Assembly (NCBI RefSeq): GCF_004339575.1
Contig: NZ_SMFV01000001.1
Location: forward strand, 363,119-427,118
DNA: 64,000 nucleotides
Direction of reading: 5' to 3'
Origin: Phorcysia thermohydrogeniphila
GTDB taxonomy: Bacteria > Aquificota > Aquificia > Desulfurobacteriales > Desulfurobacteriaceae
Below, piece by piece: positions 1 to 64,000 of this stretch. Numbering within the stretch: the stretch's first letter is position 1; every line of letters starts with the position of its first letter. The notes under the pieces were generated by a model. That model saw only the letters and a program-made list of their open reading frames with translations. It made no database searches and was not told where the DNA came from. The translations under genes and the position numbers were made by a program.

Positions 1-159
1 AGACTTTTAAAGAGGAGAACAAAGCAGTTTGCTAAACGCCAGTTTACGTGGTTCAGGAAAGAACCTAAATTTAAGTGGGTAAACCTATCTGAGATTAGTG
101 AAGAAGAGGTAATAGAGCTAATTAAAAACGACATCAAAAACTTCTGGGAGGAAACATGA
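1..159 (+). CDS. miaA: tRNA dimethylallyltransferase, C-terminal end (partial)
   Basis: Frame 1 is open from the window edge to a TGA at 157-159, encoding 52 residues. The tail contains [19 protein letters not shown], which matches the conserved C-terminal region of MiaA (the K/R-Q-x-A-K-R-Q-x-T-W-F-R motif). MiaA adds an isopentenyl group to A37 of tRNAs that read U-starting codons. The stop overlaps the hfq start (ATGA), and miaA-hfq is a classic gene pair. The 5' part lies outside the window. Confidence 0.85.
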
Positions 160-401
160 ACCTTCAGGATACCTACCTCAACAGGCTCAGGAAGGAGAGA
201 ATTCCTGTAAGCGTATACCTTGCAAGGGGAACGAGACTTCAAGGAGTAATTACCTTCTTTGACCAGTTTACGATTCTGCTTGAAAACGGAGGAACCCAAC
301 AGCTTATATACAAACACTCCATAGCAACCATAGTTCCGGCAAGGCCTGTAAAGAACCTTTTCCAGTCAGAAAACAGGGAAGAAAAGGAGAGTAATGGCTA
401 A
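156..401 (+). CDS. hfq: RNA chaperone Hfq
   Basis: 81 residues with the Sm fold signature: the Sm1 part [21 protein letters not shown] and the Sm2 motif YKHSIATI (the family consensus is YKHAISTI). Hfq forms hexameric rings that bind small RNAs and mRNAs. The basic and acidic C-terminal tail after about residue 68 is short, as in many thermophiles. The start overlaps the miaA stop, and the stop overlaps the next gene by 8 bp, so the three genes are probably one transcript. Confidence 0.96.
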
Positions 402-1824
402 AAAGACCATTCTTTTCGGCGGGCTTACACCGACTCATGAGCTCCTCATGAAGGGAGCTGTTGAAAGCGTAGGGTATAGGGCTGAGTTCCTGCCGACCCC
501 CGATAACGTCTCCCTTGCCATCGGCAGGGAGTTCTGTAATAGGGGAATGTGCAACCCTGCCTACTACACGATAGGCAACCTTATAAAGTTCCTCAAACAG
601 AAGGCCGCCGAAGGAGTTGATGTAGAGAAAGAGTACACCTTTACAACTATAGGAGCCTGCGGACCCTGCAGGTTCGGAATGTACGAGTCTGAGTACAGGC
701 ACGCCGTCCGTGAGGCCGGCTTTAAAAACCTCAGCATCTCTATACTCAACCAAAGTAAGCTCTCTTCAGAAGGAGAGGTTGAACTAACGCCAACTTTGGT
801 ATGGAGGCTCATAAAAGCCGTCTGGACTGCCGACATTGTGAGGGACATTGGCTATCAGCTGAGACCTTACGAGGTGGAGAAAGGCTCTGTTGACAAAGTT
901 ATCTCAGAGTACCTTCAGGAACTCTACGCCGCTATGAAGAAGGGAGGCAAAGTTAAGGAAATACTCTCCATCCTCGTCAAACTCCGCAAAAGCTTAAACA
1001 GCCTTCGCTTTGACTACACGCGAGTTAAACCCGTCGTTAGTGTAATTGGCGAGTTTTGGGCCCACACGACAGAAGGGGACGGCAACTACCGTATTCACAG
1101 GTGGCTTGAGGAAGAAGGAGCAGAGGTAAAACCAGAACCCATAGCTGGATGGATAGACTACCAGCTCTTTATGCAGGAAAAGAAATTGTTGCTGGAGATA
1201 AAAGCTAAAGGGCTTTCTTACCAGCGCATTAAAAGGTTTATTGCAGTCAAAACTGCCTCTTCTCTCCTTAGGTGGCTCTACAACCTTTTAAGGGGAGCTC
1301 TCTCCTTTAGGCCGAGAGCTCTGCCTCCACAAAAGTACTTGGCCGAACTTGCTAAAGACTACTACGACCCTTTAGTCGTAGGTGGCGAAGGTTATTTGGA
1401 AGTTGCAAAGCACATCTACAGCGTAAAAGAAAAGAAAGCCCACATGGTTCTCTCCGTTAAACCCTTTGGCTGCATGCCATCAACCCAGAGTGACGGAGCT
1501 CAGTCAAAGGTTCTCTTAGACTACCCGGAGAGCATATTCATCTCCGTTGAAACCTCAGGCGACGGCGAGGTAAACGTAAAGAGCAGAATCCAGATGAAGC
1601 TCTTTGAAGCCAAAAAGGCAGCAGAAAAAGAGTTTGAAGAAGTTCTTGAAAAGCTAAAACTAACAAGGGAAGCCTTTGTAAGAGCTTTCTCCTCTCCGGA
1701 GCTCCAAAAACCCTTCATTAAACTTTCAGGAAAGTTTGCTGGAACTGCAGCAAGAGCTCTCTACGCCAATTTCCAGAAAGCTTACTCCCTTCTTCCAGAA
1801 AGAGAAGCGGAGGGTACCGTTTAG
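394..1824 (+). CDS. 2-hydroxyacyl-CoA dehydratase/activase-related protein (COG3581-like)
   Basis: 476 residues. The N-terminus has a glycine-rich start ([15 protein letters not shown]) and clustered cysteines ([11 protein letters not shown] near residue 49; [12 protein letters not shown] near residue 89). This resembles the conserved protein family related to the 2-hydroxyglutaryl-CoA dehydratase D component and its activase, which normally carries a [4Fe-4S] cluster. A further conserved-looking patch is [18 protein letters not shown], near residue 353. Real substrates of the stand-alone family are not known to me. It overlaps hfq upstream by 8 bp, and its stop TAG overlaps the GTG of rqcH. 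Family assignment is from remembered motifs; function is open. Confidence 0.6.
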
Positions 1825-3446
1825 TGGACTACCTGTTCATAGAAAAGTGTGTCCCCGAAATTGAAAAAGCTCTAAGGAAAGAGAGAATCTCTGCCGTTTA
1901 CGGTAACCAAAAAACCTTTTCCATAAAGGCGGGTAAATTCTTTCTAAACGTCTACACCGGACAACCAAACGCCCTCTTCCTCTCTCAGAGTCCACTTTCC
2001 CAAGACTCATTAAAAAACTTCAAACCCCTTGAAGGAACCTACGTAAAATCTGTTAAACTCCCCGTTAAAGACAGAGTAATTGAGATAGAAACCGTAAAAC
2101 TGAGCCTCTCAGGCAAGGTTCAAACCTACTACCTGATTTTGGAACTTACTGGAAAAAACGCAAACGTTCTCCTTTTAGATAGCAACAGAAAAATCATCGC
2201 TCTCTTAAGACCCTTTAAGAGCTCCGTAAGGCCCTTTGAAGTTGGAGACGAGTACCAGTACCCTCCCTTAGACAAGAAGGAGTTTTCCGAGTTAAAGTTT
2301 GGGAAGGTAACCCCTGAAGGTATAGAAAAGAACCTGCACAAGGTCGTGGCAGGCATATCTCCTCTCAACGCCAAGGAGATAGCACTTCTATTCAAAGAAA
2401 CCGGAAGCCTTGAAAAGGCATACGCTACTTTCCTTGAAAAACACAAGAACTCCAAAACTCCCTGTCTTTACCTTAAGGACAGAAAACCTAAGTTCATGAC
2501 AACGTTTCCCTACCTTTCACTAAAAGAGCTTGAGAGAAGGGAGTTCTCAGGAGAGTTCCCCTTTACAGAGTGCTGGAAAGCCTACTTTGAGGAAAAAGTA
2601 GAAGCTGAAGAGCTTGAAAGGCTAAAAGAACGTATCTTGAGCGACTTAGAAGAGAAGGAGAGGGCTCTACTTACGGAGCTCTCAGAACTCTCCTCACCAG
2701 AAGAGCTAAGGGAACGGGCAGAAGAGAAGAAACTCTTGGGAGAGCTCCTCAAATACAACCTTCACCTTCTAAAGCCGGGAATGGAAAGGGTAAAAGTTAC
2801 CGATTACGTAAGCGGAAAAGAAGTCGTAATCCCCGTTAACCCGACCATTTCTCCTAAGGGAAACGTTGAAGAGTATTTCAAACAGTACAGGAAGCTCCTT
2901 AGAAAAGCAGAACATTCCAAGAAGAGGAAAAAAGAAATAGAGGAAGAGCTTGAAACCATTTCCCTCTTAAAGGGAGTCGTTCGGGATGCTACGCAGAAAG
3001 AAGAGCTTGATACCTTTCTTCCCGCTAAGAAGGAAGAAAAAAGGGAGAAAAAGAAACTAAAAATCTTCAGACTTCCATCCGGAAACAGAATAGTAGTTGG
3101 CAGAAACAGCAGGGAAAACGAATTTATAACCTTTCGCTTAGCAAACGAGCACGACCTCTGGTTTCACGTAAAAGACACCCCCGGCTCTCACGTGATTTTA
3201 AGGCTTGAAAGCGGTAAAGAGCCAAGCGATGAAGATATCCTCTTAGCAGCTTCCGCAGCAGTCTTTTTCAGCAAGGCAAAAAGCTCAGGGAAAGTCCCCG
3301 TTGACTTTACAGAAGCAAAAAATCTGAAAAAACCCAAAGGTACCCCTCCCGGCTTTGTTACCTACTCAGGAGAGAAAACAGTTTACGCGTCATCAGAGCT
3401 CTTTGAAAAGTTCCTGAATAACCCCGAAAAGCCGTCTAAAGGTTAG
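1824..3446 (+). CDS. rqcH: Rqc2 homolog RqcH (NFACT family)
   Basis: 540 residues with the NFACT layout: an N-terminal NFACT-N domain, a long charged coiled coil (about 255-400) and a C-terminal NFACT-R domain with the strongly conserved LANEHDLWFHVKDTPGSHV block followed by KPKGTPPGFVTYS. In bacteria RqcH binds obstructed 50S subunits and recruits Ala-tRNA to add C-terminal poly-Ala tails that mark stalled chains for degradation. The start is a GTG overlapping the upstream stop (TAGTG). An older name is fibronectin-binding protein A-like. Confidence 0.92.
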   Translation: MDYLFIEKCVPEIEKALRKERISAVYGNQKTFSIKAGKFFLNVYTGQPNALFLSQSPLSQDSLKNFKPLEGTYVKSVKLPVKDRVIEIETVKLSLSGKVQTYYLILELTGKNANVLLLDSNRKIIALLRPFKSSVRPFEVGDEYQYPPLDKKEFSELKFGKVTPEGIEKNLHKVVAGISPLNAKEIALLFKETGSLEKAYATFLEKHKNSKTPCLYLKDRKPKFMTTFPYLSLKELERREFSGEFPFTECWKAYFEEKVEAEELERLKERILSDLEEKERALLTELSELSSPEELRERAEEKKLLGELLKYNLHLLKPGMERVKVTDYVSGKEVVIPVNPTISPKGNVEEYFKQYRKLLRKAEHSKKRKKEIEEELETISLLKGVVRDATQKEELDTFLPAKKEEKREKKKLKIFRLPSGNRIVVGRNSRENEFITFRLANEHDLWFHVKDTPGSHVILRLESGKEPSDEDILLAASAAVFFSKAKSSGKVPVDFTEAKNLKKPKGTPPGFVTYSGEKTVYASSELFEKFLNNPEKPSKG

Positions 3447-3524
3447 AAAACCTGCCTTCCGTTTACTTGCTCCTACCTTAGTTTCTTCATAAGATTAAAA
3501 AGTGAGAAACTTATGGAGGTCACT

Positions 3525-3689
3525 ATGAAAAAGTACAGGTGCATCCCCTGCGGTTACATCTACGATCAAGAAACTGGAGATCCAGATAACGGAATTCCAC
3601 CGGGTACTCCTTTTGAAGAGCTCCCAGAGGACTGGACCTGTCCGTGGTGTGGAGCCGGAAAGGAAGATTTTGAACCTGTGGAGGAGTGA
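3525..3689 (+). CDS. Rubredoxin
   Basis: A 54-residue [23 protein letters not shown] onward, with the two CxxCG knuckles of rubredoxins: CIPCG (residues 6-10) and CPWCG (39-43). It also has the usual DWxCPxCG context. One iron is held by the four Cys. A GGAGG (3515-3519) sits 5 bp before the ATG. The stop overlaps the start of fprA (TGATG), so this rubredoxin is almost certainly the electron donor of the flavodiiron protein next to it, in O2 or NO detoxification. Confidence 0.95.
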
Positions 3690-4894
3690 TGGCTGCAAAG
3701 AAGATAAAGGAAGGAATTTACTGGGTAGGGGCAGTAGACTGGGATAGAACGATTTTTGACGAGCTCGTTACGCTTCCTGAAGGAACAAGCTACAACGCTT
3801 ACATAGTCTTTGGAAGTGGGAAAACAGCACTAATTGACACGGTTGAACCTCTTAAGGGAGAAGAACTCTTAAGAAACCTGAAAGAGCTAAAAGTTAACAG
3901 GATAGACTACATCGTTTCAAACCACTCAGAGCAGGACCACTCCGGGATGATTCCAGAAATTCTTAAGCTCTACCCAGAAGCAAAGGTTGTTACAAATAAG
4001 AAATGTAAACAGATGCTAATTGACCTTCTTGACCTTCCAGAAAATGTCTTTCAAGTAATTGAAGATGGAGAAACTCTTTCCCTCGGAGATAAAACTCTTC
4101 AGTTCTTCTTAGCCCCTTGGGTTCACTGGCCAGAAACCATGTTTACCTACGCCGTTGAGGATAAAGTTCTGTTTACCTGTGACTTTTTAGGTTCTCACAT
4201 TGCAACCAGTGAACTCTTTGACACTTCTGATGAAAACAGGGCAAAGGTCTACTTAGAGACGAAAAGGTACTACGCAGAGATAATGATGCCCTTTAGGAAC
4301 TTCATAAAGAAACACCTTGCCCTCATAGACAAGCTCCAGCCCGAGATACTTGCTCCAAGTCACGGAGTTGTAATAAAGGAAACAGAGTTCATACTCAACG
4401 CCTACAGAAGGTGGGTATCCGACGAGGTTAAACCGTTAGTTATTATTCCTTTTATATCCATGCATGAGAGCACCCGCCGTATGGTTGATTTTTTAACCTC
4501 AGAGCTGAGCAAAAGAGGTATTGCTGTAAGGCCTTACAACTTAACTTCCGTTGATATCGGAAACGTTGCAATGGACCTTGTTGACGCAGCAGGAGTTGTC
4601 TTTGCATCGCCAACAGTCCTTGCAGGAGCTCACCCGGCAATAATCTCCTTTGCATACCTTGTAAACTGCCTCAGACCGAAAACTAAACTTGCCACAGTCA
4701 TAGGCTCCTACGGCTGGAACGGCGTTGTAACCGTAAAGCACATACAGGAAACGCTGAGGAACTTGAAGGCAGAGTGGATAGAACCTGTGATGGTTAAAGG
4801 TCTTCCAAAAGAGGAAGACTACACAAGGCTTGAAGAGCTGGCAGACAAAATAGCAGAGAAGGTTAGAGAGTACGCCAGCTTGAAGCTAAGCTAA
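3689..4894 (+). CDS. fprA: A-type flavoprotein (flavodiiron O2/NO reductase)
   Basis: 401 residues from the ATG at 3689. A GTG three bases upstream is in frame but is less likely, because the ATG overlaps the rubredoxin stop. The N-terminal metallo-beta-lactamase-like diiron domain has the NHSEQDHSG (HxExDH) motif near residue 79. The C-terminal flavodoxin domain begins at about 250 (VIIPFISMHESTRRM; ASPTVLAGAHP). Such proteins reduce O2 to water, or NO to N2O, using electrons from rubredoxin. This gives an anaerobe a scavenging system. The end overlaps the convergent lipoprotein gene by 4 bp. Confidence 0.94.
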   Translation: MAAKKIKEGIYWVGAVDWDRTIFDELVTLPEGTSYNAYIVFGSGKTALIDTVEPLKGEELLRNLKELKVNRIDYIVSNHSEQDHSGMIPEILKLYPEAKVVTNKKCKQMLIDLLDLPENVFQVIEDGETLSLGDKTLQFFLAPWVHWPETMFTYAVEDKVLFTCDFLGSHIATSELFDTSDENRAKVYLETKRYYAEIMMPFRNFIKKHLALIDKLQPEILAPSHGVVIKETEFILNAYRRWVSDEVKPLVIIPFISMHESTRRMVDFLTSELSKRGIAVRPYNLTSVDIGNVAMDLVDAAGVVFASPTVLAGAHPAIISFAYLVNCLRPKTKLATVIGSYGWNGVVTVKHIQETLRNLKAEWIEPVMVKGLPKEEDYTRLEELADKIAEKVREYASLKLS

Positions 4895-5832
4895 GGCTGA
4901 AGACCCGGTATTATTATGAGCTCATCAAGCTCCCTATCACTCATAGCAGCGTAAGGTATATAGCCCTTTTCAAGGGCTCTACGGCGGAAGTCCTCTATCC
5001 TTTCAAGGTTTTCTTTCTCTCTGTCGTAACCACTTCCATCATCAACGTAGTCAACAACCAAGACGGGCTTTCCTGCCCCTCTCACTCTGTCTAAGAGGGC
5101 GGTTCTCTCGTTAACCTCATCTTGGCTCACAAATGAAGTTCCATCGTAGAAAAGGTCTTCTACAGCCCAAGCCGAAACGGTTTTAAGGAGTTTTCCTTCT
5201 TCGTCAAAAAGAAGAAGTCTCTCTCCGTTCTGGGGAATGATGTAACAGCCCTCTATCTTCTTTCTGCAGTAGTCTGCAATTTCAACTATGAAGTCTATCA
5301 TCCTCTTAGCAGGTTCTCCCTTTTCAAGTTCCCCCTGAGAGTCCCAGTACTCAAACTCGTCTATCTTATCAAGGTAGAGCCCTTTAAAACCTTCCTCAGC
5401 TATCCTGTTTATGTAGCTACGGACTATATCTTTCCACTCCTGCTCCCAGTACCTTACGGCGTAGTTTCCCTGCCACTCTGGGTTTTCCTCACCAAGCCAA
5501 GAGGGGGGAGAACTCTGCCAGTCGGGATTCCAGTAAAAACGGTAATCCTCAGCCTCCCCTACGCTTATGTAGGCAATTGGAATCACTCCTGATGACTTTA
5601 TACTCTCTATCTCTTCAGGAGAGTACTCCCCCTCTTCAGTTCCATCGTAGGAGTAGTCCATAACTACAAGGTCAAATCCGCTAAGGGCAACTTCCGAAGG
5701 ATTTGCTTCCTGAAGTTGGTAACCCCAGCTTTTAACGTTTAGTGAGGAGCTTTCTTCTTTAACCTCACTTTCCCCTCCACAGCCTCCAAGAAGGAGAAAG
5801 GAAAAAAGAATGAGAAAAGAGAACCTTTTCAT
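4891..5832 (-). CDS. Lipoprotein with GH114/TM1410-like TIM-barrel domain
   Basis: 313 residues. The N-terminus is a lipoprotein signal (MKRFSFLILFSFLLLGGCGG; lipobox LGGC), then an acidic linker. The body resembles the TM1410/MJ1477-like family related to glycoside hydrolase 114 (endo-alpha-1,4-polygalactosaminidase): VVMDYSYDG, IAYISVGEAEDYR, GLYLDKIDEFEYW, IPQNGE and VLVVDYVDD. The conserved acidic residues after the barrel strands (GE, LDKIDEFE) would be the catalytic site. It is the last gene of the bamA-skp-lpxD run, with a 5 bp gap to lpxD. A role in envelope or exopolysaccharide turnover is inference. Confidence 0.7.
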   Translation of the reverse strand: MKRFSFLILFSFLLLGGCGGESEVKEESSSLNVKSWGYQLQEANPSEVALSGFDLVVMDYSYDGTEEGEYSPEEIESIKSSGVIPIAYISVGEAEDYRFYWNPDWQSSPPSWLGEENPEWQGNYAVRYWEQEWKDIVRSYINRIAEEGFKGLYLDKIDEFEYWDSQGELEKGEPAKRMIDFIVEIADYCRKKIEGCYIIPQNGERLLLFDEEGKLLKTVSAWAVEDLFYDGTSFVSQDEVNERTALLDRVRGAGKPVLVVDYVDDGSGYDREKENLERIEDFRRRALEKGYIPYAAMSDRELDELIIIPGLQP

Positions 5833-5837
5833 CTTGC

Positions 5838-6839
5838 TTACCCCTTAAGGACCTTCCTTATCTTCTCGTAAATCTCAGGAAGCCTATCAATGAGCGCCTG
5901 AATCTTCCTCCACTCCCTGTAAGGTCTTACTGGAAAGCCAGCGTAAGTTCCCGGCTCCTTAATGCTCTTCGTAATACCCGACTTTGCTGCCACCGTAACG
6001 TTGCTCGCAATCTCTATGTGGCCAGCAACACCTACCTTACCTGCAAGGGTCACGAAATCGCCTATCCTCGTACTTCCGGAAATACCCACCTGAGAAACGA
6101 TAAAACAGTACTTCCCTATTTTTACGTTATGCCCTACCTGCACCAAGTTGTCTATCTTGGTTCCCTCTCCTATTACAGTATCCCCTATCGTCCCCCTGTC
6201 TATGGTAGTGTTCGCACCTATTTCTACGAAATCCTCTATTACAACGCCACCAGTTTGGGGAACTTTGTATATTTTCTTCTCTTCCTTACTAAAGGCGTAA
6301 CCAAAACCATCAGAACCTATCACCGTTCCTGAGTGGATACGAACAAACCTCCCTATCCTCGTTCCGCTATATATGGTTACGTTGGGAAAGATGACCGTGT
6401 GGTCTCCTATTTCGCAGTTATCGCCGATATAAACGCCGGGAAAAATCTTTACACCCTTTCCTATCTTCACGTTTTGGCCTATGAATGCAAAATCGCCTAT
6501 GTAGCAATCCTCAGCTATTTCCGCCGTTGGTGAAACTGAAGCCTTTTCAGAAATTCCCGGCTCAGGAAGCTTTTCAGGGTAAAAGAGATTCAGAGCTTTC
6601 GCGAAAGCAACGTAAGGCTCAGAACATACAAGCTGAGAAATCTTTAGGTCCGGTATCTCTTTCTCTAAAAGGACTGCGGAAGCCTTAGTAGTTTTCAGAA
6701 ACTTCCTGTACTTCGGGTTTGTGAGAAATGTAAGGTCCCCACTGCGAGCGTTCTGAATCTCGGATACACCCGAAATTTCAATGTCTGGGTCACCTACCAA
6801 CCTACAGCCAAGTCTTTCTGCAAGTTCTTTCAGCTTCAT
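5838..6839 (-). CDS. lpxD: UDP-3-O-(3-hydroxyacyl)glucosamine N-acyltransferase
   Basis: 333 residues, the normal length. The N-terminal uridine-binding domain (residues 1-95, EISGVSEIQNARSGDLTFLTNPKY) is followed by left-handed beta-helix hexapeptide repeats and the conserved IHSGTVIGSDGFGYA and DNLVQVGHNVKIG stretches, which include the catalytic His. It adds the N-linked acyl chain in lipid A synthesis, so the cell has an LPS-type outer membrane. The start overlaps the skp stop by 4 bp. The order bamA-skp-lpxD is widely conserved. Confidence 0.95.
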   Translation of the reverse strand: MKLKELAERLGCRLVGDPDIEISGVSEIQNARSGDLTFLTNPKYRKFLKTTKASAVLLEKEIPDLKISQLVCSEPYVAFAKALNLFYPEKLPEPGISEKASVSPTAEIAEDCYIGDFAFIGQNVKIGKGVKIFPGVYIGDNCEIGDHTVIFPNVTIYSGTRIGRFVRIHSGTVIGSDGFGYAFSKEEKKIYKVPQTGGVVIEDFVEIGANTTIDRGTIGDTVIGEGTKIDNLVQVGHNVKIGKYCFIVSQVGISGSTRIGDFVTLAGKVGVAGHIEIASNVTVAAKSGITKSIKEPGTYAGFPVRPYREWRKIQALIDRLPEIYEKIRKVLKG

Positions 6840-7375
6840 TGTCCCGACTGCTCGTTGTAGAGTTTTATTATCTTATCGGTAAGGTCGTACTTAGGGTCTG
6901 CAGCGATTATGCCAGCAGTTCTAAGTTCAACTATCATAGGAATCCCGTTTTTCTTCCTGTATTCTTTAATGAGCTTATCAATTTCTTTCAGAATTTCCAT
7001 CGTGTACTTCTTCTCTAAGTTCATTATTTCAAGTTGAGTGTCCTGTTTGAACCTCTGAAGGTCACGAATTTTCTGTTGGAGCTGATTCTCCTTTTCAGCC
7101 TTTGCCTGCTTGCTGAGGACTGGATTCTTAAGTTCCTCTTTCAGTTTCTTTATCTCCTCCTCCATCTGCTTTATCTTCTCATTTGCCTGTGCAACCTTTG
7201 ACTCTAAGATAGACCTTGCCTGCTTCCCTTTGTTTGACTCGTTAAGAACTTTCTGAATATCAACGTAGTAAACTGCAAATCCCTGCTCTTTCTGAGAAAC
7301 TTCATTCTTCGCAGCAAACGCGCTGCTACCCGTCAGCAAGGAAAGTACAGTGAGTAGAACAAGTGTTCTCTTCAT
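6836..7375 (-). CDS. skp: Periplasmic chaperone OmpH/Skp family
   Basis: 179 residues with a cleavable signal peptide (MKRTLVLLTVLSLLTGSSAFA) and the Skp pattern: AVYYVDIQKVLNES, then a long charged coiled coil (about 55-130) rich in Lys and Glu, and a C-terminal hydrophobic patch. Skp trimers hold unfolded outer-membrane proteins in their tentacles before delivery to BamA, which is encoded immediately upstream with a 21 bp gap. Confidence 0.9.
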   Translation of the reverse strand: MKRTLVLLTVLSLLTGSSAFAAKNEVSQKEQGFAVYYVDIQKVLNESNKGKQARSILESKVAQANEKIKQMEEEIKKLKEELKNPVLSKQAKAEKENQLQQKIRDLQRFKQDTQLEIMNLEKKYTMEILKEIDKLIKEYRKKNGIPMIVELRTAGIIAADPKYDLTDKIIKLYNEQSGQ

Positions 7376-7396
7376 AACAAGTTCCTCCTTTATCCT

Positions 7397-9685
7397 TTAG
7401 AAGTAGCTTCCCATTCCAAAGTGCCACTCAGAGGAGCTCTCTCCAGCCCTCTTGTCAAGCTTCCATCCAAGGTCAAGCCTTATCGGCCCCATAGGGGTTA
7501 GAACCCTTAAGCCAATACCTGCAGACTTCCTCATATCCCCAAGGTCATATTTATCCCACCAGCCTCCACCAACATCTACAAAGGCTATGAGCCTGAGTAT
7601 CTTCGTTACATCATATCCAACTTCAAAGTTAAAAATAAGCTCCCTGTTTGCTCCTTCTGGGTCTCCTTCTTCATCCTGTGGTCCTGCTTCACCCCACTGG
7701 AATCCCCTTACGGTAGTATCTCCACCAACGTAAAACCTGTAGTCAATAGGAAGTCTGGTAGTACCACCAAAGGCGGAAGCATAGCCAACCTTAGCGTGGA
7801 ACGAGGCTACGAAGGGAAGCTCAAAACTCGTTGGGAGCTCGTTTAAGTTAAAGTAGTAGGCATACTCACCAATAACTTTATAGAAGTCCTCGTCCCCCCC
7901 AAGGAAGTCTGACGCCAATTGTGTTGTAATCCTGAAGTAATCTCCTTTATGGGGAAGAAACCTGTTATCCCTCAAATCCCTTGAAACAAAGGCCGTTGCC
8001 ATTCCTACTTTTGTCACTCCCTCCTCATCCTTGATAATGTCCGGCGCATCGTCGCTAATGTCCGTAATCTTGTCCCTCTCTATCAAGTAACCTAAACCAA
8101 TTTTCCAGTCTTCCCATATCCTACGGGAAACCATGGAGGAGAATCCTGTCCTCTTACTCGTGTAGGTGAAGTACTCTGTGTACCTGTTGTAGAGTCCCAA
8201 AGAGAGGGTCTGAGGTTTATCAAGCCACCACCTGTGGTTGTAGTTAAGGTCAAAGTAAAAGACCCTTGCTCCTGCCTGCAGGGAGAGCGAACCGGAATCT
8301 CCAGTTCCAAAGAGGTTACCCTTTGAAAGGCTAACCATCGCAACGAGCTTTGAAACGGAGCTGTAACCGGCACCAACGGAGAACATACCGGTAAGCCTTT
8401 CTTCAACGTTGACGTTCACGTCAACCTTGTTGCCTTCAACGATTTTTGGTTTAACGTCAACGTTTTCAAAGTATCCCGTGTTAAACAGTCTCCTTACAGA
8501 CCTTTCAAGTCTAACGGTGTTAAACACGCCGGTTTCGTAAAGGTCTAACTCTCTCCTAATAGTTCTATCCCTCGTAGCAACGTTACCCGTTATGTTTATG
8601 AAACGAACGTAGGCTCTCTCTCCCTCGTGAATGTGGAAAATTACATCTGCGGTGTGGCTTTCTGGATGAATCTTGACTTCCGGAACGGCAACGGCAAAGA
8701 TAAAGCCAAGCTCGCCGTACTTTTTAACTATGCGGTTAGAGAGCTTCTCAACGAGCTCTTGGTTAAAGGTCTTACCGGGACGAACCTTCTTAAAGAGTTT
8801 TAGGAGCTCCTTAGAAGAAAAGAGGGTATTTCCTTTAAAGACTATCTTTCCAAACCTGTAGGGTTCACCCTCGCTCTTTATCGTGTAAATGACCTTATAG
8901 CAGTCGTCTTTCTCCTTAACTACTTCTGGCTCTCCAACCTCTACATCAAGGTAACCTCTGCTGTGGTAGAGCTCCTTTATCTTCTCAACGTCCTCCTCCA
9001 AGTTAGCGGCAGAAAGGGGAGCAGTAAACCTAAGGTGAAGTAATGATTTCTCCTTAGTTTCAAGGACGTCTTTTATGTCCCCAGAATCAATTGCCTTATT
9101 TCCTCTTATCTCAATGGTACAGACGTTTGCCTTATGTCCTTCCTCTATTACGAAAGTGGCAACCGCCTTTGTAGGTGAAGTTCTATCTATGGTATAGAAA
9201 ACGCGAGTTCCGGGGAACCCTTTCTTCTCGTAAACTGCCTCTATTTTTCGGGCCAAGTCATCAAGGAACTTGTAGCTTAGAGGTTCCCTTAACTCCTTCT
9301 CCTCCCCGTTTTCGTCCACAAGGCCAAGCTCTTCTTTCAGTTTGCTTGCAGAAATGTTCTTATTTCCTTTAAAGACAATGTCGGTTATTATCGGCTTTTC
9401 TTTTACAAAATACCTGAGGATAACCCCTTTCTTCCCCTCTTTAACGTCAACCGAGATGTTTTCAAAGTAACCGAGTTTAAACAGTGTCTTTATATCCTTC
9501 GCAACTTTCTTAGGAGAGTAAACCTCTCCCGGCTTTTCCGATATGTAAAAGAGAATGGTACTGTCCGGAACTGTCTCATTCCCTATTATTTCAACCTTCT
9601 CTACTAACTGCTTGTCCTCTGCACGGGAAAAGGGTGAAAGCAAACTAACAAAGAGGACAACAATTAACACAAACAGTCTTCTCAA
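7397..9685 (-). CDS. bamA: Outer membrane protein assembly factor BamA
   Basis: 762 residues starting at a TTG preceded by GGGGGAG. There is a signal peptide (RRLFVLIVVLFVSLLSPFSRA), five POTRA repeats (about 28-425; each has the VxxIxIxGN-type start) and an Omp85 barrel with VRGFQWGEAGP (the VRGF motif) and the terminal LDLGWKLDKRAGESSSEWHFGMGSYF, which ends in an aromatic residue. It inserts beta-barrel proteins into the outer membrane. A 46-bp gap separates it from the kinase gene upstream; the chain continues into skp and lpxD. Confidence 0.95.
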   Translation of the reverse strand: MRRLFVLIVVLFVSLLSPFSRAEDKQLVEKVEIIGNETVPDSTILFYISEKPGEVYSPKKVAKDIKTLFKLGYFENISVDVKEGKKGVILRYFVKEKPIITDIVFKGNKNISASKLKEELGLVDENGEEKELREPLSYKFLDDLARKIEAVYEKKGFPGTRVFYTIDRTSPTKAVATFVIEEGHKANVCTIEIRGNKAIDSGDIKDVLETKEKSLLHLRFTAPLSAANLEEDVEKIKELYHSRGYLDVEVGEPEVVKEKDDCYKVIYTIKSEGEPYRFGKIVFKGNTLFSSKELLKLFKKVRPGKTFNQELVEKLSNRIVKKYGELGFIFAVAVPEVKIHPESHTADVIFHIHEGERAYVRFINITGNVATRDRTIRRELDLYETGVFNTVRLERSVRRLFNTGYFENVDVKPKIVEGNKVDVNVNVEERLTGMFSVGAGYSSVSKLVAMVSLSKGNLFGTGDSGSLSLQAGARVFYFDLNYNHRWWLDKPQTLSLGLYNRYTEYFTYTSKRTGFSSMVSRRIWEDWKIGLGYLIERDKITDISDDAPDIIKDEEGVTKVGMATAFVSRDLRDNRFLPHKGDYFRITTQLASDFLGGDEDFYKVIGEYAYYFNLNELPTSFELPFVASFHAKVGYASAFGGTTRLPIDYRFYVGGDTTVRGFQWGEAGPQDEEGDPEGANRELIFNFEVGYDVTKILRLIAFVDVGGGWWDKYDLGDMRKSAGIGLRVLTPMGPIRLDLGWKLDKRAGESSSEWHFGMGSYF

Positions 9686-9731
9686 TTTACTCCCCCTAAA
9701 GCACAGCTCACGTTGCTAATGATAGCACAAC

Positions 9732-10874
9732 TTACCTTTTCGGCAGGTATATCCTGAAACAAGTACCTTTTCCCTCTTCACTCTCTACTTCAACTTCACC
9801 GTTCAACTTCTCAACGGCTAATTTCACAATAGAAAGTCCCAGACCTGTTCCTCCCAGTTTCCTTGACCTTGAGCGGTCAACCCTATAGAAACGTTCAAAG
9901 ATAAAGGGGATGTGCGACCTTGGGATACCTATGCCTGTATCGCAGACAGAAATTTCTACCTCGTTTTTAAGTTCCCTGTAGGACACGGTAACGGTTCCGT
10001 TTTCCCTGTTGTACTTAATGGCGTTGTCTATGAGGTTCTTCAGGATGGCGTGAAGCATTTTCTCGTCAACAGAAAGCACGGCGTTTTCCGGAATATCCAA
10101 GTTAATGATTACCCCTTTCTTCTCGGCAAACTCTGAAAGGTCAGAAACGATTTTCTTTGTAAACGGCAGGAGCTTTATTTCCACCGGCCTCATCTGAAAG
10201 TTAACGCTTTCAAGCATGGAGAGGGTTATGAGGTCTTCTATAAGCTGGTTCATGTACCTTACCCTCTCCATGGCCTTTTTGAGGAACTTACCGGCAGAAG
10301 GGTTACTCTTGCACTCTTCCTCAAGGGTCTCTAAGGAAAGCTTCATCGCTGCCAAGGGAGTTTTAAGCTCGTGAGAAACGTTTGCTATAAAGTCTTTTTT
10401 TAGGTTCTCGTACTTCTTCATTGGAGTTAAATCCATAAGAAGGAGTACTTTTTCGTCCATATCGGAAGCAAAAATCATTTGGACATACTTGTCTTTTATC
10501 TTCTTCTCCTTCCAAGCTTTATACTCCTCGCTAAAGCTCTCGTTTATCATAGAAACGATGTCAAAGTTCTTTATGGCCTGATAGAAAAACTTGCCCATGT
10601 CTTCGGGGCTTATGTCAAGGAGCTCCCTCGCAAAGCGGTTCGTAAAAATAATCCTCCCGTAGGGGTCCATAACGACGATTCCTTCCCTGAGAAGGTTAAG
10701 AGCCCTTGAAAGGAGTTTAGTACTGTCGGGCTTCTGGTCGGTTTTTTTGTGCTTAATTTGGCGTATGGAGAGGAGGGCCCTCTCCCTCTTCCTCCTCTCA
10801 TCAAAGGCTATGTAGGCAAAAACGAGAGTAAGCGTAAGCAGGAAGAGAGAAACAGCAATAAGTACTGTCTCCAA
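9732..10874 (-). CDS. PhoR-like sensor histidine kinase
   Basis: 380 residues from a TTG start. One N-terminal transmembrane helix (3-23), a PAS domain (about 55-155), HisKA with H168 in NVSHELKTPLAAM, and HATPase_c with NLIDNAIKYN, DTGIGIP and GTGLGLSIV. The arrangement (short membrane anchor, PAS, HisKA, ATPase) is that of PhoR/WalK-type kinases. No response regulator gene is adjacent, because serS lies upstream and bamA downstream, so the partner must be elsewhere. Placement with bamA suggests an envelope or phosphate signal, which is inference. Confidence 0.88.
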   Translation of the reverse strand: METVLIAVSLFLLTLTLVFAYIAFDERRKRERALLSIRQIKHKKTDQKPDSTKLLSRALNLLREGIVVMDPYGRIIFTNRFARELLDISPEDMGKFFYQAIKNFDIVSMINESFSEEYKAWKEKKIKDKYVQMIFASDMDEKVLLLMDLTPMKKYENLKKDFIANVSHELKTPLAAMKLSLETLEEECKSNPSAGKFLKKAMERVRYMNQLIEDLITLSMLESVNFQMRPVEIKLLPFTKKIVSDLSEFAEKKGVIINLDIPENAVLSVDEKMLHAILKNLIDNAIKYNRENGTVTVSYRELKNEVEISVCDTGIGIPRSHIPFIFERFYRVDRSRSRKLGGTGLGLSIVKLAVEKLNGEVEVESEEGKGTCFRIYLPKR

Positions 10875-10879
10875 AGCCG

Positions 10880-12166
<1,287 letters not shown>

Positions 12167-12180
12167 CTAACCTCCTAAGC

Positions 12181-14598
12181 TTATTCTGACTCTTGAACTT
12201 TAGAAACAGAAACTACAGAGTCGTCTTCTGCTAACCTCTGAATCCTCACTCCCCTTGTGTGTCTACCGTAAACAGGGATATCCCCGCTGTTTACCCGTAT
12301 TATTTTACCTTGACGGGAAACTAAGATAACCGGCTCGCCGTCTTTAAGCGTAGTAGCGTCAGCTATCTTTCCTGTCCTCTCAGAGAGCTTTGCGGCTATG
12401 AGACCTTTACCGCCTCTCCTCTGAAGGGGAAACTCTGAGAGCATAACCCTTTTGCCGTAACCTTTTTCCATAACGATGAGGAGGTAAACGTCTTCCGGCT
12501 GAATTGCCGTTGCCGCAACAACTCTATCGTCCTCATCAAGGAGCATGCCCCTAACTCCGCGGGCGCTCCTTCCCATCTGTCTTACGTCCTGAACGTGGAA
12601 CCTTATAGCTCTTCCGCCGCTGGAAATGAGGAGAACGTTATCCTTCTCACCAACAAGGCCAACGTATATAAGCCTATCCCCCGGCTCCAAGGAAATGGCA
12701 GCTATTCCGGTTGAGCGTGGATTGGAGAACTCTTTAAGGGGAGTCCTCTTTACGTAACCCCTCCTCGTTACAAAGAAGATGTCGGATTCAAGAGAGAAAT
12801 CCTTTACAGGGATAATCCTTGAAACTACTTCATTACCTGACATTCCGGGAAGGAAATTCCTTATGGACTGCCCACGAGTTGCTTTCTCAGCCTTCGGTAT
12901 CTCATAGGCCTTTAGCCAGTAAACTTTACCAGCATTTGTAAATACCAAGAGGTAGTCCTTTGAGGAGGCTGTTATTACGTCTTTTACGAAGTCTCCCTCC
13001 CTCGTCCTGATACCAAAGACGCCCGTTCCGCTCCTTCCTTGAGTCCTGTAACTGCTTGCTGAAGTCCTCGCGATAAAACCTTTGTGTGTAAGGAAGATAA
13101 CTACCTCTTCCTCTTCTATCATTGACTCTATGTCTATCTCTGATTCTTTTGAGACGATGGCAGTTCTCCTTTCATCCCCGAACTTCTCAATTATCTCGTC
13201 CATATCCTGCTTAATGAGCCTCTTCTGCTCCTCCTTGCTCTCAAGAACAAACCTGTAGTATTCAACGTCCTTTTTAAGGGACTCGTATTCCTCCTCTATC
13301 TTCTCCCTCTCTAAGCCTGTAAGCCTTTGTAGTTTCATATCAAGGATTGCTTTACTCTGTCTCTCTGAGAGGCCAAACGTTTTTTGGAGCTTTTCTTGCG
13401 CTGCTTGAGGGCTTTCTGCTTTCTTAACTATCTCAACCACCCTGTCAACGTTTTCAAGGGCCACCCTCAAACCCTCAAGGACGTGGAGACGGTCTTCAGC
13501 TCGTCTTAAGTCATAGGAAGTTCTCCTTAGGATAACCTCCCTTCTAAATTCAATAAACTCTTGAAGGTACCTCTTAAGGTTTAACAGTTTCGGCTCTCCA
13601 TTTACGAGAGCTATCATGTTGAAGCTAAAGTTTGTCTGTAAGGGAGTGAACTTGTAGAGCTTGTTGAGAACAACTTCCGGCGTTGCATCCCTCTTTAGCT
13701 CTATAACGACCCTTATTCCTTCCCTGTCAGACTCATCCCTTATGTCGGCAATACCGTCTATCTTCTTCTCCTTCACAAGGTCTGCAATTTTCTTTATTAG
13801 GTCAGCCTTGTTTACCATGTAGGGAAGTTCCGTAATAACAATTGCTGTTCTCCTGCCAACTTCCTCAATTTTGTGCTTTGCTCTTATGGTTACCGTTCCC
13901 CTTCCCGTCTCGTAAATCTTTAAGAGTCCTTCAGGATTAATAATTTCAGCACCCGTAGGGAAATCGGGACCTTTTATAAAGGAGAGGAGCTCCTTTGTTG
14001 TAGCGTTCTCGTTGTCAACCAAGAACTTTACAGCCTCGCAAACTTCCTTTAAGTTGTGAGGAGGAATGTTTGTCGCCATTCCAACGGCGATACCGGACGC
14101 CCCGTTTACTAAGAGGTTGGGAAAACGGGCAGGAAGAACTTCTGGCTCTAAGAGGCTTTCATCAAAGTTTGGCTTAAAGTCAACAGTGTCCTTCTCTATG
14201 TCCCTAAGGAGCTCAACGGCAATCTTTGAAAGCCTTGCTTCAGTGTAGCGCATTGCTGCCGCTGAGTCGCCATCAACAGAACCAAAGTTTCCTTGACCAT
14301 CTATAAGGGGATACCTCATTGAAAAGTCCTGAGCCATCCTTACCAAAGCATCGTAAACGGCTGTATCTCCGTGAGGATGGAACTTACCAAGGGTTTCTCC
14401 AACGATTCTTGCGCTCTTTTTGTAAGGCTTATCAGGATAAAGTCCAAGTTGATACATTGAGTAGAGGATTCTCCTATGGACAGGCTTTAGACCGTCGCGA
14501 ACGTCGGGGAGAGCTCTACCAACAATTACGCTCATTGCGTAGTCAAGGTAAGACTGTTTCATTTCGTCTTCTATCGGAACGGTAATAATTCTTTCCAC
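12181..14598 (-). CDS. gyrA: DNA gyrase subunit A
   Basis: 805 residues. The catalytic tyrosine is Y118 in AMRYTEARL. The quinolone pocket is [18 protein letters not shown], with T79 and D83 at the positions of E. coli S83 and D87. The C-terminal beta-pinwheel holds the GyrA box QRRGGKG, which separates GyrA from ParC. It introduces negative supercoils with GyrB, which is not encoded here. Only 3 bp separate it from the PBP gene upstream. Confidence 0.97.
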
Positions 14599-14601
14599 TC
14601 T

Positions 14602-16563
14602 TTAACCTCCCAAGGTTTTTTCAGGGGAAATTGTAACAATACCTTCTTCATCTTCCCTTAAAGAGTTTATAAGTTCATCGTAGTAGAGCTCCTCCATCTC
14701 CCTTTCAGGGAAGTGAATAGGGAGAGGATAGTTTTTCACTATCTCATCGTAACTTGGCTCAAATTGACCACAACCGTAGAGCTTACAGAGCTTCCTTGCT
14801 ATCACTCCCCAAGGAGGCGCTGCTACACCTCCACCGGTAGCCCTTTCCCACATCGTTTTATAGCTGTCCCTTCCAAACCAAATGCTCATTACAAATGAGG
14901 TTGTAAAGCCTGTAAAGTAGGTATCCCTGTACTCGTTTGTTGTTCCCGTTTTACCTGCAACGTCAAACCAGTTTGTTAGGTAGGAAATACTCCTTGCCGT
15001 TCCCTCCTTCACTACGTCCTGAAGGATTGAGCGAAGGAGCTCTATAGACTGGGAATCGGAAACGATTTTTAACGTCGGAGAACCCCGATAGATAGTTCTA
15101 CCGTGTCTATCCTTCACCCAAGAGATAACAAAAGGTTCTTTTAGCACTCCATCCCCTTGAATAGCAGAGTAAGCCCTTACTATACGGTAGAGGTTTGAAG
15201 AGAAACTCCCAAGAACGTAGGAAAGGTCAAAAGGGTCGCTCCTTTTTATGAGTTCAAACTTAATAAGGTTCTTCCTAATCTTTTGGGGAAAGTTCATGGC
15301 AAGGTGAATGGTGGCTACGTTAACGGACTTCATGAGGGCTTTCCTTACCTGAATGAAGGGGGTGAAACGCTTGCTGTAGTTCTCTGGCCTCCAGATTATC
15401 TCCTCTCCCGTTTCTTCATCAATCTGTCCAGTTGGCATCTCTATCTGCTCGTTTGAGATAAAGTCAAGGGGAGACCAGCCGTTCTGAAAGGCAGTTAGGT
15501 AGGTAAAGGGTTTTGCCGTTGAACCTATCGGCCTTAAAGTTTGAAAAGCCCTGTTCAGTTTACTCTCTCTATAGTCCGTTCCCCCCACTACAAAGAGAAC
15601 TTCCCCTTTTGTATTTATTGCCATTCCAGCACACTGAAGGTCGTCAAGCTCGTGTTCCTCAGCGTATCTCTTGGCGTAGCGAGTAAGAACTTTCTGAGCA
15701 AACCGTTGAGCCCTCTCATCAATGGTTGTCTTTATTCTGTAACCCGCTGTATAGATGGAGTCATAGGGAACTATCCCTTTTCTTGCTATCTCAAACTTTA
15801 CAAGGTCAAGCTCGTAGCCGGCAACCCTTGGCCTGTTCGGCCTCTTTAATGGGGTTAACGGTTCACGTATCGCCTTCTCGTACTCTTCTCTTGTTATGTA
15901 GCCGTTCCTTAGCATCTTACGGAGGATAAAGTTCCTCCTCTTAAGAGCTCTCTCTGGATGCTTGAAAGGGTTGTAGTACTCAGGCCCTCTTATGATTCCG
16001 GCAAGGAGGGCACACTGAGCGGTGGTGAGCTCTCTAAGGGAGCTCTTTCCGAAGAGAACCCACGCGGCAGCCTTTACACCGTAGGCTCCATTTGAGAGGT
16101 AAACGTAGTTGAGGTAGAGCTCCAAAATCTCTTCCTTCGTTAGCTCCTCCTCTAACTTCCTTGCAAGGGCAAGCTCTTTTAACTTCCTCTCAATGGTTCT
16201 CTTAGGAGAGAGGTAAATGAGCTTTGCAAGCTGTTGGGTTATAGTACTTCCACCCTGAACGATTTTTCCTTTTGCTAAGTCTGTTACAGCTGCCCTCAGG
16301 ATACCAAGAGGGTCAATACCCTTGTGCTCAAAAAACCTTTCATCCTCTGCAGTTATAACAGCATCTACCAAAGCTTCTGGAAACTCCTTGTAAGAGGCGT
16401 AGAGCCTAAACTGACCCTTGTAGAAAAAGCCTATTATCTTTCCGTTCCTGTCGTAAACAACGGAAGCAAAGTCTGGCAACAGCTTTTCTTTGTAGGCCGG
16501 TGAAGCCATAACGCTCAAAGTCCAAAGAAAGAAAAAGAATAAAAACCTTGCTACCAATTTCAT
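14602..16563 (-). CDS. mrcA: Penicillin-binding protein 1A (transglycosylase/transpeptidase)
   Basis: 653 residues. The N-terminal hydrophobic segment (5-22) anchors it in the inner membrane. The GT51 glycosyltransferase domain has ITAEDERFFEHKGIDP and QGGSTITQQLAKL. The transpeptidase domain has the SxxK serine in PIGSTAKPFTY, an SVN motif and KTGTTNEYRDTYFTGFT. It polymerises and cross-links peptidoglycan. It is the first gene of the minus-strand run gyrA-serS-kinase; about 170 bp of AT-rich DNA without a gene lies upstream of its start. Confidence 0.95.
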   Translation of the reverse strand: MKLVARFLFFFFLWTLSVMASPAYKEKLLPDFASVVYDRNGKIIGFFYKGQFRLYASYKEFPEALVDAVITAEDERFFEHKGIDPLGILRAAVTDLAKGKIVQGGSTITQQLAKLIYLSPKRTIERKLKELALARKLEEELTKEEILELYLNYVYLSNGAYGVKAAAWVLFGKSSLRELTTAQCALLAGIIRGPEYYNPFKHPERALKRRNFILRKMLRNGYITREEYEKAIREPLTPLKRPNRPRVAGYELDLVKFEIARKGIVPYDSIYTAGYRIKTTIDERAQRFAQKVLTRYAKRYAEEHELDDLQCAGMAINTKGEVLFVVGGTDYRESKLNRAFQTLRPIGSTAKPFTYLTAFQNGWSPLDFISNEQIEMPTGQIDEETGEEIIWRPENYSKRFTPFIQVRKALMKSVNVATIHLAMNFPQKIRKNLIKFELIKRSDPFDLSYVLGSFSSNLYRIVRAYSAIQGDGVLKEPFVISWVKDRHGRTIYRGSPTLKIVSDSQSIELLRSILQDVVKEGTARSISYLTNWFDVAGKTGTTNEYRDTYFTGFTTSFVMSIWFGRDSYKTMWERATGGGVAAPPWGVIARKLCKLYGCGQFEPSYDEIVKNYPLPIHFPEREMEELYYDELINSLREDEEGIVTISPEKTLGG

Positions 16564-16688
16564 CTTCCTTCTCCTGTTGCCAAGTTAAAGATGCAAAAGC
16601 TTTAAGTTTCACTGCAAAAAAATATACCTTACGAGGACGTCGGAAAGACCAAAATCTGGTGAGTCCTTACAAAAAAGAAAAATGAAGT

Positions 16689-16732
16689 TCATTTAATCTT
16701 AAATTTGTAAACACGACTTACAATTCCCCAAC
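16689..16732 (-). pseudogene. Frame-shifted tail of paralog A
   Basis: Immediately beyond the TGA of the next gene, a different minus-strand frame still encodes ARGKELFLSWGIVSRVYKFK and then stops at 16689. This matches the C-termini of the two neighbouring paralogs (REKELFLKWGVLIRPYKF and KGKEFFLRWGVTSSASKF). The first paralog therefore lost its proper tail through a small out-of-frame deletion near 16755. Confidence 0.75.
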
Positions 16733-17203
16733 TCAAGAAAAGCTCTTTCCCTCTAGCAGAATGTCTGCCACCTTTTCTTGATCCTCCCGAGGAAGGAGTT
16801 TAATAAGAAAAAGTATCCCTCTCGAAACTACCGGAAACCTGCAGTTACATAGCTTTATCCCAACTCCAATGTGGCCATAATAGACGTTGTCGTAGTAAAC
16901 AACCTTGTTTCCTATAAGCGGAAAACTTTTAAAAACTCTTGCTACCTTCTCTATCCTATCCCTATATACGCGGAACTCTTTCGTGTTCAAGAGTTCTATA
17001 AACACATAAATACCAAGTAGAAAAAAGAATACTGCTACTACTCTTGTGAGTAAATACTCTAAATACGATTCTTCCGGTCGTTGACGATAAAACAACATTC
17101 CTAATCCAAATAGAAGTACAGCAAGAGATATAAAAATTAGATAAGGTAACAACCTTTTCTTCTCAAACTTGGTAACTATAAGAGGTTTGTCCTCTTTTCC
17201 CAC
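16733..17203 (-). CDS. Two-helix membrane protein, paralog A (C-terminally truncated)
   Basis: 156 residues of unknown function. After a charged start with EDKPLIVTKFEKKRLLPYL there are two transmembrane helices (about 20-40 and 50-70). Then comes a soluble part with the pattern EFRVYRDRIEKVARVFKSFP, IGNKVVYYDNVYY and LLPREDQEKVADIL. That part looks like the strand pattern of small bacterial PH-like domains, which is inference. It is the most 5'-proximal copy on the plus-strand map of three tandem paralogs, and it ends early compared with the others because of a frameshift. Confidence 0.7.
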   Translation of the reverse strand: MGKEDKPLIVTKFEKKRLLPYLIFISLAVLLFGLGMLFYRQRPEESYLEYLLTRVVAVFFFLLGIYVFIELLNTKEFRVYRDRIEKVARVFKSFPLIGNKVVYYDNVYYGHIGVGIKLCNCRFPVVSRGILFLIKLLPREDQEKVADILLEGKSFS

Positions 17204-17300
17204 GACTAAAAACTTCCTTCGTAATAATCATTTTCACAGCACAAATTATATAGGAAAACTGCTTTAATAACCACTCGTCAAATTAATTCAAAATTTCGTT

Positions 17301-17846
17301 TCAATCATACCTACGCCTAAATTTATAAGGACGAATCAAAACTCCCCACTTCAAGAAAAGTTCTTTCTCTCTACCAGATACTTTATTGAGAATATCTGCT
17401 ACTTTTTCTTGATCCTCCCGAGGAAGAAGTTTAATAAAAAAGAGAATTCCCTTAAAAGCTATAAGGAACTTAAGAAACTTACTGCAATTACACAACTCTA
17501 CTCCGACCCAAACATGGCTGCAATAAGCGTTGTCATAGTAAACAACCTTGTTTCCTATAAGCGGAATTCTTCTAAAAACTCTTGCTATTTTTTCTATCCT
17601 GTTCTCATATACGCGGAACTCTTTTGTGTTTAAAGGTTCCATAAACAAATAAATACTACCAAGAAAAAAGAACACCGAGGATGACTTGATGAATAAATAA
17701 TGTAAATACGACTCATTCGGTTTCTGATGATAAAACAAAACTCCTGTTCCAAATAAAAATATACCAAAAAATACAAAAATCAGATAAGGGATAAGTCTTT
17801 TCTTCTCAAACTTAGTAACTATAAGAGGTTCGTTGTTCTCTTTCAT
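17301..17846 (-). CDS. Two-helix membrane protein, paralog B
   Basis: 181 residues and close to paralog A along its whole length: NEPLIVTKFEKKRLIPYLIF, two membrane helices, NTKEFRVYENRIEKIARVFRRIP, IGNKVVYYDNAY and LLPREDQEKVADIL. It adds a basic C-terminal tail (KELFLKWGVLIRPYKFRRRYD). The DNA is visibly more AT-rich than the flanking housekeeping genes. I cannot name a family with confidence; membrane association and a small PH-like domain are the most that can be said. Confidence 0.75.
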   Translation of the reverse strand: MKENNEPLIVTKFEKKRLIPYLIFVFFGIFLFGTGVLFYHQKPNESYLHYLFIKSSSVFFFLGSIYLFMEPLNTKEFRVYENRIEKIARVFRRIPLIGNKVVYYDNAYCSHVWVGVELCNCSKFLKFLIAFKGILFFIKLLPREDQEKVADILNKVSGREKELFLKWGVLIRPYKFRRRYD

Positions 17847-17865
17847 AACTTGAGCCTTTCCTTCC

Positions 17866-18423
17866 TTAATGACTTAATCCATCATCTTTGAACTTGGAGG
17901 CAGAACTTGTAACTCCCCACCTCAGAAAGAATTCTTTCCCTTTCCCCGAAAGCCTGCTGAAAATATCTGCCACTTTTTCCTGATCCTCCCGAGAGAGAAA
18001 CTTGACAGCAAGGAGAAACCCTCTCAAGTTTATAAAAGACTTTTGGTTAGATATCCTTATTCCAATTGGAGCACGTGCGTAATAGGCATTATCATAGTAA
18101 ACAACCCTATTCCCTATAAGTGGAAAGCCTTTTAAAACTCTGGCTATTTTTCCTATCCTATCCTCATATATGCGAAACTCCTTTGTATTTAAAAGATCTA
18201 TAAGCGAATACATAATCCACAGAAAAAGAAGTACGCTTCCTATCCTCGTTAACAAGTACTCTAAATATGATTCCCCGGGCTGCTGACAATAAAACAGTGC
18301 TCCGAAACCAAACAAAAATATAGTAAGAATAGCAATAAATAGATAAGGGATAAGTCTTTTCTTTTCATATTTGGTAATCAAAAGAGGTTCATTCTCTTCC
18401 TTCACGTTTAAATACCCTCCCAC
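17866..18423 (-). CDS. Two-helix membrane protein, paralog C
   Basis: 185 residues and the first gene of the tandem set in transcription order; paralog B follows after 19 bp. It shares NEPLLITKYEKKRLIPYLF, EFRIYEDRIGKIARVLKGFP, IGNRVVYYDNAYYARAPIG, LSREDQEKVADIF and the tail KGKEFFLRWGV. The most variable part is the loop after YYDNAYY (about 125-150), where the three copies differ in cysteines and length. This could be a ligand- or partner-specific region. The function is unknown. Confidence 0.75.
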   Translation of the reverse strand: MGGYLNVKEENEPLLITKYEKKRLIPYLFIAILTIFLFGFGALFYCQQPGESYLEYLLTRIGSVLLFLWIMYSLIDLLNTKEFRIYEDRIGKIARVLKGFPLIGNRVVYYDNAYYARAPIGIRISNQKSFINLRGFLLAVKFLSREDQEKVADIFSRLSGKGKEFFLRWGVTSSASKFKDDGLSH

Positions 18424-18574
18424 TATAATTCTACATTTTGCCGAGTTGTATTAATTATCAGTATTATACTTGAATTCATTACTATTTCTAAAGTTTGCTC
18501 TGAGACTTACCTACAGAATAAACAAAAAAGGAGAACTCCTCAAAATTTTCATAGGTCAGTCTAACAGAAGAATT

Positions 18575-19185
18575 TTAGCAGATACGATTCTTTTCTACCT
18601 CCTCAAAGTTTAAAATGTCCATGTGCTCCCACTTCCTATAGGCCATTCCGTAGATTTTCTCTTTTGTGAGTTTGTCAAGAACCTCCTTTTCTATCCTTAA
18701 GGTGGCAAGGATTGGAACGATTTTTTTTCCTTTATATTCACTAAAGAGCTCTCTAAACCTTTCAACTTTTTCTTTCATATCATTTACGTGCTCAGCTCCT
18801 AAAGTGCTCTTAACCTCCACCAAAAACACCTTATCTTCACAGACAGCGATAACGTCAACCTCTTCTCTCAAAGAACCTTTCTTTCTCTTAACGTTCATCA
18901 TCAAAATTTCAGGGTCGCAGTTAAAGTATTTCTTAATAATGGGTCTCGTAGCCGGGAAGACTATGTCCTCTACTAAAGTTCCCATCTTGTTGGCGAGCTC
19001 CCCCACTGCTTGCTTACCCTTTTTATTTCCTTCTTGACCCAATCTTTAAACTCCAGCATTTCGTTTTTAAAAGCTTTCATCTCCTTCTTAAGTTCCTGAA
19101 TCCCCATCTCGGTCTTCTGTTGGATGTAGACGAGCCTCATCATCATCTCTTCAAGTCTGTCAACCCTTTCTTCAATGAGGGCCAT
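18575..19185 (-). pseudogene. PD-(D/E)XK nuclease-like coiled-coil protein, frameshifted
   Basis: Two overlapping reading frames form one gene. The first (from the ATG at 19185) gives MALIEERVDRLEEMMMRLVY, a coiled coil, and KEIKRVSKQWG. The second continues with ELANKMGTLVEDIVFPATRP through EEVDVIAVCEDKVFLVEVKS to 18575. The junction is a run of five C's (19000-19004, five G's on the coding strand), and a sixth would restore one frame. The EVDVIAV...VFLVEVKS stretch is the D...ExK core of PD-(D/E)XK nuclease-like folds (DUF3782-type proteins). It is either a real inactivating deletion, a sequencing error or a slippage site. Confidence 0.75.
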
Positions 19186-19255
19186 TTCCGTCCTCCGGAA
19201 GACTTTTTGGGTTAAAATTATAGGGCTCAGAAGAACTTAACAAGAGGAGATGAGG

Positions 19256-20713
19256 ATGGAGTTTGAAGCGGTAATTGGTCTTGAAGTTCACGCACAGCTC
19301 CTGACAGATACAAAGATTTTCTGTAGCTGTAAGAACGAATTTGGAGCTCCACCCAATACTAACGTCTGTCCAGTGTGCCTTGGAATGCCCGGCTCACTTC
19401 CAGTCCTCAACAAAAAGGCCGTTGAGTACGCCGTAAAGGCCGCTTTAGCCCTAAACTGCAAGATTAACAGGTATTCTGTCTTTGCAAGGAAACACTACTT
19501 TTACCCAGACCTCCCCAAGGCCTACCAGATTACCCAGTATGAGCTTCCCTTTGCCGAAAACGGCTGGATAGAGATAGAAAAACCCGACGGGACAAAGAAG
19601 AAAATCAGAATTCGCCGCATCCACCTTGAAGAGGACGCAGGAAAGACAATCCACGGAGAAGGTTTAGACCCAAATTCCTACGTTGACCTAAACAGAGCCG
19701 GAACTCCCCTGATTGAGATCGTTTCAGAGCCGGACATCTCCACGCCGGAAGAGGCAAGGCTCTACATGCAGAAGCTCCGCGATATCCTTGTCTGGATAGG
19801 TGTAAACGACGGAAACCTTGAGGAAGGTTCTTTAAGGTGTGACGCAAACGTTTCCGTTAGGCCAAAGGGGTCTGATAAGCTCGGCGTCAGGACGGAGATA
19901 AAGAACGTCAACTCTTTCCGCTTTATCCAGAAAGCTCTCGAGTACGAGATTGAAAGACAAATAAAGGTTATAAAGAGCGGCGGTGAAGTTGTTCAGGAAA
20001 CTCGCCTGTTTGACTCCCAGAAAGGTATTACAAAGACTATGAGGACGAAGGAAGAGGCAGAGGACTACAGGTACTTCCCGGAGCCCGACCTTCCACCTCT
20101 CATAATAGACGACGAGTGGCTTGAGGCGATTAAGGCTTCACTTCCGGAGCTCCCTGACCAAGTCAAGGAACGCTTCATTGAGAAGTACAAGATAACCCCT
20201 TACGACGCCGACATCTTAGTTAGGGACAAGGCCTTAGCTGAGTTCTTTGAGAAAGCAGCGAAGAGCTACTCCGGAGAAGCAAAGAAGGTAGCAAACATCA
20301 TCATCTCTGACCTCCTTGGCGCTCTAAACGAAGAGAAGATTGAGATATCAGAGTCTCCAGCCAAACCCGAGCACGTTGCCCAGCTCCTTGAGCTCGTTGA
20401 TAAGGGAGTTGTCTCCATAAGGGTCGCTAAGGAAGAGATAATCCCTGAAATGGTTAAAAGCGGCAAAGAGCCCAAGACAATCGTAGAGGAGAAGGGACTT
20501 ACCCAGATATCCGATGAGTCAGCCCTAAAAGAGATTATCAAGAAAGTACTTGCAAATAACGAAAAGGCCGTAAAGCAGTACAAAGAGGGTAACGAAAAGC
20601 AGAAGCAAAAAGCCGTTAAGTACCTGATAGGTCAAGTCATGAAGGAAACTAAGGGTAAGGCTAACCCGAAACTCCTGAACCAGCTAATTCCTCAGGTTCT
20701 TGATGAGGGGTAG
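19256..20713 (+). CDS. gatB: Asp/Glu-tRNA amidotransferase subunit B
   Basis: About 485 residues. I chose the ATG at 19256 because AAGAGGAG (19242-19249) is six bases before it, while the in-frame ATG at 19250 touches that site. The start MEFEAVIGLEVHAQL is the family signature, and Zn-finger cysteines follow (CSCKNEF, CPVCLGMPG). The core holds RIHLEEDAGK and DLNRAGTPLIEIVSEPD; the C-terminal YqeY-like tail binds tRNA. It transamidates Glu-tRNA(Gln) and Asp-tRNA(Asn). GatA and GatC are not in this window. It converges on murC with 6 bp between the stops. Confidence 0.96.
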   Translation: MEFEAVIGLEVHAQLLTDTKIFCSCKNEFGAPPNTNVCPVCLGMPGSLPVLNKKAVEYAVKAALALNCKINRYSVFARKHYFYPDLPKAYQITQYELPFAENGWIEIEKPDGTKKKIRIRRIHLEEDAGKTIHGEGLDPNSYVDLNRAGTPLIEIVSEPDISTPEEARLYMQKLRDILVWIGVNDGNLEEGSLRCDANVSVRPKGSDKLGVRTEIKNVNSFRFIQKALEYEIERQIKVIKSGGEVVQETRLFDSQKGITKTMRTKEEAEDYRYFPEPDLPPLIIDDEWLEAIKASLPELPDQVKERFIEKYKITPYDADILVRDKALAEFFEKAAKSYSGEAKKVANIIISDLLGALNEEKIEISESPAKPEHVAQLLELVDKGVVSIRVAKEEIIPEMVKSGKEPKTIVEEKGLTQISDESALKEIIKKVLANNEKAVKQYKEGNEKQKQKAVKYLIGQVMKETKGKANPKLLNQLIPQVLDEG

Positions 20714-20719
20714 CGGTTC

Positions 20720-22072
20720 TTAGCCGCTGCCCTTTGTTATAAGTTCAAAGGCCCTTGTAACGTCCCCTGCCCCCATTGAGAGGAAAACGTCTCCCTCCTG
20801 TAAAACTCCAGAGAGAATAGCACAGGCTTCCTCAAGGGAACCGCAGTAAACAGCACCACACTCCTTTGCAAGTCTTTCTGCTGTAATTCCCGGTATTGGT
20901 GTCTCACCTGCAGGGTAAATGTCACAGATGTAGAGGTTCTCTATCCCCTTTAGGACGTTAACAAACTCCCTCCAGAGAGAGCTCACCCTTGAGAACCTGT
21001 GGGGTTGAAAGAGAACAACGAGCCTCCTATCTGGGAAAGACCCTTTAAGAGCCCTAAAGGAGCTCTCTATCTCTACCGGATGGTGGGCGTAGTCATCAAT
21101 AAAGGTAACTCCGTTCACCGTCCCCTTTAGCTCCATCCTGCGGCTGGCGTTCCTGAAGAGCTCCAAGTACTCTGCCACCTCTTTAAAGGGAATCCCAACT
21201 TCAAGGGAAGTGGCAATTGCCGCAAGGGCGTTTAAGACGTTGTGTCTTCCCGGAACGTTTAACTTTACCCGTCCGAGCTCCTTACCCCTATAGAAAACGG
21301 TAAATATGGAGCCAAGACCTACAGGAGTAACAGCATTTGCGTAAAAGTCACTTTCAGAACTAAATCCGTAAACGAGCCTTCTCTTGTAAACCTTCGGCAG
21401 TATCTCCCTCACATTCGGACACTCGCCACAGAGGATAACTTTCCCGTGAAAGGAAACCCTGTTTGCAAAATCAAGAAAAGCCTCCTTAAGCTTCTCAAAG
21501 GAACCGTAGTAGTCCAGATGATCTGTATCTATGTTCGTAATTACCGAAATAGTCGGCGTAAGTTTTAGGAAGGTTCCGTCACTTTCGTCCGCCTCCGCAA
21601 CAAGCCACCTTCCATTTCCACTTTGGGCGTTGATTCCTCCAAGGAAAGAAAGCCTTCCTCCAACGATTATCGTTGGCTCTAAACCGGCCCTATACAGAAT
21701 AGTCGCTATCATAGAGCTGGTCGTCGTTTTTCCGTGAGTTCCGGCGACGGCAATACCCTCCTTAAACCTCATTATGTCAGAGAGAACGTCAGCCCTCGGA
21801 ATTACCGGAATGCCAAGCTTCTTAGCCTCAAGTATCTCAACGTTATCCTCTTTTACGGCAGAAGAGTGGATAACAACGTCAGCCCCGTGAACGTTTTCGG
21901 GTTTATGTCCTAAGAAAACCTTTATGCCTTTCTCTTTAAGCTTTTTTACCATAGAGCTCTCTTTTAGGTCTGAACCCTGAACGGCATACCCCCTCTCCTT
22001 TAGAATGAGGGCTATTCCGGACATTCCTATACCGCCTATACCAACTATGTGAATTCGGAAACTTTCCTTCAA
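20720..22072 (-). CDS. murC: UDP-N-acetylmuramate--L-alanine ligase
   Basis: 450 residues, typical for MurC. The N-terminal Rossmann part is HIVGIGGIGMSGIA, followed by VQGSDLKES. The ATP P-loop is AVAGTHGKTTTSSM. Further ligase motifs are EADESDGTFLKLTP, VITNIDTDHLDYYG and FIDDYAHHPVEI. It adds the first amino acid of the peptidoglycan stem. It lies 12 bp after the efflux adaptor gene, apparently in the same transcript. Confidence 0.97.
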   Translation of the reverse strand: MKESFRIHIVGIGGIGMSGIALILKERGYAVQGSDLKESSMVKKLKEKGIKVFLGHKPENVHGADVVIHSSAVKEDNVEILEAKKLGIPVIPRADVLSDIMRFKEGIAVAGTHGKTTTSSMIATILYRAGLEPTIIVGGRLSFLGGINAQSGNGRWLVAEADESDGTFLKLTPTISVITNIDTDHLDYYGSFEKLKEAFLDFANRVSFHGKVILCGECPNVREILPKVYKRRLVYGFSSESDFYANAVTPVGLGSIFTVFYRGKELGRVKLNVPGRHNVLNALAAIATSLEVGIPFKEVAEYLELFRNASRRMELKGTVNGVTFIDDYAHHPVEIESSFRALKGSFPDRRLVVLFQPHRFSRVSSLWREFVNVLKGIENLYICDIYPAGETPIPGITAERLAKECGAVYCGSLEEACAILSGVLQEGDVFLSMGAGDVTRAFELITKGSG

Positions 22073-22084
22073 AGCCCCTCCAAA

Positions 22085-23323
22085 CTACCTTTTCTCTACC
22101 CTTATAGCAACTGTATCGCCCTCTTTAAGGCCAGAAACTATCTCCGTAAACTGCTCATCGCTCCAGCCTACCTTTACAGGAACTTCCTTAACCTGCCTTC
22201 CCTCCACTTTATAGACGACATACTTTCCGTTCTTCCACTTGACGGCTGCGTTTGGAACAACAAGAACGCCCTTTTTAACTCCGGATATTATGGAGTTGTG
22301 GGTCGTCATTTCAGGGCGAAGGAGCTCTACGTTTTTAAAACCTCTTGCAACGACTATGTAGTAGACAACGTTGTTTTTCTTTTCAGGCTGAGGGTAAATT
22401 TCCTCTACCTTAGCACGAAAGACTCTATCCCTGTAAGTATCAACCGTAAAGACAACTTCCATACCTTTTTTAACTTTTCCAATTTCCGTTTCGTCAACGT
22501 ATATCCAGTTTTCAAGTTTCTCAGGGTCAAGGATTGTTACAAACTGAGGAGCGTTAAGGCCTGCAACAACAGTCTCCCCCTCCTGAGTGGAAACGAAGGA
22601 GATAATCCCACTCTTCGGAGCGTATATGAAGGAGTAGGAGTAGCGGATTTCTGCCTGCTTAAGGTTAGCCTCTGCTACAGAGAGCTCCGCTTTAAATTTC
22701 TTTTTTAGCTCTTCAAGGTCCCTCTTAGCTACTTCAACCTCAAGCTTTGCCTTCTTCAAAGCTTCTTGAGCCGACTTTAAATTACTCTCTGCCTGTCTAA
22801 ACTCAAACCTCGCCTGTTTTAGCTTCTGCTCGGTTGTGTAGCCGGCTTTAAAGAGCTCCTCCTGCCTCTCAAGCTCCCACTTTTTCAGCCTGTAGTTTTC
22901 TTCCTCTGCTCTAAGCTTAGCTTCTGCCGACCTTAGCTCCGCAAGGGCTGACTGGAGTTTTAACTCCTGAGCCTTTATCTTTTCAGGGTAGGTTCTCTTA
23001 ATCTCCTCAAGCCTCGCCTTTGCCTTTTTAAGCTCCTCCTTCAGCTCCCTGTTGTCTATAACGGCTATGAGGTCTCCCTTTTTAACGTAGTCGCCTACCT
23101 TAACATTCTCCTTAACAACCGTTCCAGAAATCCGTGCTCCCACCTTTATCTCAGCTCCAACCTGAGGCTTAATTATTCCGGTTGCGTCTATTACCCTCTT
23201 GACCTCCCCTCTCTTTACGGTAACGGTCTCTACCGGAACGATTTTTACCTCTTTTTTTGACTTAAAGTAGATAAAACCGACCGCCGCAAGGACTATTAAC
23301 AGAAATGCTAAAAACTTCTTCAC
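22085..23323 (-). CDS. Periplasmic efflux adaptor (MacA/HlyD type)
   Basis: 412 residues. An N-terminal membrane anchor (4-19, FLAFLLIVLAAVGFIYF) is followed by a split biotinyl-lipoyl domain (GARISGTVVKENVKVGDYVKKGDLIAVID), a long Lys/Glu-rich alpha-hairpin (about 100-225), the second lipoyl half (SYSFIYAPKSGIISFVSTQEGETV) and a beta-barrel region with YVDETEIGKVKKGMEVVF. It would bridge an inner-membrane pump to a TolC channel. It overlaps the TolC-like gene by 4 bp. No MacB or RND pump gene is adjacent, because murC follows. Confidence 0.88.
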   Translation of the reverse strand: MKKFLAFLLIVLAAVGFIYFKSKKEVKIVPVETVTVKRGEVKRVIDATGIIKPQVGAEIKVGARISGTVVKENVKVGDYVKKGDLIAVIDNRELKEELKKAKARLEEIKRTYPEKIKAQELKLQSALAELRSAEAKLRAEEENYRLKKWELERQEELFKAGYTTEQKLKQARFEFRQAESNLKSAQEALKKAKLEVEVAKRDLEELKKKFKAELSVAEANLKQAEIRYSYSFIYAPKSGIISFVSTQEGETVVAGLNAPQFVTILDPEKLENWIYVDETEIGKVKKGMEVVFTVDTYRDRVFRAKVEEIYPQPEKKNNVVYYIVVARGFKNVELLRPEMTTHNSIISGVKKGVLVVPNAAVKWKNGKYVVYKVEGRQVKEVPVKVGWSDEQFTEIVSGLKEGDTVAIRVEKR

Positions 23324-24576
23324 TTCCTACCTCCAAGGAGCTCTCCGGTTGCCTTCTGCAGCTGAAGCCAAGAAAGGTTTAGCTTCAGAAGGGCGTCAAT
23401 GTAGGACTCTTCCGCCTTCTTCAAGTTCTCATGGGCCTGAAGGAGAGCAACGATGTCGGAGACCCCGAGTTTATACTCGTTTAGAGCTCTCTCATAGGAC
23501 CTCCGAGAAAACTTTAAAAAGGCTTCTGAAGATTTTAATATCTCCCTACTTGCCTTGAGGGACTCTAAAGCGTTTAGAACTTCCGTTTTTACGCTGTTTT
23601 TTACCTTTTTGAGCTCTACCTCCTTGACAACAAGATCCTTTTCGGCCGCCATTGAGCGGAGGGAGGTTACGCCGCTGTCAAAGACAGGAAAGTTTAAGGA
23701 GAGGGAGAGGTCATAGCTATTTTCTCTCGGGAAGAAAGAGGTCCCAGAGCGGGAGTAGGAGGCCGAAAGGTTAACTGTAGGGGAGAGGGTCTTTTTCTGG
23801 AGCTCCACGCTTAGCTTGGCTACTTTTACCTCCTTTTCTGCCTTCTTCACTTCAGGTCTAAGGGTAAAGGCTTTTTTCAGGAGCTCCTCTTTTTCTGGAA
23901 CGGAGTAGTCTTTTTTCAGCTCAACTTCTGGAGTTTCACCTTCAGGAAGAGCGTAGTCCACGAGCTCGTTTAGAGAGTTAAAGGTCTGGATGTACTCCAT
24001 AAGGGCTTCGGAGAGGGAGCTCCTTGCACTTTCAACCTCAGACTCGGCCTTTAAAACGTCGGTTATGAGGACAAGCCCCTCTTTATACTTCTTCTCAGCT
24101 ACAGAGAGTATCTCCTGACTGTTCCTTAGAATTTTCTTCCTAAGCTCTATCTTTTCCTTCAGCGCTTTTAACTTAAAGAGAGCGGATATTCCTTCGTAGT
24201 ACAAGCTAAGCCTAACCACATTAAGGTTATCTTCACCTACCTTAACGAAATACCTATCAATCTTAAGCTGAACCTTTTTTCTGAGGTCAACAGGCGTAGC
24301 CGTTAATGAAAGGCCTAAGGTATACTGCTGTTCCCAAGACTTTGAAGTAAAGGTTTGATTGGGGTAAAACTCTGTAACGCCGGCAGAAAGAGAAAGGGTT
24401 GGGAAGAAAGAACGTAGGGTCGCCTTTGCAGAGAGCTTGCTCTTTTCAACTAAAGCCCTCTCGCTGACAAGGCCCAAAGCATTGCGGTCTATCAGCTCTT
24501 TTAGTTCATCTGTAGTAACGGCATAAGAACTCGTGGCGGTTAGAAGCGTTAAAATGAATGCAGCTATTTTTCTCAT
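23320..24576 (-). CDS. TolC-family outer membrane efflux protein
   Basis: 418 residues with a signal peptide (MRKIAAFILTLLTATSSYA). Two repeated OEP halves can be seen: YKEGLVLITDVLKAESEVESAR (near 160-185) and YKLGVSDIVALLQAHENLKKAEE (near 360-385). These are the typical Y-x-x-G-x-x-x-x-x-x-L-L-x-A motifs of TolC-type trimers. It forms the outer-membrane exit duct for the adaptor encoded next. The upstream gap to hypB holds no gene. Confidence 0.9.
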   Translation of the reverse strand: MRKIAAFILTLLTATSSYAVTTDELKELIDRNALGLVSERALVEKSKLSAKATLRSFFPTLSLSAGVTEFYPNQTFTSKSWEQQYTLGLSLTATPVDLRKKVQLKIDRYFVKVGEDNLNVVRLSLYYEGISALFKLKALKEKIELRKKILRNSQEILSVAEKKYKEGLVLITDVLKAESEVESARSSLSEALMEYIQTFNSLNELVDYALPEGETPEVELKKDYSVPEKEELLKKAFTLRPEVKKAEKEVKVAKLSVELQKKTLSPTVNLSASYSRSGTSFFPRENSYDLSLSLNFPVFDSGVTSLRSMAAEKDLVVKEVELKKVKNSVKTEVLNALESLKASREILKSSEAFLKFSRRSYERALNEYKLGVSDIVALLQAHENLKKAEESYIDALLKLNLSWLQLQKATGELLGGRK

Positions 24577-24653
24577 TCTTTCTCTCGTGAAATGATAGTG
24601 TAAAGGAAATTTTACAAACTTCCCTCTCCCTCCCCTTAAAGCAAATATCTTAA

Positions 24654-25379
24654 TTAGCCCTTTTTAAGTTCCCTAAGGTAGTTTAGCCACTCCTCCATTC
24701 CCTCTCCGGTTTTTGCCGAAAGGACAAATATCCTTAGATTAGGGTTAAGGGAGAGAGCCTCTTCCTTAACCTTCTCAACGTCAAAGTCAAAGTAAGGAAG
24801 AAGGTCTGCCTTTGTAATGATGAAAACATCTGAGGTTTTAAAAGCTTTTGGGTACTTTGCAGGCTTGTCTGGACCTTCAGGAACGGAAACGAGAACTACC
24901 CTTACGTGCTCCCCGAGGTAGAAGGAAGAAGGACACACCAAGTTGCCAACGTTCTCTATGAAGAGGATATCTGGAGCTCCTCCATCCATCTGCTTTTCAA
25001 GGGCGTGGAAACCCTTGTGGACAAGGGGAGCTTCAAGGTGACACGCCCCTCCTGTCGTAAGCTGAACGGCATAAGCTCCCTTAGCCCTTACCCTCTCAGC
25101 ATCCCTCTCTGTCTCTATGTCCCCTTCAAGAACCCCTATTTTAAACTCGCCCTTTAGAGCCTCTATGGTTTTCTCAAGGAGCGTAGTCTTACCCGAACCG
25201 GGAGAGCTGATAAGGTTTATAGCCAAAACGCCCTTTTCGTCAAAGTGCTTTCTGTTTACCTCAGCAACCCTCTCATTCTCGTCTAAAAGGCTTTTCTTCA
25301 CTTCTACAGTCTTCCTCGCTGAATCATCGGAAACAACCATAGTATTTCCGTGATTACCACAGCCACAAACGTCACACAT
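24654..25379 (-). CDS. hypB: Hydrogenase nickel incorporation GTPase HypB
   Basis: 241 residues. The N-terminal metal site is MCDVCGCGNHG, the P-loop is LISSPGSGKTTLL, and the Zn/Ni site lies around TTGGACHLEAPLVHKG. There are also the switch sequence LFIENVGNLVCP and the base-recognition motif ITKADLLPYF. HypB delivers Ni to hydrogenase large subunits with HypA. It is the last gene of the hya-hyp operon, 2 bp after a methyltransferase gene. Confidence 0.96.
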   Translation of the reverse strand: MCDVCGCGNHGNTMVVSDDSARKTVEVKKSLLDENERVAEVNRKHFDEKGVLAINLISSPGSGKTTLLEKTIEALKGEFKIGVLEGDIETERDAERVRAKGAYAVQLTTGGACHLEAPLVHKGFHALEKQMDGGAPDILFIENVGNLVCPSSFYLGEHVRVVLVSVPEGPDKPAKYPKAFKTSDVFIITKADLLPYFDFDVEKVKEEALSLNPNLRIFVLSAKTGEGMEEWLNYLRELKKG

Positions 25380-25381
25380 CG

Positions 25382-26080
25382 TTACACCTCCTCCTTTATA
25401 GCTATTAAGACGCTTGCAATTCCTCCCATAAACTCCTTGAGTTTAACAACGGTGAAACCAAATTTAAGGAGAACTTTTCTAAACTCCCTTGCAGTGTAAA
25501 AGTTCTCTATAGACTCAAACAGGTAGTTTATGGCTTCTGAGTAAGATGGCACTACTATGCCATTGAGCTTCATGAAAAACCTAAATATGAAATTATTGGC
25601 AACGGTACAGGCATCATCCCTCTCCAGTTTAAAGAAGTCAAGAATCGCCCAGACTCCCCCCTTTTTGATTACTCTCTTAGCCTCTTCAACTGTTAACAAA
25701 GGTTCTGGAGAATTTCTCACGCAAAAAGAAGAAAACAGAATGTCAACGCTTCTGTCCTTAATCGGGAAGAATCTGTTATCAGAACAAACACAAAAAACAT
25801 TTTGATTAGTGGCAAAATTTTCCTTAGCAAGCCCAAGAAGGGGCCTACTTATGTCGCAGTTAATTAGGACTGCACGGGGATTTTCTTTCAAGTAAAACTT
25901 CCCAACGTTTCCAGCTCCTGAACAACAATCCACAACAGTAACAGCATCTGGACGAAGAGCAACAGCTCCTTTCACTAAAGTCTTTCGCCACTTATCTATC
26001 TGTATTGGACTTGTAAGCCTGTTTATTACCTTTTCGTAGTAAATCGCGAAATCACTGTTAAAAATTTCCTTAACTTTCAT
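25382..26080 (-). CDS. SAM-dependent methyltransferase (UbiE/MenG-like)
   Basis: 232 residues of class I methyltransferase. Motif I is VVDCCSGAGNVGKFYL, the acidic end of strand 2 is INCDISRPLLGLA, the motif II region is NRFFPIKDRSVDILFSSFCVRN, and the post-motif part is EEAKRVIKKGGVWAILDFFK. The tail FTVVKLKEFMGGIASVLIAIK resembles the end of UbiE/MenG proteins (GGIASIHIG-type). A quinone-methylating role would fit an operon whose hydrogenase delivers electrons to quinones, but this is inference. It sits between hypA and hypB with gaps of 3 and 2 bp. Confidence 0.75.
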   Translation of the reverse strand: MKVKEIFNSDFAIYYEKVINRLTSPIQIDKWRKTLVKGAVALRPDAVTVVDCCSGAGNVGKFYLKENPRAVLINCDISRPLLGLAKENFATNQNVFCVCSDNRFFPIKDRSVDILFSSFCVRNSPEPLLTVEEAKRVIKKGGVWAILDFFKLERDDACTVANNFIFRFFMKLNGIVVPSYSEAINYLFESIENFYTAREFRKVLLKFGFTVVKLKEFMGGIASVLIAIKEEV

Positions 26081-26083
26081 TCT

Positions 26084-26434
26084 CTAAACCTCTAATTCAA
26101 CCTCCACCACCTCAAGCTCCTCCCCACTAATAAGGGCAAGATTTAAAGATTTGCAGGCTGGACACTCAGGAAAGTAGACAGAGTCCACTTCAAATTCTCT
26201 TCCACAATCTTTACACTTGTAAACTAAAGAAACTTCCTCCACCAGAAGCTCGGCATCTTTCACTTCTTTAAACTCCCCTTTAAGGGCATCAAAGGCAAAC
26301 TTAAAGGAATCAATAACAATACCTGAAAGTTTTCCAATTTTTACCTTAACTCTGGTTATTTTCTTCGCCTTTTCTCTTTCTGCAATTTCAGAAAGAGAAC
26401 GAAGAAGCCCCAAAGCAATTGAGGTTTCATGCAT
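26084..26434 (-). CDS. hypA: Hydrogenase maturation factor HypA
   Basis: 116 residues beginning MHETSIALGLL, where His2 and Glu3 bind nickel. The zinc ribbon CKDCGREF ... CPACKS is in the C-terminal half (near 72-93). It works with HypB in Ni insertion. It overlaps no gene, but is 2 bp from hypC and 3 bp from the methyltransferase. Confidence 0.96.
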   Translation of the reverse strand: MHETSIALGLLRSLSEIAEREKAKKITRVKVKIGKLSGIVIDSFKFAFDALKGEFKEVKDAELLVEEVSLVYKCKDCGREFEVDSVYFPECPACKSLNLALISGEELEVVEVELEV

Positions 26435-26436
26435 GC

Positions 26437-26676
26437 TTACTTTCCCTCTTTATCAAGTACCGTTATAATTTCGTCAAGAACCTTCCAGATCTCCTTAGCT
26501 TCCTTTTCGTCAATGACTTCTATAGCATTTCCGACGTGAACCATCACGTAGTCTCCAACCTTCACCTTATCCTCAGGTAAGAGCATTAGGCTAATGTTCC
26601 TTCTCACTCCTTTGGCTTCAGCAACAGCCATAGGATAGTCAATCTCCACAAGTTTCATAGGAACGCCTACACACAT
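26437..26676 (-). CDS. hypC: Hydrogenase maturation chaperone HypC
   Basis: 79 residues beginning MCVGVPMKLVEID, with the essential Cys2 that carries the Fe(CN)2CO group between HypD and the large subunit. VKVGDYVMVHVGNAIEVID is the conserved central block. It starts one base after the hyaD stop. HypD and HypE are not in this window. Confidence 0.96.
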   Translation of the reverse strand: MCVGVPMKLVEIDYPMAVAEAKGVRRNISLMLLPEDKVKVGDYVMVHVGNAIEVIDEKEAKEIWKVLDEIITVLDKEGK

Positions 26677-27213
26677 TCAAGCCTCCTCAGAAGGTTTCTT
26701 TTCCCACCAGAGGTTAAGGGTTTCAGGCTCTTCTTTCTCTTTCGGCTCTACTCCCCAAGCTCTTAGTATTTCAAGAACTAACCTTTCAACTTCAGGTATC
26801 TTTTCCTCCAGTTCGGGCGACAAGTTAGTTCCCGTTTCTATGGACTTGGGAATAACTCCAACCAACTTTATCTCCTTGGGACAACTTCCCTTTATCTCGT
26901 TCAAAAGTAAAACTTCCTGAAGGCCGAGCTGGTGGGGAGAGAGTTTTAAAGGTAATCTATCCAGAAAGAAATCTTCCTTCTCGTAGAGCTTTATGTCTCC
27001 CGGCTTTCCCTCTGCCCTTACTACGTCTATGATGAGGAGCTTATCAAGTTGGTCAATCTCTGGAGAAAGGAGAATTCCGGCAGTACCTCCGTCTATGAGG
27101 ATAACGTTGTCCGGAAATTCATACTTTGCTTGAAGGATATAGAGAAGCTTCACTCCAAAACCTTCGTCCCTAAGGAGAACGTTCCCTACTCCCATAACTC
27201 CTATCTTTTCCAC
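26677..27213 (-). CDS. hyaD: Hydrogenase maturation protease (HyaD/HybD type)
   Basis: 178 residues. The N-terminal MGVGNVLLRDEGFGV contains the Ni-sensing Glu/Asp motif. The second acidic ligand is in LIIDVVRAEGKPGD, and SPHQLGLQEVL carries the conserved His. It cleaves the C-terminal extension of the large subunit after nickel insertion. The HyaB in the same operon has such an extension, whereas the second hydrogenase encoded upstream does not. Confidence 0.93.
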   Translation of the reverse strand: MEKIGVMGVGNVLLRDEGFGVKLLYILQAKYEFPDNVILIDGGTAGILLSPEIDQLDKLLIIDVVRAEGKPGDIKLYEKEDFFLDRLPLKLSPHQLGLQEVLLLNEIKGSCPKEIKLVGVIPKSIETGTNLSPELEEKIPEVERLVLEILRAWGVEPKEKEEPETLNLWWEKKPSEEA

Positions 27214-27235
27214 CTAAGTTCCTCCTTAAAAATAT

Positions 27236-27257
27236 AAGGGGGAGAAACCTCCCCCTT
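27236..27257 (-). terminator. Hairpin with T-tail between hyaC and hyaD
   Basis: A 9-bp perfect stem (AAGGGGGAG / CTCCCCCTT) with a 4-base loop is followed on the minus strand by ATATTTTTAAGG. It resembles an intrinsic terminator placed inside the operon, just before the hyaD Shine-Dalgarno site. It would lower transcription of the maturation genes relative to the structural ones, or protect the hyaABC mRNA 3' end. Confidence 0.7.
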
Positions 27258-27285
27258 TAAAGTTCAAAGTTAAAGTTTACAAGGT

Positions 27286-27927
27286 TTACTTTTTGTGGAG
27301 AAACTTGTGACCGTCAAAGATTGAAGAAACAAGACCCTCTGGATTCCTGATGCTGTTCCAAACTACAATGTAGAGGTGAACGAGGATAAACCAAGCAAAG
27401 TACCAGTTGATAAGATGGTGTATGAACCTTGCCTCTTGCTGAGTTCCAAAGATAGAACCAAGTGAGCCAAAGAAATTGCTCTCAGGATAGAGAAGGTAAA
27501 GTCCTGTAATGGCCTGAATAACTGCGAGAATGATAGTGAAGAAGTAAGCAGTTCCTGCTAAAGCGTTGTGTCCAGCTCTCTCCTCATGTTCGTTTGTAAG
27601 GTATGCGTAGTAGAGGAGGGTAGAAAAGAGGTTCTTTACGTTTCTCCCGTTAATCGGAAGGAAGTCCGTAAGCCTTTCATACTTGTTTCCGAAGAACCAA
27701 AGGTAGAGCCTGAGGATTACCGCACAGGTAAAAATCATACCAGCTATGAAGTGTATCCACCTCATAGTAGCCATCGTGAACTGGTGGCTTCCTTCCATCC
27801 AAGTGTTTGTCCAAGGCCAGTTTATGTAAAGTCCCGTAACTATGAGGGTAAAAATTGACAGTGCAAAGGACCAGTGAAAGAGCCTGAGCAGTATGCTCCA
27901 GACGTACTTTTTCTCATAAACAGCCAT
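27286..27927 (-). CDS. hyaC: Ni/Fe hydrogenase b-type cytochrome subunit
   Basis: 213 residues with four predicted transmembrane helices (about 15-32, 53-72, 125-145 and 170-195). Candidate haem ligands include the His of LRLFHWSFALSI, the His of MRWIHFIAGM, and the His pair near HHLINWYFAWFILVHLY. It anchors the periplasmic HyaAB dimer and passes electrons to menaquinone. The ATG is preceded by GGGAGG. It lies between the two GC-rich hairpins described here. Confidence 0.93.
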   Translation of the reverse strand: MAVYEKKYVWSILLRLFHWSFALSIFTLIVTGLYINWPWTNTWMEGSHQFTMATMRWIHFIAGMIFTCAVILRLYLWFFGNKYERLTDFLPINGRNVKNLFSTLLYYAYLTNEHEERAGHNALAGTAYFFTIILAVIQAITGLYLLYPESNFFGSLGSIFGTQQEARFIHHLINWYFAWFILVHLYIVVWNSIRNPEGLVSSIFDGHKFLHKK

Positions 27928-27953
27928 TTTGTCCTCCCTACTATAGGCTTAAA

Positions 27954-27976
27954 AAGGGGGAGGCGCCGCTCCCCTT
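27954..27976 (-). terminator. Hairpin with T-tail overlapping the hyaB stop
   Basis: On the minus strand the hyaB stop codon TAA forms part of a GC-rich stem (AAGGGGAG / CTCCCCCTT, one bulged base, six-base loop), followed by TTTTTAAG. This is the second terminator-like hairpin within the hya operon. It could make HyaC less abundant than HyaAB, or block 3' exonucleases. Confidence 0.65.
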
Positions 27977-29705
27977 AAAGAACTTTCACCTTAACTATTT
28001 CCTCTCCCTTCGGGTCAATTACGTGTACAGCACAAGCAAGGCAAGGGTCAAAGGAGTGGATTGTTCTGAGAACTTCAAGAGGCCTCTCTGGGTCGGCTAT
28101 TGGGTTACCAATGAGGGATGCCTCGTAAGGTCCCATTTGTCCCTTTGTATCCCTTGGGCTAACGTTCCAAGTAGAAGGAACTACGCACTGGTAGTTCTTA
28201 ATCTTTCCGTTTTCAATAACGCACCAGTGGGAGAGAGTTCCCCTTGGAGCTTCGTGGAAGCCGCATCCCCTTATCTCTCCTGCTGGGTAGGAAGGTGGGT
28301 TGTAAATTTCAAGGTCTCCCCTTCCAATGTTGTCAACGAGTTGCTCCCACTGCTTTATCGCAAGGTCGGAGATTACCTGAGCCCTTATAGCCCTTGCAAG
28401 GTGTCTTCCCGGTGTGGACTGGAGAGCATCTACGTCCACTTTCACGCCCGCTAAGCTGCTAAGAGTTGAGAGAGCTCTATCAACGTACTTCCTCGTAAGC
28501 TCGTGTCCAAGGGCGTATCCGACGAGAACTTGCGCAAGAGGACCAACCTGCATCGGAACGTACTCGTTGCCACGTTTGAACCTTGGAGCTTTAGCCCAAG
28601 AGTACTTACCTTTCTCGTCAACAGTTCCATCTGGCTTAAATCCGGTGTAGTAAGGAACGGTTTCTTCTTCCCAAGGATGTCTGGTCCAGTCTCCTTTGTA
28701 CCAAGAGTGAGCAATACACTCACGAACGTTCTCAACAAAGTAGGGGTCTCCAAACCTCTTAATCGGCTTGACCGTAGAGAGGTCTCCCCCAAATATCGTT
28801 CCGCCCGGAAGGTCAAACACTTCTCCCTTTGTATCCTGTGGAAGGTCTGGAACTGCAAGGTAGTTGTCAACGCCCCTTCCGTACTGAAGCCACTCCTTGT
28901 AGAGAGCACATATAGCAATCACGTCAGGAACGTAAACCTTGTGGACGAACTCTCTAACCTCTTCAAGGAGTTGCTTGATGTAGTAGAGCCTTTCCATATT
29001 GAGGGTTGCTTCGTGGTCCGGATTAACAGCAGTAGAAACGCCACCTACTGCAAGGTTCTGGATGTGAGGGTTCTTACCGCCCAAGATGGCTATTGCCATG
29101 TCGGCCTTTCTCTGGTAGTCAAGGGCCTGAAGGTAATGGGTAACCGCTAAGAGGTTGACCTCAGGTGGAAGCTTCATTGCAGGGTGTCCCCAGTAACCGT
29201 TGGCAAAGGGGCCAAGCTGTCCGCTTTCAACGAACTTCTTGAGCTTTTCTTGAACGGCCTTAAATACGGAAGCACCGTTTAACTTCCAGTCAGAGATGCT
29301 CTCTGCAAGCTTAGCGGTCTTATGAGGGTCAGCCTTAAGGGCAGAAACTACGTCAACCCAGTCAAGGGCTGAAAGGTGGTAGAAGTGAACGATGTGGTCG
29401 TGGAGGGCATGGGCTGCAATTATGATGTTTCTAATCATCTGAGCGTTGTAGGGGACCTCAAGGTTAAGAGCATTCTCAACAGACCTAACGGAAGCTATAG
29501 CGTGAACAGTTGTACAAACTCCACAAATTCTCTGGGTAAACATCCACGCATCGTCTGGCTCTCTACCCTGTAGGATTATCTCTATTCCCCTCCACATCTG
29601 AGCAGAGGAGTAGGCATCCTTTATGTAGCCGTTCTCTGGTAGAACCTCTATTCTAAGGTGACCTTCTATTCTCGTAATAGGGTCAACGACTACTCTTTTA
29701 GCCAT
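27975..29705 (-). CDS. hyaB: [NiFe] hydrogenase large subunit (group 1)
   Basis: 576 residues. The L1 motif RICGVCTTVHAIASVR (near 58-73) and the L2 motif DPCLACAVH (551-559) supply the four Ni-binding cysteines. After the last His there is a 15-residue extension (VIDPKGEEIVKVKVL) of the kind removed by HyaD. Also present are GRGVDNYLAVPD and ARAIRAQVI, and ERGFHEAPRGTLSHW-like conserved stretches (GCGFHEAPRGTLSHW). It binds H2 and is exported with HyaA through the Tat pathway. It is 28 bp downstream of hyaA. Confidence 0.97.
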   Translation of the reverse strand: MAKRVVVDPITRIEGHLRIEVLPENGYIKDAYSSAQMWRGIEIILQGREPDDAWMFTQRICGVCTTVHAIASVRSVENALNLEVPYNAQMIRNIIIAAHALHDHIVHFYHLSALDWVDVVSALKADPHKTAKLAESISDWKLNGASVFKAVQEKLKKFVESGQLGPFANGYWGHPAMKLPPEVNLLAVTHYLQALDYQRKADMAIAILGGKNPHIQNLAVGGVSTAVNPDHEATLNMERLYYIKQLLEEVREFVHKVYVPDVIAICALYKEWLQYGRGVDNYLAVPDLPQDTKGEVFDLPGGTIFGGDLSTVKPIKRFGDPYFVENVRECIAHSWYKGDWTRHPWEEETVPYYTGFKPDGTVDEKGKYSWAKAPRFKRGNEYVPMQVGPLAQVLVGYALGHELTRKYVDRALSTLSSLAGVKVDVDALQSTPGRHLARAIRAQVISDLAIKQWEQLVDNIGRGDLEIYNPPSYPAGEIRGCGFHEAPRGTLSHWCVIENGKIKNYQCVVPSTWNVSPRDTKGQMGPYEASLIGNPIADPERPLEVLRTIHSFDPCLACAVHVIDPKGEEIVKVKVL

Positions 29706-29733
29706 CTTTGAAACCTCCCCATAGAGTTTTTAG

Positions 29734-30813
29734 TTACTCTTCAGACTTGGAACCTGTCGCAAGTTTCTTGGCGATACCAACACCAGCGTGAACTGCAATA
29801 GCCGCTGCTGTAACGCCAAGAGCTGTCTTTCCAATTTCAGTAGCGCTTGCCTGAATTCCCTTACCACCGGGTATCTTGACGTTTGGCAACCTCTTGTGGA
29901 ACGGAGACATGGTATCCCAGAAGTTTGGCTCTGTACAGCCGTAACAACCGTTACCGACGGAGACAGGCCATACTTCTACATCGTTAAACCTGATAACTGG
30001 ACAGTTGGAGTAGGTTTCAGGTCCCTTACATCCAACCTTGTAGAGACAGAAGCCAAGCTTGTGTCCTTCGTCTCCGAACTGCTCAACGTACCTTCCTTCG
30101 TCAAAGTGAGGCCTTCTTTCGCAGTGGTCATGAATCTTCCTTCCGAAGGCAAAGAGGGGTCTTCCATACCTGTCAGTTGGAGGAAGCTTCTTAAAGGTGA
30201 GGTAGTACAGAACGGTAGAGAGGAAGTTGTGAGGGTTTGGTGGACAGCCGGGGACGTTGATGATTGGCTTGTCCTTGATGATGTCCCTAACGCCTACTGC
30301 ACCCGTTGGATTGGGTTTAGCTGCTTGGATTCCGCCAAAGGAAGCACATGTTCCAATTGTAATTATTGCAATTGCTTTCTCTGCCGCTTTTTTAAGTATT
30401 TCTACTGCTGTCTTTCCAGCAATCTTACAGTAAACTCCCCCATCCTTGAGGGGAATTGCTCCCTCAACTACTAAAATGTAGTTACCTTCTTCTATAGCTT
30501 TTTCTAAGTTTTCCTCCGCCTGCTTACCAGCAGCAGCCATGAGAGTTTCGTGGTAGTCAAGGGAAATCAGGTCAAGGATTAGAGATGCTAAGTCTGGATG
30601 TGATGCCCTAAGGAGAGACTCTGAACACCCCGTACACTCCTGAAAATGAAGCCAAACAACGCGGGGCCTTTGAGGGTTCTGGGCAGCTTCTGCCACTTTG
30701 GTCACCATTTCCATCGGAAGTCCCATAGCAGCTGTTGCTATAGCGCAGGCTCTAAGAAACCCCCTTCGTGAAACGGTTCCCGGGAGTCCCCCCATAAAGA
30801 TGCTTCTATCCAT
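29734..30813 (-). CDS. hyaA: [NiFe] hydrogenase small subunit (group 1, Tat-exported)
   Basis: 359 residues. The N-terminus is a Tat signal (VSRRGFLRACAIATAAMG; twin arginine RRGFLR). The proximal cluster ligands are in WLHFQECTGCSESLLR, GTCASFGG and VPGCPPNP. The medial/distal cluster ligands lie in the region from HDHCERRPHF to GNGCYGCTEPNFWD. Near the C-terminus is a hydrophobic helix (about 325-345) that anchors the protein to the membrane beside HyaC. It is the first gene of the hya operon. The ATG follows AAGGAGG, with a promoter and palindromes upstream. Confidence 0.97.
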   Translation of the reverse strand: MDRSIFMGGLPGTVSRRGFLRACAIATAAMGLPMEMVTKVAEAAQNPQRPRVVWLHFQECTGCSESLLRASHPDLASLILDLISLDYHETLMAAAGKQAEENLEKAIEEGNYILVVEGAIPLKDGGVYCKIAGKTAVEILKKAAEKAIAIITIGTCASFGGIQAAKPNPTGAVGVRDIIKDKPIINVPGCPPNPHNFLSTVLYYLTFKKLPPTDRYGRPLFAFGRKIHDHCERRPHFDEGRYVEQFGDEGHKLGFCLYKVGCKGPETYSNCPVIRFNDVEVWPVSVGNGCYGCTEPNFWDTMSPFHKRLPNVKIPGGKGIQASATEIGKTALGVTAAAIAVHAGVGIAKKLATGSKSEE

Positions 30814-30855
30814 TTTGTCCTCCTTATATCAGTTTATGCATCAACTTTTTACAAG

Positions 30856-30884
30856 ATTTTAGAGAAAGTCTTTAAGCTCGTCAA
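30856..30884 (-). promoter_or_regulatory. Promoter of the hya operon
   Basis: Minus-strand reading gives TTGACG (30884-30879), a 17-base spacer and TAAAAT (30861-30856). This is close to the sigma-70 consensus at ideal spacing. It lies about 45 bases upstream of the hyaA ATG and just downstream of the palindromes at 30886-30967. Confidence 0.7.
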
Positions 30885-30885
30885 G

Positions 30886-30967
30886 AGTATCATAAAGATT
30901 TTATTTTCTTTATTTTGAATTTTATGATACTTAATTAAGTATTTTTTATATAAAGAATTCTTTATAT
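30886..30967. promoter_or_regulatory. Cluster of palindromic operator candidates upstream of hya
   Basis: Three elements lie directly upstream of the hya -35 box. (1) AGTATCATAAA (30886-30896) is the exact inverse of TTTATGATACT (30921-30931). (2) ATACTTAATTAAGTAT (30927-30942) is a perfect 16-bp palindrome. (3) ATATAAAGAATTCTTTATAT (30948-30967) is a perfect 20-bp palindrome. Their position upstream of -35 suits activator binding or an upstream repressor. Candidates are the ArsR-type protein encoded just upstream, or NikR. The region is very AT-rich, so some palindromy could be chance. No gene is visible in the 30814-31086 gap. Confidence 0.6.
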
Positions 30968-31086
30968 GCTAACGAGAAAATCGGGCAGGTAAAAAAAAAC
31001 AACCACCACAGCCAATCCTGAATTCAACAAATAACACCCCCCTCCACACGAAGATAAAGAGAAGAGATAAGTAGAACTGGAAGACT

Positions 31087-31374
31087 TTAACCAAACAGGA
31101 TGTCTAAAATTTCCTTTACAACAGGATTGGAAAGCCTATACATAACTTTCGTTCCTTCCTTCCTAAAGGAAAGGATTCCCAGCTCCTTCATCAGTCCAAC
31201 GTGTTGGGAAACCTTTGGCTGGGAAATTCCAAGGATGTTAACTAAGTCCTTAACGCACATTTCTTGCTCGTAAACAAGAAGAGCTATTGCAAGCCTTTCT
31301 GGATGACCAAGAACCTTAAGGAACTCTGCCTTCTCTAAGAACTCTTCTTTCAGAACACTTTCGTAGGTAATCAT
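31087..31374 (-). CDS. ArsR-family transcriptional regulator
   Basis: 95 residues from the ATG at 31374, which is preceded by GAGGAGG; a TTG 21 bases upstream is a weaker option. The winged helix is KVLGHPERLAIALLVYEQEMCVKDLVNILGISQPKVSQHVGLMKELGILSFRKEGTKVMYRLS. The ISQPKVSQHVGLMK part is the recognition helix. It has one cysteine, in EMCVKDL, at the position where ArsR/SmtB metal sensors carry CVC, so a redox or metal sense is possible but not shown. It is the last gene of the hypF-frhAGB operon and lies directly upstream of the hya control region, so it may link the two hydrogenase operons. Confidence 0.88.
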   Translation of the reverse strand: MITYESVLKEEFLEKAEFLKVLGHPERLAIALLVYEQEMCVKDLVNILGISQPKVSQHVGLMKELGILSFRKEGTKVMYRLSNPVVKEILDILFG

Positions 31375-31375
31375 T

Positions 31376-32278
31376 TTAGAATACCTCCTCTTCAATATTA
31401 AAGTCGCTTATCGCGTTCCAAACTCTGTAAAACTTCCTAAACCTATTTCCATCCCACTTGGAACCCGGTAGTCCCATTTCAACCCTTTCTAAGATAGAGT
31501 CTATGTTGAGAATCATCTTTTTCCTAAGGAGTTCCTCAACGTAAGAAATGTCTGATATTCTTAAAATATTAAATTTCAGGAGAGAAGGAAACCTCTTCTG
31601 GAGCAATCCGAGGGTTCTCCACCCCCTCTCACTCCTTATTATAAATATTCCGCTGTTTTCTTCCCTTTCAGGAATGTAAGTTATATCCGAACCTCTGGCT
31701 GAAAGGTTCAAACAGTACCTACAGGCAGAGCTCACGTAGTGGTGGTGAACTTCCACGTTGACCGGGAGCTCCTTCCCTGAGGAGAGTTTATAAACCAGAC
31801 CCAACTCCGTGTAATAGCACCTTTCAACTTCTTCTCTTTCACCCAAAAGGTCAAGGACTTCACAGCTTAAACTCTCCTGAGTAAGCGCTCCGGTACAGAG
31901 GATACCCACTTTTAGAGCTACCGCTGTCTTTACCCAGTTACAACCGATACCGTAGTACTGGGTCTTGTTTAAGCCGTCCATCACGCAGGAAGGAGCAACT
32001 ACCGCAATTCTACTCAGGTGATACTTCTGAATGGCCTTTTTAAGAAGGGTGTTTATTCCAAAAGAGCTGTTTATAGGAGAGAGCTCTATCTCAGCAGGAG
32101 TTCTAAAGAGCTTTGGAACTATCTTTTCTTCTTCCCTTTTTGCAGAAAGAACCCCATCTATGATTTCCAGTTCCATCACCTTTTTAAGAACTAACTGGAG
32201 AGGATTTTCCCCCTCAGAAACTACACGATAGATGCTTTTTACCTTCCCCAACAAGAAGTTCCTATCCAGCCTTAGCAT
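31376..32278 (-). CDS. FrhB-like flavin subunit (coenzyme F420 hydrogenase beta family)
   Basis: 300 residues. Family features are RIAVVAPSCVMDGL (the PCQ/PCL-like pocket), GIGCNWVKTAVALKVGILCTGALTQE (FxGLFC-like), SACRYCLNLSARGSDITYI (the CRYCLDLSAxxADI cluster/flavin motif) and IFIIRSERGWRTL. FrhB/FdhB proteins bind FAD and an Fe-S cluster and pass electrons to F420 or, in bacteria, to other carriers. The N-terminal CGxC-type cysteines of methanogen FrhB are not evident. The next gene starts after 9 bp. Whether this organism makes F420 cannot be judged here. Confidence 0.78.
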   Translation of the reverse strand: MLRLDRNFLLGKVKSIYRVVSEGENPLQLVLKKVMELEIIDGVLSAKREEEKIVPKLFRTPAEIELSPINSSFGINTLLKKAIQKYHLSRIAVVAPSCVMDGLNKTQYYGIGCNWVKTAVALKVGILCTGALTQESLSCEVLDLLGEREEVERCYYTELGLVYKLSSGKELPVNVEVHHHYVSSACRYCLNLSARGSDITYIPEREENSGIFIIRSERGWRTLGLLQKRFPSLLKFNILRISDISYVEELLRKKMILNIDSILERVEMGLPGSKWDGNRFRKFYRVWNAISDFNIEEEVF

Positions 32279-32287
32279 TTCTTCCTC

Positions 32288-33025
32288 TTAGTAAACCGGT
32301 TGTGGATAAGGTTTGAAACTCTGCGGACACGCTGCAAGGCACGAACCGCAGTGAACGCAGAACAATGGATTAAAGGTTGGCTTCCCGTAAGTGTAGTTAA
32401 AGCCAAGGGCCCTTGCCGGACACGCAGTTACGCACGTTCCACATCCTACGCAGAGTCCCTTATTTATGACTTCCTTGACAACATCGTAGCCGGAAGCGTC
32501 CTTAGAGGAAGCCATAAATTCAAAGGGTTGTAAGAAATCCTCGTTTACCTCAAGGAGAGCCAGCATGAAGTTGTAGAGCAAAGATGGGTTGGGAGGACAG
32601 CCGGGAATTGCGTACTTAATCTTTCCCTTAAGTATCTCTACTTCTGTTAGTGGAATAAAGGACTGATGCGACGGTTGGGGAGGTTGACTCCCAACGCTTA
32701 ACCTTCTTATTCCGCCGAAGGAAGCACAAGCTCCAACCGTAACGATTATGTTTGCTTTTTCTGCAAGCTCCCTTGCTAAAGAGAGGTGTCTCTTGTCTTC
32801 TATGCACAAAGTTCCTTCTGCGAAGGCAACGTGCATACGGGGTATAGTTTCCCTCTTCGTTAACATATTGGAGTAGACAAGCTCTACCGTATCAAGTATT
32901 TCAACGGCATCTTCAAACATGTCAAGGAAGGAAACTTGACATCCCGAACAGCTGGAAAAGTGGAAGAAACCTACTTTTACCTTGAGGTCATCCTCAAATA
33001 TAAAATCCTCCTTTGAGAAGAACAT
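32288..33025 (-). CDS. [NiFe] hydrogenase small subunit (FrhG/MvhG-like)
   Basis: 245 residues from the ATG at 33025, which has GGGAG seven bases upstream; an in-frame start further upstream would overlap the previous gene. The small-subunit core has FSSCSGCQVSFLD, TVGACASFGG and AIPGCPPNP, the ligands of the proximal [4Fe-4S] cluster. The C-terminus adds two ferredoxin motifs, CVGCGTCVTACP and CVHCGSCLAACP. No signal peptide is present, so it is cytoplasmic. The pairing with an FrhB-like protein and a compact large subunit is the FrhAGB arrangement. Confidence 0.9.
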   Translation of the reverse strand: MFFSKEDFIFEDDLKVKVGFFHFSSCSGCQVSFLDMFEDAVEILDTVELVYSNMLTKRETIPRMHVAFAEGTLCIEDKRHLSLARELAEKANIIVTVGACASFGGIRRLSVGSQPPQPSHQSFIPLTEVEILKGKIKYAIPGCPPNPSLLYNFMLALLEVNEDFLQPFEFMASSKDASGYDVVKEVINKGLCVGCGTCVTACPARALGFNYTYGKPTFNPLFCVHCGSCLAACPQSFKPYPQPVY

Positions 33026-33036
33026 TACGAACTCCC

Positions 33037-34209
33037 TTAGTGTACAGCACAAACTATGCAGGGGTCGTAAGCTCTCACCACGAACTCCACCTTTGACGCA
33101 GGCACACCCCTTAGAGCTCGTGAAATAGCTATAAGGTTAATTTCTGTAGGAACTACAATCTTATAATAAGTTATTTTCCCGCTCTTGTCCAACTTGACGG
33201 CATGAAGGTTAGTCCCCCGAGGAGCCTCATGAACTCCAACACCCAAAGTTTCTCCGTCTGAGGTAGGGAAGGTTCTGTTCCAAAGTTCTCCGTTAAAAGA
33301 GTGGTTTTCAAGAATCTCCCTTATCCTTTCAAGTGCTTCTAAATTCTCCAGAGCCCGCAAGATATGGAGCTCCTTCACTCCCCCTTTCGGCCTGTAACCT
33401 TCAAAGAGAACTTTCCTTGCTCTGGGCCCGGTCTCAACGGGTAAACCGTCAATAAAGGGATAGAGGTTCGTTACTTCCCGTTTTAGCTCTCCTTCAAAGA
33501 GCTCTTGGGGGTATTTAAAGGTAATCCTATTAAAGTCAAAAGGTTTCCCGTAGAACTTATCTGTGGAGAAAAAGGGTAGGTCATGAGAGCCGAAAGTCTC
33601 ATCTAAGCCCTCCCTTTCCCACATCCTATCTATTCCAGTTGTAAACTCTTCATAGAGCTCCCTAACCAGAGGCTCTATCTCCTCTATGGAGGAGAGGAGC
33701 TTTTCCCTTATAGAGTCCTCAACAGGTTCTGAAATTCCCCCAACCCTTACGTTTGGCGAGTGGATTATCTCTCCGCCCAAGGTTTCAAGAAGTTCACCTG
33801 TAAACTTCCTTACTCTTTGAACTCTCTTGATAAAGGAAAACCTTTCATCCTTTTCGGGGAAGAGGTCCTCAGAAATCACTATCTGGTGGAGGAAGTTGTT
33901 GTATACGCGTACTGCAAGGCCGAGAACCTCCCTTAGGAGCTCAGCCTCCGGAGGAACTTCTATGCCGGCTGCCGCCTCAACTGCCCTTGCGGAAGCTATA
34001 GCGTGGGTTACCTGACAGAGCCCACAAATCCGAGAGGTAATAATGGGAGCAGAAATCGCCTCTTTGTCTATGAGGAGGGTTTCAAAACCCCGAACCGGCA
34101 CGAGGGCAAAGTAAAAACCCTCCTTTACTACGCCGTCTTCAACCTCAAGGTAAAGCCCCGAGTGCCCCTCAGTTAGCGGAATGCCTTCTATTTTTAGCAC
34201 CTTCCTCAA
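33037..34209 (-). CDS. [NiFe] hydrogenase large subunit lacking a C-terminal extension (FrhA-like)
   Basis: 390 residues, short for a large subunit, as in group 3 enzymes. The L1 motif is RICGLCQVTHAIASARAVE (near 60-78) and the L2 motif is DPCIVCAVH. The coding sequence stops (TAA) directly after that histidine. Cleavage by a maturation protease normally occurs after this residue, so here the mature C-terminus is encoded directly. HEAPRGTNLHAVKLD is also conserved. The start overlaps the hypF end by 4 bp. It is likely cytoplasmic and partners the FrhG- and FrhB-like proteins. Confidence 0.92.
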   Translation of the reverse strand: MRKVLKIEGIPLTEGHSGLYLEVEDGVVKEGFYFALVPVRGFETLLIDKEAISAPIITSRICGLCQVTHAIASARAVEAAAGIEVPPEAELLREVLGLAVRVYNNFLHQIVISEDLFPEKDERFSFIKRVQRVRKFTGELLETLGGEIIHSPNVRVGGISEPVEDSIREKLLSSIEEIEPLVRELYEEFTTGIDRMWEREGLDETFGSHDLPFFSTDKFYGKPFDFNRITFKYPQELFEGELKREVTNLYPFIDGLPVETGPRARKVLFEGYRPKGGVKELHILRALENLEALERIREILENHSFNGELWNRTFPTSDGETLGVGVHEAPRGTNLHAVKLDKSGKITYYKIVVPTEINLIAISRALRGVPASKVEFVVRAYDPCIVCAVH

Positions 34210-36452
34210 ATTAGCCCTCCGTAAACGGCCTGTCCTAAGGAAATTCCTCCATCGTTGGGAGGAACTATCTGGTGAAGGAGAACTTTAAAACCTCTTTTAG
34301 TTAAAGTTCTGTATAGAGCCTCCGTTAAAAGCCTGTTCTGGAAAACCCCACCAGAAAGGGCAACGGCGTTAAGACCCGTTTCGTCCCTTAGCCTTTCAAC
34401 AACCTCAACAACCATTTTAACAACCGTGTTGTGGAACTTTCTCGCTATCTCCTCTACAGAAAGGGAACTTTTATCCTTTACTAACTGCTCAATAACCGGT
34501 CTCCAGTCAACCTCACTGTCAAAAAGGTCAAAGTGGTAGGATTCTTCCGTGTTGAACTTAAGAGCTCTCTGCTCAAGAAGTATGGCTGCCTGAGCTTGGT
34601 AACTAACCTTCTCCCTTATTCCTAAAATAGCAGAAACGCCGTCAAACAGCCTTCCCATACTTGAGGTTAGAGGAGAGTTTATTCCCTTTTTTACCATCTG
34701 TTCTATAAATAACAGCCTTTTAGGCTCAACCTTTAAAACTTTTTTCGGGTCAATGCCGGACTCTAAGAGGAGGAAAACAGCAACTCTGTAGGGTTCTTTC
34801 ACGGCCTTATCGCCACCGGGAAGCCTAAAGGTCTTAAGGTGAAACTTCCTCTCAAACTCTGTATACCCGGCAACTAAAAACTCTCCTCCCCAGATAGTTC
34901 CGTCCTCCCCGTAGCCTGTCCCGTCAAAGGAGACTCCTATGACCTTACTCTCAAGGGGAACTTCGTTTTCTGCCATACAGGATATAACGTGGGCGTGGTG
35001 GTGGAAGACCTGAACGAGCTTATCCGAAAACTTTTCTTTTCCGAATCGGGTAGAGTAGTAAAGGGGGTGTCTATCACAGACGACAACTTCCGGCTCTACC
35101 TCAAAGAGGTTCAGCATATCACTAACAACTTCCTCAAAAAAGCTCTCTGCCTTTGGGTTGTCAATGTCGCCTACGTGCTGTGAGATGTAAACCTTGTTCT
35201 CCTTTGCAACGGCAACGGTGTTCTTCATGTGGACGCCAAGGGCTAACACAGGTCTCTTTAAAGAGAAGGGAAGTAGAACCGGTAGAGGAACAAAACCCCT
35301 TGAGCGACGGATTGGAACTTGTCTTCCGGCCACTATTCTGACAACGGAGTCGTCACAGCGACGGACTATACGCCTATTGTGAACCAGAGCTCCATCTGCA
35401 ATACTGCCAATAATGGAGAGAGCTCCCTCGTTGTCCTTTATTATCGGCTCGTCTGTAACGTTAGCACTTGTTGCAACGATTGGCCTTTTAAAGTCCCTGA
35501 GTATTATGTAGTGTAGTGGCGTATAGGGTAGGAAAGCCCCGACTGTAGAGTTCTCCGGAGAAACGGACTCTGCAAGGTCTGTGTCTGGCTTTCTGTCGAG
35601 AATTACAATGGGAGCTTCAACTGATGTGAGAGCTCTCTCCTCTAAGGGAGAAACGAAGGCGTACCTCTTAACAGTTTCTATATCAGGAAACATAACGGCA
35701 AAGGGCTTTTCTTCCCTCCTCTTGCGATGGCGGAGCTCTTTAACAGCCTCTTCGTTCGTTGCATCACAGATTAAGTGAAAGCCCCCAAGTCCCTTTACTG
35801 CTAAAATCTTTCCAGACTTTAAATATTCGGTAACTTTTCTTAGGGCTTCTTCTCCTTCAGCAACTAAGCTTTTCTCCTCGTCAAAGAAAGAGACGGTAGG
35901 GCCACACTCAGGGCAGGCGTTTGGCTGGGCGTGAAAGCGTCTATCTGTAGGGTCTTCATACTCAGAGAGGCACTTTTCACACATTTTAAATTCTTTCATA
36001 CTCGTGTTCGGTCTATCGTAGGGGAGTTCCTCTATAATCGTGAAACGAGGGCCACAGTTTGTACAGTTTATAAAGGGGTAGCGGTAGCGCCTGTCTTTTG
36101 GGTCAAAGAGCTCCTTTAAACACTCACTACACGTTGCAAGGTCTGGAAGGACTGAGACCTTTACCTCTCCACCCTTTTCGCTCTTCCTTATCTCAAAGTC
36201 CTTATATCCAACGGGCTCTAAGAACTTATACTCAAGGCTGAAAATCTTGGCTATCGGGGGTTTTTCCTTTTGAAGCCTTATTAAAAAAGTGTGGAGCTCC
36301 TCCTTTTCCCCTTCAGCCTCAATCACAACTCCAAGCTCCGAATTCAGAACATAACCTTTTAACCCGAGCTCCTTAGCAAGCCTATAAACGAAAGGCCTAA
36401 AACCAACCCCTTGAACAAGTCCAGTAACAAAAACTTTAACCCTTACCTTCAA
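34206..36452 (-). CDS. hypF: Carbamoyltransferase HypF
   Basis: 748 residues with all domains in order: acylphosphatase (GLVQGVGFRPFVYRLA), two Zn fingers (CSECLKELFD / CTNCGPRF / CEKCLSEYED / CPECGP), the YrdC-like domain (KGLGGFHLICDA; KRRREEKPFAVMF) and the Kae1-like domain (VFHHHAHVISCMAEN; GVSFDGTGYGEDGTIWGGEF; ALSGGVFQNRLL). It makes the thiocarbamate on HypE that becomes the CN ligand of the NiFe site. It opens the operon with the Frh-like hydrogenase. Confidence 0.96.
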   Translation of the reverse strand: MKVRVKVFVTGLVQGVGFRPFVYRLAKELGLKGYVLNSELGVVIEAEGEKEELHTFLIRLQKEKPPIAKIFSLEYKFLEPVGYKDFEIRKSEKGGEVKVSVLPDLATCSECLKELFDPKDRRYRYPFINCTNCGPRFTIIEELPYDRPNTSMKEFKMCEKCLSEYEDPTDRRFHAQPNACPECGPTVSFFDEEKSLVAEGEEALRKVTEYLKSGKILAVKGLGGFHLICDATNEEAVKELRHRKRREEKPFAVMFPDIETVKRYAFVSPLEERALTSVEAPIVILDRKPDTDLAESVSPENSTVGAFLPYTPLHYIILRDFKRPIVATSANVTDEPIIKDNEGALSIIGSIADGALVHNRRIVRRCDDSVVRIVAGRQVPIRRSRGFVPLPVLLPFSLKRPVLALGVHMKNTVAVAKENKVYISQHVGDIDNPKAESFFEEVVSDMLNLFEVEPEVVVCDRHPLYYSTRFGKEKFSDKLVQVFHHHAHVISCMAENEVPLESKVIGVSFDGTGYGEDGTIWGGEFLVAGYTEFERKFHLKTFRLPGGDKAVKEPYRVAVFLLLESGIDPKKVLKVEPKRLLFIEQMVKKGINSPLTSSMGRLFDGVSAILGIREKVSYQAQAAILLEQRALKFNTEESYHFDLFDSEVDWRPVIEQLVKDKSSLSVEEIARKFHNTVVKMVVEVVERLRDETGLNAVALSGGVFQNRLLTEALYRTLTKRGFKVLLHQIVPPNDGGISLGQAVYGGLI

Positions 36453-36570
36453 GTTACTCCCTCAAACCTTAGCATTACGACCAATTAAAATTAACCCAAA
36501 GAAATCACAAGAGAAAAGGTCAAGTGGTAGAATTCCCTTTGGCAAAGGGACTAAAGAGAAGGGGTAGAAA

Positions 36571-38211
36571 ATGAAGGAGTTTGTGAGGGAAAAGGTAACT
36601 GAAGCTATAAAGGAAGTTTACGGAGAGGATAAAGTTTCCGTAGTAGAGAGGGCAAGTTTTGAAAAGCCAAAGAAAAAGGAGTTTGGAGACTTTGCAACAA
36701 ACGTCTCATTCCTGCTGGCAAGGGAGCTAAGGGAAAAGCCCTTTGTGATTGCACAGGAGCTCTCTGAAAAGCTTTCTCAGCTTTCAGAGTTTGAGAAGGT
36801 AGAAGTAGCCGGTGGAGGTTTTATAAACTTCACATTTAGCCAGAACTTTTACGTAAAGCTCCTAAGAGAGGTAGCAGAAACAGACTTTTACGTTTCAGAC
36901 ATCGGGAAAGGTAAGAAAATTCTCCTTGAGTACGTCTCCGCAAACCCGACAGGCCCCTTACACGTAGGGCACGGAAGAGGAGCAGTCGTTGGAGACGTCC
37001 TATACAGAATAATGAAGTTAACGGGCTACAGCCCAGAGAGGGAGTTCTACATAAACGACGCAGGAAGACAGATAAAGCTACTGGGACTCTCCATTTACGC
37101 AAGAATGAAGGAACTTAAAGGGGAAGACTATCCCTTCCCTGAAGACGGCTATAAAGGGGAGTACATAAAAGAGCTGGCAGAAAAACTACTAAAAGAGAGG
37201 CCTGACATTTTGGAGCTCCCAGAAGAAGAGGCCGTTGAAGTAGCCTCAGAGTTTGGAAAGGAGGAGCTCCTTAAAGAGATAAAAGAGGACCTAAAGGAGC
37301 TCGGCGTAGAGTTTGACAGCTGGTTTAGCGAGAAGGGACTTTATGAGAGAGGAGAGGTTGAGAGGGTATTAAAGCTCTTAGACGAAAAAGGACTTCTATA
37401 CGAAAAGGACGGAGCTCTCTGGCTAAAAACAACCCTCTTTGGAGACGATAAAGACAGGGTTGTAAGGCGTTCAAACGGTGAGTACACCTACTTTGCCTCA
37501 GACATAGCCTACCACTACAACAAGATTGAGAGGGGATACGACAAGGCCATTGACGTCTGGGGAGCAGACCACCACGGCTACATCCCAAGGGTAAAAGCTG
37601 CAATAGAAGCCCTTGGAAAAGACCCCGACTGGCTTGAGGTTGTCCTTATACAGCTTGTTAAGCTCTTTAAAGGTGGTCAGGAAGTAAAGATGTCAAAGAG
37701 AGCCGGAAACTTTGTAACCTTAAGGTGGCTAATGGATGAAGTCGGCGTTGACGCAGTAAGGTTCTTCTTCCTCTTAAAGCGCCACGACACTCCCCTTGAC
37801 TTTGACATAGACTTGGCACTTTCAGCAAAGAACGAAAACCCCGTCTACTACGTCCAGTACGCCCACGCAAGGCTCTGTAGCATAATTGATAAAGCAAAGG
37901 AGAGGGGGCTTGAACCAAGGGACGAACACCTCAACCTCCTCTCTTCAGAGGAGGAAAAAGAGTTAATAACTGGATGCTACATGCTCCGTTACGAGCTTCA
38001 GGCAGCTGCAGAGAGGAGAGAACCCCATAGGCTCACCTACTATCTCATAGATTTGGCCTCAAAACTCCACAGGTTCTACAACAAGCACAGGGTTGTTGAC
38101 GAGGAAAAGAAAGAGCTAACTTCTGCAAGGCTCTACCTTATAGAGGCCGTAAGGAAAACAATAAAAACTGGCCTTGATATCCTTAACATAAACGCACCGA
38201 GGAGGATGTGA
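36571..38211 (+). CDS. argS: Arginine--tRNA ligase
   Basis: 546 residues of class I synthetase. The N-terminal Add-1 domain (1-110) is followed by the HIGH motif in NPTGPLHVGHGRGAVVGD, YASDIAYH-type residues (YFASDIAYHYNK), ADHHGYIPR, the KMSK-like VKMSKRAGNFVTL, and the DALR-type anticodon-binding end. It diverges from hypF; the 118-bp gap holds no gene. Its stop overlaps the start of the SPOR gene. Confidence 0.96.
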   Translation: MKEFVREKVTEAIKEVYGEDKVSVVERASFEKPKKKEFGDFATNVSFLLARELREKPFVIAQELSEKLSQLSEFEKVEVAGGGFINFTFSQNFYVKLLREVAETDFYVSDIGKGKKILLEYVSANPTGPLHVGHGRGAVVGDVLYRIMKLTGYSPEREFYINDAGRQIKLLGLSIYARMKELKGEDYPFPEDGYKGEYIKELAEKLLKERPDILELPEEEAVEVASEFGKEELLKEIKEDLKELGVEFDSWFSEKGLYERGEVERVLKLLDEKGLLYEKDGALWLKTTLFGDDKDRVVRRSNGEYTYFASDIAYHYNKIERGYDKAIDVWGADHHGYIPRVKAAIEALGKDPDWLEVVLIQLVKLFKGGQEVKMSKRAGNFVTLRWLMDEVGVDAVRFFFLLKRHDTPLDFDIDLALSAKNENPVYYVQYAHARLCSIIDKAKERGLEPRDEHLNLLSSEEEKELITGCYMLRYELQAAAERREPHRLTYYLIDLASKLHRFYNKHRVVDEEKKELTSARLYLIEAVRKTIKTGLDILNINAPRRM

Positions 38212-38840
38212 TGGAAGGGGATAGGAGGTTACAGGTCATCCTTATCTTAGTGGCTACCGTCATATTTGTCCTGTCATACATCATCGGCTACATGGTGGGG
38301 AAGGAGGCGGGGTTTCAAGAAGCAAAGGCAAAGTTTGAGGTAGAAAAACAGAGGCTCTTAAAAACCCTTGCCGAAATAAGCCCCGTCTCAAGGCCGATAG
38401 AGGACAAAGTCGTTAGTGAAAAGGCAGAAGAGGAAACTGAGGAAGAAACTGAAGAGGGAGAGGAGGAGAGCAAAGCAGAGGAATCAAAGGAGAGTCAAAA
38501 GCAAGAAGAAAGTAGCCAGCAAGATGTCAGCTCCCTCTCAGCACCTCCGTTTCAAAAGCCAGAGGTTCAACCAAAGCCCGTTCATCCTAAGCCCCAAGTT
38601 GTGGAAAAGGAGGAAGAGGAAGGCAGGTTCTACCTCCAAGTTGGCGTATTCAGGAATAAAATTAACGCCTCAAGGCTCGCTGAGAAGCTAAGGGAAAAGG
38701 GTTACGAGGCGAAAACTGTTACCCATCACGGTAAGTATATTAAGGTTATAGTAGGTTACTTCTCCTCAAAAGAGGACGCCCTTAAAGTAAAGGAAGAGCT
38801 TAAAAAGGACGGTTACAACTCCATACTTAGACGGAGGTAG
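38211..38840 (+). CDS. SPOR-domain membrane protein
   Basis: 209 residues from the ATG at 38211 (GGAGG at 38201-38205); the preceding in-frame GTG is less likely. One transmembrane helix (about 7-25) leads to an acidic, Glu-rich linker (about 65-115), a Pro-rich stretch and a C-terminal SPOR domain (GRFYLQVGVFRNKINASRLAEKLREKGYEAK). SPOR domains bind denuded glycan strands at the division septum, so a role in cell division is likely. The next gene begins 2 bp later. Confidence 0.85.
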   Translation: MEGDRRLQVILILVATVIFVLSYIIGYMVGKEAGFQEAKAKFEVEKQRLLKTLAEISPVSRPIEDKVVSEKAEEETEEETEEGEEESKAEESKESQKQEESSQQDVSSLSAPPFQKPEVQPKPVHPKPQVVEKEEEEGRFYLQVGVFRNKINASRLAEKLREKGYEAKTVTHHGKYIKVIVGYFSSKEDALKVKEELKKDGYNSILRRR

Positions 38841-38842
38841 AC

Positions 38843-40231
38843 TTGATAGACACTCACGCCCACATCCACTTCCCCCAGTTTGACGAGGACAGGGAAGAGG
38901 TCATAAAGGAGTGCGAGGACAAGCTAACTGCAGTCATAACCGTTGGCTGTGACCTTGAAGATAGCCTAAAGGCGATAGACGTTGCCCATAAAGGGAAGAA
39001 CATCTACGCCTCTGTAGGAATCCACCCCCACGAGGCAAAGAACTACTCCGAGAAGGACTACGAGAGGCTTTTAGAAATTGCCAAGAGTTCCCCCAAAGTT
39101 GTAGCAGTCGGAGAGGCAGGACTTGACTTTTACAGAAACCTCTCACCGAAAGAGAAGCAGTACGAAGTCTTTGAGATGCAGGTTGAGGCGGCAAGGGAGT
39201 TAAACCTTCCGATAATAGTCCACACGAGGAACGCTGCCAAAGAGATGGCAGAGTTCATAAGGACGAAGTTTAACGGCGTCAGAGGGGTTATCCACTGCTT
39301 TAGTGGAGAGAGGGAACTCCTTGAGGCAGCCCTTGACGCAGGTCTCTACATCTCCTACGCCGGACCTGTCACGTACCCAAAGAACAGCGCCCTAAGGGAA
39401 ACTCTAAGGTTTGTCCCAAGCTCACGGCTACTAATTGAAACTGACTGTCCCTACTTAGCCCCACAGCCCGTAAGGGGTAAGAGGAACAAGCCTGTTTTTG
39501 TTGCCCACACGGCGCTAACCATAGCCAAAGAACTTGGACTAAACTTTACAGACATCGTCAGGATAACCACCATCAACGCAAAGCGCCTCTTTAACCTTCC
39601 ACTAAGCGACGCAGAAAAAAAGGAAAGGCTTGCCTACCCTGTAGGGAACAGGCTCTACCTAAACCTCTCTACTGACTGCCCCTGTAACTGTAAGTTCTGC
39701 TTTAGGGGGTCTGAGGACTTTATCCTCGGCTACAACCTGAACCTTAAAGGAGAACACGTAGCCGAGGAGTACATGTACAGGGTCAAGAACCCCGGAATTT
39801 ACGAAGAAGTTGTCTTCTGCGGTTACGGAGAGCCCTTTACCCGCTTTGAGGATATGAAGAAGGTACTGAACTGGCTCAAGAAGATGGGAGCTAAACGGAT
39901 AAGGGTTAACACCTGTGGACTTGGATACCTCATAACCGGCAAAGAGGACATCTTAGACGAGCTAAAAGGACTTGTTGACTCCTTTAGCGTTAGCCTCAAC
40001 GCCTCATCACCAGAAGAGTACTACAGGGTAGTCAGGCCTTCCTTCGGAAAGGGAAGCTGGGAGTCTGCTTTAAAGTTCATTAAGGACGCAAAGGAGAAGG
40101 GCTTTAAAGTTACAATAACGGCAGTAAGCTATCCCGGATTTGATGAAGAATCCTTTAAGAAGCTGGCAGAAACTTTAAACGTTGACTACAGAATAAGACC
40201 ATTCAAGAGGTTTAAGAAATGGGAAGAGTAG
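38843..40231 (+). CDS. TatD-type metal hydrolase fused to a radical SAM domain
   Basis: 462 residues from a TTG five bases after GGAGG. Residues 1-255 are a complete TatD-family hydrolase: DTHAHIHF, GEAGLDF, HTRNA, HCFSGE, ETDCPYLAP. Residues 270-462 are a radical SAM domain with C279-x3-C283-x2-C286 (CPCNCKFC), GYGEPFTRFEDM and RVNTCG. Stand-alone TatD-associated radical SAM proteins are a recognised family (tatD_link_rSAM), so the fusion fits a real functional pair, but the reaction is unknown. It overlaps nikR by 13 bp. Confidence 0.9.
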   Translation: MIDTHAHIHFPQFDEDREEVIKECEDKLTAVITVGCDLEDSLKAIDVAHKGKNIYASVGIHPHEAKNYSEKDYERLLEIAKSSPKVVAVGEAGLDFYRNLSPKEKQYEVFEMQVEAARELNLPIIVHTRNAAKEMAEFIRTKFNGVRGVIHCFSGERELLEAALDAGLYISYAGPVTYPKNSALRETLRFVPSSRLLIETDCPYLAPQPVRGKRNKPVFVAHTALTIAKELGLNFTDIVRITTINAKRLFNLPLSDAEKKERLAYPVGNRLYLNLSTDCPCNCKFCFRGSEDFILGYNLNLKGEHVAEEYMYRVKNPGIYEEVVFCGYGEPFTRFEDMKKVLNWLKKMGAKRIRVNTCGLGYLITGKEDILDELKGLVDSFSVSLNASSPEEYYRVVRPSFGKGSWESALKFIKDAKEKGFKVTITAVSYPGFDEESFKKLAETLNVDYRIRPFKRFKKWEE

Positions 40232-40626
40232 CCCGTTTTGCCATCTCAATAGACGAGAAGCTCTTAGAGAAGTTTGACAACTTCATAGAGAAGAAAGGCT
40301 ACGTCAGCAGGTCTGAGGCCATAAGGGACCTCATAAGGAACGCTCTGATAGAGGAGTCCATAGGGGAGGACAGAGAAGTTTTTGGAACGATAACGATAGT
40401 TTACGACCATCACCAGAAGGAGCTAACCGACAGAATAACGGAGATAGAACACAGCTACCTTGAGAACATAATATCAACTATGCACATCCACATAGACCAC
40501 CACCACTGCCTTGAGACGATAGCTGTTAGAGGAAAGGCCAGCAGAATAAAGGAGCTTGCCGATAGAATTATTACGTTAAAGGGCGTAAAGCATGGAAAGC
40601 TTGTAGTAACTGGGATTGAGCCTTAA
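40219..40626 (+). CDS. nikR: Nickel-responsive regulator NikR
   Basis: 135 residues. The N-terminal ribbon-helix-helix is RFAISIDEKLLEKFDNFIEKKGYVSRSEAIRDLIRN. The C-terminal ACT-like domain carries the square-planar Ni site: H78, H89, H91 and C97, in the same spacing as E. coli H76, H87, H89 and C95. NikR represses nickel uptake, and sometimes hydrogenase or urease genes, when nickel is sufficient. It lies about 4 kb from the hydrogenase operons, which need nickel. Confidence 0.95.
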   Translation: MGRVARFAISIDEKLLEKFDNFIEKKGYVSRSEAIRDLIRNALIEESIGEDREVFGTITIVYDHHQKELTDRITEIEHSYLENIISTMHIHIDHHHCLETIAVRGKASRIKELADRIITLKGVKHGKLVVTGIEP

Positions 40627-40674
40627 AGAGGGCAGTCTATATTCTCTCTTGAACAAAATCTGGGAGGTAACTCC

Positions 40675-41418
40675 ATGGCTGGACATTCCAAATGGGCAAA
40701 CATAAGACATAGAAAGGCAGCTCAGGACGCTAAGCGCGGTAAGCTATACACGAAGCTGGCAAGGGAAATCACCGTTGCAGCAAGGGAAGGAGGCGGTGAC
40801 CCAGAGTTTAACCCAAGGCTCAGGGCTGCCATTGAGAAGGCCAAGAAGTTCAACATGCCCAAGGAGAACATAGAGAGGGCTATCAAGAGGGGAACTGGCG
40901 AAATTGCCGGAGAGACCTACGAGGAGATTACATACGAGGGTTACGGTCCCGGAGGCGTTGCAATAATCGTTAAGTGTCTAACGGACAACAGGAACAGGAC
41001 TGCTGCAGAGGTTAGACACGTCTTTTCAAAGTACGGCGGAAACCTCGGAACTTCCGGGTGCGTTTCTTGGATGTTTGAGAGGAAGGGCGTAATTATCGTC
41101 CCTGCTGAAAAGTACGATGAAGATACCGTTATGATGGCTGCAATTGAAGCCGGAGCTGAGGATGTTAAGAGGGAGGACGACAAGTTCATAGTCTACACAG
41201 AGCCTTCTGAGCTTGAAGACGTCAGGAAGGGAATGCTGAGCGCCGGAATAGAGATTGAAGAGGCAAAGCTTGACCTTATCCCGACCACAACAACGAGGGT
41301 TGAAGGAGAGACTGCAGAGAAGGTTCTAAAGCTCCTCACAGCACTTGAAGACCTTGACGACGTTCAGGAGCTCTACTCCAACTTTGACATGCCCGAAGAG
41401 GTTATGAATAATGCCTAA
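40675..41418 (+). CDS. yebC: YebC/PmpR family regulator / translation factor
   Basis: 247 residues beginning [20 protein letters not shown], the family signature, followed by [18 protein letters not shown] and [19 protein letters not shown]. YebC proteins were described as transcription regulators; more recent work links them to translation of proline-rich stretches. GGAGG precedes the ATG by about 6 bases. It overlaps the transglycosylase start by 8 bp. Confidence 0.95.
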
Positions 41419-42505
41419 ATTTTCGGGAGCTCTCCTTTTTTTCCTCCTACTTTTTCCGGCAGGCCTCTGCGGGGCTCAAATAGACAACCTAAACTCCTGT
41501 GTGAAGGAAGAGTCAGAGCTGATTCTCTGCAGAACCTTAAAGGGTTCTGAGCCCCCAGACCTGCCGGAGAAGGTAGAACTTGACCTTCCTTGGGATAAAC
41601 CCTCCTTTCAGTTCTGGAGGTCGTACTACAAAAGCCGTTGGAACAGGCTAAAGCTCATCTCACAAATAGACAACTTTAAGCTCTTCTACCCAACGCTTAG
41701 AGAAATCTTTAAGAGGGAAGGACTACCAGAGGACCTCGTCTTCTTAGCGATAGTTGAGAGTAACGGAAACCCTGCAGCCATCTCTAAGGCAGGGGCGGCA
41801 GGCCTTTGGCAATTAATGCCAGCAACAGCAAGGCTTTACGGCCTTAAAGTGAACCGCTACATAGACGAAAGGTTTGACATTGAAAAGTCAACAATCGTTG
41901 CAGCAAAATATCTCAAGTACCTATACTCGGTATTTGGAAGGTGGGACTTAGCAATAGCCGCCTACAATGCCGGCCCCGGAACTATAAAAAAGAGGTTAAA
42001 AAAGCTCGGAGCTGAACATTTTTGGGACTTAACGAAACTCCCAGACGAGACACTAAATTACGTTCCAAAGTTTTACGCCGTTCTCTCATTTATAAAGAGC
42101 TCCAACCTATTTAAAGAGGAAGACCCAAAGGAAAGGCTCGTTAAGGTAAAAGTTCTTTCCAGAACTTCCCTCTACCGTATCTCAAAGAAGCTCCAAGTTC
42201 CATATAGGATAACAAGACGTTTTAACCTACAGTTTAAGAGAAGAATTGTCCCAGCAGGGTACTACGTTTACATCCCCCTTAGATACGTGAAAAGGAGTGA
42301 GCTGGTTAAGTACATCGCATCCTCTAAGGTGTACGTCTACGTTCCAAGGAGGAGCGAGAGGATTACTTCCATTGCTAGACGTTTCGGCGTAGACGTCTCT
42401 CTCATAAGGGAGCTCAACCACTTAAGGAGAAACGTAGTCTACAGAGGGCAAACGCTACTCATAGTAAAAAGGGAAGAAAAGGGAAAAGAAGATGGCCGTA
42501 GTTAA
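41411..42505 (+). CDS. mltD: Lytic transglycosylase with LysM domain (MltD-like)
   Basis: 364 residues. A signal peptide (about 1-22) is followed by an SLT domain (about 100-215): [29 protein letters not shown], with the catalytic Glu in VESN, and [12 protein letters not shown]-terminal LysM repeat ([20 protein letters not shown]...[15 protein letters not shown]) binds peptidoglycan. It cleaves glycan strands to 1,6-anhydro ends. It overlaps trmI by 14 bp. Confidence 0.9.
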
Positions 42506-43283
42506 GGAGACAGACACCGTAATCCTCTACGACCCGGAAAAGGGAAAGAAGTACTTTTTAAACCTTTCCCTTGCAAAGGGGAAGTTTAACACCGACAGGG
42601 GAGAATTGGAGCTCTCAGAGCTCGTAGGAAAAAGGTACGGAGAATTTGTAGAGACCCATAAAGGGTTTCGCTACGTTATCCTACCCTGCACGCTCTACGA
42701 TTTCATAATGTATAAACTCAACAGGCTCACTCAGATAATCTACCCAAAGGACTCTGCCTATATAGCTTTAAGGCTCAACGTAAAGCCCGGCGACACGGTG
42801 GTAGAGTGCGGTATCGGCAGTGGTGCAATGACTGCCGTTTTTGCCCATATAGTTGGAGACACGGGAAAAGTGATAAGCTATGAAAAGAGGGAGGAGTTCA
42901 TAAAGAACGCCCTATCAAACCTCAGGAAACTTAACTTAGAAAATAGGGTAATCGTAAAGCACAAGGACATAGCCGAAGGCTTTGACGAGAAAGACGCGGA
43001 CGCCGTCTTCTTAGATGTTAGAGAGCCGTGGCTCTACATTGAGCACGCCTACAGAGCTCTAAAAACCGGCAACATGCTCGGCGTTCTTGTCCCAACCGTC
43101 AACCAAGTGATAGAGGTCTTAAAAAAGCTTGAAGAAATGCCCTTTATGGACGTTGAGGTCTGCGAGATACTCCTCAGGAAGTATAAACTCGTTCCTGAGC
43201 GCTTTCGTCCAGAGGACAGAATGCCTGCCCACACAGCCTACCTGATATTTGCAAGAAAACTACCGGAGGGGATGAAAGAGTAA
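42492..43283 (+). CDS. trmI: tRNA (adenine-58-N1)-methyltransferase
   Basis: 263 residues. An N-terminal beta domain precedes a class I methyltransferase: YPKDSAYIALRLNVKPGDTV, ECGIGSGAMTAVFAHIVG, VISYEKREEF, DADAVFLDVREPW and GNMLGVLVPTVNQV. These are the TrmI/Trm61 motifs. m1A58 stabilises the T-loop of tRNA and matters in thermophiles. The stop overlaps the ATG of the next gene (TAATG). Confidence 0.92.
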   Translation: MAVVKETDTVILYDPEKGKKYFLNLSLAKGKFNTDRGELELSELVGKRYGEFVETHKGFRYVILPCTLYDFIMYKLNRLTQIIYPKDSAYIALRLNVKPGDTVVECGIGSGAMTAVFAHIVGDTGKVISYEKREEFIKNALSNLRKLNLENRVIVKHKDIAEGFDEKDADAVFLDVREPWLYIEHAYRALKTGNMLGVLVPTVNQVIEVLKKLEEMPFMDVEVCEILLRKYKLVPERFRPEDRMPAHTAYLIFARKLPEGMKE

Positions 43284-43903
43284 TGGAAACTTTAACCCTT
43301 CTTCAAAAGTCAGGGATTGTAGGTTACATACTTCTCCTTCTATCCATTATCTCACTAACAATTATCATAGAAAAGGCAATTACCTTAAGGCTTTCACGCC
43401 TCGTTCCGAGGGAGGACCTGAGACTCCTCGTTGACTTCTTAAGCGAAGGAAACGTTGGAAATGCTATAGAGCTCTGTAAGAAGAGGAGAAACCTCCTAAC
43501 GTCAATAGTCCTTGACGCCCTTAAAAACGTTGGAACACCGACAAAGGAAAACTTCCTCCACGCCTTTGAAGTAACGGCAAGGAGGAAATTCTTAGAGCTT
43601 GAAAGGGGAATGGCGCTACTTGCAACAATAGCTGCAGTTTCCCCACTACTCGGACTTGTAGGAACTGTCCTTGGAATGATAAAGATATTCGGCGTCTTAA
43701 CTACTGGAGCTTCGGTTATAGGCAACCCTCAACAGCTTTCAGGTGGAATCGCCGAAGCTTTGCTCACAACTGTCTTTGGACTTTTCGTGGCTATTCCCGC
43801 CGTAGTTATGTACAACCTCTTCCAGAAGAAGCTTGACAAGATAGCAGCCGAAATAGAGGCAGCAGGAATACTCATAGCAAACAACTTTAAGGGACTTTCC
43901 TAA
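43283..43903 (+). CDS. MotA/TolQ/ExbB-type proton channel protein
   Basis: 206 residues. Three transmembrane segments lie at about 12-32, 112-138 and 158-182. The conserved core is FLELERGMALLATIAAVSPLLGLVGTVLGMIKIF and GGIAEALLTTVFGLFVAIPAVVMYN, the ExbB/TolQ signature. It would form a pentameric channel that harnesses proton flow. An ExbD/TolR partner gene does not follow, because dapD is 12 bp downstream, so the partner is elsewhere. Confidence 0.9.
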   Translation: METLTLLQKSGIVGYILLLLSIISLTIIIEKAITLRLSRLVPREDLRLLVDFLSEGNVGNAIELCKKRRNLLTSIVLDALKNVGTPTKENFLHAFEVTARRKFLELERGMALLATIAAVSPLLGLVGTVLGMIKIFGVLTTGASVIGNPQQLSGGIAEALLTTVFGLFVAIPAVVMYNLFQKKLDKIAAEIEAAGILIANNFKGLS

Positions 43904-43915
43904 AGGGAGGTAGAG

Positions 43916-44734
43916 ATGGAAGAGCTCAAGAGAATGATAGAAGAAGCGTGGGAAAACAGAGAGCTCCTTAAAGAGAAAAAGTATCAGGAAGCAATCAGAG
44001 AAACTGTTGACCTTATTGACAAGGGCAAGCTGAGAGTTGCCGAGAGGATAAGCGTCGGCAACTGGAAGGTAAACGATTGGGTAAAGAAGGCGATACTCCT
44101 CTTTTTCCCTATCTCCGAGATGAAGGTTATGGAGCTAGGGCCTTTTGAGTACTACGACAAGATACCCTTAAAGAAGAACTGGGAAAAGCTGGGAGTAAGG
44201 GTTGTTCCTCCTGCAACGGCAAGGTACGGCTCTTACATAGAGCCGGGAGCTATTTTAATGCCTTCCTACGTCAACATAGGAGCTTACGTCGGCTCTGGAA
44301 CGATGGTTGACACTTGGGCAACTGTGGGCTCATGTGCCCAGATAGGTAGAAACGTTCACCTTTCCGGAGGGGTAGGTATCGGAGGAGTCCTTGAGCCTCC
44401 TAACGCAAGGCCAGTAATAATAGAGGACAACTGCTTTATAGGTTCAAGGTGCATCATCGTTGAGGGTGCAATCATTGAGGAAGAGGCCGTTCTCGGAGCA
44501 GGAGTTGTAATAACTGCCTCAACAAAAATCATAGACGTCACAGGGGACGAGCCTGTTGAGTATAGGGGTAGGGTTCCCGCAAGGAGTGTCGTCATTCCGG
44601 GAACGAGGGTTAAAAAATTCCCCGCAGGAGAGTACGGAGTTCCCTGTGCCTTAATTATCGGAAAGAGAAAGGAGTCAACCGACAAGAAAACTTCACTCAA
44701 TGAAGTTCTCAGGGAGTTCAACATACCTGTTTAA
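43916..44734 (+). CDS. dapD: Tetrahydrodipicolinate N-succinyltransferase
   Basis: 272 residues, close to the usual 274. The N-terminal helical part is followed by beta-helix hexapeptides: GAYVGSGTMVDTWATVGSCAQIGRNVHLSGG and VGIGGVLEPPNARPVIIEDNCFIGSRC. This is the succinylase branch of diaminopimelate/lysine synthesis, needed for peptidoglycan. AGGGAGG precedes the ATG by about 5 bases. It is the last gene before the metG promoter. Confidence 0.95.
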   Translation: MEELKRMIEEAWENRELLKEKKYQEAIRETVDLIDKGKLRVAERISVGNWKVNDWVKKAILLFFPISEMKVMELGPFEYYDKIPLKKNWEKLGVRVVPPATARYGSYIEPGAILMPSYVNIGAYVGSGTMVDTWATVGSCAQIGRNVHLSGGVGIGGVLEPPNARPVIIEDNCFIGSRCIIVEGAIIEEEAVLGAGVVITASTKIIDVTGDEPVEYRGRVPARSVVIPGTRVKKFPAGEYGVPCALIIGKRKESTDKKTSLNEVLREFNIPV

Positions 44735-44788
44735 TGTTTAATAATATTTAAACCTGCATAATAGTTATACATTTAGACACTTAGGTAG

Positions 44789-44816
44789 TTTACAATACTT
44801 GACAATGTGTTATAAT
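44789..44816 (+). promoter_or_regulatory. Promoter upstream of metG
   Basis: TTTACA (44789-44794), a 16-base spacer and a perfect TATAAT (44811-44816) form a sigma-70-type promoter. A TTGACA at 44799-44804 is too close to the -10 box to be used with it. The transcript would carry a leader of roughly 110 bases before metG. Confidence 0.7.
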
Positions 44817-44920
44817 ACGCACGTGAAAAAACTGTGAAGAATCTTCAGACCGGCTCTGCCCGGTAGGGGAGGGAGGGGGCTCTGTTCCTTAGTTTATAAT
44901 AATAACCCCAAAATCATACC
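44817..44920 (+). other. Untranslated leader of metG with possible hairpins
   Basis: The leader holds two small inverted repeats, TGAAG/CTTCA (around 44836-44851) and ACCGG/CCGGT (around 44849-44864), then a purine-rich stretch of G runs (to 44879) and a second TATAAT (44895-44900). I see no T-box or known riboswitch signature and no start codon with a good Shine-Dalgarno. It may simply be a leader, or a control element of metG. Confidence 0.35.
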
Positions 44921-44932
44921 GGGAGGAGTATC

Positions 44933-46507
44933 TTGGAAAAGTTCTACGTTACGACGCCAATCTATTACGTTAACGATAAACCCCACTTAGGACACGCCTA
45001 CACGACAGTAGCAGCAGACATAATTGCAAGGTTCAATAGGTTCTTAGGAAGGGACGTTTTCTTTCTAACTGGAACTGATGAGCACGGCCAAAAGATTCAG
45101 CAGGCTGCCGAAAAAAGGGGAATGACCCCCAAGGAGTTCGTTGACAGCCTCGTTCCAGCCTTTAAGAACCTCTGGGAAAAACTCAACATCTCCTACGACC
45201 ACTTCATAAGGACGACCGACCCCGAACACGTTAAGGCCGTCCAGTACATCTTTAAAAAGTGCTACGAAAATGGAGACATCTACTTAGGTGAGTACGAGGG
45301 CTGGTACTGTATCCCCTGTGAAACCTACTACACAGAGAAGGACCTCTTTGAGGGCAAACTCTGCCCCATGTGTAAAAGGGAGGTCACAAGGGTTAAGGAG
45401 GAGAGTTACTTCTTTAGGCTCAGCAAGTATCAGGATAAACTCTTAGAGCTCTACGAGAAAAACCCTGATTTCATAGCCCCAGAGTTTAGAAGAAATGAGG
45501 TCATAAACTTTGTAAAACAGGGATTAAAAGACCTTTCCATAAGTAGGACAAGTTTTACGTGGGGTATTCCCGTTCCAGTTAACGAAAAGCACGTTATCTA
45601 CGTCTGGTTTGATGCCCTAACAAACTACCTGACTGCCGTTGGATACCCTGAGGATACAGAAAGACTTAACCACTACTGGCCGGCAGACCTCCACTTAGTC
45701 GGTAAGGATATCCTCCGCTTCCACACCGTTTACTGGCCTGCCTTTTTAATGTCTGCAGGTCTTCCAGTTCCAAAGAGGGTATTTGCCCACGGCTGGTGGA
45801 CCGTTAACGGCGAAAAGATGAGTAAGTCCAAGGGTAACGTTGTTGACCCATTTGAAGTTGTTGAAAAATTTGGCGTTGACCAAGTGAGGTTCTTCCTCTT
45901 TAGGGAAGTTACATTCGGACTTGACGGAGACTTCTCTTACGAGAAGCTCGTTGCAAGAATTAACGGAGAGCTGGCAAACGACTTAGGTAACCTCTTTAAC
46001 AGAACTCTCTCTATGCTCAAAAAGTACAGAAAGAGCATCGTTCCAGAGCCAAAAGGTTTAGAGGACGAGTTTGACGTAAAGCTACAAAACAAGGCCTTGG
46101 CCACCCTCGGCAGGTTAAAAGAGCTAATACCAAAGGCTGAGCTTACAAGAGCTCTTGAAGAAATCTGGCAGTTTGTCTCCTTTGTCAACTACTACATAGA
46201 CAGAAGAGCTCCGTGGCAACTAAACAAGGAAGGAAAGGAAGAGCTTGATAGAGTCCTCTACAACATGCTTGAGTCACTAAGGTTCATTACTGCCTTCCTT
46301 TACCCTTACATGCCGAGTTCTGCTGAGAAGATGGCGGAGCTCCTAAGACTTGAGAAGAAAGCAGAGGAGCTAAGGGTTTCTGACTTTGAAACTTGGGGTG
46401 GAACAGAGGTAGGCAAAGAACTTGAAAAGGGAGGAATTCTCTTCCCAAGAATTGAGTACGACCCAGAGACTAAGGAAGTTAAAATAGCAAAAACCAAAAG
46501 GGGTTAA
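44933..46507 (+). CDS. metG: Methionine--tRNA ligase
   Basis: 524 residues from a TTG preceded by GGGAGGAG (44921-44928). Class I motifs are TTPIYYVNDKPHLGHAYTT (HIGH = HLGH) and KMSKSKGN. The Zn knuckle CIPCETYY...CPMCKRE is of the four-Cys type. The anticodon-binding helical domain follows. The C-terminal EMAP-like dimer domain of longer MetRS forms is absent, which fits the Aquifex-like split or short forms. Confidence 0.96.
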   Translation: MEKFYVTTPIYYVNDKPHLGHAYTTVAADIIARFNRFLGRDVFFLTGTDEHGQKIQQAAEKRGMTPKEFVDSLVPAFKNLWEKLNISYDHFIRTTDPEHVKAVQYIFKKCYENGDIYLGEYEGWYCIPCETYYTEKDLFEGKLCPMCKREVTRVKEESYFFRLSKYQDKLLELYEKNPDFIAPEFRRNEVINFVKQGLKDLSISRTSFTWGIPVPVNEKHVIYVWFDALTNYLTAVGYPEDTERLNHYWPADLHLVGKDILRFHTVYWPAFLMSAGLPVPKRVFAHGWWTVNGEKMSKSKGNVVDPFEVVEKFGVDQVRFFLFREVTFGLDGDFSYEKLVARINGELANDLGNLFNRTLSMLKKYRKSIVPEPKGLEDEFDVKLQNKALATLGRLKELIPKAELTRALEEIWQFVSFVNYYIDRRAPWQLNKEGKEELDRVLYNMLESLRFITAFLYPYMPSSAEKMAELLRLEKKAEELRVSDFETWGGTEVGKELEKGGILFPRIEYDPETKEVKIAKTKRG

Positions 46508-46528
46508 GGGATTCTTCTCCCCTTGCCC

Positions 46529-46801
46529 CTATCTTTTAAGAAGCTTCTTTAGCAGAAAGAAAGGACAACAAATTAGGAAAATAAGAAGTGTAGTCTTTAG
46601 AGAAACTATCCATATATCAAGGAAGTTAGTCTTAAAGAAAAACTTATTGGCGAACCATAAAACCAAGGAATTCAAAACCAAGAAAGAAACTGAAGCAATG
46701 AAGACATCTTTGAATGAAAGATTTCCATCTTTACTGATTTCAAAGAAGTCAAAAACCAAGAAAAATACCGTCATTGTCAAAATTCCGACCGAGTACTCCA
46801 C
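46529..46801 (-). CDS. Small membrane protein, unknown
   Basis: 90 residues from a GTG with GGGGAG about nine bases upstream. Three hydrophobic segments (about 5-20, 32-50 and 62-84) and a basic end (KKLLKR) suggest an inner-membrane protein. I recognise no family. It stands alone between metG (convergent, 21 bp) and a 460-bp gap. The reading frame is clean and codon use resembles the AT-rich accessory patches, so it is probably real. Confidence 0.5.
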   Translation of the reverse strand: MEYSVGILTMTVFFLVFDFFEISKDGNLSFKDVFIASVSFLVLNSLVLWFANKFFFKTNFLDIWIVSLKTTLLIFLICCPFFLLKKLLKR

Positions 46802-47264
46802 AGGTCAATACTCCCCTTTCTAAGTTAAATAGCTCCCCCTCAAGTTCCCTTTGACAACCTCGCTAAAACAGTAAGGTGCATCCCCTTTCCTTTCGGAACA
46901 TTTCAACACTTCCCTCAAGCATTGAAATTCCTACTTATGAGAGGTCGCAGTCCCTTCTGCTTTTTAGGGCAGACAATTGTGAGGGGGGATTGGCATCCCC
47001 CCTCAAACTCCCCTCCTATGAGGAACTTTAAGAACCCTTCCACTTTTTAGGGCATTTCAACTGGTCAAATTTTGAGGTGTTGGAGATCAAGGTCTTCCCG
47101 TTCTAAATAAATTTATAAATAACTACAACTCTTTGAACTACAAGGGCTAACGTCAAAAGAAGGTTACACCTTGCTGAACTTTGTTTGGGTTGTTGAAATG
47201 CCCTCTCCTTATTCGGCTTTTAAAGAACAGGAACTCATTTTCTCATTTTATTATACCAAAGAGC
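46802..47264. repeat. Gene-free region with degenerate direct and inverted repeats
   Basis: No credible gene is seen in these 463 bases, but there is structure. CCCTTCTGCTTTTTAGGGCA (46952-46971) recurs as CCCTTCCACTTTTTAGGGCA (47035-47054), each preceded by a TATGAG (46936, 47017). AGGGCATTTCAAC (47049-47061) has its exact inverse GTTGAAATGCCCT at about 47191-47203. Near 46900-46930, CATTTCAAC and CATTGAAATT form further inverse copies. The ATTGAAA and CCTATGAGGAA words recall type I-B CRISPR repeats, but no regular array exists. Confidence 0.5.
46981..47004. repeat. Perfect 10-bp hairpin
   Basis: GAGGGGGGAT, loop TGGC, then ATCCCCCCTC make a perfect 10-bp inverted repeat with a four-base loop. 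No T-run follows on either strand, so a simple intrinsic terminator is doubtful. It lies between the two copies of the CTTTTTAGGGCA repeat. Confidence 0.7.
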
Positions 47265-49301
47265 CTACCAAGAGAGTGAAAACCTAAGGCCGTGGTAGTA
47301 GGTGTCTTCACTGCCAAAGAGCTCCACAATCTCCAGCCTACACCTTTTACCCGGTTTTAGCGAGAGTGTAACTCCCCCTTCCTCTCCAACGTAACCGCCT
47401 GAAAACCTTGTTAGTCTGTCATAGAGGAAGGAAATCTCAGGAGAGAACTTGTCTATACTGCTAAAACCTAAGTGAACTTTCTTAGAAACCTTAGCCCTCA
47501 AAAACCTAACATCTTTCTCTCCCGGCCTGTATATAAAACCCTCGTCCCTGAAAAACTCCCTAACTCCAAAGGTGGTAAAGTTTTTTGAGTAAACCTTAAA
47601 GAAAACTTCTCCTTTAAAGCCACTAACTTCCGTTTCTCCTCTAACGAAAGCTCCCCAAGCTTTCCTTCCGCCCTCAAATAGTTCCCTTAAGTAGCCAAAG
47701 GAAAAGGGGACAAGATTTTCTGAAAATCCAAAGAGGTGGACATTTCTCTCTCCGCCTACCTTGTGGAAGGAAAGGAGCTCTCCTCTTTTTAAAGGAAAGG
47801 CAAAAAGGAGGTATTTTCTACCTTCTTCCGTAAAAACACCAGTCCTTAGACCCTTAGAGAAGCTAACACCCGTAAGGTTTTCAGAGATGAACCCTGTAAC
47901 CTCTACCCTCTGAAGTCCAAAGGTAAGTGGAGCTAAGCTGTAAGAGGCTTCCTCAAAGTGCCAGAGCTTACCGTGAGTTTGAGCGTAAAGGAAGTTGTCG
48001 GCAGTATTTCCCCAGACAACGTAGTCAACCTTTGAGTCCCTTCCGGTAGATACCTTTAAGGAGAATCCTTCAAGCTTTAAAGAGAGCTTATAGGTAGAGT
48101 GCCAGTAGCCAACGTGTTTTGCCCTCTCCCAGCCTTCGTATCCAATCTGCGGGGAATACTCTTTCTGTGGAAAGTCTGCGTACTCTCCCCAGAGGTTAAA
48201 GTAGTTCTCAACCTCAACATTCCCAAGGTAGTTAGGTAAAGGGGAAGTGTCCACGCCCCACCTGTAACCTGCGTAAGTAAAGTAAGAGCCATCAGTTCCA
48301 AGAGCCCCTCTAAGGAAGAGCTCCCCCCTGTAAAAGGGGTAAGAGAGCTCCCCTCCCAGCTCACTACCTACGTTTTCAAGGTAGAGGGTATGGAGTTTCA
48401 AGTTTAAGCCTTCAAGGGAGAAAGAAGTTCCAGCCTTTAAGAAGGTTACATCTGAGAGCGTAGGTTTATAAATGTAGCTTAAGTCCCTAATTCCTTCCCT
48501 AAAGCCGTAGGATGTAAAACCTTTTTCCGCGTAACCGCCAATAATTTCAAGGCCTTTTAGCTTAAGCTCAGCGGTTAAAAGTTCTTTTCCGTTCTGGAGA
48601 GCTCCGGCAAACGAAGCCACCGTTCCCTGAAGGGAAGGTTTAAAGGTAAAAAGAAAAGTATTCTTGTTAACTCCTACATCTTCTCCCTTAGCATCGGAAA
48701 GCCTGTAGAACCCTACGGAAAACTTCCCAAGGGGAGCTCTCCAGTCAAACTTACCACCAAAAAGGTCTACGTCGTCCTCTTTCTCTGAGTTAAAGAGTAA
48801 ATATTTCCCTTCGTAGCCCGCAATTTGATGCCAGCTAAAGGAGAGAGTGTCAGAAAAGCGAAAGGTAAAAGTTCCACCCCATAAGTAGTCGTCAATAAAG
48901 GGGAAAAGGTTAAAAGGTTGCTTTCCAGCCCTAAAAAAGAGGTTTTCTAAAAGGAAATGCTCTTTTTCTACGTAGAGTTCCCTTAAATTGAAACTCCTAA
49001 AATCCCCCGAAAAAAGTTTATCGTCATCGGACGAGAAAAGAGTTACAAAAGGCGCTTTTGTTGTCCCTGTTGTTACTGAAAGCCTAAATTTAGCATCGCT
49101 TCCTAACCTAAACTCTTCCGCTACTTTTAGTTTAAGGAGGAAGCCTTCCTTTTTGGAATTCCAGAGGTCATAGCCTACCTGTCTTTCATACTCTCCTTTA
49201 AGCTCTGTGTTGTAAAATCCTGTTTCTCCTGAGAGTTCAAAACCGTAAGAGGGCGAAAGAACCAAGAGGACAAAGAGAGCCGTAAAGAGCTTTGACCCCA
49301 T
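47265..49301 (-). CDS. Outer-membrane beta-barrel protein, unknown
   Basis: 678 residues with a signal peptide (MGSKLFTALFVLLVLSPSYG). The rest is a long series of alternating hydrophobic/polar strands rich in Phe, Tyr, Gly and Ser, ending in a strand that stops at a terminal aromatic (HGLRFSLSW). This is the pattern recognised by BamA. I see no plug, TonB box or enzymatic motif, so a large passive channel or structural barrel is the best description. It is not part of an operon: it diverges from the TIM-barrel gene, with 62 bp between them. Confidence 0.75.
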   Translation of the reverse strand: MGSKLFTALFVLLVLSPSYGFELSGETGFYNTELKGEYERQVGYDLWNSKKEGFLLKLKVAEEFRLGSDAKFRLSVTTGTTKAPFVTLFSSDDDKLFSGDFRSFNLRELYVEKEHFLLENLFFRAGKQPFNLFPFIDDYLWGGTFTFRFSDTLSFSWHQIAGYEGKYLLFNSEKEDDVDLFGGKFDWRAPLGKFSVGFYRLSDAKGEDVGVNKNTFLFTFKPSLQGTVASFAGALQNGKELLTAELKLKGLEIIGGYAEKGFTSYGFREGIRDLSYIYKPTLSDVTFLKAGTSFSLEGLNLKLHTLYLENVGSELGGELSYPFYRGELFLRGALGTDGSYFTYAGYRWGVDTSPLPNYLGNVEVENYFNLWGEYADFPQKEYSPQIGYEGWERAKHVGYWHSTYKLSLKLEGFSLKVSTGRDSKVDYVVWGNTADNFLYAQTHGKLWHFEEASYSLAPLTFGLQRVEVTGFISENLTGVSFSKGLRTGVFTEEGRKYLLFAFPLKRGELLSFHKVGGERNVHLFGFSENLVPFSFGYLRELFEGGRKAWGAFVRGETEVSGFKGEVFFKVYSKNFTTFGVREFFRDEGFIYRPGEKDVRFLRAKVSKKVHLGFSSIDKFSPEISFLYDRLTRFSGGYVGEEGGVTLSLKPGKRCRLEIVELFGSEDTYYHGLRFSLSW

Positions 49302-49363
49302 TGAAACTCCGTCTAAAATTAGACTTCATTCTAATTCTACGATAAAACCCACGGAGAGATAAA

Positions 49364-50131
49364 ATGAAGGTCGTTGGCCACGTTCCGGGAAAAGAGCTCT
49401 TAAAGAGCTTCAAAAGGGTTGAAGAAGTCCTCTCCCTTGGAATAGGCGTTGAGATTCAGTTGGCTTCAGAGATTCTTGACAGGTTTACTCTTAAGGACTT
49501 TGGGGCTCTAAGGAAGCTGATAGGAAATAGAACAGTTACCGTTCACGCCCCCTTCCTTGACCTTAATCCCGGTGCGACAGACTCCCTCGTCCTCAAGGCG
49601 ACAAGGAAACGCTTTAAAGAGACCCTCGTAGCCGCAAAAATCTTAGAGGCCGAGACCATCGTATTCCATACAGGTTACCACCCGGCAAAAGTTGACCCGA
49701 TATACGAGGAGTGGTTTGAGAGGGCAGTGGAAACATTTGAAGAAGTTGCAGAAAGAACTCCCTGCCCAGTAGCCCTTGAAAACGTCTTTGACCGCTCACC
49801 AGTCCACCTTGAAAGGCTGTTAGAGAGCCTACCACCAAAAGTTGGAGTATGCATAGACGTTGGTCACCTAAACCTCTTTTCTGAAGTTCCTCTTTCTGAC
49901 TGGATAGAAAGGTTCAAAGGAAGGATTTTTGAGTTTCACGTCCACGATAACGGAGGGGAAAAGGACGAGCACGCCCCCATAGGCTCTGGAAAGCTTGACC
50001 TTGACGTCTTCTTTAGCCTCTTAGAAAAGATACCGGATAACTATATATTTAACCTTGAAAACAAGTCTGTGGACGATATCAAAAGTAGCCTTGAGGTTTT
50101 AAGGAGGAAAACAGAATGGCACTACAGATAA
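49364..50131 (+). CDS. Sugar-phosphate isomerase/AP-endonuclease-2-like TIM barrel
   Basis: 255 residues with xylose isomerase-like TIM-barrel motifs: TVHAPFLDLNPGA, ETIVFHTGYHP, VALENVFDRSP, GVCIDVGHLNLF, FEFHVHDNGGEKDEHAPIGSGKLD. The His, Glu and Asp residues in these motifs would hold metal ions, as in Nfo/IolE-type proteins. The substrate cannot be told. It overlaps def by 16 bp and starts the operon with def-nnrDE-kinase. Confidence 0.82.
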   Translation: MKVVGHVPGKELLKSFKRVEEVLSLGIGVEIQLASEILDRFTLKDFGALRKLIGNRTVTVHAPFLDLNPGATDSLVLKATRKRFKETLVAAKILEAETIVFHTGYHPAKVDPIYEEWFERAVETFEEVAERTPCPVALENVFDRSPVHLERLLESLPPKVGVCIDVGHLNLFSEVPLSDWIERFKGRIFEFHVHDNGGEKDEHAPIGSGKLDLDVFFSLLEKIPDNYIFNLENKSVDDIKSSLEVLRRKTEWHYR

Positions 50132-50646
50132 GGATATACCCTGACGAGGTTCTAAAGAAGAAGGCAGAAACCGTTACAGAGTTTAACGAGGAGTTAAGGG
50201 AACTTGTAAACCAGATGTTTGAAACGATGTACGAGAAGAAGGGAGTCGGACTTGCAGCGAATCAGGTTGGAGTTTTAAAGAGGGTAGTTGTTATAGACCT
50301 TGACTCGGGGAAGGAGAATCAGGGGAAAAACCCCATAATCCTCATAAACCCTGAAATAGTTAAGGCCGAAGGGGAAGAACTGGCAGAGGAGGGCTGTCTC
50401 TCCCTTCCCGGACTATACAAGAAGGTGAAGAGAGCTCTCTACGTTAAAGTAAAGGCTCAAAACCTTGACGGTGAAGAGTTTGAGATAGAGGGTGAAGGAT
50501 TACTTGCGAGAGCTCTCCAGCACGAGATTGACCACCTTAACGGCATTGTTTTTATAGATAGGCTCTCACCACTTCAGAGGAGACTCGCCCTTGAAAAGTA
50601 CAAAAAGCTAAAGAGGGAGTACGAACGTAAGAAGGGGAGGAGATAG
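50116..50646 (+). CDS. def: Peptide deformylase
   Basis: 176 residues with the three metal-site motifs: GVGLAANQVG, EEGCLSLPG (Cys ligand) and HEIDHLNG (two His and the catalytic Glu). It removes the formyl group from nascent proteins. The ATG lies inside the end of the preceding gene and follows AAGGAGG. Confidence 0.96.
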   Translation: MALQIRIYPDEVLKKKAETVTEFNEELRELVNQMFETMYEKKGVGLAANQVGVLKRVVVIDLDSGKENQGKNPIILINPEIVKAEGEELAEEGCLSLPGLYKKVKRALYVKVKAQNLDGEEFEIEGEGLLARALQHEIDHLNGIVFIDRLSPLQRRLALEKYKKLKREYERKKGRR

Positions 50647-50648
50647 AG

Positions 50649-52262
50649 ATGAGGGTAACGACAGCTGAGGAGATGAGAAACCTTGATAGGGAAACGATAG
50701 AGGTTCTTGGAATACCCGGAATCGTCCTTATGGAGAACGCTGCAAGGGGTGTTGTATCCGTAATCTACAGCAAAGTAAAGGGGAACTCTGCCGTAATCGT
50801 CTGCGGTAAGGGAAACAACGGAGGGGACGGACTTGCAGTCGCGAGAAATCTCTACAACTTAGGTTATGACGTTGAAGTCGTCCTAACGGCAGAGATTGAG
50901 GAACTAAAGGGAGATGCCAAGATAAACGCAGAGGTTCTCTCTAAGCTACCCGTTCCAATTCACGTGGTTAAAAGCGAGTCTCAGTTAATTGAGGTTTACT
51001 CCCTCCTTAAGAACGCAGACTTCATCGTTGACGCCATCTTTGGAACTGGACTTCAAAGACCTGCAGAGGGCTTTTACAAGAGCCTGATAGAGGTAATCAA
51101 CAAGTCCGGTAAAACGGTAGTTGCCGTTGATATTCCTTCAGGGCTTTTCTCAGACACGGGAGAGATAATCGGCACTCACGTAACGGCAGAAATAACGGTT
51201 ACTTTCGGGTTTCCAAAAATTGCCCACATAATGCCACCGGCCTGTAACTACGTCGGGGAGCTCTACGTCGTTGATATATCAATACCTGAAGATATCCCAT
51301 TCATCTTAGGGCCAGAGCGCTACCTTTTGACCCTTGACGAGGTTGCATTTACATACCCAGAAAGGGACGTCATGAGCCACAAGTACACCTTTGGACACGT
51401 TGCCGTTGTGGGGGGCTCTGCAGGAAAAACTGGAGCTCCCGTAATGGCAGCAGAAGGAGCTCTAAGGGCAGGAGCAGGCCTTTCAACCGTTATCGTTCCT
51501 GCATCACTCAACCCAATCTTTGAAACAAAGCTAACTGAGGTTATGTCCATCCCCGTCCCAGACACCTCCAAGGGGCACTTCGGAATAGAGGCCATAGAGA
51601 GGGTAAGTAAAATCATCGCAGAGGGTAAGTTTTCTGCAGTAGTTGTTGGTCCCGGACTTGGAAACGAGCCGGAAACCTTTGAGTTTGCGAGGGAGTTTAT
51701 TAGGAACTGCAAAAAGCCGATGGTTATAGACGCAGACGGAATCAACGCCTTGGCCGAATCTCCTGAGATACTTAAAGCGAAAACGCAAGAAGTGATAATC
51801 ACCCCCCACATAGGGGAGTTCTCCCGTCTATCGGGACTCTCTAAGGAAGAGATACTGAGAGCTCCCCACGAGGTCGCCTCAGAGTTTGCCAAGGAGTACG
51901 GCGTTACGGTAGTTCTAAAGAGTGGAAGGACTGTCGTGGCAACCCCCGAGGGTAAGACCTACATAAACGTTATCGGAAATCCCGGAATGGCAACTGCCGG
52001 AACAGGAGACGTTCTAAGTGGAGTTATCGGAGCGCTCCTCGGAATGGGAGTAGAGGCAGAGGACGCAGCAAAGTTTGGCGTCTTCCTCCACTCCCTCGCC
52101 GGAGACTTGGCAGCAGAGGAGTTAACCCAAGAAGCCCTTAAGGCGTGCGACATCATAGACTTCCTCCCGGGGGCAATTAAGAGGGTTAAAGAGAGGGAAG
52201 TTAATCCGATAAGACACTCACTACCCTTTGTAACCCACCTTAGAGAGATAGTAGGTGCGTAG
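50649..52262 (+). CDS. nnrD: Bifunctional NAD(P)H-hydrate epimerase / ADP-dependent dehydratase
   Basis: 537 residues. The N-terminal YjeF_N epimerase (1-215) has GIPGIVLMENAARG, VCGKGNNGGDGLAVAR, FIVDAIFGTGL and VDIPSGL. The C-terminal ribokinase-like dehydratase (225-510) has GGSAGKTGAPVMAAEGALRAGAGL, DADGINAL, TPHIGEFSRL and TAGTGDVLSGVI. It repairs hydrated NADH/NADPH, damage that is frequent at high temperature. It starts 2 bp after def and overlaps the kinase gene by 8 bp. Confidence 0.95.
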   Translation: MRVTTAEEMRNLDRETIEVLGIPGIVLMENAARGVVSVIYSKVKGNSAVIVCGKGNNGGDGLAVARNLYNLGYDVEVVLTAEIEELKGDAKINAEVLSKLPVPIHVVKSESQLIEVYSLLKNADFIVDAIFGTGLQRPAEGFYKSLIEVINKSGKTVVAVDIPSGLFSDTGEIIGTHVTAEITVTFGFPKIAHIMPPACNYVGELYVVDISIPEDIPFILGPERYLLTLDEVAFTYPERDVMSHKYTFGHVAVVGGSAGKTGAPVMAAEGALRAGAGLSTVIVPASLNPIFETKLTEVMSIPVPDTSKGHFGIEAIERVSKIIAEGKFSAVVVGPGLGNEPETFEFAREFIRNCKKPMVIDADGINALAESPEILKAKTQEVIITPHIGEFSRLSGLSKEEILRAPHEVASEFAKEYGVTVVLKSGRTVVATPEGKTYINVIGNPGMATAGTGDVLSGVIGALLGMGVEAEDAAKFGVFLHSLAGDLAAEELTQEALKACDIIDFLPGAIKRVKEREVNPIRHSLPFVTHLREIVGA

Positions 52263-54210
52263 GCAGGCAGTTAAGATACTGTCAATACTCCTTGGAATTC
52301 TCGTCGTCGGGTACTTCGGGACGAGCCTCGTCTCCTCTTTGACGGGGGAGTTTTACCTTAACAACCCCCTCTTTCACGTCCTTTTTGCCCTGATTCTCAT
52401 CCTCCTTACGGTTCTCTTTGCAATTTTCATAAGGAACCTCGTCCTCTTCTTCTTTCCCCACTTTAAGACGAACCTAAGGCTCAAGATATTTACTGCCTTC
52501 GTTCTCCTTATCCTCGGCCCTGCCCTCTTTACGATTTTCCTCTCAAGTAGCGTCGTAAACAACGGACTTGACAGGTTACTAAGGATTCAGGTCAAGAGAA
52601 TAGTGAACATCTCCAAGGACACGACAGAGCAGTTCATACAGTTCATCTCCGACGACCTAAAGAGGAAAATTCGCCAGCTAAAGGGAAGGAAAAACGTCTA
52701 CCCCTACACGCTCAAAGTTTACGGAGTGGACGGCTTTTTAAAGGTTGAAGGAAAAAGGGTAAGGAAGGTCGGCAACATCCCGATAAACCCCAAGGAGGTA
52801 AGCTCTCTAAAGGAGTCTGTCAGCTACACCTTCCTTGACCACGAGAACAAGCTCCTAATAGTCTGCCAGAAAGAGAAAAGGAGAGCCTTCTGCATCTCAA
52901 AGAGGCTACCGGACAAGCTCGTTAAGGACATAGAGAAACTCTCAGAGCTCCACTCAAACTACGAGTCAATGGTCGCCTACAAGACCCCCATTAAGGCACT
53001 CTACACCCTCACATTCACAATAATGGGAATAGCCGTTCTCTTTGGAGCTCTCTGGTTTGCACGCTACTTTGAGAAGAGGATAACGATACCGATAGAAGCC
53101 CTCTACCGGGCAACCCAGAAGATTTCAAAGGGAGACCTCAACGTAAAGGTAGAAGAGGAAGCCTCTGATGAGCTTAAGCACGTCATAGAGGCCTTTAACT
53201 ACATGGTGGAACAGCTCAGAGCTCTAAAGCACTCCCTTGAAGAGAGCCGTCGCTACATGGAGCAGATACTAAACAGCATCACGCCGGCAATTATCACCTT
53301 TGACGTAAACTACAGGCTCGTTTCCTGCAACAGGAGGGCGAGGGAGCTCTTTGGCTTTTCTGGAGAGAACAGGGAGTTGAACATCTTGGAGCTCCTTTCA
53401 CGCTACCCAGAGCTTAAAAAGGCAGTTGAGGAACTGATTTTAAAAGGAGAGAGGAAGACAGAAGTTAGAGAAGAGATAAACGGAAGGGAAAAGTTCTTAA
53501 CCGTTGAGCTCATTATCTCTCCGGAGATTTCAGACAGGATTCTCATAATTGAGGACGTTACAGACCTTGTAAAGGCACAAAAAGCTCAAGCTTGGAAAGA
53601 GGTTGCCCGTAGAATTGCCCACGAGATAAAGAACCCACTAACTCCGATTACTCTCAACGCTGAGAGGATAAGGAGACAGTTTAAGAAAGGAAATCCCGAA
53701 ATAGGTGAAATAATAGACAAGGCCGTTGACTCAATCCTTGCAGAGGTAGAGGTCATAAAGAGGCTAATAGACGAGTTCAGGAAGTTCGCAAGGCTACCAC
53801 TTCCGGAGAAAAAGCTCTCAGACGTTAACAGCCTGATAAGGAGCTCCCTTGAGCCCTACGAGAACAGAGTGGCTTTAAAGTTTGAGCTTGAGGACATTCC
53901 CCAAATTCCCTTAGACAGAAGCTTAATGAGGGAGGTTCTAATAAACCTGATAGAGAACAGCATTGAGGCAGGAGCTACAGAGGTTAGCGTCTCCACCACC
54001 TCAAAAGACGGAAAGATTTTCATCGTCTTTAAGGACAACGGCCCCGGCATACCAGAAGAAATCGCCGATAAACTCTTTGCTCCCTACGTGTCAACAAAGG
54101 AAGACGGCTGGGGACTCGGGCTTTCCATCGTTAAAAAGATAGTGGAAGACCACGGCGGAAAGATATACACAATTGACAGGAATACTTTCGTTATAGAGCT
54201 CCCCGTCTAA
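52255..54210 (+). CDS. NtrY-like sensor histidine kinase
   Basis: 651 residues from a GTG. There are three N-terminal transmembrane helices (about 10-30, 38-65 and 78-100), an extracytoplasmic region, a fourth helix (about 245-268), HAMP (about 270-325), PAS (about 335-430), HisKA with RRIAHEIKNPLTPITLNAERI, and HATPase_c (NLIENSIEAG, KDNGPGIP, GWGLGLSIV). This is the NtrY layout. A partner NtrX regulator is not adjacent. The 3' end overlaps convergent coaD by 20 bp. Confidence 0.9.
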   Translation: MRRQAVKILSILLGILVVGYFGTSLVSSLTGEFYLNNPLFHVLFALILILLTVLFAIFIRNLVLFFFPHFKTNLRLKIFTAFVLLILGPALFTIFLSSSVVNNGLDRLLRIQVKRIVNISKDTTEQFIQFISDDLKRKIRQLKGRKNVYPYTLKVYGVDGFLKVEGKRVRKVGNIPINPKEVSSLKESVSYTFLDHENKLLIVCQKEKRRAFCISKRLPDKLVKDIEKLSELHSNYESMVAYKTPIKALYTLTFTIMGIAVLFGALWFARYFEKRITIPIEALYRATQKISKGDLNVKVEEEASDELKHVIEAFNYMVEQLRALKHSLEESRRYMEQILNSITPAIITFDVNYRLVSCNRRARELFGFSGENRELNILELLSRYPELKKAVEELILKGERKTEVREEINGREKFLTVELIISPEISDRILIIEDVTDLVKAQKAQAWKEVARRIAHEIKNPLTPITLNAERIRRQFKKGNPEIGEIIDKAVDSILAEVEVIKRLIDEFRKFARLPLPEKKLSDVNSLIRSSLEPYENRVALKFELEDIPQIPLDRSLMREVLINLIENSIEAGATEVSVSTTSKDGKIFIVFKDNGPGIPEEIADKLFAPYVSTKEDGWGLGLSIVKKIVEDHGGKIYTIDRNTFVIELPV

Positions 54211-54700
54211 CCTGCTCCATCTTCTCCTTCAGCTTCCTCTCAACGAACTTTGTTACAAAGGGAGAAACGTCACCTCCGTAAAAGGCTATCTCTCTAACGG
54301 CAGAAGAGGAAAGGTAGGCGTACTCATCGGAGGGCATCAGGAAAACGGTCTCTATCTCAGGGTAGAGCTTCCTGTTGAGTGAAGCCATCGTAAACTCGTG
54401 GTCCATATCGGAAATTATCCTGATTCCCCTTAAAATGGCTACAGCTCCCTCCTTCTTAGCAAACTCAACAAGGAGGGTGTTAAAGGTCTTAACCTCCACC
54501 TTACCGGCAAGCCCAACTTCCTCAAGGCTTTTCTCAAACATCTCCTTCCTCTCTTCAATGGTGAAGAGAGGCTTTTTCTTTGGGTTCTCTGCAATCCCTA
54601 TTATCAACTCTGGGAAGAGCTCCAGTCCCCTCCTCACTATGTCAAGGTGACCAAGGGTCACAGGGTCAAAAGTTCCGGGATAGATAGCCCTCTTTATCAT
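54191..54700 (-). CDS. coaD: Phosphopantetheine adenylyltransferase
   Basis: 169 residues. The nucleotidyltransferase signature is AIYPGTFDPVTLGHLDIV (T/HxGH), with AILRGIRIISDMDHEFTMASLNRKL and SSSAVREIAFYGGDVS further along. It is the fourth step of CoA synthesis. It overlaps the end of the kinase gene on the other strand by 20 bp and diverges from purT. Confidence 0.96.
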   Translation of the reverse strand: MIKRAIYPGTFDPVTLGHLDIVRRGLELFPELIIGIAENPKKKPLFTIEERKEMFEKSLEEVGLAGKVEVKTFNTLLVEFAKKEGAVAILRGIRIISDMDHEFTMASLNRKLYPEIETVFLMPSDEYAYLSSSAVREIAFYGGDVSPFVTKFVERKLKEKMEQVRRGAL

Positions 54701-54788
54701 TTGGAAACCTCCCCTCTGGGGTAAGCGGAATTCTACAAAATCGGAAGTAGAGTGTTATCATTAACCCAAACGCTTTTGGAGGGATGAG

Positions 54789-55976
54789 ATGAAGATTGGA
54801 ACGCCCTTAGCCCATAACGCAACAAAGATTCTCCTCCTCGGAAGTGGAGAGCTTGGAAAGGAATTTGCAATAGAGGCCTTAAGGCTTGGAATTGAGGTCA
54901 TAGCCGTTGACAGCTACGAATACGCCCCTGCCCAGCAGGTAGCCCAGCGCTACTACGTCATAGACATGAAGGACGGAAAGCAGATAAAGAACATCGTCTA
55001 CAGGGAAAAGCCAGACTTTATAGTGCCAGAGATTGAGGCAATAGACACAGACGCCTTGGTTGAGCTTGAAGAGGAAGGTTTCGTAGTTGTCCCAAGCGCA
55101 AAGGCCGTTAAATACACAATGGACAGAATAGGAATCAGGAGGCTTGCAGCTGAGGAGCTCGGACTTAAGACCTCTGCCTACAGGTTCGCCTCCGACATAG
55201 AAACCTACAGGAAGGCCGTGAAGGAAATCGGACTGCCCGTCGTCGTTAAGCCGGTTATGAGCTCCTCCGGTAAAGGACAGAGCATAGTAAGGAGCGAAGA
55301 GGAGATTGATAGAGCCTTCTACTACGCTCAGGAAAACGCAAGGGGTAAGGGTAACGCCGTAATCATAGAGGAGTTCATAGACTTTGACTTTGAGATAACC
55401 CTCCTAACAGTCAGGACGAAAACCCAAGGAACTCTCTTCTGTGAGCCCATAGGACACATTCAGGTTGATGGAGACTACCACGAGAGCTGGCAACCCCAAC
55501 CGATGAGTGAGGTTGCCCTTAAAAAAGCGAAGGAGATGGCAAAGGCAGTAACCGACGCCCTCGGCGGTTACGGAATCTTTGGCTGTGAGTTCTTCGTCAA
55601 AGGAGATACGGTCTGGTTTAGCGAGGTCTCTCCACGTCCCCACGACACCGGAATGGTTACTATGGCAAGCCAAAATATGAGCGAGTTTGAAATCCACCTA
55701 AGGGCAATCCTTGGTCTACCGATGGAGATTAAGCTCATCTCTCCGGGGGCTTCCTACTGCTTCCACGCAAAAAGCTACAGCTCAGCTCCAGAGTACGAAG
55801 GGCTTGAGGTAGCCCTAAGAGAGCCAGACGTGTGGGTCAGGATATTTGGTAAACCAACAACAAGGCCTAAGAGGCGTATGGGAGTTGCAATTGCAAGGGG
55901 AGAAACCTTAGAGGAAGCAAGGAGAAAGGCGAGGGAAGCTGCAAAGGCGATGTCTGTAGTGGAGAAGTTAAAGTGA
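54789..55976 (+). CDS. purT: Formate-dependent phosphoribosylglycinamide formyltransferase
   Basis: 395 residues of ATP-grasp type: [67 protein letters not shown] and [12 protein letters not shown]. It uses formate and ATP to make formyl-GAR in purine synthesis. Its stop overlaps the GTG start of msrA. Confidence 0.96.
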
Positions 55977-56530
55977 GGCTAAAGAAAGCAACCTTTGCCG
56001 GGGGGTGCTTCTGGTGCCTTGAGGAAGCTTTCTCTGGCCTCCCCGGCGTTAAAGAGGTTATCCCCGGATACGCAGGTGGAGACAAGGAAAACCCGACTTA
56101 CGAAGAGGTATGCTCTGGCAAAACAGGCCACGTTGAGGCCGTTCAGGTTACCTACGACCCGGAAGTCATCTCATACAGGGAGCTCCTCATTACCTTTTGG
56201 ACAGCGATAGACCCTACAGACCCCGGTGGGCAGTTTACAGACAGGGGAAGCCAGTATAGAACGGTCATCTTCTACCATGACGAGGAACAAAAAGAACTTG
56301 CCCTAAGGAGTAAGGAAATCTTAGAAAGAAGTGGCCTTTTTTCTGAACCGATAGCTACGGAGATAAAACCTTTTAAAAACTTTTATCCAGCAGAAGAGTA
56401 CCACCACCGGTACTTTGAGAAAGAGCCCTTAGCCTACTACCACTACAAGGTCGGCTCTGGGAGGAAAACCTACTGTGAAATCGTCTGGGACAAAAAAGGA
56501 GGCAGGAAAATCCTTGAAGAAAACCTTTAA
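55973..56530 (+). CDS. msrA: Peptide-methionine (S)-S-oxide reductase
   Basis: 185 residues from a GTG overlapping the purT stop. The catalytic motif [11 protein letters not shown] is near residue 12, then [23 protein letters not shown] and the central [18 protein letters not shown]. It repairs oxidised methionine. This complements the FprA/rubredoxin system as an oxygen defence in an apparent anaerobe. It overlaps the nitrilase gene. Confidence 0.95.
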
Positions 56531-57254
56531 GGCCTTTGCCATCCAGTTTGAGACCACTGACGGCCAGTTTGAGAGGAACTACACAAAGTTTCTGACCTTC
56601 TTTAACCTCTGCGAAAAGGAGTCCTTAGTTGTTGCCCCAGAAGTTTTCCCGACAGGTTTCTTCTACAGCGACATGGACTTAGCCTCAGAGTTTTCTAAGA
56701 AAGTAGTGGACGACATAGCCAAATTCTCAGAGGGAATGTCTTTAACTGTTGTCTTTACCGTTATAGAGAAGGTAAACGGGAAGTTCTTTAACTCCATAAA
56801 GGTAATAGACAGGGGAAAGGAAGTTCTTTCCCGTCCAAAGGTTAAGCTTTTCCCTCTGACGGGGGAGACGGAGCAGTTCTCTGCCGGAGACGTTAGCGAC
56901 TTAAAAGTGGCCGAAACTTCCTGCGGGGTTATCGCGCCGGTAATATGTTTTGAGCTTCGCTACCCGGAAATATTCAAACTCTTAAAGGAGATGGGAGCTC
57001 AGGTTTTTGCCGTTTCAGCCCAGTGGGGAAGGGCACGTAAAGAGCACTGGAGAGTCCTAACATCGGCAAGGTCTATTGAGAATCAGCGTTTCCTCGTTGC
57101 CTCAAATGGAACGGGGGAAATGGCAGGGAACTCAGTAATCGTTGACCCTTGGGGGAGGGTTTTAGCGCAAGGTGGGGAGGCAGAGGGAATTATCTCCGGA
57201 AAAATCAACCTCTCCGTGATTGAACAGGTAGAAAAGAAGTTGCCGATGGAGTGA
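56514..57254 (+). CDS. Nitrilase-family amidohydrolase
   Basis: About 246 residues from the TTG at 56514 (GGAGG at 56498-56502); a start at 56475 is also in frame but adds residues unlike the family. The catalytic triad is visible: Glu in VVAPEVFPTGFF, Lys in RPKVKLFPLTGE and Cys in APVICFELRYPE. The size and RPKVKLFPL/GETEQFSAG segments resemble omega-amidase/YafV-like members. It probably hydrolyses an omega-amide; the substrate is not decided by the sequence. Confidence 0.85.
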   Translation: MKKTFKAFAIQFETTDGQFERNYTKFLTFFNLCEKESLVVAPEVFPTGFFYSDMDLASEFSKKVVDDIAKFSEGMSLTVVFTVIEKVNGKFFNSIKVIDRGKEVLSRPKVKLFPLTGETEQFSAGDVSDLKVAETSCGVIAPVICFELRYPEIFKLLKEMGAQVFAVSAQWGRARKEHWRVLTSARSIENQRFLVASNGTGEMAGNSVIVDPWGRVLAQGGEAEGIISGKINLSVIEQVEKKLPME

Positions 57255-57303
57255 AAAACGGCCAAATATATTTAAAGTCAAAAATTAAAACGGAGAGGAG
57301 GCG

Positions 57304-58086
57304 ATGAGGTACATAGAGCCCGTAGGGAAAACGGAGCTTGAGTTTAAACTCGTCCCCCTCTCCGAGCTAAAGCCAGCTCCCTTCCAGAGGGAAATCTCTG
57401 AAGCCCACGTAAAAAAGCTCTCTGAGGCGATGCTCAAAGTGGGAATCTTCATAGACCCCCTCGTAGTTTACGAGAAAGAGGGAACTTACTACGTTGTCAA
57501 CGGCCAGCACAGGTTAGAGGCTTATAAGAACCTCTTCTCTGAGGGGGAGCTCCCCTGCATAGTAATCCCGGAGGAGAAGGCAAAGTTCATCATAACCCTA
57601 AACACAGAAAAGTCCCCCTCAATAAAGGACAAGTCAACAGAGGCCTTAAAGATATACAGGGAAATGCTCCCTCTGAACGTAACAGAAAAGGAAATCATTG
57701 ACTTCATCACAGAGCCCTGTTACGTAACCTTCGGGATACTTTACGAAAGGAATGAGAGGTTTCCGGCCTCAGCCCTCCACTCCCTCATCAAACGGATAGA
57801 CAAGCCCATAGAAAAGCCCCTAAGTGAGGCCTTTGAGGAGAGAAGGAGGAGGGCTGACAGGATAGAGGAGCTCTACGAAAACTACTACATCCCCCTAAGG
57901 AACAAGCTCCTTGAAGAGGGAGTAAACCAGCTCTACGTGGGACAGATAATAGCAAGTAGGATAAACCCCTTTGGAAGGAAGAGAATCATAGAGGACGACT
58001 TTGACTCGGCGATGGACAAGATAATAGAAAAGGCAAAAGAGTTCTTAGAGGAGGGAAGTGATGGGAATCTGGGACTGGCAGGATGA
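57304..58086 (+). CDS. ParB-like nuclease-domain protein
   Basis: 260 residues. The N-terminal ParB/Srx-type domain (about 10-100) has VPLSELKPAPFQREISEAHVKKLSEAMLKVG and YYVVNGQHRLEAYKNL, where GQHR is the CTP/ATP-binding signature. The remainder is helical and charged. No ParA gene is adjacent, so this is not obviously the chromosome-partition ParB; regulators and phage-type proteins share the domain. GAGGAGG precedes the ATG. It overlaps the M29-like gene by 26 bp. Confidence 0.8.
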   Translation: MRYIEPVGKTELEFKLVPLSELKPAPFQREISEAHVKKLSEAMLKVGIFIDPLVVYEKEGTYYVVNGQHRLEAYKNLFSEGELPCIVIPEEKAKFIITLNTEKSPSIKDKSTEALKIYREMLPLNVTEKEIIDFITEPCYVTFGILYERNERFPASALHSLIKRIDKPIEKPLSEAFEERRRRADRIEELYENYYIPLRNKLLEEGVNQLYVGQIIASRINPFGRKRIIEDDFDSAMDKIIEKAKEFLEEGSDGNLGLAG

Positions 58087-59185
58087 GAGGATAAAGAAGG
58101 CGATAAGAAACCTCTTTAAACACAACCTCTGCGTTACGAAAGAAGACAAGGTATTAATCCTTTCAGATAGCTACAAGGAGAGGATTGGGGAGCTCTTCTT
58201 CTTCGTAGGAACATCACACACAAGCTCAATCACCCACCTTAGTTACTCCCCTACAGGAAGGCACGGCTTTGAACCACCGGAAGAGGTCTGGAGGGCAACC
58301 TTTGGAAGTGAATTCGTTGAGGAGCTGAAACAGAAAAACCTCCTTGAAAAGGTTCTAAAGAAAGAGATTACCGAGAGCGAAGAGGAAGAGGTAAAAGAAA
58401 TACTCCTTGAAACGACAGAGCCCCCCAACCTTCCAACGGTTATTGTTGCAGTAAACCGCTTCTCAATAAGCCATACCCTCTACAGGAAGCTCTGCACAGG
58501 TTTCCTCTCAATGCGTTTTGCCAGCATGCCCCTCTTTGAGCCCTTTATGTTCTACACCTCAATGCAGGCAAACTGGAACAAGGTGGCAGAAAGGAGTAAG
58601 CTCCTATCAAATCTCCTAACTGAAGCAAGGGAAGTTCACGTAACCTGTCCACTCGGAACAGACATAAGGTTCTCTGTAGAGGGTAGAGAAGGACTTGCCG
58701 ACACCGGAAAGCTCTGCACCCCCTCAAGTTTTGGAAACCTTCCGGCAGGAGAAGCCTTTATCGCCCCCGTAGAAGGCTCTGCAGAGGGAATATTCGTAAC
58801 AAAGTTTGCTCCTGACAGGGAGCTAAAAGAGCCCGTAAGGTTAACAGTTAAAGAGGGAAAGGTAGAAGAAATCTCAGGAGAAGTTGAGTTCTCCGAGTTC
58901 CTACGGGGAATTTTCAGGCTTGAGGAGAACGCCAACAACGTAGCTGAGTTTGGAATCGGAACGAACGAAAAGGCTAAACACTACACCAACATCCTTGAGG
59001 CCGAGAAAATCCTCGGAACGTGCCACATTGCAGTCGGAGACAACAGCGCCTTTGGAGGAAAGGTCAAGGCAAACGTCCACATAGACCTCCTCATTGATAA
59101 ACCGACAATAAAACTTAAGTTGAAGGATAGGGAGATTACTCTCATGGAAGAGGGCAAGTTAACCGTTTTAACGGAGAGTGAATGA
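58061..59185 (+). CDS. M29-like metal aminopeptidase
   Basis: 374 residues from the ATG at 58061. The C-terminal half matches the AmpS/M29 aminopeptidase pattern: EVHVTCPLGTDIRFSVEGR, GNLPAGEAFIAPVEG, NVAEFGIGTNEKAKH, GTCHIAVGDNSAFGG and VHIDLL. The two Glu, two His and the Asp of the dinuclear metal site are therefore present; a Phe replaces the usual Tyr after NSA. The N-terminal half is less typical. Specificity is unknown. The stop overlaps the start of the broken Uma2 gene (ATGA). Confidence 0.75.
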   Translation: MGIWDWQDERIKKAIRNLFKHNLCVTKEDKVLILSDSYKERIGELFFFVGTSHTSSITHLSYSPTGRHGFEPPEEVWRATFGSEFVEELKQKNLLEKVLKKEITESEEEEVKEILLETTEPPNLPTVIVAVNRFSISHTLYRKLCTGFLSMRFASMPLFEPFMFYTSMQANWNKVAERSKLLSNLLTEAREVHVTCPLGTDIRFSVEGREGLADTGKLCTPSSFGNLPAGEAFIAPVEGSAEGIFVTKFAPDRELKEPVRLTVKEGKVEEISGEVEFSEFLRGIFRLEENANNVAEFGIGTNEKAKHYTNILEAEKILGTCHIAVGDNSAFGGKVKANVHIDLLIDKPTIKLKLKDREITLMEEGKLTVLTESE

Positions 59186-59614
59186 ACCTAATAAAAAACA
59201 GCGAACTTCCCCATTACACCTACGAAGACTACAAACACTGGGAAGGAAAGTGGGAGCTGATAGAGGGTATTCCCTATGCCATGTGCCCTCCCCTTCTTGG
59301 AAACATCAGGCAGTTAGTAGTAGAATAGCTTGGCAACTTGAAGAAAGGCTCAAAAACTGTCCCGAGTGTATTTCTCTCATTTCTACTGATTGGAAGATTT
59401 CAGAAGACACGGTAGTTCAACCAGATAACCTTGTCATCTGTAATAGACCCCAAACTCCTTACATTACAAAAGCTCCTTTCTATCTAAGTCAACTGCCTTA
59501 AAAGACAGAAGTGTGAAGTTTAGGCTCTACGAGAGGAAAGGAGTCAAGTACTACGTTCTGGTTGAACCAGAAGACAGAGTAGCAAAGATTATTACTTTAA
59601 GAGAAGGACGTTAA
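59182..59614 (+). pseudogene. Broken Uma2-family (DUF820) nuclease-like gene
   Basis: Three frames give pieces of one Uma2 protein. Frame 1 from the ATG at 59182 gives ELPHYTYEDYKHWEGKWELI and IEGIPYAMC. After the C4 run (59290-59293), frame 3 gives PSWKHQAVSSRIAWQLEERL and ISEDTVVQPDNLVICN, to a stop at 59499-59501. From about 59483 a further frame gives SKSTALKDRSVKFRLYERKG and YYVLVEPEDRVAKI. A one-base loss and a deletion of the strand that normally carries the catalytic E-x-L (VEVLSPST) explain it. It is very probably non-functional. Confidence 0.85.
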
Positions 59615-59642
59615 AATTTCATACCCAAACATAGACATTTAA

Positions 59643-59743
59643 CACCATTATACTTCCTTTACAGCAAGGATTTACAGAGCAAGGTCTCAGAAGTTTAAGA
59701 AAGTCCAGAAACTTTTAGAGGAAGACCTTGAAAGTAGTTAAAA
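59643..59743 (+). pseudogene. IS607-type serine recombinase (TnpA) remnant, C-terminus
   Basis: One frame reads TSFTARIYRARSQKFKK. After an extra A in the A-run at 59700-59703 it continues as VQKLLEEDLESS, then a stop. This resembles the end of IS607 family TnpA resolvases (the TSFxxRLYGxRSxK region). It runs into the start of the tnpB remnant, the usual tnpA-tnpB overlap of IS607 elements. Confidence 0.55.
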
Positions 59744-59904
59744 CGGTTCTCCTGAAAATTTACGAACCCAACAAGGAGAAAAGGGAATCACTTGACAGAA
59801 GGCTTTCCCTGTATGCAGAGGTTTTAAAGTTCTACCTTGAAGTCATAGAGAAAGCTGGAATTTATAGAGTAGCGTCCTTAGACAAAAAACATAAAAAAGA
59901 ATAA
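59729..59904 (+). pseudogene. tnpB: TnpB remnant, N-terminal part
   Basis: A TTG with GAGGAAG upstream (59719-59725) begins LKVVKTVLLK. After one missing T near 59760 the next frame reads YEPNKEKRESLDRRLSLYAE and VLKFYLEVIEKAGIYRVASL, then DKKHKKE and a stop at 59902. This is the N-terminal segment of IS605/IS607-type TnpB proteins. The reading then breaks off at the left edge of the cassette (about 59889-59980). The C-terminal part of a TnpB is found at 61557-61876. Confidence 0.7.
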
Positions 59905-59979
59905 TGGAGCAATTAGAAAACTACCAGTAAGATCGCTAAAAAGAAAGAAGTTTCGATATTTACCAGACCAAAATTCAGC

Positions 59980-60468
59980 CTAATTAAAAATTTTCATTAT
60001 AAAGCCTATAATATTTAGAGGAACATTCTGTGCACTCAACTTACCTTCACTCATCAATGCTACTTCCTCACCATCTCGATTTTTTACTACAAACCTCTTT
60101 AATTTGAAGTTATCCTCTAACAGGGTAACTTCAAATTCACTACCTGTTTTAGGATCAAGAAAAGTTATGCTCCAAACTCCTTGAGAAAAGCTCTCTTTCT
60201 TTTCCTTGATTTGAAAACCATAACCCTTAGCAAGAGCATTTATCGTTTTCAGTAGTATCTCCTTATCTTTTTGACCGCTTTTAACCAAAATTTTCTCAAT
60301 TAAACTTTTATTACTAGGCAAAGGTAAAAGATTATTAAGTAATATAGTTAAAAACAAAGATTTAGTTACACCAGCCAGTTTAGATAGATCAGTCAACATA
60401 GCGTCAGCAACTTTAGGAATGCTAAAAGAAGAAATTTTTGTTTGCGATTCCTTTCCTTGCCTTTTCAT
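59980..60468 (-). CDS. Small protein with RHH-like N-terminus, unknown
   Basis: 162 residues. Residues 10-50 (ISSFSIPKVADAMLTDLSKL, then AGVTKSLFLTILLNNLLP) have the strand-helix-helix spacing of ribbon-helix-helix DNA-binding proteins. The C-terminal half (about 95-160) looks like a beta-rich domain (WSITFLDPKTGSEFEVTLLE, KLKRFVVKNRDGEEVALMSE). No family is recognised. It is divergent from the YaaW-like gene, with 96 bp between, and the shared region contains TAGTTA palindromes. A role as autoregulator is inference. The DNA is AT-rich compared with the core genes. Confidence 0.65.
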   Translation of the reverse strand: MKRQGKESQTKISSFSIPKVADAMLTDLSKLAGVTKSLFLTILLNNLLPLPSNKSLIEKILVKSGQKDKEILLKTINALAKGYGFQIKEKKESFSQGVWSITFLDPKTGSEFEVTLLEDNFKLKRFVVKNRDGEEVALMSEGKLSAQNVPLNIIGFIMKIFN

Positions 60469-60489
60469 ATTATCCTCCTAGTTCCCAAG

Positions 60490-60531
60490 TAGTTAATAAC
60501 TATTGACATGTAGTTACTAAGGTCTTACTAT
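60490..60531 (+). promoter_or_regulatory. Cassette promoter with overlapping TAGTTA palindromes
   Basis: TTGACA (60503-60508), a 17-base spacer and TACTAT (60526-60531) make a near-consensus promoter for the YaaW-like gene. TAGTTAATAACTA (60490-60502) is a perfect palindrome directly touching the -35 box, and TAGTTACTA (60511-60519) lies inside the spacer. Such placement is typical of an operator used for repression. The region also serves the divergent gene. Confidence 0.72.
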
Positions 60532-60564
60532 AAATATAGACTATTCACAGGAGGGGAGGTAAGC

Positions 60565-61365
60565 ATGGCTATCACCTTCGACGAGGCTGTAAGACCTGTT
60601 CTGGAGGCTATGCCTCCAAAGCTAAGGGGAGTAATCTACCTGTATCTTGAATCGTGGGGAAAACCTAAAGAAGAAGTCCTAAAGGACGATGAAAAACTTG
60701 AGAAATTAGGGAAAGAAGCATCCATTGACAAAATGATTAATCGAATGGAAGTGGCGTTCACCGATGGTTTTGGAATCGTTGATTGGATAACAGGAAAAAG
60801 TGGGAACTATGGAGTATGTTTAGATATGCTAACTAAGGACGTCCTTCCCCAAGCTTTTAATGTTTCTAAACCAAAGTTCAAATATTCTGAGGATACCTGG
60901 GAAGGAATACTGGAAAGAGAAGAATGGATAAGGATGAGGTTTATCGAACATTTCTGGAAAGGGTTAAGTGAAGAAGATAAAAAGATGCTAGTAGAGGCTC
61001 TAAAAGACGAGCTAAAAGAAGCCGGAATTAACACAGATAAGGTTCTAAAAGCCATATCTTCAGGTCAAATGAGTTTAACTGTTTTACGTACAATTCTAGG
61101 TTTTAAATTCCATATTTTCATAGCTAAGATAGCAAACTATCTAGCAAAAATTATAATCGGCAGAGGACTTTCTTTCGGAGCTAACGCTCTCCTACAAAAA
61201 ATTGCCGCTTCAATTTTTGGTGGTCCAATAGGATGGGCTCTATTTGCCCTACAGTTAACCTCTATGCTTCTCCCACGCGACTGGGAAACATTAACTCCTG
61301 TCGTAGGATTGATAGCCTTAACCCGTCCCGAATTAGAGAGTCAAAACAATTCCAATCACGAATAG
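60565..61365 (+). CDS. YaaW/UPF0174-like protein with hydrophobic C-terminus
   Basis: 266 residues. GGAGGGGAGG precedes the ATG by about six bases. The N-terminal two thirds are helical and charged (NYGVCLDMLTKDVLPQAFNV; IEHFWKGLSEEDKKMLVEAL). The C-terminal part (about 175-255) has two hydrophobic stretches with LAKIIIGRGLSFGANALLQK, FGGPIGWALFALQL and TPVVGLIALTRPEL. This matches the order seen in E. coli YaaW (helical part, LLGRGLSxxAN, GGPIGWA, TxPxVxxIAxLR; the ubiquinol-cytochrome c chaperone/UPF0174 group). The function of that group is unknown to me. It is probably co-transcribed with the 49-residue peptide. Confidence 0.68.
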   Translation: MAITFDEAVRPVLEAMPPKLRGVIYLYLESWGKPKEEVLKDDEKLEKLGKEASIDKMINRMEVAFTDGFGIVDWITGKSGNYGVCLDMLTKDVLPQAFNVSKPKFKYSEDTWEGILEREEWIRMRFIEHFWKGLSEEDKKMLVEALKDELKEAGINTDKVLKAISSGQMSLTVLRTILGFKFHIFIAKIANYLAKIIIGRGLSFGANALLQKIAASIFGGPIGWALFALQLTSMLLPRDWETLTPVVGLIALTRPELESQNNSNHE

Positions 61366-61380
61366 AAGGAGGTATAGATA

Positions 61381-61530
61381 ATGGATGAGTTTTGTGAAAG
61401 AGAATGTGAGGAAACCTGCGATAACATGGCTGACAGTCTTTGTGAACCTGACGATCCAGGTTGTCAAAATGATATATACGACAACTGTATGGATAACTGT
61501 CTAGATAGCTGCCCCGAAGATGAAAATTAG
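61381..61530 (+). CDS. 49-residue acidic eight-cysteine peptide
   Basis: A clean small ORF with AGAAGGAGG (61365-61373) eight bases before the ATG, 15 bp after the YaaW-like gene and followed by a strong terminator. The cysteines are C5, C9, C13, C21, C28, C36, C40 and C44, giving gaps of 3-3-7-6-7-3-3 residues, which is mirror-symmetric. The N-terminal CxxxCxxxC and C-terminal CxxxCxxxC would each lie along one face of a helix, as in disulfide-linked helical hairpins or metal-binding miniproteins. There are many Asp/Glu and only one Arg, with no signal peptide and no Lys. I know no matching family. Confidence 0.75.
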   Translation: MDEFCERECEETCDNMADSLCEPDDPGCQNDIYDNCMDNCLDSCPEDEN

Positions 61531-61554
61531 AGGGGGATTAATCCCCCTCTTTTT
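61531..61554 (+). terminator. Intrinsic terminator of the cassette operon
   Basis: The palindrome AGGGGGATTAATCCCCCT (61531-61548) starts directly after the peptide's TAG and is followed by CTTTTT (61549-61554). It ends the YaaW-like/Cys-peptide transcript. Confidence 0.88.
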
Positions 61555-61556
61555 AA

Positions 61557-61876
61557 AACCTAAAAGGGTTAAGAGGTAAGAAGGGAGAAAAGAGCAGAAA
61601 GTTGAACAGGAAACTCAATTACTGGTTAAGGAAGAAAACAACCGATAGAGTTAAAGAACTATCTGTAGAAGAGGGATTTAGCGTTGACTTTGTGTATCCA
61701 CGCTGGACATCAAAGAGGTGTAGTCTTTGTGAGTCAAAGGGAGAGAGGTTCTCTTCTAAGGGAAGTCTCAAAAGCAACAGCTACGTTTGTGGATGAATGT
61801 TTACGTTTTAAGGTAGCTGTTGCAACCACGTTACGTAAAACTGTCGGACGTGAGCTCAGAGAAGATGACTTCTGAA
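61557..61876 (+). pseudogene. tnpB: TnpB remnant, C-terminal part with zinc finger
   Basis: In one frame: RKLNRKLNYWLRKKTTDRVK, then FVYPRWTSKRCSLCESKGER, the first CxxC of the TnpB zinc ribbon. This frame stops at 61794-61796 (VCG and stop). A neighbouring frame continues with VDECLRFKVAVATTLRKTVG and RELREDDF to 61875, the second CxxC region and tail. The RuvC-like middle third is missing, and the cassette occupies that place. The gene is dead. Confidence 0.8.
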
Positions 61877-61927
61877 CTTGGAAAGTACAGATTTGAGTTT
61901 GATTTTTCTTTTATATGGATTGATTAA

Positions 61928-61945
61928 GGGCGGGAAGACCCGCCC
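61928..61945 (-). terminator. Hairpin after rplT
   Basis: GGGCGGG, loop AAGA, CCCGCCC form a perfect 7-bp stem lying six bases after the rplT stop on the minus strand. A short T/A-rich run (TTAATC) follows, so it is a likely terminator of the thrS-infC-rpmI-rplT operon. Confidence 0.65.
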
Positions 61946-61951
61946 AACGTT

Positions 61952-62305
61952 TTAGCCTTGAAGAGCAAGCTTAGCTTTCTCTACGATAGCCTTGAAGGCT
62001 TCTGGGTCTCTAACGGCAATATCTGCCAAGATTTTCCTGTCAAGCTCAATTCCAGCCTTCTTGAGACCGTGGATGAACCTGCTGTAGTTGAGACCTAAAG
62101 GCCTTACTGCAGCGTTAATTCTTACAATCCAGAGTCTCCTGAAGTCCCTCTTCTTAAGCCTTCTGTGCTGGTAAGCGTAAAAGAGGGACTTCATTACAGC
62201 AATTTTCATAGTCCTGTAGAGCCTTGAACGGCCACCAAAGTAACCCTTTGTAAGCTTTTTAAGCTTCTTCCTTCTCTTCCTTCTCGGACTGTACTTTACC
62301 CTCAT
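61952..62305 (-). CDS. rplT: 50S ribosomal protein L20
   Basis: 117 residues beginning [20 protein letters not shown], with the conserved [37 protein letters not shown] and [11 protein letters not shown]. It binds 23S rRNA early in 50S assembly and in many bacteria represses its own operon. It is the last gene of the operon; the 67-bp gap before it holds a hairpin. Confidence 0.97.
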
Positions 62306-62327
62306 TTTCTCCTCCTTTCTCCGTAGT

Positions 62328-62361
62328 GCAGGCGTCCCCTGTGGGGAGCTTTTAAGCCTGC
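62328..62361 (-). promoter_or_regulatory. Nested hairpin before rplT (candidate L20 site)
   Basis: On the minus strand GCAGGC pairs with GCCTGC, and inside this TCCCC pairs with GGGGA around a short ACA loop. The hairpin lies in the rpmI-rplT gap, about 25 bases before the rplT start. L20 autoregulation acts on structured mRNA in this operon in other bacteria. The link here is inference; simple mRNA stability is the alternative. Confidence 0.45.
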
Positions 62362-62372
62362 CTTACGTCCCT

Positions 62373-62570
62373 TTACTTGTAGAGAACAAGTTGCTTAAAG
62401 TTTGCAGCCTGTGTTCCTTCAAGGTATCCAGCCTTACCGAGGTGTCTCTTCCTCTTCCTGCTCTTCTTTGTGAGAAGGTGGCTCTTGTTTGGCTTCCAGT
62501 GCTTAATCTTTCCCTTAGCCGTTACCTTTACCCTCTTAGCAGCAGACTTCCTCGTCTTTATCTTGGGCAT
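62373..62570 (-). CDS. rpmI: 50S ribosomal protein L35
   Basis: 65 residues, [20 protein letters not shown], with [28 protein letters not shown]. It is very basic and of standard length. It lies between infC (43 bp) and rplT, the widespread infC-rpmI-rplT order. Confidence 0.97.
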
Positions 62571-62613
62571 TGCGTGCCTCCTTACGGTTTTGAAAACGGA
62601 TGAGAATTATAAG

Positions 62614-63135
62614 CTATTTTTTCTTAGGCGCAAGTATCATTATCATGTCCCTGCCTTCTTTCTTAGGCTTGCGCTCAATCTCTGCTATGTCCTTAACGGC
62701 CTCGTATATCTTCATGAGCTGGGCTTCTCCTATCTCCAGATGGGCCTGCTCCCTACCTCTAAACATTACAACGGCCTTTACCTTGTTCCCTTTCTCAAGG
62801 AACTTCCTTGCCTGCTTTATCCTTACCTGCATGTCGTGCTCGTCTGTTCTGGGGCGGACCTTTATCGTCTTAACTTCTATAGTCTTCTGTTTCTTCTTTG
62901 CCTCGTGCATCTTCTTCTGTTGCTGGTACTTGTACTTACCGTAATCCATAATACGGCAAACGGGAGGGTTGGCGTTCGGAGAGACCTCAACAAGGTCCAG
63001 CCCCTGCTCCTGAGCAAGCTGTAGCGCCTTGTAAGTAGGCATTACCCCTAAGTTCTTACCGTCGCTATCAATTACCAGAACCTCTTTAGCCCTGATTCTT
63101 TCGTTTACTCTGGTCTGGTCAAGTTTCTTACTAAT
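62614..63135 (-). CDS. infC: Translation initiation factor IF-3, AUU start
   Basis: 173 residues when started at ATT (63135-63133), giving ISKKLDQTRVNERIRAKEVL, VIDSDGKNLGV, then MPTYKALQLAQEQGLDLVEV. That N-terminal domain is required in all IF-3. AAGGAGGGAGCC stands just before the ATT. The first in-frame ATG (63042) would delete it. Known IF-3 genes also use AUU, which lets IF-3 repress its own translation by rejecting non-standard starts. The C-terminal domain (GRDMIMILAPKKK) is present. Confidence 0.95.
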   Translation of the reverse strand: MSKKLDQTRVNERIRAKEVLVIDSDGKNLGVMPTYKALQLAQEQGLDLVEVSPNANPPVCRIMDYGKYKYQQQKKMHEAKKKQKTIEVKTIKVRPRTDEHDMQVRIKQARKFLEKGNKVKAVVMFRGREQAHLEIGEAQLMKIYEAVKDIAEIERKPKKEGRDMIMILAPKKK

Positions 63136-63153
63136 GGCTCCCTCCTTCTAAGC

Positions 63154-64000
63154 TTAGGTTTTCTCTTTTATTTCTGTAAGTATTTTATCCAGAAAAGCGT
63201 TTAAGTCCATAGCTCCAAGGTCACCTTCCCTCTTTGACCTTACAGAGACCGTTCCGCTCTGCTGTTCTTTCTCACCAACTATGAGCATGTAAGGAATCTT
63301 CATTAACTCCGCCTTCCTTATCTTATACCCGACCTTTGCACTTTCATCGTCAAGCTTCACCCTTATGCCAGCTCCCTTTAGCTTCTCGTAAACCTCATCG
63401 GCGTACTCAAGGTACTTGTCGCTAACCGGGATTATTACGACCTGAGTTGGAGCAAGCCAAGTTGGGAAGAGTCCTGCGTAGTGTTCTATGAGAAGTCCTA
63501 TGAACCTTTCAATGCTTCCCATAATAGCCCTGTGAACCATTACGGGACGTTTCTTCTGGCCGTCCTTGTCAACGTAGGTAAGGTCAAAGCGCTCCGGAAG
63601 GTTAAAGTCAACCTGAATTGTTGGCCCGTCCCACTTCCTTCCAATGGCGTCAAGGACGGCTATGTCAATTTTTGGACCGTAGAAAGCTCCGTCACCCTCA
63701 ACGATGTTGTAGTCAAATCCTCTCTCCTTAAGGGCGTCTATCAGAGCTTGCGTTGCGTGCTCCCAAGCCTCGTCGCTACCGATATACTTTTCGGGCTTTG
63801 TGCCGATGTTTATGACGTAGTCAAGCTTAAAGGTGGAGAGGAGCTCCATCACGTAGTCAAGAACTCCCTGAATCTCCTCTTTCAGCTGGTCGGGACGGCA
63901 GAATATGTGTCCATCGTCCTGAGTAAATCCCCTAACCCTTAAGAGACCGTGGAGAGAACCGCTCTTTTCGTACCTGTAGACAGTTCCAAATTCAAAGAAC
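63154..64000 (-). CDS. thrS: Threonine--tRNA ligase, C-terminal part (partial)
   Basis: The minus-strand frame is open from the window edge to 63154. It begins FEFGTVYRYEKSGSLHGLLR (class II motif 2), then VRGFTQDDGHIFCRP, later FYGPKIDIAVLDAIGRKW, VHRAIMGSIERFIGLLIEHY (motif 3) and the anticodon-binding end starting at APTQVVIIPVSDKY. The 5' half lies outside the window. It ends 18 bp before infC, the common thrS-infC arrangement. Confidence 0.96.
   Translation of the reverse strand, partial: FFEFGTVYRYEKSGSLHGLLRVRGFTQDDGHIFCRPDQLKEEIQGVLDYVMELLSTFKLDYVINIGTKPEKYIGSDEAWEHATQALIDALKERGFDYNIVEGDGAFYGPKIDIAVLDAIGRKWDGPTIQVDFNLPERFDLTYVDKDGQKKRPVMVHRAIMGSIERFIGLLIEHYAGLFPTWLAPTQVVIIPVSDKYLEYADEVYEKLKGAGIRVKLDDESAKVGYKIRKAELMKIPYMLIVGEKEQQSGTVSVRSKREGDLGAMDLNAFLDKILTEIKEKT

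Follow-up and report, generated by a model that had tools for sequence, protein, structure and literature searches.

A putative JukA-based accessory cassette replacing the central part of tnpB in a decayed IS607 element of Phorcysia thermohydrogeniphila

In a 64,000-nucleotide stretch of the Phorcysia thermohydrogeniphila genome, hereafter the window, a self-contained regulated unit of three genes has taken the place of the central part of a tnpB gene in a decayed IS607 element, and the evidence supports its being of an accessory or defence kind. Its middle gene is, on sequence comparison, a divergent JukA, the sensor family of the Juk anti-phage system. We consider it fairly probable (about 0.6) that the block is a horizontally acquired JukA-based anti-phage cassette, regulated by an RHH-like protein and with a Cys-rich peptide as its private partner. 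The JukA family membership as judged by sequence, the operon anatomy, the IS607 remnant and the empty sites in sister genera are directly supported. The material is a single copy of the cassette; that the block was horizontally acquired in one piece, that it defends against phage, that the RHH-like protein regulates it and that the peptide has a role in it we infer from homology and anatomy.

Anatomy of the cassette

The block (about 59890-61550) comprises an RHH-like gene on the minus strand followed on the plus strand by a YaaW-like gene, here called jukA, and a gene for a 49-residue Cys-rich peptide. Its G+C content is 37%, as compared with 45% for the window. According to the ORF calls the peptide gene follows the jukA stop codon after a gap of 15 bp; the two form a tight plus-strand operon, and both carry strong Shine-Dalgarno sites, GGAGGGGAGG for jukA and AAGGAGGT for the peptide gene. 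An intrinsic terminator of this operon was located at about 61529-61556 on the plus strand, where the perfect palindrome AGAGGGGGATTAATCCCCCTCT comes directly after the peptide stop codon and forms a 9-bp stem followed by a T run (MFE -17 kcal/mol).

The RHH-like gene and jukA diverge from a region of 96 bp. Positions 60486-60531 (plus strand) are a candidate operator and promoter region for the jukA operon, assigned by consensus match only; the candidate promoter, TTGACA-N17-TACTAT at 60503-60531, is overlapped by a 14-nt direct repeat, CAAGTAGTTAATAA / CATGTAGTTACTAA, with a spacing of 21 bp. The repeat motif GTAGTTANTAA is present twice in the divergent region and is a candidate operator. 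Promoter-like sites in the region were no more numerous than in shuffles, and the identification of TTGACA-N17-TACTAT as the promoter of the operon is suggestive only. Thus the three genes, the positions and the terminator put forward in an earlier note on this DNA were borne out by the ORFs and by the palindrome with its T run, while the promoter is only suggestive.

The homology of the middle gene, the strong Shine-Dalgarno sites and the tight operon argue that these are real genes beyond chance. Since the RHH-like gene and the peptide are without a homologue, the case for them as real genes comes from the anatomy of ORFs, ribosome sites and operon.

The cassette replaces the core of an IS607 tnpB gene

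The sequences on either side of the block were compared with an IS607-type element, L066, which carries a serine-recombinase tnpA and a tnpB, belongs to a different genome within the class, and was the one close match in a TnpB search of relatives. The left remnant (59644-59889, plus strand) consists of the last ~25 codons of tnpA (59652-59726) and the first ~54 codons of tnpB (59728-59889), with tblastx identities of 68% and 59% to L066. By blastn, window positions 59644-59873 align with L066 694-918 at 69%, and tblastx extends this left piece to 59889 (L066 934). The right tnpB remnant (61551-61775, plus strand) covers the first half of the zinc finger, is 67% identical in DNA to L066 1756-1973 and matches Cas12f1-like_TNB at E 3e-4, and positions 61755-61829 align with L066 2139-2215 at 79%.

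The window therefore reads, in order, as the end of tnpA, the start of tnpB, the block, tnpB resuming at L066 position 1756, a deletion of ~165 bp, and a right end with a hairpin. A serine-recombinase tnpA adjoining tnpB in one element, with L066 matched in order, marks the flanks as an IS607 remnant. As the earlier note had read them, the TnpB pieces flank the block and belong to the same IS607 element type, both aligning in order to L066. That the pieces stem from two unrelated IS copies could be ruled out, because a single relative aligns to both in that order.

At the block itself tnpB lacks ~840-880 bp, among them the RuvC core (L066 919-1755 by DNA alignment, or from 935 by tblastx), and the block is therefore a replacement rather than a clean insertion, in agreement with what had been proposed. 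No leftover tnpB above the level of shuffles was detected within the cassette edges. The second deletion, in the right piece, took out the last RuvC motif along with the second half of the zinc finger. L066 represents the source type of the flanking remnants, right-end hairpin included; the window differs from it in having lost most of tnpA together with the two stretches of tnpB.

The hairpin (61774-61829, plus strand; GCAACAGCTAC...GTAGCTGTTGC) is omega-RNA-like, with a fold z of -4.25, and the same stem in L066 has a z of -4.16. It has been kept between the dead IS607 and L066, which are identical over a long stretch on its 3' side. It is probably the IS607 right end or an omega-RNA scaffold; a search of Rfam gave no match at gathering score.

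The locus is an accessory site

The whole added interval, from the M29 peptidase gene to rplT, spans 59186-61951 (2.77 kb) and is absent from three sister-genus genomes (L068, L070 and L072), in which rplT and the M29 gene are convergent and ~30 bp apart. It is at the level of this wider M29-rplT interval that the comparison with empty sites suggested earlier gave a positive result. In another genome (G002) the same site is occupied by a Uma2-like gene (L075 4370-5002). The M29-rplT interval is thus an accessory site, a variable gap. The sole same-genus genome that was compared is 62% complete and has no match to rplT, and therefore does not date the insertion within the genus. By eye, we also noticed a decayed Uma2/DUF820-like gene, of a putative restriction endonuclease family, at 59182-59600, past the M29 gene and ahead of the IS607 remnant.

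The middle gene is related to JukA

The middle gene (60565-61365, plus strand) encodes a JukA/YaaW-family protein of 266 residues, a candidate sensor of phage infection, as indicated by PADLOC, hhalign and its relatives. PADLOC matched it to the JukA profile PDLC04113 at E 9.2e-10 (profile positions 100-242 of 245) and to PDLC04111 at E 1.5e-8, and hhalign gave a probability of 97.9% to DUF3944 JukA proteins of proteobacterial plasmids. Those proteins themselves score 209-241 bits as JukA; the cassette protein scores 36 bits, and its match is confined mainly to its C-terminal 150 residues. The N-terminal DUF3944 domain, which is present in many JukA members and was not taken as defining, had no Pfam match in the cassette protein at E values up to 10; it is also unannotated in two relatives (L211 and L212) and marginal in a third (L210). 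Searches of Pfam and NCBIfam gave nothing useful for this gene. Its structure model was poor and found no fold match, and sequence and fold searches of the PDB yielded nothing reliable. Of the three proteins, then, profile searches placed the YaaW-like one as a JukA-family homologue, and left the peptide and the RHH-like protein with no clear family. This sequence homology is the only strong functional link of the cassette.

Juk consists of the sensor JukA together with diverse effectors, including phospholipases and transcriptional regulators, and in some cases JukA alone protects (PMC13282480). JukA is described as one of the commonest immune proteins among Gram-negative bacteria, and work on the system has centred on Pseudomonas and its nucleus-forming jumbo phages (PMC13282480). 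The function of the unit had been called unknown in the earlier note, which is too pessimistic given the described role of JukA (PMC13282480).

The closest JukA relatives, from other Aquificota, share 42% (L024), 30% (L025) and 26% (L026) identity with the cassette protein. In L025 and L026, jukA is followed by jukB, and in L024 JukA is fused to a DUF445 domain; the peptide and the RHH-like gene occur in none of the three. Relatives are sporadic: a first search found them in 4 of 151 genomes, and the JukA profile was positive in 10 of 391, the genome under study being counted both times. As an observation in its own right, the fusion of JukA to the DUF445 membrane domain (L024 3977-5698, from an Aquificales MAG) could constitute a Juk system in one protein.

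Among further JukA loci, sampled by hand, the neighbours were JukB (Paraburkholderia and Klebsiella), a PDC-M09A-like protein, PDC-M40B, dynamin, HTH regulators and YcjX/TIGR01620, and these varied partners agree with the description of a sensor with diverse effectors (PMC13282480). Near the jukA genes that were sampled, Cys-rich small ORFs were only out-of-frame or chance ORFs. Neither JukB nor any other PADLOC family was matched by the two cassette neighbours of jukA. As JukA can act on its own and the effectors vary, the missing JukB lowers the case for a JukAB system and not that for a JukA-based one. Compared with Juk (jumbo phage killer, JukA with JukB), the cassette shares the central protein family, the accessory placement and the small operon with a variable partner, but it lacks JukB, has a divergent RHH-like gene and the 49-residue peptide, and its JukA is itself divergent.

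The RHH-like gene

The minus-strand gene (59980-60468) encodes an RHH-like protein of 162 residues, a candidate autorepressor. Its assignment is a weak one, made from the sequence pattern and a poor match of residues 8-85 to the CopG-like repressor family phrog_7325 (E 0.07); no RHH profile in Pfam or NCBIfam matched. The AF2 model has a pLDDT of 59, with the first 60 residues below 50, and shows at this low confidence two helices, a long helix and a five-strand sheet, the C-terminal domain being a helix with five strands. Sequence and fold searches of the PDB gave nothing reliable for this protein. It is a candidate autoregulator of the operon, acting through the repeats at the divergent promoter.

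Neither this gene nor the peptide had relatives at usable E-values among ~390 genomes, plasmids and viral contigs (IMG/VR). A few matches at E 0.006-0.1 were dismissed as noise; where their loci were retrieved, no JukA lay nearby. The earlier suggestion of a mobile accessory system therefore stands in part: a regulated accessory or defence-type unit with a JukA homologue is what we observe, while a trio recurring together is not, as two of its members were found nowhere else in these sets and the search of the cassette borders for terminal repeats revealed none that could serve as cassette termini.

The Cys-rich peptide

The peptide gene (61381-61530, plus strand) encodes 49 residues, of which 8 are Cys, 18 acidic and 1 basic. 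The Cys residues lie at positions 5, 9, 13, 21, 28, 36, 40 and 44, with the spacing CX3CX3C ... CX3CX3C, and all mirror pairs sum to 49 (5+44 = 9+40 = 13+36 = 21+28). Such symmetry has a chance of 4.8e-4 under random placement, a figure to be read in the light of its having been noticed after the fact.

Plant alpha-hairpinins carry CX3C pairs in a helix-loop-helix (CX3C-Xn-CX3C), and the CX3C motifs of the peptide at mirror-symmetric positions would permit a helical hairpin with nested disulfides. A hairpin cross-linked in this manner is plausible by analogy. The likeness is a resemblance only, as the peptide has eight Cys and not four, is very acidic, shows no signal peptide and has no sequence homology to alpha-hairpinins. 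The genome gave no clear match to a protein disulfide oxidoreductase (the top hit reached 22.5 bits, the cut-off being 185), and this makes disulfides less likely; alternatively, the Cys residues may form a metal-binding site.

Scanning the viral contigs for the exact Cys spacing returned at least 120 stretches, and no homologue of the peptide was found among the 80 matches listed, which are mostly low-complexity frames with a few long Cys-rich viral proteins. Four of these (L105, L124, L147 and L160) are long proteins with many CX3C repeats.

Proposed working of the cassette

We propose that an acquired Juk-type cassette would have replaced the middle of the now-dead IS607 tnpB in the M29-rplT gap. 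The RHH-like protein would bind the divergent-promoter repeats and keep the operon controlled. JukA would sense an early step of phage infection, by analogy with relatives that do so at the phage entry vesicle, and the co-transcribed peptide would act with it as partner, effector or cofactor, taking the position held by JukB or other effectors in related loci.

This JukA-based defence reading is favoured by the JukA homology, by JukB or a fusion in relatives of the same class and by the varied partners elsewhere, as well as by the sporadic presence, the empty interval in sister genera and the tight operon with its Shine-Dalgarno sites and terminator. It is weakened by the lack of JukB or a known effector in the cassette, by a JukA match that is mainly C-terminal and by the weak RHH assignment. 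The poor JukA model with no fold match, the failure to find a clear disulfide oxidoreductase and the peptide's lack of relatives also count against it. In addition, Juk is known against Pseudomonas jumbo phages, and nothing ties such phages to this host.

A bolder extension, which we hold only tentatively and would sooner bet against, sees in the peptide a JukA partner of a new class: a very small helical hairpin, cross-linked or loaded with metal, that would carry out or license the immune response once JukA has sensed infection. The cassette would then be a minimal Juk system. In the main rival to the preferred reading, which we consider rather improbable, JukA would act alone under RHH control and the peptide would be a metal- or redox-responsive accessory such as a corepressor or a stability factor. 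JukA by itself sometimes protects (PMC13282480), an acidic peptide with eight Cys resembles a metal or redox module more than a membrane-active effector, and its absence from the other JukA loci examined suggests that it is not essential to the family. Against this, the strong Shine-Dalgarno site, the 15-bp spacing and the common terminator bind the peptide to JukA, and in several sampled loci effector genes occupy the position that it holds here.

It is improbable that the YaaW-like gene has a housekeeping or stress role and is a chance neighbour of unrelated genes: a YaaW-family gene is also present in the E. coli control genome, where it long went uncharacterised, but the sporadic distribution, the added interval, the IS remnant setting and the JukA-JukB pairs in the same class speak against such a role. 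Least probable is a toxin-antitoxin or addiction module with one harmful product neutralised by the RHH-like protein or the peptide, a reading raised earlier for which no positive evidence emerged. Small size, autonomy and an RHH-like protein recall type II modules, but the RHH gene is divergent and not in a bicistron, no toxin family matched in Pfam, NCBIfam or PADLOC, and the relatives of JukA are defence sensors and not classical toxins.

If the cassette works as the JukA-based defence reading has it, Juk-type immunity would extend to deep-branching thermophiles, and a candidate effector of fewer than 50 residues, easy to synthesise, would be added. JukA paired with a probable DNA-binding regulator and this unusual Cys-rich mini-protein was not found elsewhere in the searched sets, and the putative defence gene is housed inside the body of a dead TnpB element.

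A comparable arrangement occurs in DUF3944/JukA and HTH cassettes of E. coli phage-plasmids (L084 and L085), in which, as here, a regulator adjoins jukA and the unit lies within mobile-element genes unrelated to it; in L084 a tnpB is likewise close by. Their regulator is, in contrast, an HTH protein encoded upstream on the same strand, whereas that of the cassette is a divergent RHH-like one, and they lack the peptide. In L084 (1089-4477, an Escherichia marmotae plasmid) an intact tnpB, HicA, HTH and jukA stand in a row among phage structural genes. In a Methylomonas plasmid (L083 4611-5084), a small Gly/Ala-rich hydrophobic protein encoded after jukA matches PDC-M09A, a candidate defence family.
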